A stretch of 64,000 nt of DNA. It comes from an uncultured Desulfatitalea sp. (GTDB lineage Bacteria; Desulfobacterota; Desulfobacteria; Desulfobacterales; Desulfosarcinaceae). Under the pieces are notes generated by a model. That model was given only the letters and a program-made list of their open reading frames with translations. It ran no database searches and had not been told where the DNA came from. Numbering within the stretch: the first letter of the stretch is position 1; every line of letters begins with the position of its first letter. This document shows positions 1 to 64,000 of this stretch, in pieces. The position numbers and the translations under genes are program-made. The stretch spans positions 186,001 to 250,000 of the forward strand of contig CALMNL010000006.1 of assembly GCA_937868765.1 (NCBI GenBank), given 5' to 3'.

Positions 1-702
1 GTTCGGCGTGCTGAACAGGATCAGCAGGCGTCGGATCAGGCCGGGCCGCTGCTCGGACCCCAGGAAGAGATCACGAAGGCGCGGGTACGGCGGCGCCGGG
101 TTTTTGCTGAAGAACATCAGATGGGGGATCAGAAAAATCGGGCGATCGCTGGCTTTCTGCAGCTCGATGAGGAACCGCAGCGGGTCTCGCTGGGCTTTGA
201 CGAAACGCCGGTAGAAACCGTGTTTTTCCACCAGGGGCAAAATGGCTGCCCGGCCGTCGAGCAACTGTTCCTGCCAGAAACCGTTCTCGTAAGGATCGAG
301 CCATTTGCGTCGGGTGATGAGCCAGTCCAGGTGGGCCAGAAGGCAGCGCGCGACCCGGCTCAAGGGCTGCAGCAGCCAGGGACGCAGGCCGAAGCCGAGC
401 TCGGGCACCGGCACTTTCTCCTGCTGATAGCGGGTATGGTAGAACAGGTACTCGAAGTGACTGCGGAACTTGATCGTATAGATCAACACCGCCTGGGCCG
501 GCAATTGACGCAGGATTTCCAGGTGGGGCCGCTCCATGGTGATGCCGTTGAAGAAGCGCTTGAGCAGCCAGCCTGCCAGCCCGCTGCGCGGGGGAAGTTG
601 AAACAGAAAATGGTTGTGGCTGCCCTTGAGCAGTCGCGATATGAATTTGCGCCAGCGGTCTCCCAAGGAGGCCTGGCCCGGAGAATTCGGTGTGGTGGAC
701 AT
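1..702 (-). CDS. plsB: Glycerol-3-phosphate acyltransferase, N-terminal part (runs off window)
   Basis: Minus-strand frame open from an ATG at 702 to the window edge, 234 codons with no stop. PlsB transfers an acyl chain to the sn-1 position of glycerol 3-phosphate at the inner membrane, the first step of phospholipid synthesis. The visible part resembles the PlsB N-terminal region: a basic start, the segment LLKRFFNGITMERPHLE, IYTIKFRSHFEYLFYHTRY, and RPIFLIPHLMFF near residue 200. The catalytic HX4D motif lies further downstream in the family and is outside the window, so activity cannot be judged. Family members are about 800 residues, so roughly a quarter is present. A long palindrome and a possible promoter lie 60-100 bases upstream. 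Confidence 0.82.
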   Translation of the reverse strand, partial: MSTTPNSPGQASLGDRWRKFISRLLKGSHNHFLFQLPPRSGLAGWLLKRFFNGITMERPHLEILRQLPAQAVLIYTIKFRSHFEYLFYHTRYQQEKVPVPELGFGLRPWLLQPLSRVARCLLAHLDWLITRRKWLDPYENGFWQEQLLDGRAAILPLVEKHGFYRRFVKAQRDPLRFLIELQKASDRPIFLIPHLMFFSKNPAPPYPRLRDLFLGSEQRPGLIRRLLILFSTPN

Positions 703-765
703 GAGCGTTCGCCTTATCGATGCATGTGTGCCGCCGGGATGGGGCCGATTCCAGCGGCACCGAAA

Positions 766-793
766 ACTATCAGAATCGATCCTCATTTGCAAA
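766..793 (-). promoter_or_regulatory. Candidate plsB promoter
   Basis: On the minus strand TTTGCA (788-793) and GATAGT (766-771) are separated by 16 bases; each matches four of six consensus positions. It would start transcription about 55 bases before the plsB ATG. The -35 half lies inside the palindrome at 777-802, as expected if that palindrome is an operator. Weak sequence evidence only. Confidence 0.35.
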
Positions 794-802
794 TGGGGAT
801 CG
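777..802. promoter_or_regulatory. 26-bp palindrome, candidate operator between plsB and 1038 gene
   Basis: An inverted repeat with a perfect 12-base core (CATTTGCAAATG, 784-795), one mismatched pair and matching CGATCC/GGATCG flanks. It lies in the divergent gap and overlaps the candidate plsB -35 element, a position typical of a repressor site. The cognate regulator is unknown. Confidence 0.45.
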
Positions 803-1037
803 GCCGGGGCCGACGGGTGGGGTTTACTGCATAAAACCCGCTGTTTTCAAGATTAAAACCACGTCTCGGGCGGCTAAAAATAGACTTGCGCCGACCAGGG
901 GCTTATGGTAATCCGAACACTCCGATAGCGATCCGCCGTAGGCTTCGAGCGCGGTCAAGACATCGGTGTTGACTTTTTTCCGGGGATTTTTTCCGTAACC
1001 TTAATGATATAGGCAAACAAAAGGAGGTGGGTGGTTT

Positions 1038-1310
1038 ATGAAAACTTTGATAGGTGGCGCAGTCGCGGCAGTCCTCGGCCTTATCGGCCTGACCGTATGG
1101 TTCCCCGCATTTCTTCAGCTTCTGGCCGGTGCCATTCCCATCATGCTCTTGCTCGGTGGCGGACTTGCCATTTACCTGGGATTCGACGAACTGAAGGATT
1201 CCTGGAAGAAGGAAGATAGCGGCGCGGCCGAAAGCGCGGACGATCCGGGAAAATACAAACAAGAGATCGATGAGCTGAAAAAAGAGATCGAGACCCTGAA
1301 GAAGGCCTAA
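1038..1310 (+). CDS. Small membrane protein with C-terminal coiled coil
   Basis: 90 residues, ATG preceded by a strong AAGGAGGTGG ribosome site. Two hydrophobic segments (about 4-25 and 29-47) rich in Gly, Ala and Leu form a helical hairpin, followed by a charged linker and a Lys/Glu heptad-like tail (about 69-90, KQEIDELKKEIETLKKA). The layout suggests an inner-membrane anchor with a cytoplasmic or periplasmic coiled coil that could self-associate. It is monocistronic, between divergent plsB and a rho-independent terminator. I do not recognise a family and assign no function. Confidence 0.7.
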   Translation: MKTLIGGAVAAVLGLIGLTVWFPAFLQLLAGAIPIMLLLGGGLAIYLGFDELKDSWKKEDSGAAESADDPGKYKQEIDELKKEIETLKKA

Positions 1311-1339
1311 GAAGCCGGCTTCAGCCCATAGCTCTTTAG

Positions 1340-1381
1340 AACCCCTTGCACCGAACGCCGTCCGGGCAGGGGGTTTTTTTA
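1340..1381 (+). terminator. Rho-independent terminator after the 1038 gene
   Basis: AACCCCTTGC (1340-1349) pairs with GCAGGGGGTT (1366-1375) apart from one G-U type pair, followed by a run of T residues. It ends the plus-strand transcript 30 bases past the stop codon. Confidence 0.8.
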
Positions 1382-1419
1382 TCCCGGCGGCCGTTTGGAC
1401 GGCAGTTTCCACCCTTTGT

Positions 1420-2103
1420 TCAGGCCCCATTCTCAATTGCCTGGACGGCCAGACGGTCGGCCCGTTCGTTGTCCGGGTGGCCGGCATGTCCCTTGACCTT
1501 CACGAAGCGCAGTTTCGCAAAAGAGGCCGCCAGGCGGCGGATCTCCTCTACCAACTCTGTATTCTTCTTGGCCTTCCACCCCTGGCTGAGCAGGCCAAGG
1601 GCATAACTGCTGTCGCTGAAAAGGATCACCGGCAACTTGCGGTTTTTAACCGCCAGCAACCCGTGGCGAATGGCCTCCAGTTCGGCGATGTTATTGGTGG
1701 CGGTGCCGAGGGCGCGCGAAATTTCCTTGTGTTTTTCTTTGTACCGCAGCACGATGCCGATACCTGCCGGGCCCGGGTTGCCGGAACAGGCGCCGTCCGT
1801 ATAGATGCAGATCGCTTCGGCGCAAGCCTCGGGGGTGACGTCGGCGGCCGATGCGGCCTTGGCGCTTCCGGTCCTGCTTTTTTTCACCGCCGGAGACTGG
1901 GGCGGTGTCTGGGATGTCCCCACCGGCGCCACGCTCTTGGGCAGCACCCGGTATTCATGGGGCTGGTCCAGCTGGTATTTGATCAGCGCCTTTCCATTCT
2001 GCAGCAGCGGCCGCTCCTGCGCGTCCACGGCCATCCACACCTTGTTGCCCTTGAATTGCATGCGCTTCCAGTGGGGGTGATCTTTCAGCGATGATTCGGT
2101 CAT
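1420..2103 (-). CDS. rnhA: Ribonuclease HI with N-terminal extension
   Basis: 227 residues. RNase HI cleaves the RNA strand of RNA-DNA hybrids using two metal ions. The C-terminal two thirds (about residue 95 on) is a typical RNase H domain with the acidic set visible: Asp in IYTDGACSGN, Glu in NNIAELEA, Asp in LFSDSSYAL and the His/Asp region KGHAGHPDNERAD. Some 90 residues precede it, with an aromatic and basic start (HPHWKRMQFKGNKVWMAV) and an Ala/Ser/Pro-rich linker. The extension does not look like the classical hybrid-binding domain. ATG 2103 is chosen over in-frame GTG 2109 because GAG lies suitably upstream. Downstream of namZ on the same strand. Confidence 0.9.
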   Translation of the reverse strand: MTESSLKDHPHWKRMQFKGNKVWMAVDAQERPLLQNGKALIKYQLDQPHEYRVLPKSVAPVGTSQTPPQSPAVKKSRTGSAKAASAADVTPEACAEAICIYTDGACSGNPGPAGIGIVLRYKEKHKEISRALGTATNNIAELEAIRHGLLAVKNRKLPVILFSDSSYALGLLSQGWKAKKNTELVEEIRRLAASFAKLRFVKVKGHAGHPDNERADRLAVQAIENGA

Positions 2104-2181
2104 GGTCACTCGTGAATGTGGAATCCAGACATTGGAACTTGGAATGCTGCTGAAAGGCTCTGAATTCCGGATTCTGAATTT

Positions 2182-3357
2182 TCAAGAATATAGATAATAA
2201 TTCCGCCGCATCCGGTCGAAGGCGTCGAGCTCTTTTTGCCATGACGCCTCCAACTCCTGGACGGGTCCCATGGATTCCAGGTGCATCCGAACCGTGTCGC
2301 TGCCCAGAATCAGGTCGATCGGCAGGCGGTCGAATTCGTACTCATACGGCGGCGGCTTCCATTGGAAGGCATCCGCGTGGCAGCGCAGGACCGCCTGGAG
2401 CAGGCGCAGGCTGCTCCCATAGGGCCGAAAATTGTCCGGGTCGGTCACATGCAGTTGAAAACCCCGGCAGGGGGTGCCTTGCCATTTGTTGCTGGTGGGT
2501 TCGAACTCCATGATCCGCAGCAAGGCCCCCGGCAGGGTCTGGCCCCCCAGGAAATCCAGGATGCCCTGGGGATCGATATAGGGTGCGCCGAACAGCTCGA
2601 AAGGCTGGGTGGTGCCCCGGCCCTCGGACACATTGGTCCCTTCCCAGATCACCTGGCCCGGATAGACCAGGGCCGACACCGGTGTGGGTATGTTGGGCGA
2701 CGGGGCCACCCAGGGCAGCCCGGTTTGGGCGAAGCCCATGGCGCGCCGCCATCCGGCCATGGGAATCACCTCCAGGCGGCAGCCGATACCGAACTCCTGA
2801 TTGAACATCAGGGCCAGTTCGCCGATGGTCATGCCGTGGCGCATGGGCAATGGATAGCGCCCCACGAACGATCGCCAGTCAGGCGCCAGGCAGTTGCCTT
2901 CCACCGCCGTCCCGCCGATGGGATTGGGACGATCGAGGACCACCACCTGTTTGTCCAACCGGCGGGCGACCTCCAGGCAGTAGGACATCGTATAGATAAA
3001 GGTATAGACCCGGGTGCCCACATCCTGGATGTCGATCAACAGGGTGTCGATGTTCGCGAACATCTCGGGGGTGGGGATGCGAGTCTGGCTGTAAAGGCTG
3101 TAGACCGGTATTTGCAGCAAGGGGTCCCGGCGATGGCCGGACTCGATCATGTTGTCCTGCTTTTCGGCGAACAGCCCGTGCTGGGGGGAAAAGAGGGTGG
3201 TCAGCCGGGGGCCGAACCGATCGAAAAGACGCTGTCGGGCATGCACCAGACGGCTGTCCACCGAGGCCGAATTGCATAACAGGCCGAGGCGCTTTTCCTT
3301 CAGCCCGGCAGGCGGTGACGCCGCCAATTGTTCCAGACCCACAATGACGTCAACCAT
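2182..3357 (-). CDS. namZ: Exo-beta-N-acetylmuramidase NamZ family (DUF1343)
   Basis: 391 residues, full length for the DUF1343/NamZ family (GH171), whose characterised members release N-acetylmuramic acid from the non-reducing end of peptidoglycan fragments. Family hallmarks include GLLCNSASV near the start, LFSPQHGLFAEKQDNM, LLIDIQDVGTRVYTFIYTM, LDRPNPIGG, EGTNVSEGRGTTQPFELFGAP and a C-terminal LD-type end. No signal peptide is evident, so a cytoplasmic role in cell-wall recycling is possible, whereas the founding Bacteroidetes and Bacillus enzymes are exported. The start is supported by GGAG five bases upstream. A candidate promoter lies at 3420-3448. Confidence 0.88.
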   Translation of the reverse strand: MVDVIVGLEQLAASPPAGLKEKRLGLLCNSASVDSRLVHARQRLFDRFGPRLTTLFSPQHGLFAEKQDNMIESGHRRDPLLQIPVYSLYSQTRIPTPEMFANIDTLLIDIQDVGTRVYTFIYTMSYCLEVARRLDKQVVVLDRPNPIGGTAVEGNCLAPDWRSFVGRYPLPMRHGMTIGELALMFNQEFGIGCRLEVIPMAGWRRAMGFAQTGLPWVAPSPNIPTPVSALVYPGQVIWEGTNVSEGRGTTQPFELFGAPYIDPQGILDFLGGQTLPGALLRIMEFEPTSNKWQGTPCRGFQLHVTDPDNFRPYGSSLRLLQAVLRCHADAFQWKPPPYEYEFDRLPIDLILGSDTVRMHLESMGPVQELEASWQKELDAFDRMRRNYYLYS

Positions 3358-3419
3358 GCGATCTCCTTGGACCGAACGCGCCGGATGGCAATACGAAAAG
3401 TTTGTCGTTATGGAACGCT

Positions 3420-3448
3420 AAGATAGTGGAACCCGAACACAAAGTAAA
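3420..3448 (-). promoter_or_regulatory. Candidate namZ promoter
   Basis: Minus-strand TTTACT (3443-3448) and TATCTT (3420-3425) with a 17-base spacer, each four of six to the sigma-70 consensus, about 65 bases before the namZ ATG and divergent from the promoter at 3460-3488. Confidence 0.45.
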
Positions 3449-3459
3449 CCTGAAAGCGC

Positions 3460-3488
3460 TTGACACCCCTCGGGGAACCCAATAGATT
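3460..3488 (+). promoter_or_regulatory. Sigma-70-type promoter of the VOR operon
   Basis: Perfect TTGACA (3460-3465), 17-base spacer, TAGATT (3483-3488, four of six). Transcription would start near 3495, about 60 bases before the first gene of the oxidoreductase operon. The best-scoring promoter in the left half by eye. Confidence 0.6.
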
Positions 3489-3555
3489 GGCGCCGTCCTC
3501 CGACCGGCTGCCATCCGGTCGGGGCAAATCAGCAAATGGATGGTGCGCTCACGGT

Positions 3556-4281
3556 ATGGCGGATACGCTGCTTCTGAATGGAATCGTGATCATCGTCGGC
3601 AACTACGGCAGCGGCAAGACCGAAGTGGCCGTCAATCTGGCGGTGGATCAGCATTCCAAGGGAAAGCAGGTGCGGTTGGCCGACCTGGACCTGGTCAACC
3701 CCTACTTCCGGACCCGGGAAGCACGCCACGCACTGACCGCGCTGGGTATCGAGGTGGTCCTGCCGGCCGAGGGGTGGCTGCAGGCCGATCTGCCGATCCT
3801 GGTTCCCCAGGTGGCGGGCATCATCCGCCGACCCGGCGACCTGGCGATCCTGGATGCAGGCGGCGACGGCGTGGGGGCCAGGGTGCTGGCTGCCTTGGGC
3901 GAAGCCTTTCGGGATACTCCCGAAGCGCCCCAGGTGCTGCAAGTGGTCAACCCGTTTCGGCCCAATACCGACACGGTGGAGCGGTGCCAGGCCATGCGCG
4001 GCGCCATCGAGGCCGCCTCGCGGCTCAAGGTGACCGGTTGGGTGGGTAATCCTCACCTGATGGACGAGACCGCCCCGGCCCACATTCAACAGGGGCATGA
4101 TCTGATGCGTGCGCTGGCCGCAGCCAGCGGTCTGCCCCTGGTGTTCATGGCGGTGGCCGATGGAATGCGGCCGGCGGTGGCAGCGGATGCCATGGCCTGC
4201 CCGATACTGACCATCCGCCGGCAGATGGTGCCCCCCTGGCGCCGCCCGACGCCGCTGCCCGGCGTCTCGATTTCGAAGTGA
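3556..4281 (+). CDS. MinD/CobQ-like P-loop ATPase next to 2-oxoacid oxidoreductase
   Basis: 241 residues. A deviant Walker A (GNYGSGKTE) near residue 12, a switch-like LADLDLVNPYFRTREAR and a second Asp segment (AILDAGGDGVG) place it in the SIMIBI/MinD-CobQ class of P-loop proteins. ATG 3556 is the most sensible start, though no clear Shine-Dalgarno precedes it; upstream in-frame ATGs would add a tail lacking similarity. It heads the operon that continues with ferredoxin and VOR subunits, so it may help assemble or regulate the oxidoreductase, for example by metal-cluster delivery. That role is inferred from context only. Confidence 0.75.
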   Translation: MADTLLLNGIVIIVGNYGSGKTEVAVNLAVDQHSKGKQVRLADLDLVNPYFRTREARHALTALGIEVVLPAEGWLQADLPILVPQVAGIIRRPGDLAILDAGGDGVGARVLAALGEAFRDTPEAPQVLQVVNPFRPNTDTVERCQAMRGAIEAASRLKVTGWVGNPHLMDETAPAHIQQGHDLMRALAAASGLPLVFMAVADGMRPAVAADAMACPILTIRRQMVPPWRRPTPLPGVSISK

Positions 4282-4299
4282 TTACAGGAGAATGAAGGC

Positions 4300-4557
4300 A
4301 TGCCCTATTGTTATCAGATTGACGTGGATCGGTGTAAGGGTTGCGGTTTGTGTGTGATGGTATGCCCCAAGAAAGTGCTCGAACTTTCCAATCAGGTCAA
4401 CACCCTGGGCTATTTTCCCGCCTATCAGGCACGGCCGGACGATTGCATCGTGTGCGCCATTTGTTGCACCATGTGTCCGGACGTCGCCATCCGCATCAGT
4501 AAAATGCCGGAGACGGAGCCCTGTGTCGGCGGCTTCCACGTCGGTTCCAAAAAGTAA
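4300..4557 (+). CDS. Ferredoxin-type delta subunit (two 4Fe-4S clusters)
   Basis: 85 residues with two complete 4Fe-4S motifs, CKGCGLCVMVCP and CIVCAICCTMCP. This is the delta (KorD/VorD-like) electron-transfer subunit that carries electrons from the thiamine-diphosphate site of 2-oxoacid oxidoreductases to soluble ferredoxin. AGGAG lies nine bases before the ATG. It sits 18 bases after the ATPase and 123 bases before the alpha subunit, in the order seen in VOR/KOR operons. Confidence 0.85.
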   Translation: MPYCYQIDVDRCKGCGLCVMVCPKKVLELSNQVNTLGYFPAYQARPDDCIVCAICCTMCPDVAIRISKMPETEPCVGGFHVGSKK

Positions 4558-4680
4558 GCAGCGTCCATGCGCCGTTGGATGCGGATGTGCAGCGGCGTCA
4601 ATCCCCTGAACGGATTATATGGAAAACCCATGGCGAGGCGGGCGTATCCCGCGTGAGCCCTGGCGAAAAGGAATCAAACC

Positions 4681-5757
4681 ATGTCCAAGGTCTTAATGAA
4701 AGGCAATGAAGCCATTGCCGAGGCAGCCATTCGGGCGGGATGCCTCAACTACTTTGCCTACCCCATCACGCCCCAGTCCGAGGTGGCCGAATATCTCTCC
4801 TGGCGCCTGCCCGAAGTCAACGGCGTCTTTCTGCAGGGCGAGAGCGAAGTGGCGGTGGGTTACATGATCTTCGGCGCGGCCGGTGCCGGCGTACGGGTCT
4901 TCACCACCTCTTCCAGCCCGGGTATCAGCCTGATGAGCGAGGCCATCAGCTACCTGTGCGGGGCCCAGTTGCCGGCCGTCTTCGTCAACATCATGCGCGG
5001 CGGGCCGGGTCTGGGCGGTATCCTGCCGTCCCAGGCCGACTATTTTCAGGCCACCAAGGGCATCGGCCACGGCGACTGCCGCCTGCTGGTCATGGCGCCG
5101 GCCAGCGTGCAGGAGGCCGTGGAGATGGTGATGACCGCCTTCCCCCTGGCCGAAAAGTACCGCAATCCGGTGATGATCCTGGGCGACGGACTCATCGGCC
5201 AGATGATGGAGCCGGTATCTTTCCCCGATCAGTTGAAGACCGAGCCGTCCAACAAGGACGACTGGGCCTCCAACGGCATGGATCACCGCAAGCGGGACAA
5301 ACGCAACCTGGTGCGCTCCCTCTTCCTGGACCCCGAGCAGCTGAACAACAACAACCTGGCGTTGCGGGCCAAGTACGAGCGCATGAAGCAGGAGGAGGTC
5401 CGCTTCGAAGCATATAACACCCAGGGGGACTACAGCGTTCTGATGGTTTCCTACGGCACCATGAGCCGGGTGTGCAAGACCGCCGCCGACATGCTCAAGG
5501 CCGAAGGCATCGAGGTGGGCCTGATCCGGCCCCAGACCCTCTTCCCCTACCCCGAAATGGCCGTGCGCGAAGCGGCCCGCAAGAGCAGCTGTCGGGCCGT
5601 GTTGAGCATCGAGATGAGCATGGGCCAGATGGTGGAGGATGTGGAACGCAGCGTCCAGGGCGCCCGGCCGGTGCAGTGGTACGGCAAGTGCGGCGGCGAT
5701 GTGCCCACCCCTGAAGAGATCATCGACCTGGTCAAGCGCACCCTGAGCCCCATGTGA
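4681..5757 (+). CDS. vorB: 2-oxoacid:ferredoxin oxidoreductase alpha subunit (VorB type)
   Basis: 358 residues. Alpha subunit of the coenzyme-A-acylating 2-oxoacid:ferredoxin oxidoreductases, which oxidatively decarboxylate 2-oxoacids (here probably branched-chain ones such as 3-methyl-2-oxobutanoate) to acyl-CoA with reduction of ferredoxin. Seen: the opening KVLMKGNEAIAEAAIRAG, YPITPQSEVAEYLS, the FLQGESEVAVGYMIFGAAGAG segment of the pyrimidine domain, TSSSPGISLMSEAISYL, and the transketolase-C-like Rossmann part (LMVSYGTMSRVCKTA). Substrate is not certain; the closely related 2-oxoglutarate enzyme shares this architecture. The beta subunit begins 16 bases downstream. Confidence 0.85.
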   Translation: MSKVLMKGNEAIAEAAIRAGCLNYFAYPITPQSEVAEYLSWRLPEVNGVFLQGESEVAVGYMIFGAAGAGVRVFTTSSSPGISLMSEAISYLCGAQLPAVFVNIMRGGPGLGGILPSQADYFQATKGIGHGDCRLLVMAPASVQEAVEMVMTAFPLAEKYRNPVMILGDGLIGQMMEPVSFPDQLKTEPSNKDDWASNGMDHRKRDKRNLVRSLFLDPEQLNNNNLALRAKYERMKQEEVRFEAYNTQGDYSVLMVSYGTMSRVCKTAADMLKAEGIEVGLIRPQTLFPYPEMAVREAARKSSCRAVLSIEMSMGQMVEDVERSVQGARPVQWYGKCGGDVPTPEEIIDLVKRTLSPM

Positions 5758-5773
5758 TCAAGGAGAGAATCCA

Positions 5774-6544
5774 ATGGCCAAGACTTTTCAAAGACCCCGC
5801 GCCATGTTCGAAGCCCACACCCACTACTGCCCCGGGTGCACCCACGGCATCATTCACCGCCTGGTGGCCGAAACCATCGACGAGTTGGAGATCCGCGGCC
5901 GCACGGTGGGCATCGCCCCGGTGGGCTGCGCGGTCATGGCATACAACTATATCGACTGCGACTTTCAGGAAGCGGCCCACGGCCGTGCCCCGGCCATGGC
6001 CACGGGCATCAAACGCGTGCGGCCGGATCTGGTGGTCTTCACCTACCAGGGCGACGGCGACCTGGCCAGCATCGGTATGGGCGAGATCGTCCATGCGGCC
6101 AACCGTGGCGAAAAATTCACCACCATTTTCGTCAACAACGCCATCTACGGCATGACCGGCGGCCAGATGGCCCCCACCACCATGCCCAATCAGCGTACCA
6201 CCACCAGTCCCTTCGGCCGCAAGACCGAAGAGGTGGGCATGCCCATCCGGGTGGCCGAGCTGCTGGCATCGCTGGTGACGCCGGGGTACATCACCCGCCA
6301 GACCGTCATCGGCCCCAAATACGTCCAGAAGGCCAAGCGCGCCATCCGCCAGGCCTTCCAGTACCAGCTGGAGAAACGTTGTTTTTCCCTGGTGGAGGTG
6401 GTGAGCACCTGCCCCACCAACTGGGGTATGACCCCCCAGGAGGCCATCCACTGGGCCGAAGAGGTGCTGCTGCCCTATTATCCCCTGGGCGATTTGAAGA
6501 CGCCCCACGACCAGTCCAAGGAGAAGCCATGCAAAGTGAAGTGA
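5774..6544 (+). CDS. vorA: 2-oxoacid:ferredoxin oxidoreductase beta subunit (TPP-binding)
   Basis: 256 residues. Binds thiamine diphosphate and magnesium: the GDGD-containing YQGDGDLASIGMGE and the metal-binding NNAIYGMTGGQMAPTT are both present, and an N-terminal HYCPGCTHGI carries conserved Cys residues. Together with the alpha subunit it forms the decarboxylating active site. AAGGAG precedes the ATG. Its last 16 bases overlap the gamma-subunit start, indicating translational coupling and a fixed stoichiometry. Confidence 0.86.
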   Translation: MAKTFQRPRAMFEAHTHYCPGCTHGIIHRLVAETIDELEIRGRTVGIAPVGCAVMAYNYIDCDFQEAAHGRAPAMATGIKRVRPDLVVFTYQGDGDLASIGMGEIVHAANRGEKFTTIFVNNAIYGMTGGQMAPTTMPNQRTTTSPFGRKTEEVGMPIRVAELLASLVTPGYITRQTVIGPKYVQKAKRAIRQAFQYQLEKRCFSLVEVVSTCPTNWGMTPQEAIHWAEEVLLPYYPLGDLKTPHDQSKEKPCKVK

Positions 6545-7068
6545 TGTTCGCCGGATTCGGCGGCCAGGGCATCCTGCTCAGCGGCAAGATTCTGGCCCAT
6601 GCCGCCATGGAAGAGGGGTATGAGGTGGCCTGGATTCCTTCCTACGGGCCCGAAATGCGCGGTGGCACGGCTTACTGCCTGGTGGTCATCAGCGACCGGC
6701 CCATCGGCTCGCCCATCATCAAGAACCCCAAGCATCTGGTGGCCATGAACCGGCCCTCCCTGGACAAATTCGCCAACGCCATCAAACCCGGCGGGGTGAT
6801 CCTGACCAACGCCTCCCTGATCCCCGGTGATTCAGGGCGCAGCGATGTAGACGAGCTGCGGGTGCCGGCCGGCGATATCGCCGCCGAAGCCGGCAGTCCC
6901 AAGGCGGCCAACATCGTGGCCCTGTCGGCCTTCGTGGCCCGGTCGGGGCTGGTTTCGCTCGATACGCTGCGGCATTGCGTCGAAGATGAATTCAGCAAGC
7001 GCCCCAATTTGATCCCCCTGAATCTCAAGGCCATGGAGGCGGGGATCGCAGCGGCCAAAAAGAGTTGA
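6529..7068 (+). CDS. vorC: 2-oxoacid:ferredoxin oxidoreductase gamma subunit
   Basis: 179 residues beginning at the ATG at 6529 with CCAAGGAG six bases upstream, inside the end of the beta gene. The opening FAGFGGQGILLSGKILAHAA is the signature of the gamma/KorC domain (POR_N-gamma), which structurally completes the CoA-binding region of the complex. Later segments (SYGPEMRGGTAYC, NIVALSAFVARSG) also fit. In a longer frame the same codons appear as the tail of a spurious 410-codon reading frame that starts inside the beta gene; the short version is the real gene. Symbol follows VOR usage and is tentative. Confidence 0.84.
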   Translation: MQSEVMFAGFGGQGILLSGKILAHAAMEEGYEVAWIPSYGPEMRGGTAYCLVVISDRPIGSPIIKNPKHLVAMNRPSLDKFANAIKPGGVILTNASLIPGDSGRSDVDELRVPAGDIAAEAGSPKAANIVALSAFVARSGLVSLDTLRHCVEDEFSKRPNLIPLNLKAMEAGIAAAKKS

Positions 7069-7089
7069 CCAGAAGAGAAACCAGGCGCC

Positions 7090-8178
7090 ATGAAACTGGA
7101 AATACCGCCATATATCCACACCATTCCCCCCTACGTCCCGGGCAAGCCCGTGGAGGAACTGGAGCGGGAATACGGCATCACCGGCTCCATCAAGCTGGCC
7201 TCCAACGAGAACCCACTGGGGCCTTCGCCCAAGGCCCTGGCCGCCCTGGCCGCCGCGTCGGCCAAGCTGCACCGCTACCCCGACGGCGCGGGGTATGAAC
7301 TGACCCGGCGCCTGGCCCGGCACCTCAGCGCCAATCCCGGACAGATCGTGCTGGGCAACGGCTCGGACGACTTGCTGGGCATGCTGGCCCGGGTGCTGTT
7401 GCAGCCCGGCGACGAAGCCATCGTGCCCGACCCGTCGTTTCTGATGTACACCATCGTGGTCCAGAGCGCGGGGGCCGTGCCGGTGAAGGTGCCCCTCAAC
7501 CAGGAACTGGCCATGGACCTGCCGGCCATGCTGGCCAAGGTCGGGCCGCGCACGCGCATGGTGTTCATCTGCAACCCCAACAACCCTACGGGCACGGCCA
7601 TCCGCCGCGAGGCCTTCGATGATTTTCTGGCTGCGCTGCCCGAGCGCGTGCTGGTGGTGGTGGACGAAGCCTATTTCGAATTCGTGCGCGACAGCGGCTG
7701 CGTCAGCGGTCTGGCCTACCTCGCCGCCCCGCGCACGGTGGTCACCCTGCGCACCTTCAGCAAAGCCTATGGACTCGCAGGGTTACGCGTGGGCTACGGT
7801 GTGATGGATACCGCCCTGGCCGAACTGCTCAACCGCGTGCGCATGCCCTTCAATGTGAATACCCTGGCCCAGGTGGCCGCTGCGGCCGCCCTGGACGATG
7901 ACGACTTCCTGAAAAAGACCCTCGCCACCGTGCACCAGGGATTGGATTTTCTCTACACCGAGCTGTCCCGGCGCGGGCTGCGTTATTATCCGAGCCAGGC
8001 CAATTTTTTCCTCATCGATGTGGGCCGGCCGGCAGACCGAGTGTTTCAGGCGCTCTTGCGCCAGGGGGTGATCGTGCGCCCCATGGGGGCCTACGGTTAT
8101 CCGGCCTTTATCCGATTGAGCGTGGGACTGCCCGAAGAGAATCGGCGTTTCCTGCGCGCCCTGGATGCGGTATTGTAA
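7090..8178 (+). CDS. hisC: Histidinol-phosphate aminotransferase
   Basis: 362 residues, usual length. A fold-type I PLP aminotransferase that converts imidazole acetol phosphate and glutamate to histidinol phosphate. Hallmarks: IKLASNENPLGPSP at the substrate entrance, GNGSDDLL binding the cofactor phosphate, CNPNNPTGT with the PLP-contacting Asn, DEAYFEF, and TFSKAYGLAGLRVGYG with the Schiff-base Lys. It starts 22 bases after the oxidoreductase operon and precedes cmk. Not clustered with other his genes, so an additional aromatic aminotransferase activity cannot be excluded. Confidence 0.9.
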   Translation: MKLEIPPYIHTIPPYVPGKPVEELEREYGITGSIKLASNENPLGPSPKALAALAAASAKLHRYPDGAGYELTRRLARHLSANPGQIVLGNGSDDLLGMLARVLLQPGDEAIVPDPSFLMYTIVVQSAGAVPVKVPLNQELAMDLPAMLAKVGPRTRMVFICNPNNPTGTAIRREAFDDFLAALPERVLVVVDEAYFEFVRDSGCVSGLAYLAAPRTVVTLRTFSKAYGLAGLRVGYGVMDTALAELLNRVRMPFNVNTLAQVAAAAALDDDDFLKKTLATVHQGLDFLYTELSRRGLRYYPSQANFFLIDVGRPADRVFQALLRQGVIVRPMGAYGYPAFIRLSVGLPEENRRFLRALDAVL

Positions 8179-8236
8179 CGGCTGTCCGTCCCACCAGGAT
8201 CTTTATCCGGATCAAGACACCACCAAAGGAGCGGCT

Positions 8237-8926
8237 ATGAGCCCGTCCAATCGGCCCTCCCGGCCGTTGATCGTCACCATCGACGGCCCGGCCGGGGCCG
8301 GCAAGACCACGGTGAGCAAGCTTCTGGCCAAGCAATTGGGCTATCGCTACCTCGATACCGGGGCGCTTTACCGCGGTGTGGCCGTGGCGGCCCGGCAGGC
8401 CGGGGTCTCCCCGGAGGACGATGCGGGCCTGGAAGTCCTTTGCCGAAGCATCAAGCTGGATCTGATCCCCCAGGAAGAGGGCCTGCGTCTCCTGCTTAAC
8501 GGCGACGATATCACTGCCCTGATCCGCACGCCCCAGATCTCCATGTTGGCCTCGGCCGTTTCGGCCCGACCGGTGGTGCGCGCCTTCCTGATGTCCACCC
8601 AGCGTGACCTGGCCGCCCGCAAGGGGGTCGTGGCCGAAGGCCGCGACATGGGCACCGTGGTTTTCCCCGAGGCCGAAGCCAAGTTCTTCCTGGACGCCGA
8701 CGCGCAGATCCGGGCCAGACGGCGCTACGAGGAGCTCAATGGCACGGCGGAGGCCCCCTCCCTGGCCTCCGTGGAAGGCCAGATGCGCCAGCGCGACCGC
8801 AACGATGCCACCCGCGCGGTGGCGCCGCTGCAGCCGGCCGCCGATGCCATCCGCATCGATTCGACGCATCTCTCCCTGGCACAGGTGGTCGAGCGTATGC
8901 TGCTCCATATTCACCGGATCGCCTAG
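8237..8926 (+). CDS. cmk: Cytidylate kinase
   Basis: 229 residues from ATG 8237, chosen because AAAGGAG lies six bases upstream and it places the P-loop (IDGPAGAGKTT) near the N-terminus as in other Cmk proteins; an in-frame ATG at 8165 inside hisC is unlikely. Phosphorylates CMP and dCMP with ATP. Further motifs: LGYRYLDTGALYRG, VAEGRDMGTVVFPEAEAKFFL and RQRDRNDATRAVAPL in the lid/CMP-binding region. Cmk is commonly located before rpsA, as here, with a 295-base gap containing the rpsA promoter. Confidence 0.95.
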   Translation: MSPSNRPSRPLIVTIDGPAGAGKTTVSKLLAKQLGYRYLDTGALYRGVAVAARQAGVSPEDDAGLEVLCRSIKLDLIPQEEGLRLLLNGDDITALIRTPQISMLASAVSARPVVRAFLMSTQRDLAARKGVVAEGRDMGTVVFPEAEAKFFLDADAQIRARRRYEELNGTAEAPSLASVEGQMRQRDRNDATRAVAPLQPAADAIRIDSTHLSLAQVVERMLLHIHRIA

Positions 8927-9131
8927 CTGTCCGGGGCCGCTCGGCAAGCACTTCGTCGTTCCAGGGTCCCGATTTGTGCGGAAGGGTTTTACCTCAATGC
9001 CCAAACCGCGGCCATGGCAGGCGCTTTCGTAACGTTTGCCGGCGAAGATCGGGCCAGGGCGAACCAGGCCGGAATGTGCAGTCGCGACGCCGTTTTCGGG
9101 CATGCCCCGGGTGTTGAAACCAACTTTATCG

Positions 9132-9160
9132 TTGCATTTTAAGGCCCCGTTGTTTATAGT
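9132..9160 (+). promoter_or_regulatory. rpsA promoter
   Basis: TTGCAT (9132-9137), 17-base spacer, TATAGT (9155-9160), a close sigma-70 match. Transcription would begin near 9167, giving a roughly 55-base leader to the rpsA ATG. The remainder of the 295-base cmk-rpsA gap (8927-9131) shows nothing else. Confidence 0.7.
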
Positions 9161-9221
9161 GCCGCCTTACGCTACCGCCCCGTGCGGTGCGAAATTCGGC
9201 AGAGGGGGACCTTAGAAGCAA

Positions 9222-11003
9222 ATGAATAACATCGCAGACAACGACATCGAAGCCACCACCGATCCAGACACCTTAGATTCCAATTCCGAAGAACAAATCG
9301 CCGGCAAGAAGAGAGAGGGGGCGGAAGCCTCCATGGACGACCTCATGGACCTGTATGAGGAGAGTTTCAAGCGCTTTGCCGAAGGCGAGGTTGTGACCGG
9401 ACGCATCATCTCCGTGGACAAAGACCACGTGCTTGTCGATATCGGCTACAAATCCGAAGGCCAGATCCGCATCAACGAATTCATGGATGAAAAGGGCCAG
9501 GTCAAGGCGAAGCCGGGCGATCGCATCGAAGTCATGGTGGAGTGGTGGGACGATGAAAACGAAGTCGTCGTGCTCTCCAAGGAGAAGGCCGAGAAGGTCA
9601 AGGTATGGGAAGAGATCAAGAAAGCCTTCGAGGCGGATCAGCCCATCGAAGGCGTTATCGCAAGCCGCGTCAAGGGCGGCTTCTCCGTGGATATCGGCGT
9701 CAATGCCTTCCTGCCGGGCTCCCAGGCCGATCTGCGCCCTGTGCGCAACCTGGATGAGATGGTCGGCAAGACCTACAAGTTCAAGATCCTCAAGTTTAAC
9801 CGCAAGCGCAGCAATATCGTGCTGTCGCGGCGCGTGATCCTCGAAACCGAGCGGGAATCCAAGCGCAGCGCCACGCTCTCCTCGATCCACGAGGGCAAGG
9901 TGGTGACCGGTCACGTGAAGAATATCACCGAGTACGGCGTGTTCGTGGACCTGGGCGGCGTGGACGGTCTGCTGCATATCACCGATATTTCCTGGGGCCG
10001 GGTGAAGCACCCCTCGGAGCTTTTCTCCGTGGGCGATGAGATCAAGGTGAAGATCCTCAATCTCGACCTGGAAAGGGAGCGCGTTTCCCTGGGCATGAAG
10101 CAGTTGGCCCCCGATCCCTGGACCCTGGCAGCCCAGAAGTACACTGTCGGTTCGCGGGTCTCCGGCCGCGTGGTGAGCCTGACCGATTACGGCGCCTTCG
10201 TGGAGCTGGAAGAGGGGATCGAAGGCCTGATCCACGTCTCCGAGATGTCCTGGACGCGCAAAGTGCGCCATCCCAACAAAGTGGTATCGGTGGGTGAAGA
10301 GGTGGAAGCGGTGGTGCTGGATATCAAGCCGGAAAACCGCCGCATCTCCCTGGGCATGAAGCAGGCCGTGCCCAATCCGTGGGACGTGATCAGTGACAAG
10401 TACCCGGTGGGCACCACCATCGAAGGCAAGATCAAGAATATCACCGACTTCGGTCTGTTCATCGGCATCGATGAAGGCATCGACGGCCTGGTGCACATCT
10501 CCGATCTCTCCTGGACCAAGCGCATCAAGCACCCCTCGGAGATCTACAAGAAGGGCGATACGGTGCAGGCCATCGTGCTGGAGATCGACAAGGACAACGA
10601 ACGCTTCTCCCTGGGCGTCAAGCAACTGCATGCCGATCCCTGGAACACCGTGGCCCAGCGCTATGATGTGGGCAAGGAGATCACCGGCACCGTGACCAAC
10701 GTCACCGACTTCGGCGTTTTCGTGGAGCTGGAAGAGGGCATCGAAGGCCTGGTGCACGTCTCCGAGATCAGCAAAGAGAAGATCAAGACCCCTGTGGGTA
10801 TGTTCAACGTGGGCGATGCCATTAAGGCCCGGGTGATGAACATCAACGGTGAAGAGCGGCGCATCGGACTCTCCATCAAACGGCTGGAGATGGAAAGCGA
10901 CCATGAGTTGCTCAGCGAGTACGTGAACAACATGGGGCCGGCCACCTCGACCTTCGGCGAGCTTTTGCGCGAAAACCTTCAGGAAAAGCTGAACGAAGAG
11001 TAG
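9222..11003 (+). CDS. rpsA: 30S ribosomal protein S1
   Basis: 593 residues, slightly longer than the 557 of E. coli because of an acidic N-terminal tail of about 45 residues. Six S1 (OB-fold) repeats can be followed; the last four are most regular, each with G.V..ITDFG.F.....I.GL.H.S.. and ending in RISLGMKQ or RFSLGVKQ. S1 binds mRNA leaders and helps unfold them on the 30S subunit; domains 1-2 dock on the ribosome. Own promoter upstream and a terminator 30 bases downstream indicate a single-gene unit. Confidence 0.96.
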   Translation: MNNIADNDIEATTDPDTLDSNSEEQIAGKKREGAEASMDDLMDLYEESFKRFAEGEVVTGRIISVDKDHVLVDIGYKSEGQIRINEFMDEKGQVKAKPGDRIEVMVEWWDDENEVVVLSKEKAEKVKVWEEIKKAFEADQPIEGVIASRVKGGFSVDIGVNAFLPGSQADLRPVRNLDEMVGKTYKFKILKFNRKRSNIVLSRRVILETERESKRSATLSSIHEGKVVTGHVKNITEYGVFVDLGGVDGLLHITDISWGRVKHPSELFSVGDEIKVKILNLDLERERVSLGMKQLAPDPWTLAAQKYTVGSRVSGRVVSLTDYGAFVELEEGIEGLIHVSEMSWTRKVRHPNKVVSVGEEVEAVVLDIKPENRRISLGMKQAVPNPWDVISDKYPVGTTIEGKIKNITDFGLFIGIDEGIDGLVHISDLSWTKRIKHPSEIYKKGDTVQAIVLEIDKDNERFSLGVKQLHADPWNTVAQRYDVGKEITGTVTNVTDFGVFVELEEGIEGLVHVSEISKEKIKTPVGMFNVGDAIKARVMNINGEERRIGLSIKRLEMESDHELLSEYVNNMGPATSTFGELLRENLQEKLNEE

Positions 11004-11033
11004 AACCGACCTCGTCCATAACTATCGATCGCT

Positions 11034-11075
11034 ACGGCCGGCAGGGAAGAGAATCTCCGTCGGCCGTTTTCTTTT
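11034..11075 (+). terminator. rpsA terminator
   Basis: ACGGCCG (11034-11040) pairs with CGGCCGT (11061-11067), with partial pairing of the inner AGGGA/TCTCC, followed by TTTTCTTTT. Located 30 bases after the rpsA stop. Confidence 0.75.
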
Positions 11076-11171
11076 ACTACATGCGAGGCATTGCGGTCAG
11101 CCGCGGTGCGGCGGCGTATATTCCGTATCCAAACCCATGCGGTCATGCGTACGGATGAAGGAGCGTGCGAC

Positions 11172-12053
11172 ATGTTTTTACGAAGACATCCCTACTTGTT
11201 CTTTCTGCTGATCCTGGCCGGTCTGGGCACGGTGGCCATGGTTTCGTTGGCCATGGTTGTCGTGACCGTGGGGGGTGACAGCACGGATGGCGGCGACAAA
11301 GTGGGCGTCATCGAGATTACCGGCGCCATCGTGGACAGCCAGGCGATCATCGAGGAACTCAAGGCTTTCCGTGAAGACGAAGAGGTCAAAGCCATCGTGG
11401 TGCGCATCGATTCCCCCGGCGGCGGCGTCGGGCCTTCCCAGGAGATATACCGTGAGATCCGCAAGACCGTGGCGGAGAAGAAGGTGATCGTTTCCATGGG
11501 GTCGGTGGCAGCCTCGGGCGGGTACTATGTGGCGGCCGCCAGCGACGGCATCGTCGCCAACCCCGGCACCATCACCGGAAGCATCGGCGTCATCATGGGC
11601 TACACCAACTTCGAGGCCCTCATGCAGAAGATCGGCTTGACCCCCGTGGTGATCAAGAGCGGAGAATACAAGGATCTTGGCTCTCCGGCGCGCCCCATGA
11701 CCGCCAAGGAGAAGAGCCTGCTGGAGGAGGTGACGCGCACCATCCACCGTCAGTTCGTGGAGGATATCGCCGCCGGACGCGCCATGGCGACGGACAAGGT
11801 GCAGGCCATCGCCGACGGCCGTATCTTCACCGGCGAAGAAGCCCGGAAACTGGGCCTGGTGGACCGCCTGGGCAATTTTGAGGATGCCGTGCAGTGGGCC
11901 GGTGAACTGGGGGGCATCGAGGGCGAAGTGGAGACGATCTACCCTGAAAAAGAGCGTCCCTCGTTCATCGAGTACCTCTTGGAATCGGCGCTGCATTTAT
12001 GGGATCAAGGCGGCCTGCGCAACCGATTGGCGCCGGCCGCTATCATGCGATGA
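11172..12053 (+). CDS. sppA: Signal peptide peptidase SppA, 36K type
   Basis: 293 residues from ATG 11172 (AAGGAG upstream), giving one N-terminal membrane helix (about 7-32) as in the short SppA class. A serine protease with a Ser-Lys dyad that degrades cleaved signal peptides on the periplasmic face of the inner membrane. The nucleophile Ser is in SVAASGGYYVA and the general-base Lys in PVVIKSGEYKD; VRIDSPGGGVGPSQE forms the oxyanion region. Starts upstream of 11172 would add a charged tail before the anchor. Convergent with the YciO-family gene 35 bases away. Confidence 0.9.
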   Translation: MFLRRHPYLFFLLILAGLGTVAMVSLAMVVVTVGGDSTDGGDKVGVIEITGAIVDSQAIIEELKAFREDEEVKAIVVRIDSPGGGVGPSQEIYREIRKTVAEKKVIVSMGSVAASGGYYVAAASDGIVANPGTITGSIGVIMGYTNFEALMQKIGLTPVVIKSGEYKDLGSPARPMTAKEKSLLEEVTRTIHRQFVEDIAAGRAMATDKVQAIADGRIFTGEEARKLGLVDRLGNFEDAVQWAGELGGIEGEVETIYPEKERPSFIEYLLESALHLWDQGGLRNRLAPAAIMR

Positions 12054-12088
12054 CGGGGTGCGCCTTCTTTCGTGGCAGCCTGGTGGGT

Positions 12089-12697
12089 CTATTCCAGCGA
12101 GCTGACGTCTCCCAATCCCTTGCGCAACACTTCGGGTTCGTCGCCGATGAGCGAGACGACGCTGGAGGGAATGCCCGGGACCGGGCCGCCGTCGATGACC
12201 AGATCGAGGAGTTTGCCGAACTGGGACTCGATGAGCCAGGGTTCGCTGAGCAGTTCATCCTCGTTCGTGGCGGCGCTGGTGGAAAGAATGGGGTTGCCCA
12301 GCGCATTGATGATCGCCATGCAGATGGGGTTGTTCGGAACGCGGATGCCCGCCGTTTTACGCTTGGTCAACATCATCTTGGGCACGAGGTTCGACCCATC
12401 CAGGATGAAGGTGTAAGGGCCCGGCAACAGCCGGCGCATGGTCTTGTAAGCGTAGTTCGAGACCTTGGCATACTGGCTGATGTTTTTCAGATCCGAACAG
12501 ATGAAGCTGAAGGGCTTGTTCTTGGGTCTCTGCTTGATCTGGTAGACCCGTTCGATGGCCTTCTTGTTCATGATGTCGCAGCCGATGCCGTAGATGGTAT
12601 CGGTGGGATAGGCGATCACGCCGCCATTGCGCAGCAGTTCCACCACCTGGTTGATTTTGCGGTCGGGCGGATTGATGGGGTTGATCTCCAGCAGCAC
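12089..12697 (-). CDS. Sua5/YciO/YrdC-family threonylcarbamoyl-AMP synthase-like protein
   Basis: 202 residues, GTG start with AGGAAGAG upstream. The YrdC fold motifs are clear: VIAYPTDTIYGIGCD, KQRPKNKPFSFICSD, LLPGPYTFIL, KRKTAGIRVPN and LSTSAATNEDE. The length and details match the YciO branch more than TsaC. TsaC/Sua5 enzymes make threonylcarbamoyl-AMP for t6A37 tRNA modification; YciO proteins share the fold but show weak activity. If no other tsaC exists in the genome this gene would serve. Notable also because a TsaA/TrmO protein, acting on the same tRNA base, is encoded at 56802. Confidence 0.82.
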   Translation of the reverse strand: MLLEINPINPPDRKINQVVELLRNGGVIAYPTDTIYGIGCDIMNKKAIERVYQIKQRPKNKPFSFICSDLKNISQYAKVSNYAYKTMRRLLPGPYTFILDGSNLVPKMMLTKRKTAGIRVPNNPICMAIINALGNPILSTSAATNEDELLSEPWLIESQFGKLLDLVIDGGPVPGIPSSVVSLIGDEPEVLRKGLGDVSSLE

Positions 12698-12834
12698 GTT
12701 ATTATCTCTTCCTGTGAGGTTGAACCAAGCGCTTGAACGATGCGAGATTCATAGTATGGGCCATCCGTGGATGTCAAATCTCAAATTCCGGCGTTCGCAA
12801 TGCAGGGTTGATCGGCTAACACAAGATATGGTAA

Positions 12835-14385
<1,551 letters not shown>

Positions 14386-17300
14386 ATGACGGCCACCCCC
14401 GCCGATTTCGTTCATCTCCACGTACACACCATGTACAGCCTGCTCGATGGGGCCATCCGCCTGGACGGCCTCTTCAAGCGGGTCAAAGAGTTCGGTATGC
14501 ACAGCGTGGCCATGACCGATCACGGCACCATGTTCAACGTGCTCGAATTCTACACCAAGGCGGTCAAGGACGGCATCAAGCCGATCATCGGCTGCGAGTG
14601 TTACGTGGCGCCGCGGACCATGGCCGACAAGACCTCCCTGGACGCCAAGGGGGTCACCCACCTGGTGCTGCTGGCCGAGAACCAGCAGGGCTACCGCAAC
14701 CTGTGCCGCCTGGCCTCCGTCGCCCAGGCCGAAGGCTTCTACTACCGCCCGCGGATCGACAAGCAGGTGCTGCGCGAGCACTGCGCCGGCCTGATCGCCA
14801 TGTCCGCCTGCCTGCACGGCGAGATCCCCCAGTTCATCATGCAGGGCCGCCCGGACAAGGCCGAGGAATCGGCACGCTTCTTCCAGCAGCTCTTCGGCGA
14901 GGACCGGTTCTTTCTGGAGGTGCAGAACAACGGTTTGGCCGCCCAGGACACGGTCAATGCGGCCCTGCGCGAAATGAGTGCCAGACTGGGGATCCCCCTG
15001 GTGGCCAGCAACGACTGCCACTACCTCGACAAGGAAGACGTGCGCGCCCACGACGTGCTTTTGTGCGTGCAGACCGGCAAGACCGTCAACGACACCGACC
15101 GCTTCCGTTTCCGCACCGATCAGCTCTACTTCAAATCCCGGGAAGAGATGATCGCCTACTTCAAGGATTTTCCCGGTGCCATCGACCACACGGTGGAAAT
15201 CGCCAAACGCTGTGATGTTTCGTTCGACCTGAAGAGCTATCACTTCCCCCACTTTGAGGACCCGTCGGGGCTGAGCGCCGCGGACCTCTTCACGCGCAAG
15301 GCCCGTGAAGGGTTCGAAAGGGTCTGGCAGATGATCCGGACCAAGCGGCCGGACGTTGACGAAAAGATTTACCGCGACCGCCTGGAGTACGAAATCGGCG
15401 TGATCAACAAGATGGGCTTTCCGGGATACTTTCTCATCGTGGCCGATTTCATCAACTACGCCAAGAACAACCACATTCCGGTCGGTCCGGGGCGCGGCTC
15501 GGCGGCCGGCAGCCTGGTGGCCTATGCCCTGCGCATCACCGATCTGGACCCCATCGAGCACGGCCTGATCTTCGAGCGCTTCCTCAATCCCGACCGCATC
15601 AGCATGCCCGACATCGACGTGGACTTCTGCATCAACGGCCGGGAGAATGTCTTCAAATATGTGGTGGATCGCTACGGCGGCGGCGATTACGTGGCCCAGA
15701 TCATCACCTACGGAAAGCTCAAGACGCGCGCCGTGATCCGGGACGTGGGCCGGGCCCTGGGCATCGCCCTGAGCGAGGTGGACGCCATCGCCAAGCTGGT
15801 GCCCGACGAGCTGAACATCTCCCTGGACAAGGCCCTGGAGAAAGAGCCCCAACTGCGCGAACTGGAGGAGACGCGGCCCGAGGTGGCCGAACTGATCAGC
15901 ATCTGCCGCACCTTGGAGGGGCTGCCGCGCCACGCCTCGACCCACGCGGCCGGGGTGGTGATCGGCGACAAGCCCCTGGTCGACTATCTGCCCCTGTACC
16001 GCGGTAAAAAGGGCGAAGTGGTGACCCAGTTCGACATGAAGCATGTGGAGATGATCGGGCTGGTCAAATTCGACTTCCTCGGCCTGCGCAACCTCACCGT
16101 CATCGACCACGCCCTGGCCCTCATCCGCCAGCAGGGCAAGCAGCCGCCGGATCTCTCCAACCTCGACTTCGACGACCGGCCCACCTACGACCTGCTGGCT
16201 GCCGGCGACACCACCGGCGTCTTCCAACTGGAATCCTCGGGCATGAAGGATCTGCTGGCGCGCCTCAAGCCCGAATCCTTCGCAGATATCACCGCCCTGG
16301 TGGCCCTCTACCGGCCCGGCCCCCTGGACAGCGGCATGGTGGACGACTTCGTCGAGCGCAAGCACGGCCGCAAGCCCGTGGAGTACATGTTCCCGGAACT
16401 GGAACCGCTGCTCAAGGAGACCTACGGGGTCATCGTCTACCAGGAACAGGTCATGAAGATCGCCAGCGTGCTCGCCAGTTATACCATGGGCGACTCCGAC
16501 GGCCTGCGCAAGGCCATGGGCAAGAAAATCGCCGCCATGATGGCCGAGCACCGCGAGCGCTTCGTCAAGGGCGCCGTGGCCAACGGCCACGACGAGAAGA
16601 AGGCCATCGCCCTGTTCGATCTCATGGAGAAGTTCGGCGGCTACGGCTTCAACAAGTCCCACAGCGCGGCCTACGCTCTGATCGCTTATCAGACCGCCTA
16701 TCTCAAGGCGCATTTTCCCGTGGAGTTCATCGCGGCCCTGCTGACCAGCGAAATGCACTCCATCGACGGCGTGGTCAAGTACATCAACGAGTGCCGCACC
16801 CACCAGATCCAGGTGCTGCCGCCCGACGTCAACAGCGGCGATACCACCTTCACCGTGGCCGACGGCAAGATCCGTTTCGGGCTGGTGGCGGTGAAGAATG
16901 TGGGCGAGGGCGCCGTGGAAGTCATCGCCGAGGAGCGCCGGGCCAACGGTCCGTTCAAAACGATCTTCGATTTCTGCGAGCGTGTGGACCTGCGCAAGGT
17001 CAACAAACGCGTGCTGGAGAGTTTGATCGCCTGCGGCGCCTTCGACGGCACCGCCGCCAAACGCTCCCAGATGATGGCCATTCTGGAAGAAGCCCTGGAT
17101 TACGGCCAGAAGGTGCAGAAGGAGAAGTGCGACCCCCAGATGGGGCTCTTCGAAGAGAACAACGACTGCACCCTCTCCATGACGCCGCCGGCCCTGCCCA
17201 ACCTCCCCGAGTGGCCCGAACGCGAGCGCCTGACCCGGGAGAAAGAGGCCCTGGGCTTCTACATCTCGGGCCATCCTCTGGCACCGCACCACAAAACCAT

Positions 17301-17913
17301 GGCCAAGTTCAGCACAGTCACGAGCGGTGCCACCGAGGAGGCCGCCGACGGGCAGACCGTACGCATGGGCGGCATGGTGACCAGCCGCAAGACCATCCGT
17401 ACCAAGAAAGAAGAGTTGATGGCCTTCGTGCAGATGGAGGACATGGAGGGCGGTATCGAGGTGGTCATCTTCCCATCGGTTTACGCTGCCTGCCAGCACC
17501 TGCTCACCGATGACCGGCCCATCATGGTGCAGGGCAAGCTGCAGAAGGATGAAAAGGGGCCCAAGCTGCTGGCCGATGCGGTGATTCCCATGGAGGAGGC
17601 CGAAACCCTCTGGACCGCCGAAGTGCACTTCAACATCGACGTGACGCGCACCGACAAGGAGAAATTGGAGCGCCTGCGGGACCTCATCCGCCGCTACCCC
17701 GGCGACTGTTCGGGCTGGCTGCATCTGAAAATGGAAGAAGATGTGGAGACCATCGTGGCCATGTCCGAACAGTGGCGCATGCAGCCCGGCGAGGCCTTCA
17801 ACCGTGAAGTGAACGCCCTGCTCGGCTATGCCGCGGTGGAGACGCGCTGCGGCGAGATCAAGCCGGCCGAAGGTAACGGCCACAGGCCCCGCAACGGCCG
17901 CAGGGCGCACTAG
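14386..17913 (+). CDS. dnaE: DNA polymerase III alpha subunit
   Basis: 1175 residues, normal for DnaE1. Replicative polymerase. N-terminal PHP domain (HLHVHTMYSLLDG, TDHGTM) retains metal-site-like His residues; polymerase catalytic Asp residues lie in MPDIDVDFC, preceded by GPGRGSAAGSLVAY. The helix-hairpin-helix region and an OB domain (MGGMVTSRKTIRTKK) follow, with a C-terminal DNA/tau-interacting part. The ATG abuts the guaB stop with no gap. A 1677-codon minus-strand frame covers guaB and dnaE but is an antisense shadow of high-GC codon bias. Confidence 0.96.
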   Translation: MTATPADFVHLHVHTMYSLLDGAIRLDGLFKRVKEFGMHSVAMTDHGTMFNVLEFYTKAVKDGIKPIIGCECYVAPRTMADKTSLDAKGVTHLVLLAENQQGYRNLCRLASVAQAEGFYYRPRIDKQVLREHCAGLIAMSACLHGEIPQFIMQGRPDKAEESARFFQQLFGEDRFFLEVQNNGLAAQDTVNAALREMSARLGIPLVASNDCHYLDKEDVRAHDVLLCVQTGKTVNDTDRFRFRTDQLYFKSREEMIAYFKDFPGAIDHTVEIAKRCDVSFDLKSYHFPHFEDPSGLSAADLFTRKAREGFERVWQMIRTKRPDVDEKIYRDRLEYEIGVINKMGFPGYFLIVADFINYAKNNHIPVGPGRGSAAGSLVAYALRITDLDPIEHGLIFERFLNPDRISMPDIDVDFCINGRENVFKYVVDRYGGGDYVAQIITYGKLKTRAVIRDVGRALGIALSEVDAIAKLVPDELNISLDKALEKEPQLRELEETRPEVAELISICRTLEGLPRHASTHAAGVVIGDKPLVDYLPLYRGKKGEVVTQFDMKHVEMIGLVKFDFLGLRNLTVIDHALALIRQQGKQPPDLSNLDFDDRPTYDLLAAGDTTGVFQLESSGMKDLLARLKPESFADITALVALYRPGPLDSGMVDDFVERKHGRKPVEYMFPELEPLLKETYGVIVYQEQVMKIASVLASYTMGDSDGLRKAMGKKIAAMMAEHRERFVKGAVANGHDEKKAIALFDLMEKFGGYGFNKSHSAAYALIAYQTAYLKAHFPVEFIAALLTSEMHSIDGVVKYINECRTHQIQVLPPDVNSGDTTFTVADGKIRFGLVAVKNVGEGAVEVIAEERRANGPFKTIFDFCERVDLRKVNKRVLESLIACGAFDGTAAKRSQMMAILEEALDYGQKVQKEKCDPQMGLFEENNDCTLSMTPPALPNLPEWPERERLTREKEALGFYISGHPLAPHHKTMAKFSTVTSGATEEAADGQTVRMGGMVTSRKTIRTKKEELMAFVQMEDMEGGIEVVIFPSVYAACQHLLTDDRPIMVQGKLQKDEKGPKLLADAVIPMEEAETLWTAEVHFNIDVTRTDKEKLERLRDLIRRYPGDCSGWLHLKMEEDVETIVAMSEQWRMQPGEAFNREVNALLGYAAVETRCGEIKPAEGNGHRPRNGRRAH

Positions 17914-17946
17914 AAGAACGCGTTAGCCGCAAAGGATCGGAAGGAT

Positions 17947-19086
17947 ATGCAAGTACCATTGTTGGATTTGAAAGCGCAGTACCAGCAGATCAAGGCTGAA
18001 GTACGAACACGCATGGATGAAATCTGCGAGAGCCAGCAGTTCATCCTCGGACCCCAGGTGGCCCTGATGGAAGAGGCCGTGGCGCAGTACTGCCAGGCAC
18101 CGCATGCCGTGGGGGTCTCGTCGGGCTCCGACGCCCTGATCATTGCCCTCATGGCCGCCGGCATCGGCCCGGGCCACCGGGTGGTGACCACGCCTTACAC
18201 CTTTTTCGCCACGGCCGGTGCCATCGCCCGGGTGGGCGCCCTGCCGGTCTTCGTGGATGTCGAAGTCGACACCTATAACCTCGACCCGGCACAGTTCGCG
18301 GCGGTCATGGCGCAAATGAGTCCGGGCGAGCGGGAGACGGTCAAAGCGGTCATCCCGGTGCACCTCTATGGCCAGTGCGCCGAGATGGACCCGATCCTGG
18401 AAACGAGCCGGCAGTACAATTTAACGGTCATCGAAGACGCGGCTCAGGCCATCGGCGCTGAATACAAAGGCCGGCGGGCCGGCAGCATGGGTGATTTCGG
18501 CTGCTTTTCATTCTTTCCCTCCAAGAACCTGGGGGCTTTCGGCGACGGCGGCCTGGTCACCTGCCCGACCCAGGCGATGGACCAGCGGCTGCGCCTGCTG
18601 CGCATGCACGGTATGGAGCCCAAATACTACCATCACGCCATCGGCGGCAATTTCCGCCTGGACGCCCTGCAGGCCGCCATTGTGGCCGTGAAGCTGCCCT
18701 ACCTGGACGGCTGGAGCCAGGCGCGGCAGAAGAACGCCGCCCTTTACCGTCGACTGTTCCAGGAGGCCGGTCTGGCCGGACGCATCGGCCTGCCCGTGGC
18801 GAAGCAGAACCGTCACATCTACAACCAGTTCGTGATCCGCGTGCCGAAAGAGCGCGATGCTCTGCGCAAATATCTCGCCGATCAACAGATCGGCAGCGAA
18901 GTATACTACCCGGTACCACTGCACCGGCAGGCCTGCTTCGCCTACCTGGGCTACCAGGCCGGCGATTTTCCCGTCTCGGAGCAGGCGGCCGCCGAGACCC
19001 TGGCGTTGCCGGTCTATCCAGAATTGAAAGCTGACCAATTGGCTTTTGTGGTGGAGAAAATCGGGGAGTTTCTGAACAATGGCTGA
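17947..19086 (+). CDS. DegT/DnrJ/EryC1/StrS-family PLP aminotransferase
   Basis: 379 residues. Members transaminate nucleotide-linked keto sugars for surface polysaccharides and antibiotics. Seen: SSGSDALIIALMA, TTPYTFFATAGAI, HLYGQCAEMD, EDAAQAIGAEYKG and the Lys-bearing FSFFPSKNLGAFGDGG that forms the PLP aldimine. RLDALQAAIVAVKLPYL follows. The substrate is unknown. It sits 33 bases after dnaE and overlaps mqnD by eight bases, so it is part of the mqn transcript without an obvious step in menaquinone synthesis; sugar metabolism is more likely. Confidence 0.88.
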   Translation: MQVPLLDLKAQYQQIKAEVRTRMDEICESQQFILGPQVALMEEAVAQYCQAPHAVGVSSGSDALIIALMAAGIGPGHRVVTTPYTFFATAGAIARVGALPVFVDVEVDTYNLDPAQFAAVMAQMSPGERETVKAVIPVHLYGQCAEMDPILETSRQYNLTVIEDAAQAIGAEYKGRRAGSMGDFGCFSFFPSKNLGAFGDGGLVTCPTQAMDQRLRLLRMHGMEPKYYHHAIGGNFRLDALQAAIVAVKLPYLDGWSQARQKNAALYRRLFQEAGLAGRIGLPVAKQNRHIYNQFVIRVPKERDALRKYLADQQIGSEVYYPVPLHRQACFAYLGYQAGDFPVSEQAAAETLALPVYPELKADQLAFVVEKIGEFLNNG

Positions 19087-19900
19087 CGGTGCTGCCCGCA
19101 AAATCTCTTTGGGCTTCTCTCCCTGCCCCAACGACACCTTTATCTTCGACGCGCTGGTGAACGGCAGGGTCTCGCTGCCCGGGTGCGCCCTGCGGGCGGT
19201 GCTGCACGATGTGGAGACCTTGAACCAGATGGCCTTTGACCAGGTGCTGGATGTCACCAAGCTCTCTTTTTACGCCTGGCTCAAGGTTCAGGCGAATTAC
19301 CGCCTGCTGGCCAGCGGCGGCGCGCTGGGGTATGGCTGCGGACCCCTGGTGATCGCGCGCAAACCGTTGCGGCGTGAAGACATGTCCGGCTGCCGCATCG
19401 TGCTGCCCGGGCAGTGGACCACGGCCCATCTGCTGTTGCAGCTCTGGGCGCCCGAAGCACGCCAGCGCCGCTTCGTCCCTTATGATCGCATCTTCGCGGC
19501 TCTGGATGCCGGCGAGGCCGACTGCGGGGTCATCATCCACGAGAGCCGTTTTACGTTCCAGGCCGCCGGATTTCAGGCCGTGGTGGATCTGGGTGCCTGG
19601 TGGGAGGCTGAAACCGGCCTGCCCATTCCCCTGGGGTGCATCGCCGCCCACCGTCGGGTGCCCAAGGACCTTCTGCCGCAACTGGAAGAGAAGATCCGGA
19701 ACAGCATCGAGGCGGCGCGGCAGGACCCGCAAAGCGCCCTGCCTTACATCCGCGCCCATGCCCAGGAGATGACCATCGAGGTGCTGCGGGCGCACATCGA
19801 CACCTTCGTCAATGACTTCAGCCGCGATCTGGGCACCACCGGCCGCAAGGCCATCGAGACCCTGGCGGCCCGGGCGCAGCAGGCCGGGTTGCTGGTATGA
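19079..19900 (+). CDS. mqnD: 1,4-dihydroxy-6-naphthoate synthase
   Basis: 273 residues, usual length. Converts cyclic dehypoxanthinyl futalosine to 1,4-dihydroxy-6-naphthoate in the futalosine route to menaquinone. It has a periplasmic-binding-protein-like fold; family segments GFSPCPNDTFIFDAL at the N-terminus, DVTKLSFYAW, ALGYGCGPLVIA, GEADCGVIIHESRFTF and GLPIPLGCIAA are present, including the active-site His in IIHESR. It overlaps degT by eight bases and mqnB by four (ATGA), so the genes are translationally coupled. Confidence 0.93.
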   Translation: MADGAARKISLGFSPCPNDTFIFDALVNGRVSLPGCALRAVLHDVETLNQMAFDQVLDVTKLSFYAWLKVQANYRLLASGGALGYGCGPLVIARKPLRREDMSGCRIVLPGQWTTAHLLLQLWAPEARQRRFVPYDRIFAALDAGEADCGVIIHESRFTFQAAGFQAVVDLGAWWEAETGLPIPLGCIAAHRRVPKDLLPQLEEKIRNSIEAARQDPQSALPYIRAHAQEMTIEVLRAHIDTFVNDFSRDLGTTGRKAIETLAARAQQAGLLV

Positions 19901-20523
19901 TCACCATCCTCTTCGCCACCAACCGGGAGGCACGGCCCTTCCTGGCCCTTGTGGGAGCCGCACCCGCGGAAACCGTGCCTTTCGCCGTTTACCGCAGTGC
20001 CGCCCATCCGCGCCTTCAGATCGTTGTCAGCCGCATGGGCAAGATCGCCGCGGCCACCGCCTGCCAGGCCATGATCCTGATGCATGGCGCCACGCATATC
20101 GTCAACCCGGGGGCCTGCGGCGCGTTGCGTGATGCGCCCGAACTGGCCGTGGGCAATCTCGTGCGCATCAGCGAGGCCTCGGAGGGGGACCATGAAATCT
20201 TCGGCAAGCGCGTGCCGCCGGTAGCCTGCGGCACCGGCCTGGGGAGCGCGCTGCCGGCGGCGCGCCTGGTGACCAACGACCGACCGGTTTTCGATGCCCT
20301 GCGGCGTGACGAATATGCCCAGTATGGGGATGTGGTGGATATGGAGGGGGCGGCCGTCGCCCGGATGGCCGCGCTCTATGGCGTCCCCTGCGACCTGATC
20401 AAGGGCATCACCGATACCGCCCAGCACCTGGAACGCGATACCCTGTTGCGCAACCTGGACGCAGTGTGCGAGCGGATCGCCCTGTTCCTGAAAGATTCTC
20501 TGCCCGAGTGCCAAGATGCCTAG
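19897..20523 (+). CDS. mqnB: Futalosine hydrolase
   Basis: 208 residues. Nucleosidase that removes the purine from futalosine or aminofutalosine, giving dehypoxanthine futalosine. Belongs to the MTAN/PNP family: MITILFATNREA at the start, VSRMGKIAAATACQAM, NPGACGALRD, and the ribose/base-binding VVDMEGAAVARMA with the conserved Met-Glu pair, followed by the catalytic Asp region KGITDTAQ. Overlaps mqnD by four and mqnP by eight bases. Confidence 0.9.
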   Translation: MITILFATNREARPFLALVGAAPAETVPFAVYRSAAHPRLQIVVSRMGKIAAATACQAMILMHGATHIVNPGACGALRDAPELAVGNLVRISEASEGDHEIFGKRVPPVACGTGLGSALPAARLVTNDRPVFDALRRDEYAQYGDVVDMEGAAVARMAALYGVPCDLIKGITDTAQHLERDTLLRNLDAVCERIALFLKDSLPECQDA

Positions 20524-21343
20524 CAAAATCCTGCGTTTCATCAAAATCGAACACACGGCCTTCAGCCTGCCATTGATTTTCACCGGTGCCTGGATGGGGG
20601 CGGGCCACCGCTGGCCCTCCTTGCTGACCCTCGTCTATATCGTCCTCGCCGCCGCCGGGGCGCGGACGTTCGGCATGGCCTTCAACCGGATTTTCGACCG
20701 CCGCATCGACGCCCGCAATCCGCGCACGGCCGGGCGCGAGCTGCCGTCGGGGGCCATGGGCGTCCCCACCGCCCTGACCGTGGCGTTGGGCGGCCTGGCC
20801 GCCTACCTCGGTGCATGTGCCCTGCTCAACCGCTGGTGTCTGATCCTGGCGCCGGTGCCGCTGGTGCCGCTGCTGGGCTACTCGCTGCTCAAGCGCTTCA
20901 CGGCTTTGTGCCACTTCGGCATCGGGCTGTGCCTGGCCCTGGCCCCCTTGGGCGCCTTCGTGGCCGCCGCCGGGCACGTGGGGCTGACGGCTGAGGTGTG
21001 GATCTTTTCGACTTACGTATTCTTCTGGCTCAGCGGCGCGGATATCATCTACGCCCTGCTGGACATCGAGAGCGACCGGCGCACCGGCATCCACAGCATC
21101 CCGGCGGCCCTGGGGGCGCAAAAGGCCCAGGTGGTGGCCGCCGGCGTCCATCTGATCTCCCTGGCGGCCCTGGCACTGCTGCTCTTCCTGAACCGGGCCC
21201 AATGGCCCGCCGTAGTCTCCTTCGCGGTCACCCTGGTGCTCTTCGTGGCCATGTACCTGCCCTGGATCCCGATCCCCAAGCGCTTCTTCCCCATCTCCAC
21301 CCTGGCCGGGGTGGCCGGCGCGGTCACACCATTGCTCGTCTGA
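20516..21343 (+). CDS. mqnP: UbiA-family prenyltransferase of the futalosine pathway
   Basis: 275 residues, integral membrane with about eight helices. Attaches the polyprenyl chain to the naphthoate intermediate. The two Asp-rich magnesium-diphosphate motifs are NRIFDRRIDARNPRT near residue 60 and LLDIESDRRTGIHSIP near residue 182. Location directly after mqnD-mqnB supports MqnP over ubiquinone UbiA. Overlaps mqnB by eight bases; the transcript ends at the bidirectional terminator about 10 bases downstream. Confidence 0.9.
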   Translation: MPSKILRFIKIEHTAFSLPLIFTGAWMGAGHRWPSLLTLVYIVLAAAGARTFGMAFNRIFDRRIDARNPRTAGRELPSGAMGVPTALTVALGGLAAYLGACALLNRWCLILAPVPLVPLLGYSLLKRFTALCHFGIGLCLALAPLGAFVAAAGHVGLTAEVWIFSTYVFFWLSGADIIYALLDIESDRRTGIHSIPAALGAQKAQVVAAGVHLISLAALALLLFLNRAQWPAVVSFAVTLVLFVAMYLPWIPIPKRFFPISTLAGVAGAVTPLLV

Positions 21344-21350
21344 AAACAGC

Positions 21351-21393
21351 GAGCCCGCGCCCCCCTCAACAGGTTGAAAGGGAACACGGGCTC
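21351..21393. terminator. Bidirectional terminator between mqnP and the DsbA-like gene
   Basis: GAGCCCG (21351-21357) pairs perfectly with CGGGCTC (21387-21393), with further inner pairing of CCCTCAAC and GTTGAAAGGG. TTT follows on the plus strand and GCTGTTTTC on the minus strand, suiting both convergent operons. Confidence 0.75.
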
Positions 21394-21414
21394 TTTAGCC
21401 GATTGAAGGCGGCT

Positions 21415-22266
21415 TTACTTCTTTTTCTTCATATCCTTCAGGGCCTTCTCCACGGCGGCCTCGATGCCTTCCTGAGTGGCTGGGCGCACCAGGCGGCCGT
21501 TGACGAAGACCGTGGGGGTGCCGGTGATGCCGGCGTCTTCACCCGCCGCGGCATCTTTCTGGATCCTCTCCAGGGTCTTGGGATCTTCCATGCGCTTGTC
21601 GAACTTTGCCTTGTCCAGTTTGAGCGTCTCGCGGAAATCGTCGAGCTTCTTGTCGCTGAGCGTGCTGTAGTTCTGGAAGATCAGGTCGTGGTACTCCCAG
21701 AATTTGCCGAAGCTGTCGGCCGCTATGCTGGCCTTGGCCGCCTTCATGGCGAAGGCGTGCATCTTCAGCGGGAAATGCTTGTAAACGAATTTCGTTTCTT
21801 TGGGATACTGCTTGAGCACCTCGTCGATGATCCCGCCGATGCGGGCGCAGTAGGGGCATTGGAAGTCGCTGAAAACCACGATGGCCACCGGCGCGTTGGC
21901 CGGACCCTTGAAGGGCGATCCGGCGATATCGATGTCGTGAATGAACGAGAGGTTGAGCACCTGGATGGTGTTGTCTTTGGGGTTGCTCAGGTAGAGCACG
22001 TCATCCCGGGGGCTGATCTTGATCTGGTTGACGTCGGCACCCACCTTCACCGTGTTCAACAATGCCCCGGCCGGGTTGTAAATCAGCAACTGGCCCTGGT
22101 TGTCGAGGACGTAGATCCGCTGGCCGTTCAGGGAAACTTCCATGTCGATGGGCGTGTTCTGCAGCTTCAGGGTGGCGACGATGTCGGTTTCAACTTCAGC
22201 CTGGGCCAGGGGCACTCCCAGCGCCAGGCAGAGCATCCATAGAAGCAAACCTCGGAAAGTACGCAT
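21415..22266 (-). CDS. Exported DsbA-like thioredoxin-fold protein with N-terminal beta-repeat domain
   Basis: 283 residues from ATG 22266 (AAAGGAG upstream). A signal peptide (about 1-23, ending PLAQA) directs it to the periplasm. Residues 24-110 look like two or three NHL/YVTN-type beta repeats (NGQRIYVLDNQGQLLIYN, DDVLYLSNPKDNTIQVLN). From about 118 a DsbA/DsbG-type domain follows with the redox pair CPYC at 137-140 and the cis-Pro loop GITGTPTVFVNG. It probably makes or isomerises disfulide bonds in exported proteins, perhaps c-type cytochromes. The beta-repeat fusion is unusual but seen as an annotation-level pattern in related families; function is inferred. Confidence 0.82.
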   Translation of the reverse strand: MRTFRGLLLWMLCLALGVPLAQAEVETDIVATLKLQNTPIDMEVSLNGQRIYVLDNQGQLLIYNPAGALLNTVKVGADVNQIKISPRDDVLYLSNPKDNTIQVLNLSFIHDIDIAGSPFKGPANAPVAIVVFSDFQCPYCARIGGIIDEVLKQYPKETKFVYKHFPLKMHAFAMKAAKASIAADSFGKFWEYHDLIFQNYSTLSDKKLDDFRETLKLDKAKFDKRMEDPKTLERIQKDAAAGEDAGITGTPTVFVNGRLVRPATQEGIEAAVEKALKDMKKKK

Positions 22267-22601
22267 CCTCTTTTTCTCCTTTAAGCGATGTGATGGTAGA
22301 TTGCGGAAAACGGGTGCATGGGGCTCCCATTGCGTGCAAATCCGCGGGTCTTTACATTGGCGGGCCGGCATGTGCGACGGAAGCCCGGCAGGAGCGGTGT
22401 CGGGCCGGCTGGCCTGAACTGGATAGCGTGCGGCGCAACTATTCGCGGCATGGCACCGACCGCAGCGTTGCGTTCAGTGGACTTTTTAGCGCGCTTTGGG
22501 GGAAGAGGCAATAGGCAAGGCTTCAAAAAGCATTTCCGTGCTTTATCCGCACCGGCGAATCTGCTATCAACGGGACGGCGCATCGGCGCCCGGGAGGTTA
22601 T
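22267..22601. other. Divergent intergenic region DsbA-like / ubiX
   Basis: About 335 bases. It holds the ribosome site of the minus-strand DsbA-like gene and GGGAGG just before the ubiX ATG. A weak TTTATC-N17-TATCAA pair near 22545-22575 could be the ubiX operon promoter. I see no RNA gene, repeat or riboswitch consensus. Confidence 0.35.
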
Positions 22602-23180
22602 ATGCCCAGATCCAGAAAAGCACCCCTGGTGGTGGCCATGGCCGGCGCTTCAGGCGCCTACGCGGCCCGTTTGCTGCTGGAACGTTCCCCCTGGCCCACC
22701 CTGCTGGTGGTCAGTCGCTGGGCCCGTGCCATCTATGAACGGGAGTGCGGCCCCTTCGATACCCTGGCCCGTCTGGCCAGTCGGGTGTACGATCCCTCCG
22801 ATCTGGAGGCGCCGCCCTCCTCGGGCTCGGTACCCACGGCCGGTATGGTCATTTTGCCTTGCTCCATCAACACCCTGGCCCACATCGCCGGCGGCCTGGC
22901 CGACAACCTGATCACCCGGGCGGCCCATTGCCATCTCAAGGAGCGCCGCCCCCTGATCCTGGGGCTGCGGGAGACACCGTTGACCGCCATCGATCTGCAG
23001 AACGCGGCCCGGGCGGCCGCGGCCGGTGCCGTCGTGATGCCCCTGAGCCCGCCCTTTTTCATGTTCCAGGGTAAGTCTGCCGAGCAGATCAGCCTGCACG
23101 ACCTGATGGGGGCCTACGTGGACCGTGTGCTGGCCCTGCTGGGACGACCGCTTGCGGCCAATTGGGAGAACCTGATCTGA
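22602..23180 (+). CDS. ubiX: UbiX-family flavin prenyltransferase (MqnM-like)
   Basis: 192 residues. Makes prenylated FMN, the cofactor required by UbiD decarboxylases. Family marks are the FMN-binding VAMAGASGAYAARLLLE at the start, ILPCSINTLAHIAGGLADNLITRAA, and RPLILGLRETPLTAIDLQN. It overlaps the ubiD gene by one base (TGATG) and heads the operon that continues with mqnE, mqnA and mqnC, so it most likely serves the futalosine pathway (the step called MqnM). Confidence 0.9.
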   Translation: MPRSRKAPLVVAMAGASGAYAARLLLERSPWPTLLVVSRWARAIYERECGPFDTLARLASRVYDPSDLEAPPSSGSVPTAGMVILPCSINTLAHIAGGLADNLITRAAHCHLKERRPLILGLRETPLTAIDLQNAARAAAAGAVVMPLSPPFFMFQGKSAEQISLHDLMGAYVDRVLALLGRPLAANWENLI

Positions 23181-24955
23181 TGCATACCGATTTGCGCATT
23201 TTTCTGCGGGACCTGGAACGGCGCGGCGAGCTGGCCCGGGTGAGGGCGGAAGTGGACCCCGACCAGGAGATCACCGTCATTCAGCACCGGGTCATCGCCG
23301 CCGGCGGACCGGCCCTGCTCTTCGAGCGGGTAAAGGGGTCGTCTTACCGTATCGTGAGCAATCTCTTCGGCACCCCCCGGCGGGTGGCCCTGGCCTGCGG
23401 CGCTTCTCCGCAAGCCCTGGGGCAGCAGTTGGCCCGCCTGGCCCATGACCTGCTGCCGCCCTCGTTGGGCGGCCTGTGGCGCGCCCGGCAGGATCTGCGA
23501 CGGGTGCTGCCCGCCCGGCTGCGACGGGTGCCGGCCGGCCCGGTTCTGGAAAAATGCCTGGAACCCCCGGACCTGAACCAGCTGCCGGTGCTCACCTGCT
23601 GGCCCGAAGACGGCGGTCCCTTTTTCACCCTGCCGCTGGTGCACACGGTCGACCCCCAGACCGGACAGGGCAACCTGGGCATCTACCGCCTGCAGCGTTT
23701 CGATGCCGCCAGCACGGGCATGCACTGGCAGATCGAAAAGGGGGGCGGCTTTCACTTTCACAAGGCGGCCCGGGCCGGCCGGCCGCTGGCGGTGAGCGTG
23801 ATCCTGGGCGGTCCGCCGGCCCTGACCCTGGCGGCCGTGGCGCCGTTGCCCGAAGGCATGGATGAACGGGTGCTGGCCGCCTATCTCATGGGGCATCCCC
23901 TGGACGTCATCCACCGGCGCGCCACCGGCCATCGCATTCCGGCCAAAGCCGAGTTCGTGCTCGAAGGCGAAGTGCGGCCCGGCGAGCTGCGCCGGGAAGG
24001 GCCCTTCGGCGACCACTTCGGCCATTACTCGGCGGCGGCCGATTATCCCGTTTTCCGGGTGCAGCGCATCCTGGCGCGCAAGGACGCCATCTATCCGGCC
24101 ACGGTGGTGGGCAAGCCGGTGCAGGAGGATTACTATATCGGCGAGGCCCTCCAGGAGATCGCCCTGCCCATGCTGCGCTGGCTCAAGCCGGCCATCGTGG
24201 ATCTGTGGGCTTATCCCGAAACCGGATTCCACCCCCTGGCGGTCATGGCCGTGCGTCCGCGTTATCCCCACGAAGCCCTCAAGCTGGTGCTGGGCATGCT
24301 GGGCGAAGGCCAGGTGTCGCTCACCAAGGTGATGATCGCCGTGGATGCCGAGGTGCGCGTGCGGGATTTCGTATCGGTGAGCCAGGCCCTCTGGCGTCAT
24401 CTGACCCCCGACGGCATGCACCTGTTGAGCCCTACGGCCCAGGACACCCTGGATTTCACCGGTCCGGCCATGAACACCGGCAGCCGCCTGATCCTGCTGG
24501 CCAATCAGGGGGCAGGGGGGCCAATCCGCACCGCACCGCCGCCCGTGCCGCCGGCACCGGCCGAACTGCACCCCGGCATCACCGCCGTCCGTGCCCTGGG
24601 GCCGGCCTTTCTGATCGTGCAGGCGGCCGACGGCCTCGGCGATCTTCAGGCGCTATGGGAGACGCTGCGGCAGCACCCGGTCGCCCGGCAGTACCTGTTT
24701 CATGTCGCCGTGAGCGGCGACGTGCCCCTGGACGATCCAATGATGCTGTTGTGGGGCTGGTTCACCCGCTTCGACCCGGCCGCCGACCTGTATCCGGCCG
24801 GCCGCCGCATCCAGGGCAACCGGCTGCTGCTGGACTTTCCCATCGCCATTGACGCCCGGTGGAAAAAGGGCTATCCACGACCCGTGGCCTTCGACCCGGT
24901 GGTGGAACGGCGGGTCGAGGCACGGTGGCAGGAGTACGGGATCAAGATCGGCTGA
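23180..24955 (+). CDS. ubiD: UbiD-family decarboxylase of menaquinone synthesis (MqnL-like)
   Basis: 591 residues from ATG 23180, overlapping ubiX by one base; an in-frame start at 23162 is less likely. Prenyl-FMN-dependent decarboxylase that would remove the 6-carboxylate of the prenylated naphthoate. Seen: the N-terminal LRIFLRDLERRGELARV, a long PNIGIYRLQ-like region (NLGIYRLQRFD), and the conserved Glu-Asp stretch EFVLEGEVRPGELRREGPFGDHFGHYS. Later KVMIAVDAEVRVRDF also fits the SCO4490-type menaquinone decarboxylases. Followed 27 bases later by mqnE. Confidence 0.9.
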   Translation: MHTDLRIFLRDLERRGELARVRAEVDPDQEITVIQHRVIAAGGPALLFERVKGSSYRIVSNLFGTPRRVALACGASPQALGQQLARLAHDLLPPSLGGLWRARQDLRRVLPARLRRVPAGPVLEKCLEPPDLNQLPVLTCWPEDGGPFFTLPLVHTVDPQTGQGNLGIYRLQRFDAASTGMHWQIEKGGGFHFHKAARAGRPLAVSVILGGPPALTLAAVAPLPEGMDERVLAAYLMGHPLDVIHRRATGHRIPAKAEFVLEGEVRPGELRREGPFGDHFGHYSAAADYPVFRVQRILARKDAIYPATVVGKPVQEDYYIGEALQEIALPMLRWLKPAIVDLWAYPETGFHPLAVMAVRPRYPHEALKLVLGMLGEGQVSLTKVMIAVDAEVRVRDFVSVSQALWRHLTPDGMHLLSPTAQDTLDFTGPAMNTGSRLILLANQGAGGPIRTAPPPVPPAPAELHPGITAVRALGPAFLIVQAADGLGDLQALWETLRQHPVARQYLFHVAVSGDVPLDDPMMLLWGWFTRFDPAADLYPAGRRIQGNRLLLDFPIAIDARWKKGYPRPVAFDPVVERRVEARWQEYGIKIG

Positions 24956-24982
24956 ACGAACGCATCCGGCGGATTGAAGGAC

Positions 24983-26074
24983 ATGGCGCAGACATCGGAC
25001 ATCTTGTTTGAACAGGCCCTGGCAAAGGGGACGCAGGGCGAGCGCTTGACGGCCGCAGAGGCCGGTGCGCTGGCTGCCGCGGTCAGCCCGGACCGCCTGC
25101 ATGCCCTGGGGCGGGCGGCCCTGGCCAACCGCCGCCGGCGCTTCGGCGACCGGGCCACCTTCGTGTTCAACCTGCAGATCAACCCGGCCAACATCTGCGG
25201 GGCGCGCTGCACCTTTTGCAACTACGCCGCCTCGAAAAAAGACGCCCATGTCTACGTGATGAGCGAAGCGGAGATCCTGGGCAAGGTGGCCCAACTTCAG
25301 CCCACCGAGGCCCACATCGTGGGCGGCCTGAACCAGGTGTGGCCCTACGAACGCAACCTGGAACTGGTGCGCCGGTTGCGCGCCCAATACCCCGGCCTGC
25401 ACATCAAGGCGTTCACCGCCGTGGAGATCGCCTATTTCGCCAAGACGGCGCACAAGAGCGAAACCGAAATCCTGGCCGAGCTGAAGGCCGCCGGCGTCGA
25501 GGCCCTGCCGGGCGGCGGGGCCGAGATCTTCTCCGAGCGGCTCTGGCGGCGGCACTGGCCCAACAAGATCGGCCCCGACGAGTGGGTGCGCATCCACCAG
25601 ACGGCCCACGGCCTGGGGTTTTCCACCAACGCCACCATGCTCTTCGGTTTCGGCGACACCTGGGACGAGCGCATCCACCACCTGCTCACCTTGCGCCGGG
25701 CCCAGGACCAATCCGGCGGGTTCGCCTGCTTCATCCCCCTGGCCTTCCAGCCCGGGGAGGGCAACTTCATCGCCCATGGCCCCACGCCCCTGGAGACGCT
25801 CATGGTGCTGGCTATCGCCCGCCTGGTGCTCGACAACATCCCGCATCTGAAATCATACTGGCCCATGAGCGGCGTGGAGACTGCCGCCGCCGGTCTGAGC
25901 TGGGGGGCCGACGACATGGACGGCACCATCTCCGAAGAGAAGATCGCCCACCTGGCCGGCGCGTCCACGCCCAAAGGCCTGGCCCGAGAGCGCATGACCG
26001 AGACCATCCGCATGGCCGGGTTCGTGCCGCTGGAGCGGGATGGCAAGTTCGGGGAAGCAAAGACGAAAGGCTGA
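24983..26074 (+). CDS. mqnE: Aminofutalosine synthase (radical SAM)
   Basis: 363 residues. Joins S-adenosylmethionine and 3-enolpyruvyl benzoate to give aminofutalosine, second step of the futalosine pathway. The radical SAM cluster motif is CGARCTFC near residue 73. Other family segments are VFNLQINPANICG, HIVGGLNQVWPYE, GGGAEIFSERLW and TNATMLFGFGDTWDERI. ATG 24983 has GAAGGA upstream; a TTG three codons earlier is an alternative. One base separates its stop from mqnA. Confidence 0.94.
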   Translation: MAQTSDILFEQALAKGTQGERLTAAEAGALAAAVSPDRLHALGRAALANRRRRFGDRATFVFNLQINPANICGARCTFCNYAASKKDAHVYVMSEAEILGKVAQLQPTEAHIVGGLNQVWPYERNLELVRRLRAQYPGLHIKAFTAVEIAYFAKTAHKSETEILAELKAAGVEALPGGGAEIFSERLWRRHWPNKIGPDEWVRIHQTAHGLGFSTNATMLFGFGDTWDERIHHLLTLRRAQDQSGGFACFIPLAFQPGEGNFIAHGPTPLETLMVLAIARLVLDNIPHLKSYWPMSGVETAAAGLSWGADDMDGTISEEKIAHLAGASTPKGLARERMTETIRMAGFVPLERDGKFGEAKTKG

Positions 26075-26075
26075 T

Positions 26076-26906
26076 ATGAATGCACCCATCGCCATGATCC
26101 CCTACGCCAACATGGCCCCCTATGCCGCCATGGGGCCGCCCGATGCGTGCTACTTCGTGGCCTGCACGCCGCGCAACAGCATTCAGGCATTGAGGGAAGG
26201 CGCGGTGTGGGCCGCGGCCGTGCCGGTGGGCGGATTGACGGCCCTGGGGAAGATGGTCGAGCCCCTGGGGCTCTTCGGCATCGCGGCCCATAAAGAAGTG
26301 ATGAGCGTGATGTTTTTCTCCGACCGGCCCTTCGAGAGTTTCGGCCGGCCCCAGACCGTGGGGCTCACCGACGAGTCGGCCTCCAGCGTGCGCCTGCTCT
26401 ACCTGCTGATGGGCTACCAGTGCGGCTTCGACCGCATTCCGCTGAAGGCCGCGCCCGGAGCGCTGCCCAACGGCGATCTGGTGATCGGCGATACGGCCCT
26501 GCGCTGGCTGCATCAGTGGGAATCAACTGGCGAAGTCAAAGGCTATCGGCACGTCATCGATCTGGCGGCCCAGTGGGAGCGGCGCCACCAGTTGCCCTTT
26601 GTCTTCGCCCGCTGGGTGGTGCGCGCCGATGCCTCCCCGCGGCTGAAGGAGAACCTGCGGCAATGGCTCGACCGCTTCGCCGCCCAGGAGGAAGCGCTGA
26701 TCGAACGCGCCGCGCCTGAAGTGGCCGCGCGCCTGGCGTTGCCGCTGGACTATGCCCGTCGCTACCTGAAGGTGATCCGTCGCTGCTTGACTTCCCAGGA
26801 TGCAGCCGGCCAGGCACGCTTCCAGGAAGAGTGGGGCGCCCACGCGGCGGCCGGGGAGGCGGCCTGGTTTAAGGACGGCCCTGCGGGAGGTCATCGCCAT
26901 GCATAA
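26076..26906 (+). CDS. mqnA: Chorismate dehydratase
   Basis: 276 residues. Dehydrates chorismate to 3-enolpyruvyl benzoate, entry to the futalosine pathway. MqnA/MqnD periplasmic-binding-like fold: an N-terminal IPYANMAPYAAM loop, CTPRNSIQALREGAVWAAAVPVGG, and a mid-protein GLTDESASSVRLLYLLM then DLVIGDTALRW. It starts one base after the mqnE stop and overlaps mqnC by eight bases. More divergent than the other Mqn proteins here; the assignment rests on fold-level motifs plus the operon. Confidence 0.88.
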   Translation: MNAPIAMIPYANMAPYAAMGPPDACYFVACTPRNSIQALREGAVWAAAVPVGGLTALGKMVEPLGLFGIAAHKEVMSVMFFSDRPFESFGRPQTVGLTDESASSVRLLYLLMGYQCGFDRIPLKAAPGALPNGDLVIGDTALRWLHQWESTGEVKGYRHVIDLAAQWERRHQLPFVFARWVVRADASPRLKENLRQWLDRFAAQEEALIERAAPEVAARLALPLDYARRYLKVIRRCLTSQDAAGQARFQEEWGAHAAAGEAAWFKDGPAGGHRHA

Positions 26907-27948
26907 CGGCCGTCTGGATCGCAGCCAAGCGCTGACCCTGCTGAACCGTACGCCCCTGGGCGAAGTCATGTCTCTGGCCCACACCGCCCGCAAGGGCCGC
27001 CATCCCCGGGGAGAGGTCACCTTTGTCTTCGATACCAACCCCAACTACACCAATGTGTGCGTCACCCGCTGCCGCTTCTGCGCCTTCTGCCGCTCGCCCG
27101 AGGCGGCCGACGCCTATACCCTGACACCGGAGCAGGTGGCGGCCAGGGTCAAGCGCGCCGCCGATCTGGGCGCCACCACCGTGCTGCTGCAGGGCGGTCA
27201 CAACCCCAAGATCCACCTGTCGGACTGGATAGCCTACATCCGGGCCATCCGGGCCGTCTGCCCGCAGATCCACATCCATCCCTTCAGCCCGGCCGAGTAT
27301 CTCTTCATGGCCCACCAGGAGCAGACCGACGTGCGGGCGATCCTGGAAGCGGTCTATGCCGAGGGCATCCGCACCATTCCCGGCGGCGGGGCCGAAATCC
27401 TTTCCGAACGCGTTCGCCAGCATATCGCACCGAAAAAGGCCGATACCGTCCAGTGGCTGGCGGTCTGCGAAGCGGCCCACCAGGTGGGTTTCCGCACCAC
27501 GGCCACCATGATGTACGGTCACGTGGAGCAGGACGAGGAGATCGTCGATCATCTTCTCTTGCTGCGCGACCTCCAGGACCGCACCGGCGGCTTCGCCAGC
27601 TTCATCCCCTGGTCGTTCAAACCCGGCGACACGCCCCTGGGCCGGGAGGTCCCGCGCCCGGTGCATCCGGCGAAGTACGTGCGCATCATCGCCCTGGCGC
27701 GCCTGGTGCTGGACAACTTCGACCACATCCAGTCCTCGTGGTTCAGCGAGAACATCGCCGCCGGCCAACTGGGCCTGCTGGCCGGCGCCGACGACTTCGG
27801 CGGCCTGCTGGTGGAAGAGAACGTGCTGCAGCAGGCCGGCCACCAACGGGCCACCACCCTGGCAGATGTGCTCACCATCATCCGCCGGGCCGGGTTTGTC
27901 CCGGCCCAGCGGGATTCGTTCTATAACGTGCTGCGGGTATTCGAATAG
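26899..27948 (+). CDS. mqnC: Cyclic dehypoxanthinyl futalosine synthase (radical SAM)
   Basis: 349 residues. Cyclises dehypoxanthine futalosine by a 5'-deoxyadenosyl radical. The cluster motif is CVTRCRFC near residue 54. NYTNVCVTRCRFCAFCR, LQGGHNPKIHLSDW, IHPFSPAEYLFMA, IPGGGAEILSERVR and TTATMMYGHVEQDEE are characteristic. Last gene of the ubiX-ubiD-mqnE-mqnA-mqnC operon, overlapping mqnA by eight bases. Confidence 0.95.
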   Translation: MHNGRLDRSQALTLLNRTPLGEVMSLAHTARKGRHPRGEVTFVFDTNPNYTNVCVTRCRFCAFCRSPEAADAYTLTPEQVAARVKRAADLGATTVLLQGGHNPKIHLSDWIAYIRAIRAVCPQIHIHPFSPAEYLFMAHQEQTDVRAILEAVYAEGIRTIPGGGAEILSERVRQHIAPKKADTVQWLAVCEAAHQVGFRTTATMMYGHVEQDEEIVDHLLLLRDLQDRTGGFASFIPWSFKPGDTPLGREVPRPVHPAKYVRIIALARLVLDNFDHIQSSWFSENIAAGQLGLLAGADDFGGLLVEENVLQQAGHQRATTLADVLTIIRRAGFVPAQRDSFYNVLRVFE

Positions 27949-28003
27949 CAGGGACGATCCTCAGTTCCGGCCATAAACCCATTATTGCCGCGGAGGGCCG
28001 ACC

Positions 28004-29005
28004 ATGTTTGAATTCGTCCAAGCCAACATTCTGCTGGTGTTGACGGTTATCGGCGCGGTGATCAGCTTCATGGCCTCTTTCATCGGACTGGTGGCCAAGA
28101 AGAAGCCGGTGCTGGTCCTGGCGGTGCTGGGGGTACTGGGCTTTGTCGTGGGAATCACCTATCAGCTCTCCAACTATGCCCAGAACCAGGAAAAGGCGCG
28201 GCGTGCGGCGGCCGAGGCCCAGATCAAGGAGGCGGCCCAGCGGGCGCGCGACGGCGTTCTCCAAGAGATCAATGAAAACGTGGGGGTCACCCGGGTGACG
28301 GTGGACGCCATTGCCCGGAAGCTGGAATCGGCCTCGCTGCAGGAGGTGGGGCTGCCCCTGGTCAGCGTCAAGAGTGTTGGTTCGGTGGAGTTCGAGGAGA
28401 CCATGGCGTTTGCCAAGGGCTCGTCGGAGATGTGGCAGCGCTACGCCCAATGGCTGGCCACGGTGCCCGAAGCCAAGGCGGCCGCCTGCCTGACGGTGAC
28501 GCTCAATGCCAGCCCTATCCATCATTACGACGCCGGTCTGCTGCTGGCCTATCTGCTCACCAGCACGGCCACGCGGGATGAGTTGCTGCCCATCGTGGAC
28601 AGTCACCAGGCCTGGCACAATTTTGCCGCCGAGCCGTTCTTCCTGAAGAATTTCAAGCCCCAGACCGGGCATCTGCGCTATGTGCTCTTTTACGAGGGGC
28701 CCACCCAAAAACTACTCGCCTTCGCCGAGGCCGAAGCCTTTGCCCAGCAGTTGATGGTGCTGCATCGCCTAGGTCGGCACGCCATGCTGGAAGCGCTATT
28801 CAACTCACCGCACAGCGACCCGGTGGCGGCCTTGCGCTCGGTCTTTCCCTCCGTACAGGCGGCGGTCTTCGATACCGACCGCTGCGACGAACTGGTGCGC
28901 CGCATGATCGAACAGCAACTGCCCCTGGCCGTGGCCGCGGCCGGCCCCCGGCCCTATGTGGCCAAGCTGACGCGCATGATCCGGCTCGCGGCGGCCGATC
29001 GATAG
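28004..29005 (+). CDS. Membrane-anchored protein of unknown function
   Basis: 333 residues. Two hydrophobic helices (about 6-30 and 36-54) are followed by an Ala/Arg/Glu-rich coiled-coil-like stretch (about 58-110) and a soluble C-terminal region of about 220 residues that I do not recognise. The last 58 codons plus 44 bases downstream recur at 33104-33326, so a second copy or family member once existed. It opens an accessory stretch with mscS, lipocalin and the giant TPR gene. Fifty-five bases separate it from mqnC; RBS is weak (GGAGG about 12 bases upstream). Confidence 0.75.
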   Translation: MFEFVQANILLVLTVIGAVISFMASFIGLVAKKKPVLVLAVLGVLGFVVGITYQLSNYAQNQEKARRAAAEAQIKEAAQRARDGVLQEINENVGVTRVTVDAIARKLESASLQEVGLPLVSVKSVGSVEFEETMAFAKGSSEMWQRYAQWLATVPEAKAAACLTVTLNASPIHHYDAGLLLAYLLTSTATRDELLPIVDSHQAWHNFAAEPFFLKNFKPQTGHLRYVLFYEGPTQKLLAFAEAEAFAQQLMVLHRLGRHAMLEALFNSPHSDPVAALRSVFPSVQAAVFDTDRCDELVRRMIEQQLPLAVAAAGPRPYVAKLTRMIRLAAADR

Positions 29006-29049
29006 TTCCCGCTCGTTTTTCATCAAGATCGAGGGCGCTTCGCCGATAA
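28827..29049 (+). repeat. Direct repeat copy 1 (223 bp), intact gene end
   Basis: Covers the last 59 codons of the 28004 gene and 44 bases beyond its stop. The same length without gaps recurs at 33104-33326, roughly 90 percent identical by eye. The two copies flank a 4.05-kb segment containing the mscS-family gene, the lipocalin and a broken hydrolase. Confidence 0.85.
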
Positions 29050-29340
29050 GGCCTTATTCACTTGGCCGTCACCGATGCCATCAAGATAGGCATGAACCCA
29101 CGGGCTACGTTCTTGGGCCGAGCTCGCCAATTGCTCGGCCGTTTCGTGGAAATGACCTAAAAACTGTCAGTCAGGGGATCTGGGCTGCCGTGCCAGACAG
29201 CGACAGGCATTGCTGAACCGGGCCTACGACAGCCGAAAAATCTAATCCATATTCCCGCTTTCGCGCGACTGCCACTCGTGGCATACTCGGATGGTCGATC
29301 CCGATATGGTCATCTTACCCAAGAAGGTTAAAGGGTCACC
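29050..29340. other. Intergenic region before the mscS-family gene
   Basis: About 290 bases after the repeat. A short minus-strand frame (about 29020-29165) encodes HFHETAEQLASSAQERSPWVHAY and a few more residues, faintly resembling the C-terminal region of IS110-type transposases; it has no start and may be a remnant or chance. No convincing promoter was seen; GTTAAAGGGTCACC precedes the mscS ATG. Confidence 0.3.
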
Positions 29341-31995
29341 ATGAAAACAAGCGCCCTAAGCCTATTTCGCCGGCATGGTCGCACCAACTCCTGTTGGTTC
29401 CCTTTACTGTGCGCGCTCCTGCTGCCGACCCTCGTCATCGCCGTCCCCGCCGGAGCGGCCGAGATCGCCACGGATGCCTCGGCAGCCGCCATCGAGCTCC
29501 AAAACGCTATCGAAAATGCCGTGACCAGCTACCGCGACGAGCTGGCGGACCTCAAGGTCCGTTTGCGCCAGATGGAGGCGATCAAGGATAGTCTGGTCAA
29601 TGAGATGGGTGTTCAGGAGCATAAAAGCGCCTCGCATCGGCAACTGCTGCTGATGTCCCAGCCGCCCATCGAAAGCCTGGAGCAAGCCATTCGGAGCAAC
29701 CGCCTGGCGTATGAGCATCTGAGCGAACAGCTCGAAAGGTTGCAGGCGCGCTATAATGCCGCCGCGTTCCTGTTTTTGAACGCCGACGACCGAATCGCCC
29801 TGGCGCGCAAGCAAATGGACGACATCCCGCGGTCCCAGTTGCCCGATGATCGAAAAGCCGATTTGACGGCCGAGGCCGAACAACTGATCGATATCCTCGT
29901 CGAGAAGAAAGCGCTGGGAGAAGCCTTTCGGAAAAGCTATGAGGATCTGGCCGGACGGTTGAATGCCCTGATAATGGAGCAGAAGGCCCTCGATGAAAAA
30001 ATGGCGGCCGAATTCCAGGACCGCAAGAAGAAATTGCTCTTCACGACCACCAATCCGTACCGTTATATCCTCGATAACGGCGTCGCGGAAGCGTGGGTCC
30101 ACTTTTTCAACCGCATCGGCACGCTGCTCGGTCTCTCCGCCGAGGGGTTGCACTGGGCGCAAATCAAACGCATCCAGATGAGCAGTTGGGTATTTTTATT
30201 GTTCTGGCTGGCGATTATCCTTGTGCTGCGGGCGCGCTCGCGGGACATCCTGCATCGCCTCGAAACGAAGCATGACACCCCCCAGTGGCGCTTCCGCAGG
30301 CTGTTTTTGTTCCTGCTGCGCCGGTCGTTGCTCTACCTGGGCCTGACCCTGCTGTTCGGGGTCTACGATGCCTTCGATTGGCCTCTGCTGGACATCGGCC
30401 TGGCAAACGTCCTGTTTAAAATCTTCCTGATGCTGCTGCTGACCCGCTGGGGACTGGACTATCTCGAATTTATGCATGGCGATGCTTCGCCGAAGGTGTT
30501 TGGCGCCTATGTGATCACTCGGCTCAAACGGTTATTCAGGCTCTTGCGGGCCATCACTCTGGGGAGCATTCTGTTTACCTGGGCGGCCGGGATGGAGAGT
30601 GTGCTGGTCTGGTTGCTGCGCGATGGGTTGACGATCGTGCTTCTGGGCTGGACTGTTTTTTTCTGGCAGCGGGCCAAAAAAGTGGCGGCCGAGGCCGCCC
30701 GCCAGGGACAAGCGGCGCCCGATCCCAGGAAAATGAAGTTATGGATCGCCTGGAGCTATTTGGTCAGCGGCGGCGCAGTGTTCATCAGTCTGATCGGCTA
30801 CGGCACCCTGGCCGGGCACTGGTGGGGCGGCTGGATTAAATCGACGACGCTTCTGTTCTGGACCTATGTGTGCTGGAATGCCATCGAAGAGTGGCGGCGC
30901 GACCCGTATGTTCAACAGGGCATCGGTAATGATCCTCAGCGGCACGGCGGCATCCATCGTTTGAGTTGGCCCTTGATCCAACTGTGCCGGGGGCTCTGTT
31001 TGATTGTGGTCGTCAGGGGCATCGTCTGGGCCTGGGACCGGGAAGGGGTTCTGTTCGCATGGGTCACCGATCTGCTGAATTACACGCACACCATCGGCAG
31101 TCTCGATCTCAGCCTCCGGGGCATCGTGCACGCCGTGGTCATCCTGTTTTTCACCCATATCGGCGTGCATATCGGCCGAACCCTGCTCGACGAAAAGGTG
31201 CTCGGCAAAAAGGCGCTCGAACCCGGCCTGAAAGACTCGGTGATCACCATTTTGAGCTATCTGGCGTGGAGCATCGGTCTGCTCCTGGCGCTGGCCAGCC
31301 TCGGCGTGAATGCCACCTCGCTGGCGGTGGTGTTCGGCGCGCTCAGCGTCGGCATCGGCTTCGGCTTGCAGACCATCTTCAATAACTTTATCAGCGGGTT
31401 GATTCTGCTTTTCGAAAGACCGATCCAGGTGGGCGATTTCGTGGAGGTCAACGGAATCTGGGCCGAAGTCAAGAAGATCAACGTGCGCGCCACGGTGGTG
31501 CAGACCTTCGACAACGCCTCGGTGATCATCCCCAACTCCGAGTTCGTCAGCCAACAGGTGACCAACTGGAGTTTCAAGGATCGCCGCATGCGCAAGAACC
31601 TGAATGTGGGCGTGGCCTACGGCACGGATATCGATTTGGTTGCCAAAACACTTCTAGACATCGCCAATGCTTTTCCCGATGTGCTCAAATTCCCTCGGCC
31701 CGAGGTACTTTTTATCGACCATGGGGACAACGCGCTGATCTTCTGCCTGCGCCTGTGGGTTCAGGTGGAAGACTCGGCCATCGTGCCAAGCAAGATCCGC
31801 TTTGAAATCGACAAGCGCTTTCGCGAGCTGGGCATCGAAATTCCATTTCCCCAACGAGACATCCATATCCGCAGCATTGCCAAGGAACTCTCGCCGGCGA
31901 CCGTCACGGAGGCGTTACAGGGCAACAGTGCCGGAAGCGCAGGGGCATCGAGCGAGAAGAAGATGCACCACGATCCACCGATCGAAGGAGCGTAA
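29341..31995 (+). CDS. Large MscS-family mechanosensitive channel (MscK/YbdG-like)
   Basis: 884 residues. Signal peptide (about 1-40, ending AGAAE), a periplasmic coiled-coil-rich domain (about 45-245), about ten membrane helices (from 285 to 690) and the MscS pore and beta domain near the C-terminus: VFGALSVGIGFGLQTIFNNFISGLILLFERPIQVGDFVEV, followed by QTFDNASVIIPNSEF and the QVTNWSFKD motif. Gates ions when membrane tension rises, protecting against hypo-osmotic shock. The size and periplasmic domain match the MscK/MscM group. The lipocalin gene starts two bases after its stop, suggesting a joint envelope-stress unit. Confidence 0.88.
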   Translation: MKTSALSLFRRHGRTNSCWFPLLCALLLPTLVIAVPAGAAEIATDASAAAIELQNAIENAVTSYRDELADLKVRLRQMEAIKDSLVNEMGVQEHKSASHRQLLLMSQPPIESLEQAIRSNRLAYEHLSEQLERLQARYNAAAFLFLNADDRIALARKQMDDIPRSQLPDDRKADLTAEAEQLIDILVEKKALGEAFRKSYEDLAGRLNALIMEQKALDEKMAAEFQDRKKKLLFTTTNPYRYILDNGVAEAWVHFFNRIGTLLGLSAEGLHWAQIKRIQMSSWVFLLFWLAIILVLRARSRDILHRLETKHDTPQWRFRRLFLFLLRRSLLYLGLTLLFGVYDAFDWPLLDIGLANVLFKIFLMLLLTRWGLDYLEFMHGDASPKVFGAYVITRLKRLFRLLRAITLGSILFTWAAGMESVLVWLLRDGLTIVLLGWTVFFWQRAKKVAAEAARQGQAAPDPRKMKLWIAWSYLVSGGAVFISLIGYGTLAGHWWGGWIKSTTLLFWTYVCWNAIEEWRRDPYVQQGIGNDPQRHGGIHRLSWPLIQLCRGLCLIVVVRGIVWAWDREGVLFAWVTDLLNYTHTIGSLDLSLRGIVHAVVILFFTHIGVHIGRTLLDEKVLGKKALEPGLKDSVITILSYLAWSIGLLLALASLGVNATSLAVVFGALSVGIGFGLQTIFNNFISGLILLFERPIQVGDFVEVNGIWAEVKKINVRATVVQTFDNASVIIPNSEFVSQQVTNWSFKDRRMRKNLNVGVAYGTDIDLVAKTLLDIANAFPDVLKFPRPEVLFIDHGDNALIFCLRLWVQVEDSAIVPSKIRFEIDKRFRELGIEIPFPQRDIHIRSIAKELSPATVTEALQGNSAGSAGASSEKKMHHDPPIEGA

Positions 31996-31996
31996 A

Positions 31997-32542
31997 ATGA
32001 AACGGTTGTGCATGCTGCTGGCGCTTTGGGTCACCGGTTGCATGGGGATTCCCGAAAATGTCACCCCCGTCCAGAATTTCGAGGTCGAGAAATATTTGGG
32101 CCGATGGTATGAAATCGCGCGGTTGGACCACTCCTTCGAACGCGGACTCGATCGCATCACGGCCGATTACAGCCTGCGCGACGACGGCGGGGTGCGCGTA
32201 TTGAATCGCGGGTATTCCACCGAAAAGAAAAAATGGAAAGTGGCCGAAGGCAAGGCCTACTTCGTGCAAAGGCCGGATGTGGGCTTTCTCAAGGTTTCCT
32301 TCTTCGGTCCCTTCTATGGATCGTATATCGTCCTGGCCCTCGACCATAAAAATTACCAGTATTCCATGATTTGCGGGCCTGACAAATCTTATCTGTGGAT
32401 TCTGGCCAGAAGCCCGGAGCTGGACAAGGGCGTCCTGGATATGCTCATTCAAAAAGCCGAGGCGTTGGGCTTCGATACCGGCAAGCTGATATTTGTCGAA
32501 CACGATCCATTGCCCGGGAGCGCAAGCTATCGGCATCCGTGA
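31997..32542 (+). CDS. blc: Bacterial lipocalin lipoprotein
   Basis: 181 residues, ATG 31997 with AAGGAG upstream, two bases after the mscS stop. A short signal ends in the lipobox LWVTGC with Cys15 for lipid attachment. The lipocalin signature GRWYEIARLDHSFERGL near residue 35, TADYSLRDDGGVRVLNRG and the third conserved region (WILARSPEL) are all present. Blc binds lysophospholipids or fatty acids at the outer membrane and is a stress protein in enterobacteria. Translationally coupled to the channel gene. Confidence 0.92.
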   Translation: MKRLCMLLALWVTGCMGIPENVTPVQNFEVEKYLGRWYEIARLDHSFERGLDRITADYSLRDDGGVRVLNRGYSTEKKKWKVAEGKAYFVQRPDVGFLKVSFFGPFYGSYIVLALDHKNYQYSMICGPDKSYLWILARSPELDKGVLDMLIQKAEALGFDTGKLIFVEHDPLPGSASYRHP

Positions 32543-32568
32543 TCTTAGAAGCAGTTTGGCGATAAAAA

Positions 32569-32607
32569 GAAAATCCCGAACCCTTATGGAAGAGGTTCGG
32601 GATTTTC
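32569..32607. terminator. Strong bidirectional terminator after lipocalin
   Basis: A perfect 14-bp stem: GAAAATCCCGAACC (32569-32582) with GGTTCGGGATTTTC (32594-32607), flanked by A- and T-rich runs on each side. Ends the channel-lipocalin transcript. Confidence 0.9.
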
Positions 32608-32671
32608 TTTCAGGGCGCGATGCCGATGCGCGAAAGATGCCAGGCGCCCGGCCGGCCGCTGGCTTTAAACG

Positions 32672-33103
32672 TTAGTTGCACCCGCTGCCGTTACTGCTAC
32701 TGCTGCTGTTGAAATTCATCCACTCGTGCCGGGCGGTTCCGCTGGTGTTGGAAAGGGTATTGGCATAGGAGGTCTGGCCGTCCATTTAGTATTTCATCCA
32801 GGCCATGATATCGCCGGAGATTCGGCTGGTGGTGGTGCCGGTTGTGCCGTTTCAAGCCAGATGGGGGTAGCCGGTATACTCCGCATGCATTCGGAACGTG
32901 CGGCTGGAAAGGCCGCCGTACTCGCCGCGGGGCATGCTATTGGTCGCCAGGGTATCGCTTCCGCCGCCCTTGGAGTGGCCGCAGGCTTGCAGTCTGGCGT
33001 TGTTGATCTTACCCCGGAGTCTGCTGTGGTTGCTGTTGATGAGAGATAGGAACTTGCTTTTTTGGAAAGCGACTATGTCAAAGTCACGATTGTATTTCAA
33101 TGC
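32672..33103 (-). pseudogene. Broken alpha/beta-hydrolase (polyesterase/dienelactone-hydrolase-like) fragment
   Basis: One minus-strand frame carries protein-like sequence through two in-frame stops (TGA about 32852, TAA about 32790) to TAA at 32672. It reads FDIVAFQKSKFLSLINSN, SRLRGKINNARLQACGHSKGGG (a nucleophile-elbow-like GHSxGG), and after the stops ISGDIMAWMKY and MDGQTSYANTLSNTSG. The order and spacing resemble the C-terminal half of cutinase/PET-hydrolase-like lipases, in which GHSMGGGG is followed much later by an IAWLKYFVDGDTRY-type segment, but about 50-60 residues between them are missing. No start is present: the frame ends abruptly at the duplicated fragment at 33104. Family assignment is from memory of motifs and is moderate. 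Confidence 0.6.
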
Positions 33104-33326
33104 CGGCCTTGCGCTCGGTCTTTGCCTCCCTACAGGCGGCGGTCTTCGATCCCGACCGCTGCGACGAACTGGTGCGCCGCATGATCGAACAGCAACTGCT
33201 CCTGGCCCTGGCCGTGGCCGGTCCCCGGCCCTGTGTGGCCAAGTTGACGCGCATGATCCGGCTTGCGGCGGCCGAGCGGTAGATCTCACCTGTTTTTCCT
33301 CAAGATCGAGGGGGCTTCGCCGATAA
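33104..33326 (+). pseudogene. Duplicated C-terminal fragment of the 28004 gene
   Basis: A second, ungapped copy of 28827-29049. It keeps 58 codons in frame to a stop at 33280-33282 with eight amino-acid changes from the intact copy (for example P to A, T to P, Y to C, D to E), plus the 44 bases after the stop. A chance ATG at 33100 would allow a 60-residue peptide, but no ribosome site is near, so I treat it as a remnant of a lost paralogue or a duplication end. It abuts the hydrolase fragment and lies 75 bases before the giant gene. Confidence 0.8.
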
Positions 33327-33400
33327 TTCCTTGAAACAGGAACCTCGGTCCCGTGGACGCTGCTTTATCCCGCAACTTTCCAATCAAGGAACGGAATCCA

Positions 33401-36400
33401 ATGAGACGAACCGCCCTGATCGCACTGCTTTTCTGTTTCGGCCTGCCGCTGGCCCATGCCGCCGATATAGGCAAATTCAGCCTACCCGACAACAGCCTGA
33501 AATGGACCCGGGAGGCCTCCCTGGACAAACAGTTCTCCGGTCAGGTGGTGCGGGTGCGCGACGCCCAGAAGTCCGAGATCCTGTTGATATTGCCCCTGGA
33601 TGGCACCGAGGCCTCTAGAGGCAGGACCATGGAGACCGTGCAGCGCCGGCTGGCCGAGGCCAGGCCCGGCGTGAAACTGGACGAGGCGGTACGGCTCAAC
33701 CTTGGAGACCGGACCTGGTACGGCGTGGGCCGGGAACAGGGGGGATTCGTCCAATACCACGGTGCGGTGAACAACGGCCGGCTGGTCTACGTGGTGGATC
33801 TGCGAGTGCCGGCGCCGGGGGAGTTTTCCGATGCCTTCAAGCGCTTCCTGGCCGAGGTCAAGATCCAGCGCGTGGTCGCACCAACCCAGGCGGCCGCCCT
33901 CATGAGCCAGGGCAACCAGTTGCTCAACAAGAAGGATTATAAAGGAGCCCTGGCGCGCTTCGATCAGGCCGCAGCCAAAGACCCCCGGAGCCCGGAAGTC
34001 TATTACTTCCGGGGTATGTGCCACAAGCGCATGAAGAACTACGCTGCCGCGCGAAAGGACCTGGACAAGGCCATCGCCATGAAAAAGAGCTCGGATTTCA
34101 TGGTGGAGCGGGCCGACGTGGAGATTGGCGCCCAGAATTACAAGGAAGCTTTTGGCTGGCTGGACAAGTCCCTGGCAGAAGACCCGGAGAGCGACCAGGC
34201 CTTTCGCTACCAGGGCAAGGCTTACTACTATGCCGGTCAGACGGAGAAATCCATCGCTGCTTACGAAAAATCGTTGGCGCTGAACCCGGCCGACGGCAGC
34301 GCCCGGGCCTCGCTGGTCAAGCTTCAGGCCGCCGTCCAGAAGAATACAGCCGCGGCCGTGGCCCAGCTTCAGGCCTATCGTGCCTTTCACCCGGGAAATC
34401 CGTATGCCCAAGAACTCAAACAGGAGATCCTGAAGGTCGATCCCAAGGCCAGGATCAGTGATGTGGCCCCGCCGACACCCAAGACCTCCCCGGGCCGGCT
34501 GGAGCCCGGCACCTTGGCAGACCAGGCGCCGGGAGCCACCGCCCACCGCGCCCCGGAGCCGGCGGTCACCACCGGATCGGGTGCCGCCGGAGGGCTGCGC
34601 GTCTCCGCGGCCCCCCCGGTCACCACCGTGACCGCGACCAAAGAGAGCGCGGCATCGCCCTCCGCCGGTGCCACCGGTAAAAAGGAAGGCGTGACCGCGG
34701 ATACATCCGCACCGGCAAGCCCCGTGGCGGCCGTCAGCCTGGAAGCGGCCCAGGCGGCTTTCAAGGAGCTGCCGCCATTGCCGCCGCTCGCCTCCATGCT
34801 GGCCCGGGCCAAAGCCTCGCCCGTGGCGCCCCGAGTGGACCCGGGGGCTTTCAGCCAGATGCAGTATCTGGGGGCCGTCTCGGCCGTCAAGCAGGCCATG
34901 GAAGAGCTGGTGGGGCCCATGAGCCCGGCGGCCAAGGTGAAGTTCGAGGCCCAGTGGGCCGCCATCTACGACTTTCCCGCCGACGCCTGCGTCGCCTACC
35001 TCAACGGCGCTTCGCCCCTGCTGGGCGAGATTCTCTCCTTGCGCGCGTCGATGATGAAAGTGATCCAGGGGTACGACAATTTCATCAACCAGGCCCGCAT
35101 GGCCCGCTTTTTCGGCAACCCTGCCGCGGCCCACGACGCCATGCGCCGGGCCGGCCAGCACGCAGCCCTGATGCAGGCCCTCAAGCGCCGCAGCGACGAG
35201 GCCGTGAAGTCCCTGACGGCCTTGGGCGAACTGCCCGACGCGGCCCTGATCAAGGCCCGCGCCGCCGAGCAGTACAACGCGGCCCGCAGTTTGCTCAAAA
35301 ACCTGGACCAGCCGTTGGAACTTTCCGGCGAGTACGAGCCGGCGCCCTACCAGTCGCTCCAGGACCCTTATGACGGCGGCCGCCGCCGGAACCCCGACGA
35401 CACCCTCATCCGCACCGAATTGAACGAGGATTACGATGCGATCACCTATTACCAGCCCCTGAAAAGCGTGGGCGCCAACCTGGTGCTCATGTACGTGTGC
35501 GAAACCGATACGGATGGCGACAAGAGCGCCTGGCTGCAATTGTTCGAAAACCAGGGCAACGGCCGCTTCGTCACTTACGGCGGCGGCAGCGATCTGACCA
35601 AGATCGTGCTCGAACTCAACGAGGATGGCTTTCAGAAGACCGAATACACCCTGGGCCCCAAGGAGATGTCCGAGGAGAACAACGACTTTTCCGAAAAAGC
35701 GGCGGCCCTCATCGCCAAGGGCAAGCGGCCGGCCATGGCCCTGACCCGCGACATCCGCTCGCGGGCCTTTTATGCCACCCACGTGCAGTACCAGCAGCCG
35801 CCCGGCGACGGCGAGTTCAACTTCAAGAACTGGGAAAAAGAGTTCCGGAACAACGAAAAAGAGTTTCTGGAAGAGTTCCAGGCCGAGCGCCTGGCCTTCG
35901 AAACCCTGGCCCCCGAGGTGGGTTTCCCCCAGCCGGTGCCGGCCGAGCACATCTTCTGGGTGCTGGACCGCGTCGAACCGGTGAACCCGCATCCCACCGG
36001 CCAGCACCGGTTGGCCCTGTATGTCGAAAACCAGCGGGCCGATGCGGCCTACAAGCAGTCCATGCGGCGCAAGAAGGAAGACGACCCCTATCCCATGATA
36101 ACCTCCGCCCGCAAGACCGATCTGTCCCAGAACAGCCTCTCCCACCGGGACGATTGGACGGTTTTCGACGACAACCCGCCTGACAAGCCGGTGCACGACC
36201 GCATGCAAATCGCCTACGACGTGAGCTGGACGGCGCCACCACCGGTGATCGCCCAGGCCGGCGGGCGTTTCGAGATCGATATTAAAGCCCTGCGGGATGC
36301 CTCCCAGCCCAGGGAGAATGCGCTGGTGCCCTCGCCCTGGGAAGACGTGACCGGCGCGGTGACCCTGGCCGTGGTCGACAAAGCCGGCAAGCATGCCGGC

Positions 36401-38767
36401 CGTGGCGGCGACGGCGCGCGCGCCAGCCTGCTGGCCCGGCATTTGACGTCCGGGCCCGGCAAGGCGAGCGAGACCACCCGGGTCCAATGCCCCGTGGATG
36501 GGCTCTACGGCGAATACGCCCAGATCACCCTGGGGATCGGCCCCAAGGAATTGACCGGCACCTGGGGCGCCAACCTGCGCTACCACTACGAGCGCAAGAT
36601 CATGACGCCCGACGAGGCGGCGGTCCTCAGCGCCCGGATGGGCGACAACCTGGAGCGCATCGCCCGCAAGGACGCGACCGACCGGGAGAAAAAAACGGCG
36701 GCGGCCAAGGATCACCAGGCGCGCCAGAAGCAGCAACAGACCCTGCAGGCGGCGGACGCCCAGGCGCGCAAAGAAACGGCCGAGTTTCACAAAGCCAACA
36801 TCCTCTATGAACAGAAGCGGGTCCAGCAGTACCAGCAAGAGCTGACGGCGGCCATCAACGAAGTGAAGCAGAGCGGAGAACCGCCCACCGAGGCGCAGCA
36901 GAAGCGCATCGCGGCCCTGCGCTTCAATATCATCAACGCCAAATCCAACGCCATCGCCGAGCAGGACAACATCCAGCAACTGGAAACCGGCGAATACCGG
37001 CGCAGCGAGACCCCCTTCGACAGCATGGCCCGCCTCCAGTTCCGGGAAAACATCGAAAAGAACATCCGCAAGATCGAAGGCGTGGAGACCCAGAACGAGC
37101 TGGCCGAGAAGTATATCGAATTGCTGCCCGCTGCCGAGCGCGCCCAGGCTTATAAGTCTTTGCAGAAGATCCGCGACGAGGCCCCCGACGATATCGCCCG
37201 CTACCAGAAGCTCAACGCGGCCCTGAAAAGCAAATGGCAGGGGGCCAGCGAGGCCAAGCTGGCCCAAATGGACGAGGACCTGGCCTGGAAGGAGGCCCAG
37301 GTGCAGGCCGTCGAAAACATCAAGACCGGCGCCGATGTGGGCATGCTGGCGTGCAGCATGATGGGCGGGCCCCAGGCCCTGGCCCTGACCTACCAGTTCG
37401 CCACGGGCTGGGCCGAAAAAGACCTGCTCACCGGGGTCAAACAGTCGGTTTCCCTGTACTCCGACGCCGTGGACATCGCCTGGAGCACCTACGACGGCTA
37501 CTGCCAGGGCGGCTGGGAAGGCGCGGCCAAGGCCGGCGGCGTCTCACTGCTGACCAACAAGGGGCTGCCCTTCCTGCTGGGCAGGATGACCAAAGGCGGC
37601 GACCTGCCCGATGCGGGCGGCGCGGTCAAGGCGGCCGACAACCTCTCTGGGGCGGCCAAGCAGGCCGAGTCCAGCGGCCCGGCCCTCAAGACCGGCAAAC
37701 CCAAACTCGACGACGTGAAGCAGTACGAGGCCGAGCTGCGCCAGGCCGAAACCCAGGTCAAGGGCTTTGTCAGCGACTACCACAACTGGAAGAAGGCGGT
37801 GAAGGCCGGGGCCTCGGAAAAGGAGATCGAACAACTGCACCGCAAGGTGATCGAATCCACGGCGGCCATCAACGGCAACCCGGCGGCCAAGGGCTATCTC
37901 AAGTACCAGGCCCAGCCGGCCGTGGGCCGCATCTTCAACCAGAGCCTGGACGACGTCCACGCCCAGGCGCGTAAAGTCTACTACGAGACCATGAAGAAGG
38001 CCGGCTACAGCGACCACGAGATCTTCGCCATCCGCAACGCGGCCAGCTCCGGCTCCACGGGCATGGACTTCGACCAGGCCCTCAAGGAGCAGCCCGACTG
38101 GATACCGGTCAAGCACCAGGACGGTACGACCTCGCTGCGGCGCAACGTCTGGCTGACCAAGAACGGCAAGCCGGTGTCGCGCCACCAGTGGCAACTGGAT
38201 GCCCAGGCCGCCTGGAACGATGCCTACAAGAAGGCCACCCACGGCGCCGAGGCGCCCCTGGCCTGGGAGAAGATGACCAGCAAGGTGGATCCCGAGGCCT
38301 ACCGCATGATGTCGGTGCTCAAGATTCACAAGGACCTGTCCAACGTGGACGAGATCATGGACGGCCTGGACCCCCAGTGGGTGCGCCAGATGTCCGACGT
38401 CACCCTGTTCAAGGCCGGCGAGATGCTCAACGACAAGAACCTCTCCCGCCTGGCCGGCGTGCGCGAGGCGTGCCGGGGCACGGCCAAGGACCTGGAAGGC
38501 AAGTTCCTGCCCTTCATCAGCAGCCGGCTGGACAACCTCAAAAAGATCCCCGAGGCCAAGCGCTCGGCGTCGGACCAGCACAACATCCAGCGGCTGGAGA
38601 GCGCCCTTTCGAGCTTCACCAAGGTCAAGGAGAGCTTCGCGGCCATCGGCAAGTCTGAGATCCCGCCCAGCCAGTGGGACGATGCGATCAATTTATCCAC
38701 CGGCGGCAGGGGCATCATGCAGACGATCCAGGACCTGTCGGATTTGACCCAGTCGTTGTTCAAGTAG
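33401..38767 (+). CDS. Giant exported TPR and coiled-coil protein of unknown function
   Basis: 1788 residues from ATG 33401 (AAGGA upstream). A signal peptide (about 1-22, LPLAHAAD) is followed by a compact domain (about 23-150), three to four TPR repeats (about 165-320; GNQLLNKKDYKGALARFDQAAAKDP, YYYAGQTEKSIAAYEKSLALNP), a Pro/Ala/Thr-rich linker (about 350-450), a helical then beta-rich middle (about 485-1060), a long charged coiled coil (about 1067-1290), a glycine-rich hydrophobic stretch (about 1307-1400, GMLACSMMGGPQALALTYQF) and a helical C-terminal region. I recognise no catalytic motif. The modular, tail-variable layout recalls large secreted effector or surface proteins, but that is inference. 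A DUF3592-type membrane protein follows 34 bases later. Confidence 0.8.
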   Translation: MRRTALIALLFCFGLPLAHAADIGKFSLPDNSLKWTREASLDKQFSGQVVRVRDAQKSEILLILPLDGTEASRGRTMETVQRRLAEARPGVKLDEAVRLNLGDRTWYGVGREQGGFVQYHGAVNNGRLVYVVDLRVPAPGEFSDAFKRFLAEVKIQRVVAPTQAAALMSQGNQLLNKKDYKGALARFDQAAAKDPRSPEVYYFRGMCHKRMKNYAAARKDLDKAIAMKKSSDFMVERADVEIGAQNYKEAFGWLDKSLAEDPESDQAFRYQGKAYYYAGQTEKSIAAYEKSLALNPADGSARASLVKLQAAVQKNTAAAVAQLQAYRAFHPGNPYAQELKQEILKVDPKARISDVAPPTPKTSPGRLEPGTLADQAPGATAHRAPEPAVTTGSGAAGGLRVSAAPPVTTVTATKESAASPSAGATGKKEGVTADTSAPASPVAAVSLEAAQAAFKELPPLPPLASMLARAKASPVAPRVDPGAFSQMQYLGAVSAVKQAMEELVGPMSPAAKVKFEAQWAAIYDFPADACVAYLNGASPLLGEILSLRASMMKVIQGYDNFINQARMARFFGNPAAAHDAMRRAGQHAALMQALKRRSDEAVKSLTALGELPDAALIKARAAEQYNAARSLLKNLDQPLELSGEYEPAPYQSLQDPYDGGRRRNPDDTLIRTELNEDYDAITYYQPLKSVGANLVLMYVCETDTDGDKSAWLQLFENQGNGRFVTYGGGSDLTKIVLELNEDGFQKTEYTLGPKEMSEENNDFSEKAAALIAKGKRPAMALTRDIRSRAFYATHVQYQQPPGDGEFNFKNWEKEFRNNEKEFLEEFQAERLAFETLAPEVGFPQPVPAEHIFWVLDRVEPVNPHPTGQHRLALYVENQRADAAYKQSMRRKKEDDPYPMITSARKTDLSQNSLSHRDDWTVFDDNPPDKPVHDRMQIAYDVSWTAPPPVIAQAGGRFEIDIKALRDASQPRENALVPSPWEDVTGAVTLAVVDKAGKHAGRGGDGARASLLARHLTSGPGKASETTRVQCPVDGLYGEYAQITLGIGPKELTGTWGANLRYHYERKIMTPDEAAVLSARMGDNLERIARKDATDREKKTAAAKDHQARQKQQQTLQAADAQARKETAEFHKANILYEQKRVQQYQQELTAAINEVKQSGEPPTEAQQKRIAALRFNIINAKSNAIAEQDNIQQLETGEYRRSETPFDSMARLQFRENIEKNIRKIEGVETQNELAEKYIELLPAAERAQAYKSLQKIRDEAPDDIARYQKLNAALKSKWQGASEAKLAQMDEDLAWKEAQVQAVENIKTGADVGMLACSMMGGPQALALTYQFATGWAEKDLLTGVKQSVSLYSDAVDIAWSTYDGYCQGGWEGAAKAGGVSLLTNKGLPFLLGRMTKGGDLPDAGGAVKAADNLSGAAKQAESSGPALKTGKPKLDDVKQYEAELRQAETQVKGFVSDYHNWKKAVKAGASEKEIEQLHRKVIESTAAINGNPAAKGYLKYQAQPAVGRIFNQSLDDVHAQARKVYYETMKKAGYSDHEIFAIRNAASSGSTGMDFDQALKEQPDWIPVKHQDGTTSLRRNVWLTKNGKPVSRHQWQLDAQAAWNDAYKKATHGAEAPLAWEKMTSKVDPEAYRMMSVLKIHKDLSNVDEIMDGLDPQWVRQMSDVTLFKAGEMLNDKNLSRLAGVREACRGTAKDLEGKFLPFISSRLDNLKKIPEAKRSASDQHNIQRLESALSSFTKVKESFAAIGKSEIPPSQWDDAINLSTGGRGIMQTIQDLSDLTQSLFK

Positions 38768-38801
38768 GCCGGAAAGCCGGAGAAAAGGAGAAATACTTCC
38801 C

Positions 38802-39248
38802 ATGAAACGACTGGCCACCCGCATCTTCCTGGTGCTTATGGGCCTGCTGCTCACCGCCTACGCGGTGCTCGCGCCCACCCTCAAGGTCGTGGGCGAGCGC
38901 ACCATGGGCACCATCACCGAGATCCGCCGCCAGCACGGCGAGCGCGACGAGGCCACCCCCAACCGCTACGAATACGGCGTGGGTTATCACTTCGTGCTGC
39001 CCGACGGCCGCAAGATTTACGGCAGCGCCACCGTGGTGGGCAGTGCCACCAGCGCCGGCATTCCCAAGGGCCCGACCCGCGTGCGCTACCTGGCCGCCTG
39101 GCCCCGCATCAACATGCTCGAACGCGAGACCGGGTTCAATATCGGCCATCTGATCATCGGCGGGGTGGGGATATTGATGTTGGTCCTGACGTTCAAGCGG
39201 GCCAAGGGCCGAACTCAGCCGGTCGGTCCGCCGGCCGACGTCCGGTAA
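38802..39248 (+). CDS. DUF3592-type membrane protein
   Basis: 148 residues, AAGGAGA eight bases before the ATG. One N-terminal membrane helix (about 6-26) and one near the C-terminus (about 112-128) bracket an extracytoplasmic beta-rich domain with ERTMGTITEIRRQ, YGVGYHFVLPDGRKIYGSA and VRYLAAWPRINML, the pattern of DUF3592 proteins. Function unknown in the family. Probably cotranscribed with the giant TPR gene and possibly its membrane partner. Confidence 0.75.
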   Translation: MKRLATRIFLVLMGLLLTAYAVLAPTLKVVGERTMGTITEIRRQHGERDEATPNRYEYGVGYHFVLPDGRKIYGSATVVGSATSAGIPKGPTRVRYLAAWPRINMLERETGFNIGHLIIGGVGILMLVLTFKRAKGRTQPVGPPADVR

Positions 39249-39262
39249 TGGAGAGAATCAAG

Positions 39263-39316
39263 ATGATCTATCGACAGCTTTGGACGCCTGGACTTATTGT
39301 GACCCTTATCGCGTAA
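39263..39316 (+). CDS. Possible 17-residue peptide or truncated gene start
   Basis: ATG at 39263 with GGAGAG ten bases upstream opens MIYRQLWTPGLIVTLIA before a TAA. The composition is that of the first turn of a membrane anchor, so it may be the remaining start of a lost gene rather than a functional peptide. It lies 14 bases after the DUF3592 stop. The rest of the gap to 39400 shows nothing. Confidence 0.25.
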   Translation: MIYRQLWTPGLIVTLIA

Positions 39317-39400
39317 TCCGGATCGGGATTCGAGCGCGACCCGAGTATCCGCGTTTGGGGGCAGAGACCCCATCGCGCCGGTTCACTTCACTGGGGCGGG

Positions 39401-40231
39401 TCAATCATTGGTCGCTGTATTTGCCCCCGTTATCTTGGTCCCATCATGAAAGACGGCGCATTGGCTGCGCGCCATGCCCTTTTTGGGGACGATCAGGGTT
39501 ACCTCCGGCCCTGCGATGATGGTGTAATTCTCGGCCGGTAGGGTGGCGAGGAATTGTTCCAAAGCCATGCCTTCAGCGGCTTGGGCGCAGACTGCGGCCG
39601 CCATCTGCCGGCCCTGGTGCAGGCCGTAAAGTGTATAAAGCGCGTAGAACACCAGGAGCAACGGCAGCCAATAGATCAACTTGCGGATTGCGGGCGTGCT
39701 GCGCGGCCTGCTGCCCTCTTTTTTTAGGTCCGGAGGCGCAAAAATCTTGCGCGCGGTCCGACGCAGAAGATAATAGAGGCCGCCGATCCCCAACAGAATC
39801 ATTAAAGGGGCGCCTTTTTCATCGCTCATAAAGGGCGTAAAAGGCAGGATCAGAAAAGCGCAAAACCCGACCAGGGCCATGTTCCGGCCGAAAATCTTGA
39901 ATTGATACAATCCGATCCCCGCCGCCAACAAGGCGAGTGCACAGATCACGGCCAGAGCGGTGGCGAGAAGGCCTTTCTCGGCAATGTCTGCCATGTGGGG
40001 GACGATGGGAAACGTCAGGAAGATGAACAGGCAGCCGAGGATGCGAATGGATTGATAGGTGCTGTATTCTTCCCGAAGCTGTCTTTTTTCGGCTGTGGTC
40101 ACCCACCGGCCATGAAAACGCTTCAGACCCTGTTCGCGCGCCGCTGCGGGAGACAATTCATCCAATGAGGTCCCCCAGTCCGTATTGATAAGAAGGTCCG
40201 TTCGCTCTGGCTGGTAGCGTCTTGGTCTCAT
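39401..40231 (-). CDS. Multi-pass membrane protein of unknown function
   Basis: 276 residues from ATG 40231, supported by AGAGG upstream; in-frame starts up to 40384 would add a Pro/Arg-rich, unlikely tail. An Arg-rich cytoplasmic N-terminus with a motif FHGRWVTTAEKRQLREEY, four closely packed hydrophobic helices (about 85-165), a basic loop, a fifth helix (about 195-215) and a soluble C-terminal domain ending in EVTLIVPKKG. No family recognised. It faces the DUF3592/giant-protein unit convergently and is followed upstream by a separate minus-strand pair. Confidence 0.7.
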   Translation of the reverse strand: MRPRRYQPERTDLLINTDWGTSLDELSPAAAREQGLKRFHGRWVTTAEKRQLREEYSTYQSIRILGCLFIFLTFPIVPHMADIAEKGLLATALAVICALALLAAGIGLYQFKIFGRNMALVGFCAFLILPFTPFMSDEKGAPLMILLGIGGLYYLLRRTARKIFAPPDLKKEGSRPRSTPAIRKLIYWLPLLLVFYALYTLYGLHQGRQMAAAVCAQAAEGMALEQFLATLPAENYTIIAGPEVTLIVPKKGMARSQCAVFHDGTKITGANTATND

Positions 40232-40310
40232 CCGGCCTCTTTTGTTGTGGAGACAAGCATAGCGATCATCCTCTCGGGGTGGGCCGGCATTTTTACCCGG
40301 CCGGCTGCCT

Positions 40311-40622
40311 TCATCCGAAAAAGCGCCTGAAGAACGGCACCTCGGGGGGCATGGTCCGGGAGATGTAATCCTCGCGGGATTCAAAAATGACGAAATGCAC
40401 CACCTCGTCCCAGGAGATGCCCGCCTGCAGGTTCGATACCCAATCTTCGCCCCTTTCGTCGAAGGTGGGGATTCTTCCGGTCAGAAAGAGCTTGCCGCCG
40501 TACTCCGCGAACGAGATATACTCCATCAGCAAGCCGTCTTGAAGATGGCCGGGGGCATTGGCGGTATAGAAGAGAACCACTTTACCAGAAAAGTCGGGTA
40601 ATTTGTTTTGGGTCATATCCAT
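40311..40622 (-). CDS. Small soluble protein of unknown function
   Basis: 103 residues. Starts two bases after the stop of the upstream alpha/beta-hydrolase gene (TGAGGATG), so the two are translationally coupled. Sequence features: a beta-rich start KVVLFYTANAPGH, LMEYISFAEYGGKLFLTGRIP and an acidic/aromatic end with FFRRFFG. No signal peptide or membrane helix. I do not recognise the family; linkage to the hydrolase is the only clue. Confidence 0.65.
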   Translation of the reverse strand: MDMTQNKLPDFSGKVVLFYTANAPGHLQDGLLMEYISFAEYGGKLFLTGRIPTFDERGEDWVSNLQAGISWDEVVHFVIFESREDYISRTMPPEVPFFRRFFG

Positions 40623-40624
40623 CC

Positions 40625-41524
40625 TCAGTCCGGTCGTTTTCCCGATATCATCCGAATGGCCTGCGCCAGAGCCCGGTTGAATTCATCGGGGCGGGCGAGC
40701 ATCAGGAAATGATCGGCCTTTTTCAGCACGATGGCATCGTAGGAGAGCATGTGCCGGCGGTTGCCTTCATAGTTGATCGGCCACAGATCTCCGTTCACGC
40801 TCACCACGGGCAAGCGGAGTGCGTCGAAAATCTTCGGTGCTTCGCCGGTGATGTACTGGGCCATCATCTCGCGCATGGCGCTCAGGGCCACGGACGGCGG
40901 TGCGGCCGATATATCGGCCAGAATCCATTCGCGCAGACGGGAATCGGTCTGAGGCAAGATCATCTCCGATACGAACTCCCGGCTGCCGGCCTTGAAATCC
41001 TTCTCCAGGGGAGCGGTCATCTTCTGGAGTTCTTCGGTCGTCAGCGGGTATTCGATGTTCTCGAGGGTGTCGACACCGATCAGGCCGATCACCAGCCCGG
41101 GCATGCGCCGGGCCGCTTCGGCGATCACCGATCCGCCCATGGAGTGGCCGATGAGAATGGCTTTCGTGACCCCGGCGGCTCCGACCGCTGCCGCCACATC
41201 CTCGCCGAAGGCGGCCATGGTATAGGTCGCACGGCCCATGCCCGAATGGCCGTGGCCGGCCAGATCCAACACCACCACGCGATGCTTTTTGGAGAAGCAG
41301 GGCACCTGGAACCGCCAATAGCGCGCATCGCAGCTCCAGCCGTGGACAAACACGAGGGCCGGCTCACCCTGGCCGTGGACTTCGTAGGAAATGGGCGTGC
41401 CGTCCTTGGAGAGGGCGACATGGGGCCATTCGGTCTGGGCCTGGGCCCCGCCCAGGGGCAGCAGGATAAGGAGCAGGCTTCCGAGGAGCGGCAGCCATGG
41501 CTTTGCCGGGCGCTTCGATGCCAT
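40625..41524 (-). CDS. Exported alpha/beta-hydrolase
   Basis: 299 residues from ATG 41524, chosen because AAGGAGG lies ten bases upstream and a signal peptide (about 1-30, ending GGAQAQ) then starts the protein. Alpha/beta-hydrolase fold with oxyanion HGWSCDARYWRFQ, nucleophile Ser128 in LIGHSMGGS, a late Asp in VVSVNGDLWPI and catalytic His in LKKADHFLML. Closest to small-molecule ester or lactone hydrolases; substrate unknown. Cotranscribed with the 103-residue protein. Confidence 0.85.
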   Translation of the reverse strand: MASKRPAKPWLPLLGSLLLILLPLGGAQAQTEWPHVALSKDGTPISYEVHGQGEPALVFVHGWSCDARYWRFQVPCFSKKHRVVVLDLAGHGHSGMGRATYTMAAFGEDVAAAVGAAGVTKAILIGHSMGGSVIAEAARRMPGLVIGLIGVDTLENIEYPLTTEELQKMTAPLEKDFKAGSREFVSEMILPQTDSRLREWILADISAAPPSVALSAMREMMAQYITGEAPKIFDALRLPVVSVNGDLWPINYEGNRRHMLSYDAIVLKKADHFLMLARPDEFNRALAQAIRMISGKRPD

Positions 41525-41718
41525 TTTATCAGCCTCCTTGAGGACCTTCGATGGACGGTCCGTGGTTTGCGGGTCCCGACTGTAATGGACCGGCCCGGCA
41601 CTTGTCAAATGCCCGCCGGATAATCCCGCTGCGAAGATATTCAGGCGTGCGCCGATCGGGTTCCGCGCGAAGCGCGGGGCCGGGCGGACGTAGAAAATTC
41701 CTGGCAGGATCGAGGCGC

Positions 41719-42060
41719 CTATTTCATTTCCCGGAACCTCGCCTCGATGGCGGTGATCTCATCGATGCGGATCAAGGCATCGAAATAGTCTTTGCCGGCC
41801 AGCTTTTCGATATGCACGAGATCCTTGCCCACGGCCTTGACATAGCCTTGCAGGGTGTTGCCGGAGGTCAGGTGCACATAGACATTCTTTCCCATGTAGA
41901 TCTTGAGGTTGTCGGCCAGGGAGGCGGCGGTGTCGAACTTGCTGCCCTCTACCGGCGTGGCGCTGCCGGCAAAGGATTGGGGCGGCGCAAAAGTCAAAAC
42001 ACTCCAACACAGGCCAATGGCCAGTGCGGCCCACACGATCAGACCGGGTTTATGCTTCAT
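41719..42060 (-). CDS. Exported Sm/LSm-like beta-barrel protein
   Basis: 113 residues, GAGGAG upstream of ATG 42060. A long signal sequence (about 1-31) precedes a short linker and an Sm-like domain (about 52-113): YMGKNVYVHLTSGNTLQGYVKAVGKDLVHI resembles the Sm1 motif (...V.V.L..G....G.......), and ALIRIDEITAIEARF the Sm2-like end. Sm and Hfq proteins are cytoplasmic RNA-binding rings, so an exported member would be unusual; it may instead be an SH3/Sm-type barrel binding another ligand. Single gene between the hydrolase pair and an SDR gene. Confidence 0.7.
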   Translation of the reverse strand: MKHKPGLIVWAALAIGLCWSVLTFAPPQSFAGSATPVEGSKFDTAASLADNLKIYMGKNVYVHLTSGNTLQGYVKAVGKDLVHIEKLAGKDYFDALIRIDEITAIEARFREMK

Positions 42061-42240
42061 GAGCGACTCCTCTTTTACCTGGTTAGGTTTCTATGCGGTC
42101 TTTGGTTTTTGCCCAACTCAAATCATCGGTTTCGGCAAGTTATCACGCCGTTAACGATTCAGGGCATGCCCACGCCGCGGTTATCGGATCGATCCGTTCG
42201 ACGCCGTGTATGGTCTGAAATCGTCTCGTCGGCTTCTCCC

Positions 42241-43023
42241 CTATCTGCGCAAGGGCGCCGTATGCAGATGCGCGCCGCCATCGACGATGAGGGTTTCGCC
42301 GGTGGACCAGTCGGCGCCGCCGACCAGGGCCAGCACCGTCTGGGCCACGGATTCGGGGGTGGCGGTGGCCTTGAGCGGGGAGATGTCGGCGTACTGCTGG
42401 CGGATGAGTTCGTAGACCTCTTCGCCCAGGCCTTTTTTGAGCCACTCGCCGGCCACGAAACCGGGGCAGACGGCGTTGACGCGGATCTGGGGGCCGAGGA
42501 CCCGGGCCAGCGATAGAGTCATGGTGACCAGGGCGCCCTTGGAGGCGGCGTAGGCGATGGAGCTGCCGACGCCGGTGATGCCGGCGATGCTGGCCATGTT
42601 GACGATGTGGGCCACGGGCTGCCGCCGCAGGGCCGCTTCGGCGGCCCGGGTCATCTGGTAGGCGCCCACGAGGTTGACCGAGTAGATATTGAGGAAGTCT
42701 TCTTTGCTCAGACCGTCGAGTTGCTGGTGGGCGCAGAACTTGGTGGTGCCGGCATTGTTGACGAGGATGTCGAGCCTGCCGAAGCGCTCCAGGGTGGCGG
42801 ATACAAGTGCGCGGCAGTCGGCGTCTTCGGCGACGTCGGCCTTGTGGATCAAGGTCTGGCCGCCCAGGGCGGCGCAGGCATCGGCCGTTTGCTTGGCGCC
42901 GTCGGCGTTGCGGCTGTAGTTGATGGCGACGTGGCATCCGCGGGCGGCGAACTGCCGGGCGATGGCGGCGCCGATGCCGGAGGAAGATCCGGTGACGATG
43001 GCGACTGCGTTCTTGAGTTCCAT
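42241..43023 (-). CDS. Short-chain dehydrogenase/reductase (FabG-like)
   Basis: 260 residues, AAGGAG upstream. Classical SDR: cofactor loop VTGSSSGIGAAIARQFA, NNAGTT, active-site Ser in VNMASIAGITGVG, and Tyr/Lys in SIAYAASKGALV. Likely NADP(H) oxidoreductase on a carbonyl or hydroxyl; FabG (3-oxoacyl-ACP reductase) and sugar or alcohol dehydrogenases share this pattern. No fab genes are adjacent, so the substrate is open. Divergent from the selenoprotein gene. Confidence 0.85.
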   Translation of the reverse strand: MELKNAVAIVTGSSSGIGAAIARQFAARGCHVAINYSRNADGAKQTADACAALGGQTLIHKADVAEDADCRALVSATLERFGRLDILVNNAGTTKFCAHQQLDGLSKEDFLNIYSVNLVGAYQMTRAAEAALRRQPVAHIVNMASIAGITGVGSSIAYAASKGALVTMTLSLARVLGPQIRVNAVCPGFVAGEWLKKGLGEEVYELIRQQYADISPLKATATPESVAQTVLALVGGADWSTGETLIVDGGAHLHTAPLRR

Positions 43024-43186
43024 GGGGCATGCTCCTTGTGATGTAGTTGGGTCGGCAACGCTACCTTAAACCAATTTGGCTCAAAGGCCAAGGTGGGGGT
43101 GAATTCAAGCGATCACCTTGCGCCGAAGCCCGATTTGTGCTCACATAGCCTGAAAAATCCGCTGCTTTGACTAAAGGAGGGGCATC

Positions 43187-44074
43187 ATGACCGCACCTGG
43201 GAAAACCGTGAATGGATTTCGCTTCATGCCGCCGTCGCTGGCTGCCTGGATCGGCAGCAGCATACCGGAAAAACCCTTTTCGGGCGATATTCCGTGGACA
43301 CCGCTGGGCAAGCCCCTGGCGGAAACCACCTTTGCGTTGATGACCTCGGCGGGCATCAGCGTAAAAAGCGACCCGCCCTTCGACATGGCGCGCGAGCGCC
43401 GGGAACCCACCTGGGGCGACCCCACCTTTCGGGCCATCCCCCGTGAGGCCGGCGAAGCGGACATAGCGGTGAACCATCTGCACATCACCACCGATTTCAT
43501 CAAGCAGGACCTGAACGTCATCCTGCCGCTGGCACGCTTCCGGGAACTGGAGCGGGATGGCCGTATCGGCCGGCTGGCGCCCACCAGCTACTCGTACTAC
43601 GGCTACCAGCCCGATCCGACGGTGCTGCTGAGCGAGGCCATGCCCCAGGTGGCCGAGCGGATGCGGGCCGAGGGGGTCGAGGCGGTCTTGCTGACACCGG
43701 CCTGACCCCTTTGCTGCCGGTCCGTGGGACTGGTCGCACGTTCGCTGGAAGCCGCCGGCATTGCCACCATCGTGCTCACCCCCATGCCCGAGTTTCATCG
43801 GGAAATAGGCATCCCGCGGGTGGCGGCCATCGAGTACCCCTTCGGCCGGGTGGTGGGTCAGGTCGGTGATCCCCAGGGGCAGCTTCGGGTGATCGAGGCC
43901 GCCCTGGGCTGCCTGGAAAAGGCGGATCGCCCGGGCCAGGCGTTCCACCTGGACTTCACGTGGCCGGAAGCGCCCAAGACGGCCAAGTGGCAGCCGCCGG
44001 AGATCTCGCCCATCGTGAAGCACTTTTTGGAAGAAATCAAAAAGGCCGCCGCCGAGGCCCATCGAAGGAGCTAA
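43187..44074 (+). CDS. GrdB/PrdB-family selenoprotein, Sec-encoding TGA at 43703
   Basis: 295 residues if the TGA at 43703-43705 is read as selenocysteine (U173). The frame continues without shift on both sides: ...[36 protein letters not shown], which matches the conserved region of glycine/sarcosine/betaine and D-proline reductase component B proteins (PF07355), where Sec lies between VLL.P and a VGLVARELE-type helix. U173 and C176 form a UxxC redox pair. A hairpin with its loop about 18 bases after the TGA fits a bacterial SECIS. AAAGGAGG precedes the ATG. The stop overlaps the ppk1 start (TAATG). Substrate unknown: no other reductase subunits are present nearby. Confidence 0.87.
43703..43740 (+). 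promoter_or_regulatory. Candidate bacterial SECIS element
   Basis: Begins at the UGA. GCCGGTCC (43716-43723) pairs with GGACTGGT (43727-43734), including two G-U pairs, enclosing a GUG apical loop 18-20 bases after the UGA. Bacterial SECIS elements lie directly 3' of UGA with the loop 16-37 bases away and a G in the loop, so position and shape fit SelB recruitment. Confidence 0.65.
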
Positions 44075-46272
44075 TGGACGCCAATCCCAATATGCCGAAT
44101 ATCGCTTTGCCGTCTGCCGGCGCCGATGAGGGCCGCGGTGCCGCGGTGGGGTTCGACCCCAAATCGCCCCTGCGCTTCATCAACCGCGAGCTCTCCTGGC
44201 TCCAGTTCAACCACCGGGTGCTGGAGGAGGCCTTCAACCCGGCCCATCCACTGCTGGAGCGACTGCGCTTCCTGACCATCTCGGCCAGCAACCTGGACGA
44301 GTTCTATATGGTGCGCGTGGCGGGTTTGAAAGCCCAGGTGGCCTCGGGGGTTTCCAGCGAGAGCCCGGACCAGATGACGCCGGCCCAGCAGCTGATGCTC
44401 ATCGACGAGAGCATCGCCCTGCTGCGCAACGAGCAGCAGCGCTGCCTGGAGATGCTGCTGGCGCTGATGGACGCCGAAGGCATTCAGCTGATCAACCCGG
44501 ACCAGCTTACGGACGACGAGCACAAGTGGCTGGCCAGGCGCTTCCAGGAGCAGATCTTCCCGGTCTTGAGCCCCCTGGCCGTGGACCCGGCGCATCCCTT
44601 TCCCTTCATCCCCAACCTGGGTCTCACCCTGGCCCTGAGCCTGGAGAACGAGAGCGACGGCACCACCATGGTGGCCCTGGTGATCCTGCCCAACCAGCTC
44701 AGCCGTTTCGTGCGGCTGCCGGGGGCGCGCAACCGTTTCATCAGCCTGGTCAAGGTGGTGATCATGTACCTGGACCAGCTCTTCCCGGGCTTCAAACGCA
44801 TCTCCCACGGCCTTTTCCGGGTGATTCGCGACAGTGAGGTGGAGATCGAGGAAGAGGCCGAAGACCTGGTGCGCACTTTCAAGTCGGCCTTGAAACGCCG
44901 GCGGCGGGGCAGCGTGGTGCGGATGTCGGTGGACGACGAGATGTCTGAGGAATTGACCGATCTGATCCTGGAGCAGCTGGGGGTGTCGCCCGGCGAGCTC
45001 TTCCGTTTCAAGTACCTGGGATTGCCCGATTTCAAGGAATTGATCGCGGACAATCGGCCCGACCTGCTCTTTACGACCTATGTGCCGCGTTTTCCCGAGC
45101 GCATCCGCGACTTCGGCGGCGACTGCTTTGCAGCCATCACCGCCAAGGATATCATCGTGCACCACCCCTACGAGAGCTTCGACGTGGTGCTGCAGTTCAT
45201 CCGCCAGGCCAGCCTGGACCCCAACGTGGTCTCCATCAAGCAGACGCTTTACCGCACCAGCGAAGACAGCCCCATCGTCCAGGCCCTGGTGGAGGCGGCC
45301 GAGGCGGGCAAGAGCGTCACGGTGATGGTGGAACTCAAGGCGCGTTTCGACGAAGCCGCCAACATCGAATTCGCCCGGCGCCTGGAGCGCAGCGGCGCCC
45401 AGGTGGTCTATGGATTCATCGATTTCAAGACCCACGCCAAACTCTCGCTGGTGGTGCGAAGGGAAGGGGAGCGTTTCACCTCCTACGCCCACCTGGGCAC
45501 GGGCAACTACCACCCCATCACGGCCAAGATCTACACCGATCTCTCCTTCTTCACCAGCGACCCCCAGATCTGCACCGACGTGATGCGCATCTTCAACTAT
45601 ATGACCGGCTACGCCAAGCCGGTGCACCTCAAGCGGCTGCGCCTGTCGCCGCTCAACCTGCGCACCCAGCTGCAGGCCGATATCGAGGCCGAGATCGCCC
45701 ACTGCCGGGCCGGGCGGCCGGGCCGCATCTGGGTCAAGCTCAACGCCCTGGTGGACCCCGAAATCATCGACAGTCTGTGCCGCGCATCCCAGGCCGGGGT
45801 GAAAATCGAGCTGGTGGTGCGCGGGGTCTGCTGTCTGCGGCCGGGCATTCCGGGCTACTCGGAGAACATCCGGGTCAAATCGATCATCGGCCGCTTCCTG
45901 GAGCACAGCCGCATCGTCTGCTTCGGCAATGGGTATGAACTGCCTTCGCGCCAGGCCAAGGTGTACATTTCGTCGGCCGACTGGATGCCACGCAACCTGG
46001 ACCGGCGCATCGAGAGCCTGGTGCCGATCCTCAATCCCACGGTGCACCAGCAGGTGCTGGACCAGATCATGGTGGCCAACCTGCGCGACAATGTCCAGAG
46101 CTGGATGCTGCGTCCCGACGGCCGCTACGAGCGGCTCAAGCCGGACAAGGAGATCTTCAACGCCCACCTGTTCTTCATGACCAACCCGAGCCTGTCGGGC
46201 CGAGGTTCCTCGTCCGAGCCGGAGAAAACGGCCGGTAAGAAGAAATTCAAGAAGAAGAAAAACAAGGCATGA
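44074..46272 (+). CDS. ppk1: Polyphosphate kinase 1
   Basis: 732 residues, ATG sharing a base with the selenoprotein stop (TAATG). Polymerises the ATP gamma-phosphate into inorganic polyphosphate. Begins with the conserved [20 protein letters not shown] of the N-domain, [15 protein letters not shown] in the head domain, and the two phospholipase-D-like C domains with catalytic His residues in [14 protein letters not shown] and [23 protein letters not shown], then [18 protein letters not shown] Lys-rich tail ([10 protein letters not shown]) ends it. Adjacent convergent ppx forms the usual polyphosphate pair. Confidence 0.95.
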
Positions 46273-46318
46273 GGGTGCGAGGCCGCAGGCGTGCTCGCGT
46301 GAGCACTCAACAAGATTA

Positions 46319-47239
46319 TCAGTTGCTCTGAATTCCAGCGCCTGAATTCTGGCTTTTGTGCCGCTGGTAGAGCAGGCGCACGGCGCCGTCGGCCAGGCCC
46401 ACCTGGGGCACGAAGATCTTTTGGGCCCCGGCCCAGCGCATGACGTTGAGGTAGATGTCGGCGGCCGGCACGATCACGTCGGCCCGGTCGGGGCGCAGGT
46501 CCAGGATGGTAATGCGTTCCTCGAACGAGTATTGCACCAGTTCCCGTCGCACGTCGGTGAGCTTGTCGATGGAGAGCGGTCGGCCGTTCTTGCAGTTGGC
46601 GAGGCGGAAAATCTTGTTGATGTTGCCGCCGCTGCCGATGGCGGCGATGGAACCGTGCTCTGCCGTCCGGGTCTTGAGCCACTGGTGCATCTCGTCCCAG
46701 CGGGCCTTGCCCACCTGATCCTGCAGGATGCGAATGGTGCCGATGTCGAAGGAGGCCGAACCGGCGATGCGGCCGCCGGCAAACAGGGTAATCTCGGTGC
46801 TGCCGCCGCCCACGTCCACGTAGAGGTAATCTTTGTAGCCGCCGAAGCTCTCGGCGCTCTTGTTCTCGAAAATCAACTGGGCTTCCTGGGGGCCGTCGAC
46901 GATCTCCACCCGGATGCCGCTCTCCTTTTCGATGCGTGCGCAGATCTCCGGACCGTTCACCGCGCCGCGCATGGCCGACGTGGCGTAGGCCCGGCAGGCG
47001 ATGGGCTGGTAGGCGTCGATGAGGTGCTTGAAGCCCACCATGGTCTGCACCAACGCGCGGGCCTTCTCGTCCGAGATGCGCTGCAGCGAAAAGGCGTCGC
47101 TGCCCAGGCGGATGGGCATGCGGGTCAGGGACATCTTTTTGAAGAACGGTTTGCGGCCCATTTCAAATACGTTGGCCAGCAGCAGGCGCACGGCATTGGA
47201 GCCGATATCGATGGCCGCGAATTTCAACGTCGTGAACAT
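46319..47239 (-). CDS. ppx: Ppx/GppA-family exopolyphosphatase
   Basis: 306 residues, short Ppx/GppA type without the C-terminal HD domain. Actin-like ATPase fold: AAIDIGSNAVRLLLA at the N-terminus, AYATSAMRGAVNG, the phosphate-binding YVDVGGGSTEITLF and GSGGNINKIFRL. Degrades polyphosphate and may cleave pppGpp. Convergent with ppk1 46 bases away. GGAG lies upstream of the ATG. Confidence 0.88.
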   Translation of the reverse strand: MFTTLKFAAIDIGSNAVRLLLANVFEMGRKPFFKKMSLTRMPIRLGSDAFSLQRISDEKARALVQTMVGFKHLIDAYQPIACRAYATSAMRGAVNGPEICARIEKESGIRVEIVDGPQEAQLIFENKSAESFGGYKDYLYVDVGGGSTEITLFAGGRIAGSASFDIGTIRILQDQVGKARWDEMHQWLKTRTAEHGSIAAIGSGGNINKIFRLANCKNGRPLSIDKLTDVRRELVQYSFEERITILDLRPDRADVIVPAADIYLNVMRWAGAQKIFVPQVGLADGAVRLLYQRHKSQNSGAGIQSN

Positions 47240-47256
47240 AAGCGCTCCGCTGTCTG

Positions 47257-47436
47257 CTAGTGCTTATCGCCGAAGGCCATGGGTTTGCACAGGTTGGCCT
47301 TGCGCCGGGCCACCCGGGCGCAGTTGCGGCACACGAATTTGCGCTTGGCGGTCAGTTCGTAGATCACGTCGATGTTCGCTGCGATAGCTTCCTTGTCCCA
47401 CTTGCAGAAGGACTTTGTTTTCAGCTTGTCGTCCAT
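47257..47436 (-). CDS. Small Cys-rich basic protein
   Basis: 59 residues from ATG 47436, preferred over 47493 because AAAGGAAG lies upstream. It contains FVCRNCARVARRKANLCKP, a CxxC with a later Cys and many Lys/Arg, suggestive of a small zinc- or RNA-binding protein. No signal. It starts before ppx on the same strand with 17 bases between its stop and the ppx start, so cotranscribed with ppx. Unknown function. Confidence 0.6.
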   Translation of the reverse strand: MDDKLKTKSFCKWDKEAIAANIDVIYELTAKRKFVCRNCARVARRKANLCKPMAFGDKH

Positions 47437-47589
47437 GGCGGGGCTTCCTTTCTTGTGATGCCTGCGTGCCTTCCCCCGGGCAGGTGCCGGCATATCTCAT
47501 TGCCAAGGAGCGGGTTGTTGGCTAAAATGCGCTCCATACCTTCCGCGGCCTGCCCAGAAGCCCGCGGAAATTCGCAAAGGAGAAGAACC

Positions 47590-47895
47590 ATGCTTTCCCG
47601 AATCAAGCAATATGCAGTGATCGGCGCGGTCATTTACGCATTCTATTTTCTCTTGAGCCATCACTTCATCGTCACCAGCTTCGACAGTCTCGATGCCTTC
47701 AAGGATATCAAAATCCTCAAGAAAAATGAGCTGACCCTCAAGTACACCTTTTACAGCCTCAAACAGGCCAGCCCCGAAAAGACCATGCGCATCCCCGAAC
47801 TGCGCGAGGCCGGCATCGGGGAAGTCATGGTCGACCTCGGCATGGTGAGCCCGGAAAAGCTCAACGACATCGAACGCAAGATAGACATGGAGTAG
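47590..47895 (+). CDS. Small single-pass membrane protein
   Basis: 101 residues, AAAGGAGAAG nine bases before ATG 47590. One N-terminal helix (about 7-25, YAVIGAVIYAFYFLLSHHF), then a soluble tail rich in charged helix (LKKNELTLKYTFYSL, MVDLGMVSPEKLNDIERKI). The end resembles a short MshEN-like or phosphotransfer-domain segment but is too short to assign. Divergent from the Cys-rich gene. Confidence 0.65.
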   Translation: MLSRIKQYAVIGAVIYAFYFLLSHHFIVTSFDSLDAFKDIKILKKNELTLKYTFYSLKQASPEKTMRIPELREAGIGEVMVDLGMVSPEKLNDIERKIDME

Positions 47896-47905
47896 CCAAA
47901 TTAAA

Positions 47906-47938
47906 GGGGGGCGCGATAATGCCCGCCGCCCCCCTTCC
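47906..47938. terminator. Terminator between 47590 gene and convergent membrane protein
   Basis: AAGGGGGGCG (47906-47915) pairs perfectly with CGCCCCCCTT (47929-47938). On the minus strand it is followed by TTTAATTT, so it best serves the 47967-48578 gene; on the plus strand it lies 11 bases after the stop without a T run. Confidence 0.65.
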
Positions 47939-47966
47939 GGGATTCATATTCGGGACACCCGCCGGA

Positions 47967-48578
47967 TCAGGCGTCGCCTCCTGCCATGGGCGGCGGTGGC
48001 GGCGGTGTGGCGGCGGCGCCCGGCCCGCCGGCCATGCGCTCTTCGAACACCGAGAGGACGAAGATCGTGGCAAAGGGCTGGGTGAAGAGGATGCCGATGA
48101 ACACCGAACTGCCGATGGCCATCAACCCGAGGTACAGGATGACTACCACGATGTGGTCGGCCATGTTGCCCTGGGTGGCCATTGCCCAGGATTTCTTGAC
48201 GGCATCCACCAGGCCCATTTGTTTGTCGGTCATCAGGGGCAGCATGTAGAGGCAGCCGAAGGCCAGCAGACAGACCACGACGATGCCGGGGACCACCAGC
48301 AGCATGAAACCGATCATGGTGGCGAAAAAGATGACGATGGAGAAAACCAGCAGCGGCAGAAAAAGGCGCATCTCTGAAAAGAGGTCGTTGATGCTGGGGG
48401 TGCGACCGGAGCGCAGCATGAGCAGGATCGATTGATAGTAGCCGGCCAGCATCACCGGTGCCAGGATGCCGAAGGTGACCACGCTCAGCACGCTCATGAC
48501 CAGCGTCATCAAGAGCAGCGGCACCAGGTTTTTGAGCATTGAATTCCATGCATTTTCAAGGTGTTTCTTGAAATCCAT
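47967..48578 (-). CDS. Multi-pass membrane protein of unknown function
   Basis: 203 residues, AGGGGG before ATG 48578. An amphipathic start (MDFKKHLENAWNSMLKNL), about five hydrophobic segments (17-40, 43-55, 72-103, 105-120 and 146-180) and a Gly/Pro/Ala tail of about 20 residues with PPPPPP. The pattern resembles small GlpQ-membrane-domain or DUF-type proteins (DAVKKSWAMATQGNM), but no family is certain. Stand-alone transcript with its own terminator. Confidence 0.7.
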   Translation of the reverse strand: MDFKKHLENAWNSMLKNLVPLLLMTLVMSVLSVVTFGILAPVMLAGYYQSILLMLRSGRTPSINDLFSEMRLFLPLLVFSIVIFFATMIGFMLLVVPGIVVVCLLAFGCLYMLPLMTDKQMGLVDAVKKSWAMATQGNMADHIVVVILYLGLMAIGSSVFIGILFTQPFATIFVLSVFEERMAGGPGAAATPPPPPPMAGGDA

Positions 48579-48842
48579 CGTTGAACCCCCTTTTCTGTCG
48601 TTTGGCTGATTGAGTATTGGTTGTTATTGCCGGGACCGATCTCCGGATCTTTATCGGGATAGAGGAGTGGTTGACCTTCTGCGGGGTCCGCCCTCCGGCC
48701 GCAAGTTTAATGTTTTTTAACACAAACCGATAATAGGGAAAAGATCCAGATGCGGTTCCCTGATACGAAAACGGTGAAGGAAAGCAGGCGATGCCGGCGC
48801 GAGACCCGGAATTGTGACAAACGGTGCTGAAGGAGTCTTTGC

Positions 48843-50435
48843 ATGGAAAATACGGAAGGGACCAAACCGGTGCGGCCCGCTAAGGCGCGCATCGGCGAGC
48901 AGTTCGTCCAGGGTGGCCTGATCAGCGAGGAGCAGTTGGAACAGGCGTTGCGGCGTCAATCCCAGGTGGGCGGACAGTTCGGGTCGCTGCTCATCGAGAT
49001 GGGGTTCGTGGCCATCAACGACCTGTTGGAATACTTGAGCAAGAAATTCGGCGTTCCCGCCGAGAATCTTTTCAGCCGGCGGGTGGATGCCCAGACGCTG
49101 CGTCTGGTCCCCCTGGACAGGATGCAGGAGAAAAAGATCATGCCGGTGGCAATGGACGCCGCCACCGTGACCCTGGCCATGGTCAACCCCCAGGACATGC
49201 CCACCATCGGCGAGCTGGAGTTCAAGCTGGGCAAGAAGATCAAACCGGTGGTGGTGCCGGCTTTCATGATGACCGCGGCTCTGAAAAGCTTGCGATCCGG
49301 AGGCCTCGAGGGGCTGCATGGCGAGACCCTGGCCGAGCTGGCGGCCATGGAGCGGGGCGAGGAGGCGCCCCAGCTGACTTCGCTGCTGCGCTACCTGATC
49401 AAGAGCGGGGCCAGCGACATGGTGCTGTGCGCCGGCGCACCGCCGTCGCTCAAAATCGGCAACGCCCTCAAGCGCATGGCCCTGCCGGCGTTGACGCCCG
49501 CCGATTGTGAAAAGTATGCCCGGGAAATGCTGCCGTCCCACGGCTGGGAGCACTTCAGCCAGCATAACGATTACGGCTTCGGTGCCACCTACCGGGGCAT
49601 CGGCCGCTTCCGCATCACGGCCTATCGCCAGCGCCAGTCGGTGGCCCTGGCCTTGCGGCCGATTTCCGACAAGGTGCCCGGTCTGGCTCAGCTGCGGCTG
49701 CCCGAGTGGATGGCCGAGTACGCCCTGCGGCCGTATGGCCTCATTCTGGTCTCCGGTCCGGCCGGCCACGGGAAATCCACCACCCTGGCCGCTCTGGTGG
49801 ACATCATCAATACCAAGCGCGGCTGCAACATCATCACTTTGGAAGATCCCATCGAGTACCTGCACAAGCACAAGATGAGCAACGTCTCCCAGCGGGAGAT
49901 CGGCCGGGACGCCCCCAGCTTTTTCGAAGGCATCCGCCACGTGTTCCGCCAGGCGCCGGATGTGGTGGTGGTGGGCGAACTGCGCGACAAGGAGACGTTC
50001 CGCATCGCCCTGCAGGCGGCCAACTCCGGCCACCTGGTGCTGAGCACCGCCCATGCCGAAAACGCCACGGCCATCATCGAACGGGCCATCAACATGTTCG
50101 AGCCCCACGAACAGAACCATATCCGCATGATGCTGGCCGAGTCGCTGATCCTCTCGGTCTTTCAGTGCCTGATCCCGCTCAAGGAGGGCGGCGGCCGGGT
50201 CCCGGCCATCGAAAAATTCATCAACACCCACCGTATGCGCAAGTTCATCCGCGAGGGCAAAACCCACCAGATCCGTTCCCAGATGCAGAGCGGCGCCGAG
50301 GATTTCACAGGCATCGACCTGGCCCTGGCGGATTTGAACAAGAAGGGGCTGATCGATTTCGAGGCCGGTGCGGTGTATGCCGAGGATCGTCAATTCTACC
50401 AGGAGCTGGCGCAGAAGCCTATCGGCCGCAAATAG
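48843..50435 (+). CDS. MshEN-PilT/PilU-type retraction ATPase
   Basis: 530 residues. N-terminal MshEN-like domain (about 15-75) with RIGEQFVQGGLISEEQLEQALRRQ and QFGSLLIEMGFV, the repeated RxGxxL...L..AL..Q pattern that in other MshEN proteins binds cyclic di-GMP. After a linker comes a secretion ATPase of the PilT class: Walker A GPAGHGKSTTLAAL, Asp box ITLEDPIEYLHKHKMS, Walker B VVVVGELRDKETF and His box HLVLSTAHAEN. The specific RxGxxL-type N-domain fused to a PilT-like motor suggests c-di-GMP-controlled type IV pilus retraction. No pil operon is adjacent. Confidence 0.82.
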   Translation: MENTEGTKPVRPAKARIGEQFVQGGLISEEQLEQALRRQSQVGGQFGSLLIEMGFVAINDLLEYLSKKFGVPAENLFSRRVDAQTLRLVPLDRMQEKKIMPVAMDAATVTLAMVNPQDMPTIGELEFKLGKKIKPVVVPAFMMTAALKSLRSGGLEGLHGETLAELAAMERGEEAPQLTSLLRYLIKSGASDMVLCAGAPPSLKIGNALKRMALPALTPADCEKYAREMLPSHGWEHFSQHNDYGFGATYRGIGRFRITAYRQRQSVALALRPISDKVPGLAQLRLPEWMAEYALRPYGLILVSGPAGHGKSTTLAALVDIINTKRGCNIITLEDPIEYLHKHKMSNVSQREIGRDAPSFFEGIRHVFRQAPDVVVVGELRDKETFRIALQAANSGHLVLSTAHAENATAIIERAINMFEPHEQNHIRMMLAESLILSVFQCLIPLKEGGGRVPAIEKFINTHRMRKFIREGKTHQIRSQMQSGAEDFTGIDLALADLNKKGLIDFEAGAVYAEDRQFYQELAQKPIGRK

Positions 50436-50495
50436 GCCGGGGTGGCCTTCATCGCTTCAATGTGATAGGTACTCCGCCAAGTTGGATTATCGGAA

Positions 50496-50520
50496 GGGGA
50501 CGCACGCGTGCGGCGTCCCC
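50496..50520 (+). other. GC-rich hairpin before the ABC operon
   Basis: GGGGACGC (50496-50503) and GCGTCCCC (50513-50520) form a perfect 8-bp stem 22 bases before the ABC ATPase ATG. It lacks a T run, so it is not a typical terminator; it could affect translation initiation or ATPase expression. Confidence 0.4.
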
Positions 50521-50541
50521 GGACAGGCGGTTGGCGCAGAG

Positions 50542-51234
50542 ATGCAACTGGATTGTCGCCACATTCACTTCCGGCATCCGGGCACGGAGCAGCTCCTTTT
50601 CGAGGATTTGAACCTCTCTTTCGACGGGCCGGGCTTTCACGCCTTTTTCGGACCTTCGGGGGTGGGCAAGTCCTCCCTGGCGCACATCATCACCGGCCGT
50701 CTGCGGGCCGATGGCGGTGAGGTCCATTTCGCCGGCGCCCGCCCGCCGCTCTACACCCACAACCAGGAGCGCCTGCCCGACTGGTCCAGCATCGGTCGCC
50801 ACCTGGAGCGCATCACGCCGACAGCCGCCGTGGAAAAGAAGAACTCGCTGGTGGAGCTCTTCGGCCTTTCGCCCCTTTTGAAGCATCGTTATTCGCAACT
50901 CTCCCTGGGACAGCAAAATCGCATCAACCTGGTGCGTTATCTGGTGCAGGATTTCCAGGTGCTCATCATGGATGAAAGCCTGGCCAACGTGGACGAGGCG
51001 ACGCGGGTTCAGATCCTGCTCGCCATGAAGTCGATGTTCCCCCAGGGGCTCTTCATCTACATCAGCCACAACGTGATGGAGGTGGCCACCTACTGCCGCC
51101 GGATCTGGGTCCTGCGCGGCCAGGAGAAAGCCCCGCCGGCGGTCCTGGTCCAGGGCCGGGATCTGTATTCCGGGCAGCACCTGGACCGTTCGGCCCTGGA
51201 GCGCGTCATGCTGGAGATCATGAATGCTGCTTAG
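50542..51234 (+). CDS. ABC transporter ATP-binding protein
   Basis: 230 residues. Nucleotide-binding subunit of an NMT1/THI5-type importer. Walker A GPSGVGKSS, a signature loop of the form LSLGQQNR (degenerate LSGGQ), Walker B VLIMDES with the catalytic Glu, a D-loop VDEATR and H-loop His in YISHN. Belongs to the SsuB/TauB-like group (nitrate, sulfonate, taurine, pyrimidine precursors). The permease ATG begins 11 bases before its stop, so the pair is translationally coupled. Start ATG 50542 has a weak GGCGCAG upstream. Confidence 0.85.
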   Translation: MQLDCRHIHFRHPGTEQLLFEDLNLSFDGPGFHAFFGPSGVGKSSLAHIITGRLRADGGEVHFAGARPPLYTHNQERLPDWSSIGRHLERITPTAAVEKKNSLVELFGLSPLLKHRYSQLSLGQQNRINLVRYLVQDFQVLIMDESLANVDEATRVQILLAMKSMFPQGLFIYISHNVMEVATYCRRIWVLRGQEKAPPAVLVQGRDLYSGQHLDRSALERVMLEIMNAA

Positions 51235-51970
51235 GCGCATCTACCAGTTTCTGCTGATCTACGCCCTGGGGCTCGCCGGGCTGCTGGCGGTCAAGTACCT
51301 CGCCGGCCTGTCGGATTACGTGATCCCCGGGTTCGGGGCCTTGTGGCGCACGGGCGGTGAGGTCACCGGACGATATGCGGGCGACGTGCTCGACACCCTG
51401 GGGGTGGCCGTGGTCGGTCAGGTGGTTTCGGTGCTGCTGGCCCTGGTGATCGGCATCCTGGGGCGCCAGACCACCTGGTTCGGCTCATTCATCAAGGTGG
51501 CGGCCTACAACGTGCAAGCCTACCCCATCGTGGCCATCGCCCCGATCATCTTCATCCTGCTGGGAGACGGTTTTCTCTCCCGGCTGATCATCGCGGCCAT
51601 GATCTGCTACTTCCCCCTGCTGCTGGCCGTGGTGGGCATCATGTCCGAGCCGGTGACCGACATCGAGCATTTCTACCGCCAGACCGGGCGCATGCGCTGG
51701 CAGCTGGAGGTGAAGATCCGGGCCTTCGAGAATTTATCCAAGTTGACCACGGTGGTCTCCGGCAGCGCCACCCTGGCCATGGCCGGCACCATCGTGGCCG
51801 AGTTCATCGCCGCCGGCGCCGGCATCGGGTACAGCATCCGCATCGCCCTCTATCAGAGCGACCTGGCCAAAATCCTGGTGGCGCTCTTCATGATCGGCAT
51901 CACCCTGTCGGTGTACCAGGGAATGCTGGAGCGAGCCGGTCAGATGGTCAAGCAGGTGTGGGCGCGGTAG
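51224..51970 (+). CDS. ABC transporter permease
   Basis: 248 residues, about six membrane helices. The cytoplasmic coupling loop (EAA-like) is recognisable around VKIRAFENLSKLTTVVSGSATLAMAGTIVAEFIAAGAG near residue 165-205. SsuC/TauC/ThiX type permease for the binding protein downstream. Overlaps the ATP-binding gene by 11 bases; the binding-protein gene follows after 73 bases. Confidence 0.86.
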   Translation: MLLRRIYQFLLIYALGLAGLLAVKYLAGLSDYVIPGFGALWRTGGEVTGRYAGDVLDTLGVAVVGQVVSVLLALVIGILGRQTTWFGSFIKVAAYNVQAYPIVAIAPIIFILLGDGFLSRLIIAAMICYFPLLLAVVGIMSEPVTDIEHFYRQTGRMRWQLEVKIRAFENLSKLTTVVSGSATLAMAGTIVAEFIAAGAGIGYSIRIALYQSDLAKILVALFMIGITLSVYQGMLERAGQMVKQVWAR

Positions 51971-52043
51971 CGTCCGAGCGGCCCGGTACAGGCAATGGGG
52001 CCACACGCACAATGGGACCGACAATTCACAGGAAGGGAACGCA

Positions 52044-53036
52044 ATGGGCCGTCATGGCCGAACAGCTATTTTTTTCTTTGGCGCGATCGTCCTCTTTTTC
52101 TTTTTGGGCGGGTCGGCCGGCGCCGGGCTAAAGATCACCTACCGCCTCAAGTGGCTGATCAACATGTCCACGGTGGGCGATATCCTGGCCGACGGCATGG
52201 GCTTCTTCAAGCAGGCCGGGTTGGATGTGGAGATCAAGGCGGGCGGTCCGGAAAGGGACGCCATCCGGGAGCTGGAGTTGGGCTATGCCGATTTCGGCGC
52301 GGCGTCGGCCGACCAGGTGATCCTGGCGTCGGCCAAGGGCGCGCCCGTGGTGGTGGTGGCCCAGTTGTTCCAGGCCAATCCCCTGCAGTGGATCTATTTC
52401 AAGGACGCAGTGCGCCTGGACTCACCGTCCGATCTCAAAGGCAAGCGCATCGGCGTCACCTTCGGCAAGAACGACGAGATCATCATGCGCACCCTGCTGG
52501 CCCGGGCCGGCATCACCGAGGACCAGGTGGCTCTGGAGAGCGTGCGGCTGGACTACACCCCTTTTTACAAGCGTCAGGTGGATCTGTGGCCGGTCTACGC
52601 CAATACCCAGGCGGTGGAGATCGGCCGCCGGCTGACCCAGGCCGGCGAGCGGATCGGTTTTTTCGATCCCGGCGACTATGGTGTGCGCTTCGTGGCCAAC
52701 TCGGTGGTCACTTCCCAGCGCCTGCTGGCCGAAAATCCGGAGTTGGTCAGGCGTTTCATCACCGCCTTGATGCAGGGGTGGCGCGCCGCTCTGGACCCGG
52801 CCAACACCGAAACGGCCATCTCCCAGGTCCGGCGCTATGACCCGGATACCGCCGTGGATCTGCTGCGGGCCCAGCTCGAAGCCACGCGCCGGCTGATCCG
52901 GCCGGAGGGCGGTGCCCCGGTGGGACGGATCGATCTGCCGGCCTGGGAGCAGACCGAGCAGATCATGCTGGCCTGCGGCCAGATCGCCAAGCCGGTCAAG
53001 GTGGCCGCCCGTTTGCGGTCGATGGTCGGCGAATGA
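52044..53036 (+). CDS. NMT1/THI5-type substrate-binding protein
   Basis: 330 residues. Signal sequence (about 1-27, ending AGAG), then a type II periplasmic-binding fold with ITYRLKWLINMSTVGDILADGMGFFKQAGLDVEI, a motif common to THI5-like, sulfonate and taurine binding proteins, and ELGYADFGAASADQVI, KRIGVTFGKNDEIIMRTLL. The ligand is not readable from sequence. There is no TPP riboswitch consensus upstream of the operon, so thiamine precursor transport is not specifically supported. Confidence 0.84.
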   Translation: MGRHGRTAIFFFGAIVLFFFLGGSAGAGLKITYRLKWLINMSTVGDILADGMGFFKQAGLDVEIKAGGPERDAIRELELGYADFGAASADQVILASAKGAPVVVVAQLFQANPLQWIYFKDAVRLDSPSDLKGKRIGVTFGKNDEIIMRTLLARAGITEDQVALESVRLDYTPFYKRQVDLWPVYANTQAVEIGRRLTQAGERIGFFDPGDYGVRFVANSVVTSQRLLAENPELVRRFITALMQGWRAALDPANTETAISQVRRYDPDTAVDLLRAQLEATRRLIRPEGGAPVGRIDLPAWEQTEQIMLACGQIAKPVKVAARLRSMVGE

Positions 53037-53049
53037 GGATATTTACGGA

Positions 53050-53955
53050 TCAGTGGGATGAATTGGGGGATGAATTGGGGGATGAATTGGGGGATAAATT
53101 GGGGGATGAGTTGGGGGACGTTTTGGGGGACGCATTGGGGGCAGGTGTGTACGGGTAGTGCTCCTTGATGCGATCATCGATCTTGCTGGAGCGCATGACG
53201 AAAAGGCCTGAGCGGCTTTTGTCGTCGTATTCCAGCATGCGCTGACTCTCGTCGTCATCCCAGACGAAGCGTTCCACCTCGGGCCGTCGCTGCTTGCCTT
53301 GTCCGTACCGGGCGAAGACTTCGCGCTTCATCCGGTCGTAGCCGTTGCGGCCGTCGACCCACATGATGATCGAATAAAGCTGATCCTGCCAGAAGCTGTA
53401 GACCCAGCCATCCAGGGGCGCGGCGCCCAGTTGGCGTTTCTGATCGGGACGCCAGTATTGATCGACCCCTCCATAGAGCGGTTCGGTCTTGATTTTCTCC
53501 AGACCCGGCAGTTGCCCGGGGGACATGCCCCAGACGACATCTTTCAAGCCCGTTCCCTGGACCCCGGCGGATGCCGTGGGGCCGTCTTGGGCGTGCCGGT
53601 CGCCGTCTTCCCTGGACCATGGCAGGAACGGGGTTCGGGTGGGGCTCGGGGCGGGTGTTGCGGAGGTTCCGGAGGGCCGGGGCGTCGCGTCGGGGGGCTG
53701 GTAAGGCGTCGGCGTCGACGCGTTCAGCGGCACCGTTTGGCCTCCTGTACGGATGACCTCGGCCACTTCGCTCTTTTCAACGCTGACCACCAACCCCTGC
53801 ATGCTGAAGCGGATCTTATTGCCCTCGATCCAAATTTGATCGGTGGTGAATCGTTCACCACCCTTCATGATGATTTCGTCGGCCAGGCCAGCCGGCACGA
53901 TTCCCAGTGCAGACCAGAGCAACCATATGGCCGTGATTTTGAGGAGTCGCTGCAT
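53050..53955 (-). CDS. Exported protein with Pro/Asn/Ser repeat tail
   Basis: 301 residues. Signal peptide (about 1-25, ending AGLADE). Residues 26-70 form a beta-rich SHOCT-free leader domain with IIMKGGERFTTDQIWIEGNKIRFSMQGLVVSVEKSEVAEV, a pattern seen in several Desulfobacterota exported proteins. A Pro/Thr/Ser-rich linker, then a second domain (about 130-270) with GVDQYWRPDQKRQL and IIMWVDGRNGYDRM. The C-terminus is a run of (P)NSS/(P)NLS repeats encoded by a 12-base tandem repeat. Function unknown; convergent with the ABC operon. Confidence 0.68.
   Translation of the reverse strand: MQRLLKITAIWLLWSALGIVPAGLADEIIMKGGERFTTDQIWIEGNKIRFSMQGLVVSVEKSEVAEVIRTGGQTVPLNASTPTPYQPPDATPRPSGTSATPAPSPTRTPFLPWSREDGDRHAQDGPTASAGVQGTGLKDVVWGMSPGQLPGLEKIKTEPLYGGVDQYWRPDQKRQLGAAPLDGWVYSFWQDQLYSIIMWVDGRNGYDRMKREVFARYGQGKQRRPEVERFVWDDDESQRMLEYDDKSRSGLFVMRSSKIDDRIKEHYPYTPAPNASPKTSPNSSPNLSPNSSPNSSPNSSH
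53057..53140. repeat. Seven tandem copies of a 12-bp repeat
   Basis: Unit GATGAATTGGGG on the plus strand; the first three copies (53057-53092) are identical, and copies four to seven carry one to four changes. On the minus strand it encodes P-N-S-S/P-N-L-S repeats at the end of the 53050-53955 protein. The gradient of identity toward the gene end fits recent slippage expansion. Confidence 0.9.
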
Positions 53956-53991
53956 GGCGCTGGTGAATGCCGCCGATTTCGCCGTCGATGA

Positions 53992-54462
53992 TCATCGCCG
54001 TCTGGCAAAATCGATGCGGACGATATCCCCTTTCATTTGAGCCCTGAAGCCGCCGGCATTGACCGTTTCCGGAAGGCGGATCAGGTGTTGGAACAGCGGG
54101 TTGGTGCGCAAGGCCACCGAAGTGGCGGTCTGCGTCGCGCCGCTGTCGATCCGCTCGCCCCGGATAATCAGGCGCTGGCCGGAAACCGCCAGGTGCAGAC
54201 TCTCCTCCTTGATGCGGTTCAGGGCCACTTCGATGGTCATGCCGTCGTCGGTTTCATAGATTTCGATGCCGGGCAGCAGCGGATCGCTATCGGACGAATG
54301 GGGGCCCGTGAGCAGGCGTGGGGCCACCAACGGCCGCCATCCGCAAAGGCTGACATGGCGGTATAAGGAGGGAGACGGTCCGAAGGCCGCGCTGAAATAT
54401 TTTCCCAATGCCTTCTGAAAATTCTTTGGCTCACTGCGCAAGTCCAGTTTCATCGATCCCAT
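53992..54462 (-). CDS. Hsp20/alpha-crystallin-like protein
   Basis: 156 residues from ATG 54462 (GAAGGAG eight bases upstream); a longer frame from 54561 would add a low-complexity tail. The C-terminal half has an Hsp20 fold pattern: GIEIYETDDGMTIEVALNRIKEESLHLAVSGQRLIIRGER, then RTNPLFQHLIRLPETVNAGGFRAQMKGDIVRIDF. The N-terminal 60 residues are basic and aromatic. Holdase chaperone function is inferred; the conserved C-terminal IXI motif is not obvious. Confidence 0.72.
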   Translation of the reverse strand: MGSMKLDLRSEPKNFQKALGKYFSAAFGPSPSLYRHVSLCGWRPLVAPRLLTGPHSSDSDPLLPGIEIYETDDGMTIEVALNRIKEESLHLAVSGQRLIIRGERIDSGATQTATSVALRTNPLFQHLIRLPETVNAGGFRAQMKGDIVRIDFARRR

Positions 54463-54639
54463 GGTTGATCTCCTTCTCAATTTGGATGCCAAAGGCATTA
54501 CCCAAAAGATCGGCCGCAGGGGATCAAACTTGAGGTAAAAAAGTAAGGGCGGTGTAATCATAACAATTTATTATTATTATGTTTTGATATCTCATTTTGA
54601 GAGGCCGAATCTCCTCCATATTCTGTCTCGAACCCGCGT

Positions 54640-55122
54640 CTAAAGCTTGTATCCGATGGCGCGCAGGAAGGATTTGCGTTTGGCGATATCCTGCTCGCCT
54701 TCGATTCCCTTGGGGCTGAAGCCATCCACGACGCCCAGGATGGCGCGGCCCTGATCGGTCTGAGCTGCCACCACTTCCACGGGGTTGGCCGTGGCGCAGA
54801 AGATGCGGCACACTTCGGGCACCACCCGGATGGCATTGAGGATGTTGACCGGGAACATGTCGCGCAGGAAGATGATGAAGCTGTGGCCGGCGCCGATGGC
54901 AAGGGCGTTCTTCTGGGCCAGGGCGACCAGCTCCGGGTCGGTGCCCGAGTGGCGCACCAGGCAGACATCCGAGGCTTCGCAGAAGGCCAGGCCGAATTTG
55001 GCGCCGGGGACGGTGTTGACGATGGCTTCGTGGAGGTCCTCGACGGTTTTGATGAAGTGGGAGTGGCCGAGGATGAAGTTGAGGTGCTGGGGGTTCTCGA
55101 CGGGGATGGTTTTTAATTCCAT
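54640..55122 (-). CDS. Adenosine-specific kinase (DUF355)
   Basis: 160 residues, AAGGAGG before ATG 55122. Segments FILGHSHFIKTVEDLHEAIVNTVPGAKFGLAFCEAS, VRHSGTD, AIGAGHSFIIFLRDMFPVNILNAI and CATANPVEVVAAQTDQGRAILGVVDG match the adenosine-specific kinase family characterised from archaea, which phosphorylates adenosine with ATP. Likely purine salvage; lies beside purB across the palindromic element. Confidence 0.85.
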   Translation of the reverse strand: MELKTIPVENPQHLNFILGHSHFIKTVEDLHEAIVNTVPGAKFGLAFCEASDVCLVRHSGTDPELVALAQKNALAIGAGHSFIIFLRDMFPVNILNAIRVVPEVCRIFCATANPVEVVAAQTDQGRAILGVVDGFSPKGIEGEQDIAKRKSFLRAIGYKL

Positions 55123-55157
55123 ATGCTTCCTCCTTTTATTATATGTGCCAGGTCACC

Positions 55158-55335
55158 GGCGGCCGCGGCAACAGGCCTGCGCCCCTGCGCCGCCCAATCA
55201 GGGATGCTAAAGCGCGCCACGGGCGCCTTGGAAACTCGCTGCGCTCAAACAGTCCAAGGCGCGTTTCCTCCGCTGCGCTTAAGCATCCCTGAGATTCGGC
55301 GTCTGATGTGTCGCAGGCCTGTTGCCGCGGCCGCC
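55158..55335. repeat. 178-bp nested palindromic element
   Basis: Three nested inverted-repeat pairs: a perfect 24-base outer pair (55158-55181 with 55312-55335, built from GGCGGCCGCGGCAACAGGCC...), a middle pair with one mismatch and a 2-base bulge (55196-55215 with 55275-55296, GGGATGCT core) and a perfect 10-base inner pair (GCGCCTTGGA 55223-55232 with TCCAAGGCGC 55253-55262). The RNA would fold into one long hairpin. The shape matches REP/MITE-type non-coding repeats in related genomes, but multi-copy status cannot be tested here. Confidence 0.8.
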
Positions 55336-55356
55336 TGCCTGCGTGCTATGCTCGGA

Positions 55357-56709
55357 CTAAAAATCGATCAGCCCTGTGTAATTCCTGGGCGTGATCGCCG
55401 ACAGCTCGGTTTTGACCGCCTCGGGCACATCCAGGGACTGGATGAAACCGGCGATGGCCTTGGCGTCGATGGCCTGGTTGACGCGGGTCAGGGCCTTGAG
55501 CGCTTCGTAAGGCTGGGGATAGCCCTCGCGGCGCAGGATGGTCTGGATGGCTTCGGCCACCACGGCCCAGTTGGCCTCCAGGTCCCGTTCGATGGCCGTT
55601 TCGTTGAGCAGCAGTTTGCCCAGGCCTTTCTGGATCGACTGGAAGGCGATCAGGGTATGGGCCAGGGGCACGCCCAGGTTGCGGATCACGGTGGAATCGG
55701 TGAGGTCGCGCTGGAGGCGCGAGATGGGCAGCTTGGCGGAGAGGTGCTCGAAGATGGCGTTGGCCATGCCCAGGTTGCCTTCGGCGTTTTCGAAATCGAT
55801 GGGATTGACCTTGTGGGGCATGGCGGACGATCCCACTTCGTCTTTTTTGATCTGCTGTTTGAAGTACTCCATGGAGACATAGCTCCACATGTCCCGGCAC
55901 ATGTCGATGAGGATGGTGTTGATGCGCTTGAGGTTGTCGCAAAAGGCGGCCAGGTTGTCGTAATGCTCGATTTGAGTGGTGATGCGGCAGCGGTCCAGGC
56001 CCAGGATGTCGTTGACCAGGTGGTTGCCGAATTCTATCCAGTCCACTTCGGGATAGGCCGCCAGGTGGGCATTGAAGTTGCCCGTGGCGCCGCCGAACTT
56101 GGCCGAGAAGGGGATGCTCTTGAGCAGGTTGTACTGCTCGGTCAGACGGTCCACGAAGACATAGATCTCCTTGCCCAGGCGGGTGGGCGAAGCGGGCTGC
56201 CCGTGGGTGCGGGCCAGCATGGGCACTTTCTTCCAGGCCAGCGCTTTTTCGGTCAGATCGTTGGTGACCGCCTGCAGGGCCGGCGCCACGATTTGCTGCC
56301 AGGCCGCCTTCAGGGCCAGAGGCATGGCCGTGTTGTTGATATCCTGGGAGGTGAGGCCGAAGTGGATGAACTCTTTGTAGACCCCGAGCCCGATGTGGTC
56401 GAACTTCTCCTTGAGAAAATACTCCACGGCCTTGACGTCATGATTGGTGGTGCGCTCGATGCCTTTGACTTTCTGGGCGTCTTCGGCGCTGAAGCCGCTG
56501 ACGATGGCGCGCAGGGGCTCGAACAGGCTCTTGTCCACCGTCCGGAGCTGGGGCAGGGGTAGCTCGCACAAGGCGATGAAGTATTCGATCTCCACCTGCA
56601 CCCGGTACTTGATCAGGGCGCCTTCGGAAAAAAACGCGGCCAGGGGTTGGGTCACGCGACGATAGCGGCCGTCGACGGGCGAGATGGCGTCCAGGGCGGT
56701 CAGGTTCAT
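55357..56709 (-). CDS. purB: Adenylosuccinate lyase
   Basis: 450 residues, normal length. Splits adenylosuccinate to AMP and fumarate, and SAICAR to AICAR and fumarate, in purine synthesis. The superfamily signature SSAMPHKVNPIDFEN with the catalytic Ser loop, the N-terminal LDAISPVDGRYR, and LTSQDINNTAMPLAL and HGQPASPTRLGKE are present, including the conserved His. AGAGAGAAG upstream of the ATG. Divergent from TrmO. Confidence 0.95.
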   Translation of the reverse strand: MNLTALDAISPVDGRYRRVTQPLAAFFSEGALIKYRVQVEIEYFIALCELPLPQLRTVDKSLFEPLRAIVSGFSAEDAQKVKGIERTTNHDVKAVEYFLKEKFDHIGLGVYKEFIHFGLTSQDINNTAMPLALKAAWQQIVAPALQAVTNDLTEKALAWKKVPMLARTHGQPASPTRLGKEIYVFVDRLTEQYNLLKSIPFSAKFGGATGNFNAHLAAYPEVDWIEFGNHLVNDILGLDRCRITTQIEHYDNLAAFCDNLKRINTILIDMCRDMWSYVSMEYFKQQIKKDEVGSSAMPHKVNPIDFENAEGNLGMANAIFEHLSAKLPISRLQRDLTDSTVIRNLGVPLAHTLIAFQSIQKGLGKLLLNETAIERDLEANWAVVAEAIQTILRREGYPQPYEALKALTRVNQAIDAKAIAGFIQSLDVPEAVKTELSAITPRNYTGLIDF

Positions 56710-56801
56710 GATGCTTCTCTCTCTGTTTATCGGGTTTTGGGTTGCAGGTCAAAGCATGCCGGGTGATTTTCCGTGACTATATCCAGCCCTCATTTGGCCT
56801 G

Positions 56802-57230
56802 TCAAGAATGGCCCGTCCGGACCCAGTCCGGAACCCGCACGCCCTTTTCTTCTTCCCTGGACGGGATGTAGGCCTTGATGTCCACCAGCGGCGATCCATC
56901 CAGCGCGTCGATCCCCTCGATGAACAGGCGGCAGCCCTGCACGGCCAGCAGTTTACAGATGGTCAGGGCGATGGGGTTGGGGCGCACCGGCGCATGGGTG
57001 GCGAAGACACCGGTCAGGGGATTGGCTACGTTGCGGCGCGGGTGCACCTGGAGCACGCGGCGCTGTTCGGGCGTGTCGTTGCGGTCCAACCAGTAGAGCA
57101 CGGCGATGTGCGAGAAGTTCTCCAACCCCAGCAGACCATCCGCGTATTGCGGTTGGAGGTCGATCCAAACTGATCCCTCTTCGGGATTGTGGATGGTACC
57201 AATGGGAACGATCCGAAAATGATCGGGCAT
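56802..57230 (-). CDS. trmO: TsaA/TrmO-family tRNA m6t6A methyltransferase-like protein
   Basis: 142 residues, AAGGAG before ATG 57230. Short TsaA/TrmO: IGTIHNPEEGSVWIDLQPQYADGLLGLENFSHIAVLYWLDR, VHPRRNVANPLTGVFATHAPVRPNPIALT (the strongly conserved RPNPI loop) and VDIKAYIP. TrmO N6-methylates t6A37 of tRNA-Thr with SAM. A shorter protein than E. coli TrmO (about 235 residues), typical of the single-domain archaeal and deltaproteobacterial forms. Complements the YciO/TsaC-type gene at 12089. Confidence 0.85.
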   Translation of the reverse strand: MPDHFRIVPIGTIHNPEEGSVWIDLQPQYADGLLGLENFSHIAVLYWLDRNDTPEQRRVLQVHPRRNVANPLTGVFATHAPVRPNPIALTICKLLAVQGCRLFIEGIDALDGSPLVDIKAYIPSREEEKGVRVPDWVRTGHS

Positions 57231-57299
57231 GACGACAGGCTCCTTGGAAAGCGATCTTTTCCCTTTTCAGAACATATTCCATCCGGGCTGTAAAGGGAT

Positions 57300-57329
57300 T
57301 TGACAACGACTCGCCCTGTGTTCAATAGT
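57300..57329 (+). promoter_or_regulatory. Promoter of the methyltransferase gene
   Basis: Perfect TTGACA (57300-57305), 18-base spacer, AATAGT (57324-57329, four of six), about 85 bases before the methyltransferase ATG and divergent from trmO. Confidence 0.55.
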
Positions 57330-57413
57330 ATGTTTCTTCGCGGTGATGAGCTTCCGGCAGCTTGATCCATCGTCCCGGCGCAGGGGGGGCGATCAGTGCA
57401 ATGGAGTGCGGCC

Positions 57414-58196
57414 ATGGGCTATGTTTTCGACTTTCGCGATTCACGCGCTTATGCCGATTGGGTTTCTCACCAGTGCGATCACTGGAGCACCCAGATGCAG
57501 AGCCGTTTGATGCTCCAGATGCTGCGTCCGGCCAAGGGCGAGTCCGTTCTGGATATCGGGTGCGGCGCCGGCACGGCCATGCTGCCGCTGCTGGAAATGG
57601 GGCTCAACGTGACCGGTCTGGATCCCTCGCCCTACATGCTGGCCCTCAGCGCCGAACGACTGGGGCAGCGTGTGGACCTGTACCGCGGGACGGCCGAAGA
57701 TCTGCCCTTCGACGACAACTCCTTCAACCATGCCATCTTTTTCGTGAGCATCGAGTTCGTGGACGATGCGGTCAAGGCCGTGGAAGAGGCCTGCCGGGTG
57801 GCCAAGGACCGGGTGTTCATCGGGTTCCTGAACCGTTTCGCCCTCAAGGCGGCCCAGCGCTGGCACAAGGAGGCCTGGGGCGCCGATGTCTTCGATCACG
57901 CCCGGCTCTTCAGCGTCTGGGAGCTCAAGCGCATCATGCGGGCCGTGGCCGGACCGGTGCCGGTCTCCTGGCGGACGGTCTGTCAGCTGCCCCAGGCGCC
58001 GGTGCGGATGTTTCAGAGCATCGAGCATTCGGAACTGGTGCAGCGCTGTCCCTTCGGGACTTTTGCCGGATTGTCGGCCACGCTGATGCCCCGTTTTCGC
58101 ACCCGTCCCCTGGCCATCCGATACCTTCCGGAAAAGGCGCGGCCGGCCGTGGCCGCCTCCCTGCCCGCGGAAACCGCCGGCATGAACGGCGATTGA
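57414..58196 (+). CDS. Class I SAM-dependent methyltransferase
   Basis: 260 residues from ATG 57414; an in-frame GTG at 57396 is possible. Motif I SVLDIGCGAGTAMLPLLEMG, motif II-like VTGLDPSPYML and a post-motif DNSFNHAIFFVSIEFVDD place it in the UbiE/Methyltransf_11 class. The 30 N-terminal residues contain SHQCDHWSTQMQ. The product is not identifiable; a role as MenG/MqnG, completing menaquinone, is possible but not supported by close motif likeness. AmrS follows 49 bases later. Confidence 0.8.
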   Translation: MGYVFDFRDSRAYADWVSHQCDHWSTQMQSRLMLQMLRPAKGESVLDIGCGAGTAMLPLLEMGLNVTGLDPSPYMLALSAERLGQRVDLYRGTAEDLPFDDNSFNHAIFFVSIEFVDDAVKAVEEACRVAKDRVFIGFLNRFALKAAQRWHKEAWGADVFDHARLFSVWELKRIMRAVAGPVPVSWRTVCQLPQAPVRMFQSIEHSELVQRCPFGTFAGLSATLMPRFRTRPLAIRYLPEKARPAVAASLPAETAGMNGD

Positions 58197-58244
58197 TCCC
58201 TCCGGCGAGGCACGTCGGGCGTCATATCAGATAAGGAGGGTTCC

Positions 58245-59264
58245 ATGCGCGCCTGTTTGTATGAGACCTTGGACGATCAGGAGCTGCGCTGCAACCTGTG
58301 CAGCCATCGGTGCGTGATCCCCACGGGCAAGCGGGGGATCTGCCGGGTCCGTGAAAACGATGCGGGCAAGTTGCGGGCCCTGACCTATGGCCGGCTCATC
58401 GCCCGGCATGTGGACCCTATCGAGAAAAAGCCGATGTTCCATATGCTGCCGGGCAGCGGCGCTTACTCCATCGCCACCGTGGGGTGCAACTTGCGCTGCA
58501 GCTTCTGCCAGAATGCCGACATCGCCCAGATGCCCCGGGACCGCGATGGGCTGATCATGGGAAACCAGTGCACGCCCCAGGAGGTGGTTGCCGACGCCCT
58601 GCGGCACAAATGCAAGAGCATCGCCTACACCTATACCGAACCCACGGTCTTTTTCGAGTTTGCCCTGGACACGGCCAAACTGGCCCATGGCCAGGGGCTC
58701 AAGAATGTCTTCGTGACCAACGGCTACATGAGCGCTGAAGCCCTGGAGATGGTGGCGCCGTATCTGGACGGCGCCAACGTGGACCTGAAAGCCTTCAGCG
58801 ACGACTTCTACAAACAACGCTGCGGGGCCCGGCTGGAGCCGGTGAAAGAGACCCTGCGGCGCATGAAGCGGCTGCGCATCCTGGCCGAGGTCACCACCCT
58901 GCTGATACCGGGGCTCAACGACGGCCCCCGGGAGCTGGAAGCTCTGGCCGCTTTCCTGGTCCATGACCTCGGTCCGGAAACCCCCTGGCACATCAGTCGC
59001 TTCCATCCCACCTACCGCCTCACCGACCGGGGTCCCACGCCGGTGGAGAGCCTGCGCCGGGCCCGGGACATCGGGGTCAGGGCCGGGTTGCGGTACGTTT
59101 ACATGGGCAACGTTCCGGGTGAAGAGGGCGAAAACACCCTCTGCCACAACTGCGGCACCCTGTTGATCGAACGTTGGGGCTTCACCATCCGGCGCAATCG
59201 GGTGACCGACGGCAAATGCCCGGAATGCCGTGAGCCGGTCTATGGGGTGGGGATGAGCGGTTGA
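58245..59264 (+). CDS. amrS: Radical SAM enzyme of the AmrS/AmmeMemoRadiSam type
   Basis: 339 residues, TAAGGAGG upstream. N-terminal Cys pair region CNLCSHRCVIPTGKRGICRVR, then the radical SAM motif CNLRCSFC near residue 83, ATVGCNLRCSFCQN, YTEPTVFFEFA and a terminal Cys cluster CHNCGTLL and CPEC. The sequence fits the AmrS family, found with AMMECR1 and Memo-domain genes, whose partners are not in this window. Product and substrate unknown. Convergent with the glycosyltransferase (one base apart). Confidence 0.85.
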   Translation: MRACLYETLDDQELRCNLCSHRCVIPTGKRGICRVRENDAGKLRALTYGRLIARHVDPIEKKPMFHMLPGSGAYSIATVGCNLRCSFCQNADIAQMPRDRDGLIMGNQCTPQEVVADALRHKCKSIAYTYTEPTVFFEFALDTAKLAHGQGLKNVFVTNGYMSAEALEMVAPYLDGANVDLKAFSDDFYKQRCGARLEPVKETLRRMKRLRILAEVTTLLIPGLNDGPRELEALAAFLVHDLGPETPWHISRFHPTYRLTDRGPTPVESLRRARDIGVRAGLRYVYMGNVPGEEGENTLCHNCGTLLIERWGFTIRRNRVTDGKCPECREPVYGVGMSG

Positions 59265-59265
59265 A

Positions 59266-60129
59266 TCATCCGGGCGCTTCTCCCGGAATCTGCGACAGGT
59301 AGTGGTCCGCCTCTTCGATTCGTCCTCTCTTGCGGCAACCTGCCGCGTAAATCCGGCACTTTTCCGCCAGCACGGCTTTGGCCGCGCTTTCCTGGGCCGG
59401 CGACAGACACCCTTGCCGCAGGATTTTCAGGATGGCCTGGATGCGGTACTTGTCCAGTTCGGGCATGGCCGAAAGCTGATCGGCGTGACCGCCGCGCTTG
59501 ACGACCAGGGGGCTGTCGATCAAGCCCACCGGGTATTTCCAGGTGATCCGCAGCCACAGGTCATAATCTTCGCAGGCCGGCAGGGTTTCGTCGAACAGGC
59601 CGACTTCATCCAGCAAAGATCGGCGCAACAGGACGGCCGACGGGCTGATTAAGCACAACGGCAGGGATTTTTCGAAAATCATCCCGGCGAATTTGCGGTG
59701 ACGGCGCTTGGGGTTGACCCGCCGGCCGTTGCGAATCCAGATCTCTTCGGTCTGGCAGAACTGCAGCGATGGGTGCTGCTGGAAGAATGCCACCTGGGAG
59801 GAGAGTTTGCCCGGAAGCCAATAATCATCGGAATCGAGCAGGGCGATGAAATCCCCGCGGGCGGCCAGGATGCCCTGGTTGCGGGCCGCGCTGACCCCCC
59901 GGTTACCCTGGCGGATGACCTGGATGCGCTCGCCGTAGGCGGCCAGGATGCGGGGGGTGTGGTCCGTGGAGCCGTCATCGACCACGATCAATTCCCGCTG
60001 GAGATAGTCCTGGGCCAGGACCGAATCAAGGGCCTGGCCGACCTGGGATGCGCGGTTGAAGGTCGGCACCACCACCGACACCAGGGGCGGGCAGTGGTGA
60101 GGGACGGCTGGGGCGGCAAGGGTTGACAT
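59266..60129 (-). CDS. Family 2 glycosyltransferase
   Basis: 287 residues. GT-A fold: PLVSVVVPTFNRASQVGQAL at the N-terminus, the DXD-type VVDDGSTDHTPR, RNQGILAARGDFIALLDSDD and the acceptor-side EDYDLWLRI near residue 185. An extended C-terminal helical part (about 215-287). Transfers a sugar to a surface glycan or protein; substrate unknown. GGAG precedes the ATG. Confidence 0.86.
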   Translation of the reverse strand: MSTLAAPAVPHHCPPLVSVVVPTFNRASQVGQALDSVLAQDYLQRELIVVDDGSTDHTPRILAAYGERIQVIRQGNRGVSAARNQGILAARGDFIALLDSDDYWLPGKLSSQVAFFQQHPSLQFCQTEEIWIRNGRRVNPKRRHRKFAGMIFEKSLPLCLISPSAVLLRRSLLDEVGLFDETLPACEDYDLWLRITWKYPVGLIDSPLVVKRGGHADQLSAMPELDKYRIQAILKILRQGCLSPAQESAAKAVLAEKCRIYAAGCRKRGRIEEADHYLSQIPGEAPG

Positions 60130-60175
60130 GCATCTCCATTGGGCCTATCTACCCATTTTTTTGCGGCGGCCCATA

Positions 60176-60194
60176 CGCGTCTCATATAGACGCG
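60176..60194. promoter_or_regulatory. 19-bp inverted repeat between divergent genes
   Basis: CGCGTCT (60176-60182) and AGACGCG (60188-60194) around CATAT. It is placed 45-55 bases from both the glycosyltransferase and binding-lipoprotein starts, a plausible operator. No regulator identified. Confidence 0.35.
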
Positions 60195-60237
60195 CCGCCG
60201 TGGCGTGTCAATTGAAGCATGGGAGCTGCATCTGGCG

Positions 60238-60975
60238 ATGTGCTGGCAAAAGAAGAAGTGGTCCGGATGGGTGGCGATGGCGGTGTGGTTCGTATTGTTC
60301 ACCGGCTGCGGCGATGAAGCGCCGCCTCCGGTTAAGACCGAATCCGCCGTGTCTTCCCCTCCCGCGGTTTCAGCCCAGGAAGCGGGCCGGGTCGAGGCGG
60401 TCGTGCTCGGCACCGGGGCCGCCACCGGCGACTATTACCGGATCGGCGATGCCATCGCCGGTATGCTCAACATGCGGCAGTCGACCTACAGGCTGCAGTG
60501 CGCGGTGGAGGCGACGGGCGGTTCGCTGGTGAATGTCCATGCCGTGTTGAGCGGCGATCTGCAGTTCGGCCTGACCCGGGCCCGCTGGAATTACGAAGCG
60601 GCCAAGGGGCTGGGCATCTGGCAGGCCAGGGGCGCTCAGAAGGAGCTGCGTTCGGTCTTCAGCCTGCCTTTCGCCCCGGCGCCCTCGAGCGATATACCGG
60701 AGGCCCGGGATCCCGTCGGGAACCCATCCGAAACGCCACCTCCCGGCGACCCTGCAATGGCGGCCTTGGTGGGCACGACCACGCTGGTCACCTCGGCCAA
60801 AGTGCCGGAACGAATCGTCTACAATTTTACCAGGGCCGTTTTCGAAAACCTCTCCAAACTCCAGGCGTTGCACCCGGCCTTTGCCGGCGCAACCCCCCAG
60901 CGCATGCTCCAGGGGCTGTCGGCCCCCATTCACCCCGGCGCCTTGAGATATTACAAAGAGGCCGGCTGGATGTAG
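60238..60975 (+). CDS. TAXI-type TRAP binding lipoprotein with internal deletion
   Basis: 245 residues from ATG 60238; a GTG at 60205 would only extend a poor leader. A basic leader and hydrophobic core end in the lipobox VLFTGC (Cys24). The N-lobe opens with VVLGTGAATGDYYRIGDAIAGML and continues through a ligand-binding EATGGSLVNVHAVLSGDLQFGLTRA, typical of TAXI (DctP-like) solute-binding proteins. After LRSVFSLPFAP a Pro/Ser/Ala linker jumps directly to the C-terminal segment KVPERIVYNFTRAVFENL and HPGALRYYKEAGW, so 80-110 residues of the second lobe are missing. It may be non-functional or specialised. Not a frameshift, because the frame is continuous. Confidence 0.7.
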   Translation: MCWQKKKWSGWVAMAVWFVLFTGCGDEAPPPVKTESAVSSPPAVSAQEAGRVEAVVLGTGAATGDYYRIGDAIAGMLNMRQSTYRLQCAVEATGGSLVNVHAVLSGDLQFGLTRARWNYEAAKGLGIWQARGAQKELRSVFSLPFAPAPSSDIPEARDPVGNPSETPPPGDPAMAALVGTTTLVTSAKVPERIVYNFTRAVFENLSKLQALHPAFAGATPQRMLQGLSAPIHPGALRYYKEAGWM

Positions 60976-61060
60976 CCCCGCCGGCACGCTGAGGTGCGAT
61001 ACCTCCCATAATAAGGGATTGCAGCGTCCGGCGGATTCGGGATATGCTGTTTTCAATTCC

Positions 61061-61100
61061 GATCTTGACCGTTCTCTGCACACTCCCCCCTGTCAAGATC
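61061..61100. promoter_or_regulatory. Inverted repeat upstream of the octaheme cytochrome gene
   Basis: GATCTTGAC (61061-61069) and GTCAAGATC (61092-61100) are perfect 9-base complements 22 bases apart, ending 38 bases before the ATG. A candidate operator or RNA hairpin in a 163-base gap that otherwise shows no clear promoter. Confidence 0.4.
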
Positions 61101-61138
61101 AACCAACATTCCGGTCCAATCATCACAGGAGGTGGTCC

Positions 61139-62512
61139 ATGAAGATCGACGACAGCCGTTCTTTCTTGGCATGGGCGTTTTTCTGCGTCCTGGGGGTCGC
61201 CCTGACCGCTTGCGGCGGGGGAGGTGGGGGCGGTGGCGGCGAAGATGACGGCGGCGGCCCCATCACTTCAGGGGATTATGTGGTGCTGGCCTGGAATGAC
61301 CTGGGCATGCACTGCCTCAACCCCACCTACGACCGCCTGGTGATCCTGCCGCCCTACAACACCCTGTGGGCCCAGGTGATCGAGCGCGGCGATCCCCCGA
61401 GGATCGTCACCGCCGGGATCGAGGTGCAGTATGCCATCGTGGGCAACACGACTTCTCTGAACAAACTATTTTATGATCAATTCTGGGATCCCCCTGTTCT
61501 GGTGCTCTTCAATGCCCCCGGGCTTTTGCCGGACACCGGTTTGAATCTGCGGGATCCGTCCGTCCACAATGGTTTGTCCGGCACCATGCAGCAGGTGGGG
61601 GATCACTTCCAGGCCGACGGCATTCCAGTCACGCCGGTGCGCGACGGCACCACCACCAAGGATCCCTACCAGGTCGCCCAGATCACCGTTAAAAATACAG
61701 GCGGCACGACCCTGGTGCAGACCCGGGCCATGGTGCCCACCTCGGATGAGATCAATTGCGGCAGATGCCACGCCGCCGGCGGCACGATAACTCAAATTTT
61801 CAATGATATTCTGACGGTGCATGACGCAGGTACGGGTTCCCACCTAAGCATCGATACCCCTGTGCTGTGTGCATCATGCCACGGCAGCCCTGTATTAGGC
61901 GCGAGTGATCCCGGCACCTCGGGGCTTTATCTGTCCGAAGCCATCCACGGCTTCCATGCCGGACGAACCGCTCCGGGAGGTGGTGCCATCGCCTGCTATG
62001 ACTGCCACCCCGGCAACCAGACTCAGTGCAGCCGGTCCCTGCGCCACACCGCTGCCGACGGGAACTGCACAGAATGCCATGGGAACATGGCCAATGTGGC
62101 CGGGACCATTACCAGCGGAAGGGTCCCCTGGGAAACCGAGCCCAAGTGCGTCGCCTGCCACACCGGGGTCCAGGGGGTGGATACCGGGACGACCCTGTAC
62201 CGGAACGACACCGGCCACGGCGGTGTCTACTGCGCCGGCTGCCATCAGAGCCCCCACGCCATGGTGCCCTCGAGGGAGGCCACCGACAACTACCAGGCCC
62301 TGCAATACCAGGATGCGGCCGTGACCATCGCCAGCTGCGCGGCTTGCCACGACAATTCCCGGGGGGAGGACGAAGGCATCTCCGGTTTCCGCGAAACCCA
62401 TGCCGGCAGCAACCCCGAGCACCGCTCGGCCTGCAGTGTGTGCCATACGGCGCTGCCGGCCGATGTGAGTGCGGCGCAGTTCCCCCACCAGTTCACCTGG
62501 CATGCCCGCTGA
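61139..62512 (+). CDS. Octaheme c-type cytochrome lipoprotein
   Basis: 457 residues, ATG 61139 with AGGAGG upstream. Leader ending in the lipobox LTAC (Cys25), a poly-Gly/Asp spacer, then a Pro/Asp-rich domain with LAWNDLGMHCLNP and ending before eight CXXCH heme motifs: CGRCH, CASCH, CYDCH, CTECH, CVACH, CAGCH, CAACH and CSVCH. An outer-membrane lipid-anchored electron-transfer protein is likely. N-terminal region may be a ligand or metal-binding domain. No partner electron-transfer genes are next to it except the small DUF4405-like protein. Confidence 0.88.
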   Translation: MKIDDSRSFLAWAFFCVLGVALTACGGGGGGGGGEDDGGGPITSGDYVVLAWNDLGMHCLNPTYDRLVILPPYNTLWAQVIERGDPPRIVTAGIEVQYAIVGNTTSLNKLFYDQFWDPPVLVLFNAPGLLPDTGLNLRDPSVHNGLSGTMQQVGDHFQADGIPVTPVRDGTTTKDPYQVAQITVKNTGGTTLVQTRAMVPTSDEINCGRCHAAGGTITQIFNDILTVHDAGTGSHLSIDTPVLCASCHGSPVLGASDPGTSGLYLSEAIHGFHAGRTAPGGGAIACYDCHPGNQTQCSRSLRHTAADGNCTECHGNMANVAGTITSGRVPWETEPKCVACHTGVQGVDTGTTLYRNDTGHGGVYCAGCHQSPHAMVPSREATDNYQALQYQDAAVTIASCAACHDNSRGEDEGISGFRETHAGSNPEHRSACSVCHTALPADVSAAQFPHQFTWHAR

Positions 62513-62546
62513 TTCGTTGGGACCTCAGCGCCCGGCCCTTTGGTGT

Positions 62547-62581
62547 CCATCCGGAAACGAGATCGTGTCGTTTCCGGATGG
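62547..62581. terminator. Terminator of cytochrome and DUF4405-like genes
   Basis: A perfect 14-bp stem: CCATCCGGAAACGA (62547-62560) with TCGTTTCCGGATGG (62568-62581), followed by ATATTATTTT on the plus strand. Lies between convergent genes. Confidence 0.85.
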
Positions 62582-62584
62582 ATA

Positions 62585-62845
62585 TTATTTTCGTCGGTAG
62601 CGTTTCAGTTGGGTCTGGATGTAGCCCCAGTGCAGAGACCAGTGGGCCAGCATGCTGATGATGAAAAACAATGCGGTCCATGCATGGACATCTTGCATAA
62701 AGTGTCGAAAGGAGACCATGAAGCCGCCCGCCTGGTATCCCCTGGGCAGCAGCCAGTTGATCAACCCGGTCAATGCTAAAACCGCCAACAGCACGAAGGC
62801 GATCACGTTGACGGTCCATATCTTCAGTGCTTTATCGCTGGACAT
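62585..62845 (-). CDS. DUF4405-like small membrane protein
   Basis: 86 residues from ATG 62845 (GGAGGAG eight bases upstream), not from the longer frame at 62896. Three hydrophobic segments; His residues in FRHFMQDVHAWTALFF and AHWSLHW are spaced as in cytochrome-b-type small membrane proteins (DUF4405), which bind heme. The opposite-strand octaheme cytochrome makes a role in quinol or electron transfer plausible, but not shown. Confidence 0.72.
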   Translation of the reverse strand: MSSDKALKIWTVNVIAFVLLAVLALTGLINWLLPRGYQAGGFMVSFRHFMQDVHAWTALFFIISMLAHWSLHWGYIQTQLKRYRRK

Positions 62846-63019
62846 GCCCGGCTCCTCCAGAATCTCTGGGTTGAACGCAGCAGCGCCTGCTCCCAAGGCA
62901 GACGGCGGGGACTTTACAAAATGCCCGGAATAAAAGCAAAGATTGTTTTTCTAGGCATTATGCGCTAAAGTTCCGGGCAGTTACGAGATGATGGCCTTAA
63001 GCCCAACAGAGAGGACCCC

Positions 63020-64000
63020 GTGACCGTGCGCGGATTCCGGACCAAGATTGCTTTCAATGTCGCTTTCCTGGTGCTCTTGTCGGCGCTCTTCACCGATGTC
63101 CTGGTGGTCCTGGTGGTCCAGGGGGTTATGGTGCGCAGCCGCCTCTCCGAAGAGCGCACCCTGATGGAGACCCTGGGCAACCTGGTGCTGGCGCCGCCGC
63201 CCGGCGCGGCGCCCGCCCCGGCCGATGTTCTGGGGCAAAAGAATTGGACGGCCGTGTTGTGCGTGGATGCCGGGGGGCATCATCTGTACGCTTTGAGCAA
63301 CGAGACCTACACCCTGGCCGATCTGACGGCCGGCACGGGGGCGGTGCTCAAATCCGGCGCCGGCCGCAGTGACTCGCTGGGGTTGACCTGGGGCGTCTTC
63401 TGGTGGCACCCGGAGGCAATCCGGGTGGCGACGCCCATCGGTCCCAACGGCGCTGTGCGCGGCGCCATGGCCAGCATCGTCCCCCTGGCACCGGTCTACG
63501 ACAAGCTGCGGCAGTACAACAAGCCGGTTTTCATTTACATCCTCATCAACACGGTGGTCCTGAGTTTCATCGGGCTTTACCGCATCTTCCGCATCTACCT
63601 GCGGCCCATCGACCGCATCGTGCGCCAGGCCGACGATTACGGCCGCGACGAAGACTTCTTCTTTACCTTCCGACAGGAAGACAACGAGCTGAACCGGCTT
63701 TCATCGGCCCTCAACCGCATGCTCCAGCGTATCTCCGAAGACAAACAGAAGCTCCAGTACACCGTCGCTTCCCTGGAGCGGGCCAACCGCGACCTCAGGC
63801 GGGCCCAGACCGAAATCATCCGGGCCGAGAAGATGGCTTCCGTGGGGCGTCTGGCAGCCGGCATCGCCCACGAGATCGGCAACCCCATCGGCATCGTGCT
63901 GGGATACATAGATCTGATCAAACAGCCCGACCTGGCCCGGGAGGAACTGGAGGATTTTGCCCGACGGGCCGAAAAGGAGATCCAGCGGATCAACACCGTC
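63020..64000 (+). CDS. Sensor histidine kinase, N-terminal part (runs off window)
   Basis: GTG at 63020 with AGAGAGG upstream opens 327 codons to the window edge without a stop. Two membrane helices (about 9-35 and 170-192) flank an extracytoplasmic sensor domain of about 130 residues rich in Ala/Pro. A HAMP-like segment (RPIDRIVRQAD) and a coiled-coil dimerisation helix lead to the phospho-acceptor His284 in AAGIAHEIGNPIG. The ATP-binding domain lies beyond the end. Cognate regulator and signal unknown. Confidence 0.85.
   Translation, partial: MTVRGFRTKIAFNVAFLVLLSALFTDVLVVLVVQGVMVRSRLSEERTLMETLGNLVLAPPPGAAPAPADVLGQKNWTAVLCVDAGGHHLYALSNETYTLADLTAGTGAVLKSGAGRSDSLGLTWGVFWWHPEAIRVATPIGPNGAVRGAMASIVPLAPVYDKLRQYNKPVFIYILINTVVLSFIGLYRIFRIYLRPIDRIVRQADDYGRDEDFFFTFRQEDNELNRLSSALNRMLQRISEDKQKLQYTVASLERANRDLRRAQTEIIRAEKMASVGRLAAGIAHEIGNPIGIVLGYIDLIKQPDLAREELEDFARRAEKEIQRINTV

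What the first reader, a model, noticed from the sequence alone, without database searches (positions are those of the whole stretch)
43187..44074. Unannotated GrdB-family selenoprotein coupled to ppk1
Seen: a frame interrupted only by TGA at 43703 continues for 123 codons with GRDB-family sequence on both sides ([22 protein letters not shown]), with UxxC spacing and a hairpin whose loop lies about 18 bases after the TGA. Established: UGA is Sec in bacterial GrdB/PrdB proteins and bacterial SECIS lies directly 3' of UGA. Inference: the stand-alone protein reduces a thioether- or C-N-containing metabolite or has a redox role, and its overlap with ppk1 (TAATG) suggests a link to phosphate or energy stress.
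Basis: partly seen in the sequence, partly recalled or inferred. Interest (0 to 1): 0.75.

Follow-up and report, generated by a model that had tools for sequence, protein, structure and literature searches.

The report
Stand-alone PrdB-like bacterial selenoprotein
The stretch encodes what is almost certainly a selenocysteine enzyme, related to the selenium subunit of bacterial amino-acid reductases but found without the partner subunit those enzymes need, so its reaction is unknown; its position next to a polyphosphate kinase gene looks accidental.

Summary
Confirmed: window 43187-44074 (+) is one 295-residue selenoprotein gene with Sec173 encoded by the TGA at 43703. Of 67 distinct sequences (window included), 65 keep TGA, including all 35 of the window's clade. 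The hairpin meets the published bacterial SECIS rules. Its stem covaries across 65 sequences (0 of 500 shuffles as high), and four of its codons have the lowest synonymous diversity of 210 columns. selA, selB, selC and selD are present.

The protein is nearer to PrdB (D-proline reductase selenosubunit) than to GrdB, but scores 146 bits against PrdB's 300-bit cut-off. The pyruvoyl-type partner family (PF09338) was not found in 27 of 28 genomes carrying the gene; PrdA is over cut-off in 0 of 395 phylum genomes. So this is an orphan subfamily, not a D-proline or glycine reductase complex.

The ppk1 link is not supported: ppk1 is the neighbour in 1 of 36 loci. Best mechanism, inferred: the selenolate attacks a small electrophilic substrate, Cys176 resolves the adduct, and a cellular dithiol regenerates the enzyme.

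The parts
43187..44074 (+). stand-alone PrdB/GrdB-superfamily selenoprotein gene, 295 aa with Sec173
   Evidence: reading frame; family; relatives keep TGA; constraint on both sides of the TGA
43703..43705 (+). Sec codon TGA (Sec173), first residue of the U-P-L-C-C motif
   Evidence: TGA in 68 of 70 rows examined (65 of 67 after removing 3 identical ones); one Cys, one Gly
43716..43734 (+). SECIS upper stem-loop: 8-bp stem in the folded window sequence (7 pairs, 43717-43733, tested across sequences), loop GUG at 43724-43726
   Evidence: rule set from PMC13188914
43712..43717 (+). codons of Cys176 and Cys177; Cys176 is the likely resolving thiol (UxxC)
   Evidence: Cys176 invariant in the 65 aligned members and in 81% of 16 GrdB-type sequences; the resolving role is inference
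43173..43180 (+). Shine-Dalgarno-like AAAGGAGG, 6 nt before the ATG
   Evidence: read directly
44074..46272 (+). ppk1 (polyphosphate kinase), overlaps the selenoprotein stop by one base; neighbour only, not part of the conserved unit
   Evidence: Pfam; not conserved as neighbour

Best explanation
Window 43187-44074 encodes a selenoenzyme of the PrdB/GrdB superfamily that works without the pyruvoyl subunit (PrdA/GrdE). Shown by sequence: UGA decoding is supported by TGA conservation, a covarying SECIS and the Sec machinery, and the conserved residues His97, Asp108, Sec173, Cys176, Glu188 and Arg211 are shared with GrdB. Shown by prediction: Sec173 sits just before a helix that follows a strand, in a confidently modelled alpha/beta fold. 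Inferred: the selenolate attacks an electrophilic centre of a small substrate that needs no Schiff-base activation, for example an activated C-X bond. Cys176 then displaces the product and forms a selenenylsulfide, which a thioredoxin-type dithiol (perhaps helped by Cys177) reduces. The lack of a conserved operon suggests a general role, such as detoxification or reduction of a common metabolite, rather than one step of a dedicated pathway.
For: Selenoprotein: and Sec machinery. Same core residues as GrdB: six positions conserved in the window clade (35), the other short stand-alone members (32), the long stand-alone members (11) and 16 GrdB-type sequences, at 81-100% in the last group. No pyruvoyl partner: PF09338 not found in 27 of 28 genomes with the gene (window genome and 13 relatives; 13 of 14 more), with positive hits in G119 and in 17 of 395 genomes. 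The one exception, G394, has PF09338 on another contig, near its own GrdB-type gene. PrdA over cut-off in 0 of 395. GrdA found in 1 of 20 genomes (G119), in none of the 14 gene carriers among them. No neighbour family in more than 6 of 36 loci. Model pLDDT 96.1, pTM 0.93; helix 174-189 follows strand 166-170.
Confidence: 0.5

Rival explanations
1. It is a general selenol/thiol redox enzyme (peroxide, disulfide or sulfenate reduction), using the UxxCC motif like a thioredoxin-type or peroxidase active site in a different fold.
For: UxxC is the motif of many redox selenoproteins (tables in PMC1088965 and PMC13188914). PrdB-type selenoproteins are abundant in ocean samples (42 in the Sargasso set, 235 in GOS), where I judge amino-acid reduction by strict anaerobes unlikely. 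No pathway-specific neighbours.
Against: His97, Asp108, Glu188 and Arg211 are shared with GrdB, more than a bare redox motif needs. The order of helices and strands does not look thioredoxin-like (my reading). It was not tested whether the ocean proteins belong to this clade.
Confidence: 0.35
2. It is the selenosubunit of a conventional D-proline or glycine-type reductase whose partner lies elsewhere in the genome.
For: The PrdB model is the best NCBIfam match, and it matches 65 of 65 aligned members.
Against: PF09338 and PrdA not found in the window genome; PF09338 not found in 27 of 28 genomes with the gene; score 146 against a 300-bit cut-off for PrdB.
Confidence: 0.05
3. The gene works with ppk1 in phosphate or energy stress.
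For: TAATG overlap and the same strand suggest co-transcription or coupled translation in this genome.
Against: ppk1 occurs in 1 of 36 loci. The two same-genus loci, L060 and L061, with more than 8 kb downstream, have other neighbours.
Confidence: 0.05
4. The TGA is a true stop or an error, and the downstream part is a remnant.
For: Automatic gene calling ends at TGA: the table-11 ORF is 172 aa. One relative, L103, has GGA at this codon.
Against: 35 of 35 distinct clade members have TGA; the downstream part is under protein-level constraint; SECIS covariation.
Confidence: 0.01

Closest known systems
PrdB, selenosubunit of D-proline reductase (TIGR04483)
   Same: Comparable size (model 238 positions), UxxC with Sec, best family match across residues 34-257.
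   Different: 146 bits against a cut-off of 300; PrdA not found in the genome and over cut-off in 0 of 395 sampled phylum genomes; second Cys (UxxCC) in 33 of 35 clade members; C-terminal stretch with Trp259, Glu261 and Trp268 conserved in the clade.
GrdB/GrdF/GrdH, substrate-binding selenosubunits of glycine, sarcosine and betaine reductase (PF07355, TIGR01917, TIGR01918, NF040794, NF040795)
   Same: The region around Sec is homologous; His97, Asp108, Sec173, Cys176, Glu188 and Arg211 are kept in 81-100% of 16 GrdB-type sequences.
   Different: Pfam positions 1-212 of 347 not matched; motif UPxCCxSVGL against UGTCTRCGAT; separate in the tree with 100/100 support; GrdE-type and GrdA genes not found in the window genome.
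Fluoroacetate reductase FarB (GrdB-like, Synergistota, PMC10838667)
   Same: A Sec protein of the same superfamily proposed to act on a substrate that cannot form a Schiff base (passages seen).
   Different: FarB is encoded with a GrdE-like partner, a transporter and a radical SAM protein; no neighbour family is conserved here beyond 6 of 36 loci.
UGSC family selenoproteins (NF041046, PF24696)
   Same: Weak profile similarity: 1 of 65 members at E 0.00039; 2 of 65 at E up to 0.1, best 0.064.
   Different: Far below family level; a lead only.

Membership tests
Bacterial selenoprotein gene | in-frame UGA conserved among homologues, with protein homology on both sides | tested here: met
Bacterial selenoprotein gene | bSECIS: 3-9 nt loop, 4-16 bp stem, G in the first two loop positions, 16-37 nt from UGA, MFE at or below -7.5 kcal/mol (rules from PMC13188914) | tested here: met
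   loop GUG, 8-bp stem, 18 nt, -16.3 kcal/mol (rules); covariation
Bacterial selenoprotein gene | genome has selA, selB, selC, selD | tested here: met
   each best match above its family cut-off
Bacterial selenoprotein gene | selenium in the isolated protein | not testable with these tools
   needs 75Se labelling or mass spectrometry
PF07355 GRDB superfamily | score above Pfam gathering cut-off | tested here: met
   37 bits against 22; 65 of 65 aligned members match at E up to 0.1
PrdB, D-proline reductase | TIGR04483 equivalog cut-off of 300 bits | tested here: not met
   145.9 bits
PrdB, D-proline reductase | pyruvoyl partner PrdA in the genome | tested here: not met
   No genome known to carry PrdA was available as a control; the PrdA model did detect the more distant PF09338 genes
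GrdB of glycine/sarcosine/betaine reductase | full-length GrdB with N-terminal half | tested here: not met
   only profile positions 213-345 of 347 matched
GrdB of glycine/sarcosine/betaine reductase | GrdE-type (PF09338) and GrdA genes in the genome | tested here: not met
   with G119 as positive genome
A solved-structure fold family | clear structural relative in the PDB | tested here: inconclusive

The most novel reading that the evidence does not exclude
A widespread single-subunit selenoenzyme family carries out GrdB/PrdB-type reductive bond cleavage by a selenoether intermediate without any pyruvoyl partner. Many selenoproteins that surveys count as 'proline reductase' would then catalyse an undiscovered reaction.
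Probability: 0.35. Interest if true: 0.65.

Novelty: new variant of a known kind. Interest (0 to 1): 0.42.

Why it matters
[quoted passage not shown] In the sampled phylum most genomes with a match to this protein have no partner gene: 80 of 85 lack a PF09338 match, and PrdA is over cut-off in 0 of 395. If this holds more widely, a common selenoenzyme has no assigned reaction and its name is misleading; whether the surveys' proteins belong to the stand-alone groups was not tested here. The clean SECIS signal and the high-confidence model make it a good target for assays. For annotation, the gene must be read through the UGA, otherwise it appears as a 172-residue fragment.

Tried and rejected
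The ppk1 link was tested by comparing 36 neighbourhoods (window included) and rejected. Seven of those loci have less than 1.5 kb downstream of the gene (L007, L011, L013, L064, L065, L112, L118). The most frequent neighbour families occur in 6 of 36 loci: a conserved gene order on the opposite strand in one group of relatives (genes such as a thymidylate-kinase-like one, named from recall of sequence starts). Families that look like enoyl-CoA hydratase (also by recall) occur in 4 of 36. I judged neither to be a functional link. Gene calling in these loci was a simple longest-ORF rule.

Energy-based folding of the hairpin alone was not significant (z -0.67), so I did not use it as evidence. 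Rfam gave no hit at gathering thresholds in the window. Sequence search of solved structures found only chance-level matches (best E 0.34), and fold search found no clear relative (a missing match does not show that the fold is new). No PHROG family matched. The C-terminal parts of two of the 11 long stand-alone members matched nothing in Pfam, and one of these nothing in the PDB. The neighbourhood of the second copy in the genome was only looked at. Promoter and terminator scans near the gene found nothing above chance. I had no authentic clostridial PrdB sequence, so the tree does not place PrdB; it also warns that the long and GrdB branches may attract each other. The genome searches score only part of their first-look candidates in some genomes, so absences are absences at that sensitivity.

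In papers I saw only passages or listings: PMC9312934, PMC13188914, PMC1088965, PMC2398784, PMC10838667, PMC9751293, PMC10298544, PMC5029168. I saw no description of a stand-alone PrdB-like subfamily without PrdA in their listings or in the passages read; the library holds open-licence papers only.

Full report
OBSERVATION. The + strand frame 43187-44074 starts with ATG after a Shine-Dalgarno-like AAAGGAGG, is interrupted only by TGA at 43703-43705, and ends with TAA, whose last base is the first base of the ATG of ppk1. Standard calling gives a 172-residue ORF. Read with TGA as Sec it is a 295-residue protein with the motif [13 protein letters not shown].

IS THE UGA SEC? Relatives were taken from one scan of genome contigs (11 loci), from 146 related genomes (59 with a match) and from 395 genomes of the phylum (85 with a match); loci of the best matches only were read. 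In 70 rows examined codon by codon, 68 have TGA, one Cys (L052) and one Gly (L103) at the position; three rows were identical to others, leaving 67. The window's clade is 35 distinct sequences, window included, all with TGA. Between the window and 10 chosen relatives, protein identity is 58-74% downstream and 63-74% upstream of the TGA, and downstream non-synonymous differences per site (0.15-0.28) are far below synonymous ones (0.55-0.76); some pairs are saturated at synonymous sites.

SECIS. The sequence folds into an 8-bp stem with a GUG loop 18 nt after the UGA at -16.3 kcal/mol, which meets the four bSECIS rules printed in PMC13188914. Energy alone is unremarkable against shuffles (49 of 200 as good). 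The comparative evidence is strong. In the 35-sequence clade the four columns with the least synonymous variation out of 210 are codons 182, 179, 178 and 181, all in the stem; in 30 more distant TGA-bearing sequences codons 179, 182 and 181 rank 1-3 of 190, while 178 ranks 29. On 65 sequences (64 distinct), 97.3% of cells pair, 5 of 7 pairs have changes on both sides, and 0 of 500 shuffles reach any of the five measures; slid registers fall to 6-59% paired. The Cys homologue L052 forms only 4 of the 7 pairs, two of them G-U, while L103 (Gly) keeps all 7. The genome has selA, selB, tRNA-Sec with anticodon TCA and a selD that itself contains an in-frame TGA.

PARTNERS. D-proline and glycine-type reductases use a second subunit in which a pyruvoyl or other carbonyl group is thought to activate the substrate (general knowledge; passages in PMC10298544, and PMC10838667). 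PF09338, the family of that subunit, was not found in 27 of 28 genomes with a window-type gene: the window genome and 13 relatives and 13 of 14 more in the phylum sample. The exception, G394, carries it on another contig, near a GrdB-type gene. The searches rang where they should: G119 and 17 of 395 genomes. Over the phylum sample, 80 of 85 genomes with any match to the query at E up to 1e-15 have no PF09338 match. PrdA is over cut-off in 0 of 395; the weak hits, in 15 genomes, all lie on PF09338 genes listed. GrdA was found in 1 of 20 genomes, and in none of the 14 gene carriers searched.

NEIGHBOURS. In 36 neighbourhoods of window-type genes ppk1 occurs once, in the window. No neighbour family occurs in more than 6 of 36 loci, and those that reach 6 belong to one conserved gene order on the opposite strand. 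Pfam confirms ppk1, a convergent ppx/gppA-type gene and an upstream divergent short-chain dehydrogenase here.

MECHANISM. Shared GrdB residues, the Sec at the start of a helix and the missing pyruvoyl partner point to a selenolate that attacks an already electrophilic small substrate, with Cys176 as resolving thiol and a cellular dithiol as donor. This is inference. The main rival is a simple redox enzyme; the abundance of PrdB-type selenoproteins in ocean samples (42 in the Sargasso set; 235 in GOS) suits either, and whether those belong to this clade was not tested. I put 0.5 on the first and 0.35 on the rival; the selenoprotein call itself is about 0.98.

KNOWN OR NEW. The superfamily and its broad occurrence are known, usually under the names PrdB, GrdB or proline reductase. 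What is added here is that the window's clade is a coherent orphan subfamily, whose window member scores below the PrdB cut-off and for which PrdA, GrdE-type and GrdA genes are generally missing. I saw no earlier statement of this in the listings of searches or in the passages I read.

Noticed in passing
genome contig C5:53393-54046 (L001, L073), outside the window: A second, divergent PrdB-like selenoprotein (43% identity, motif TPAUGLCNQSVGLVQR) in the same genome; its relatives form the other main short stand-alone group among the loci read.
   Followed up: partly
L141-L150, L155: Long stand-alone relatives (open frames mostly about 410-430 aa, motif VPVUPxCTRAVG) carry a C-terminal part of about 160 residues; two of 11 were tested and matched no Pfam family. 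A possible functional clue.
   Followed up: partly
L103 (codon aligned to Sec173): One relative has GGA instead of TGA while all 7 SECIS pairs are intact: recent loss of Sec or a sequencing error.
   Followed up: partly
L052 (codon aligned to Sec173): A natural Cys form in which only 4 of the 7 SECIS pairs can form.
   Followed up: partly
alignment A1: Weak profile similarity between this family and the UGSC selenoprotein family (1 of 65 members at E 0.00039), hinting at a distant relationship.
   Followed up: no
window 44074-47239: ppk1 on the + strand faces a ppx/gppA-type gene on the - strand (46319-47239), a compact polyphosphate pair.
   Followed up: no
window 33353-38767: A very long ORF (1804 aa), not examined.
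   Followed up: no
G452 contig C159, about 1.2 kb downstream of its window-type gene (L114): A second partial copy of the selenoprotein's C-terminal part (query 191-273, 49% identity) beside the full gene.
   Followed up: no
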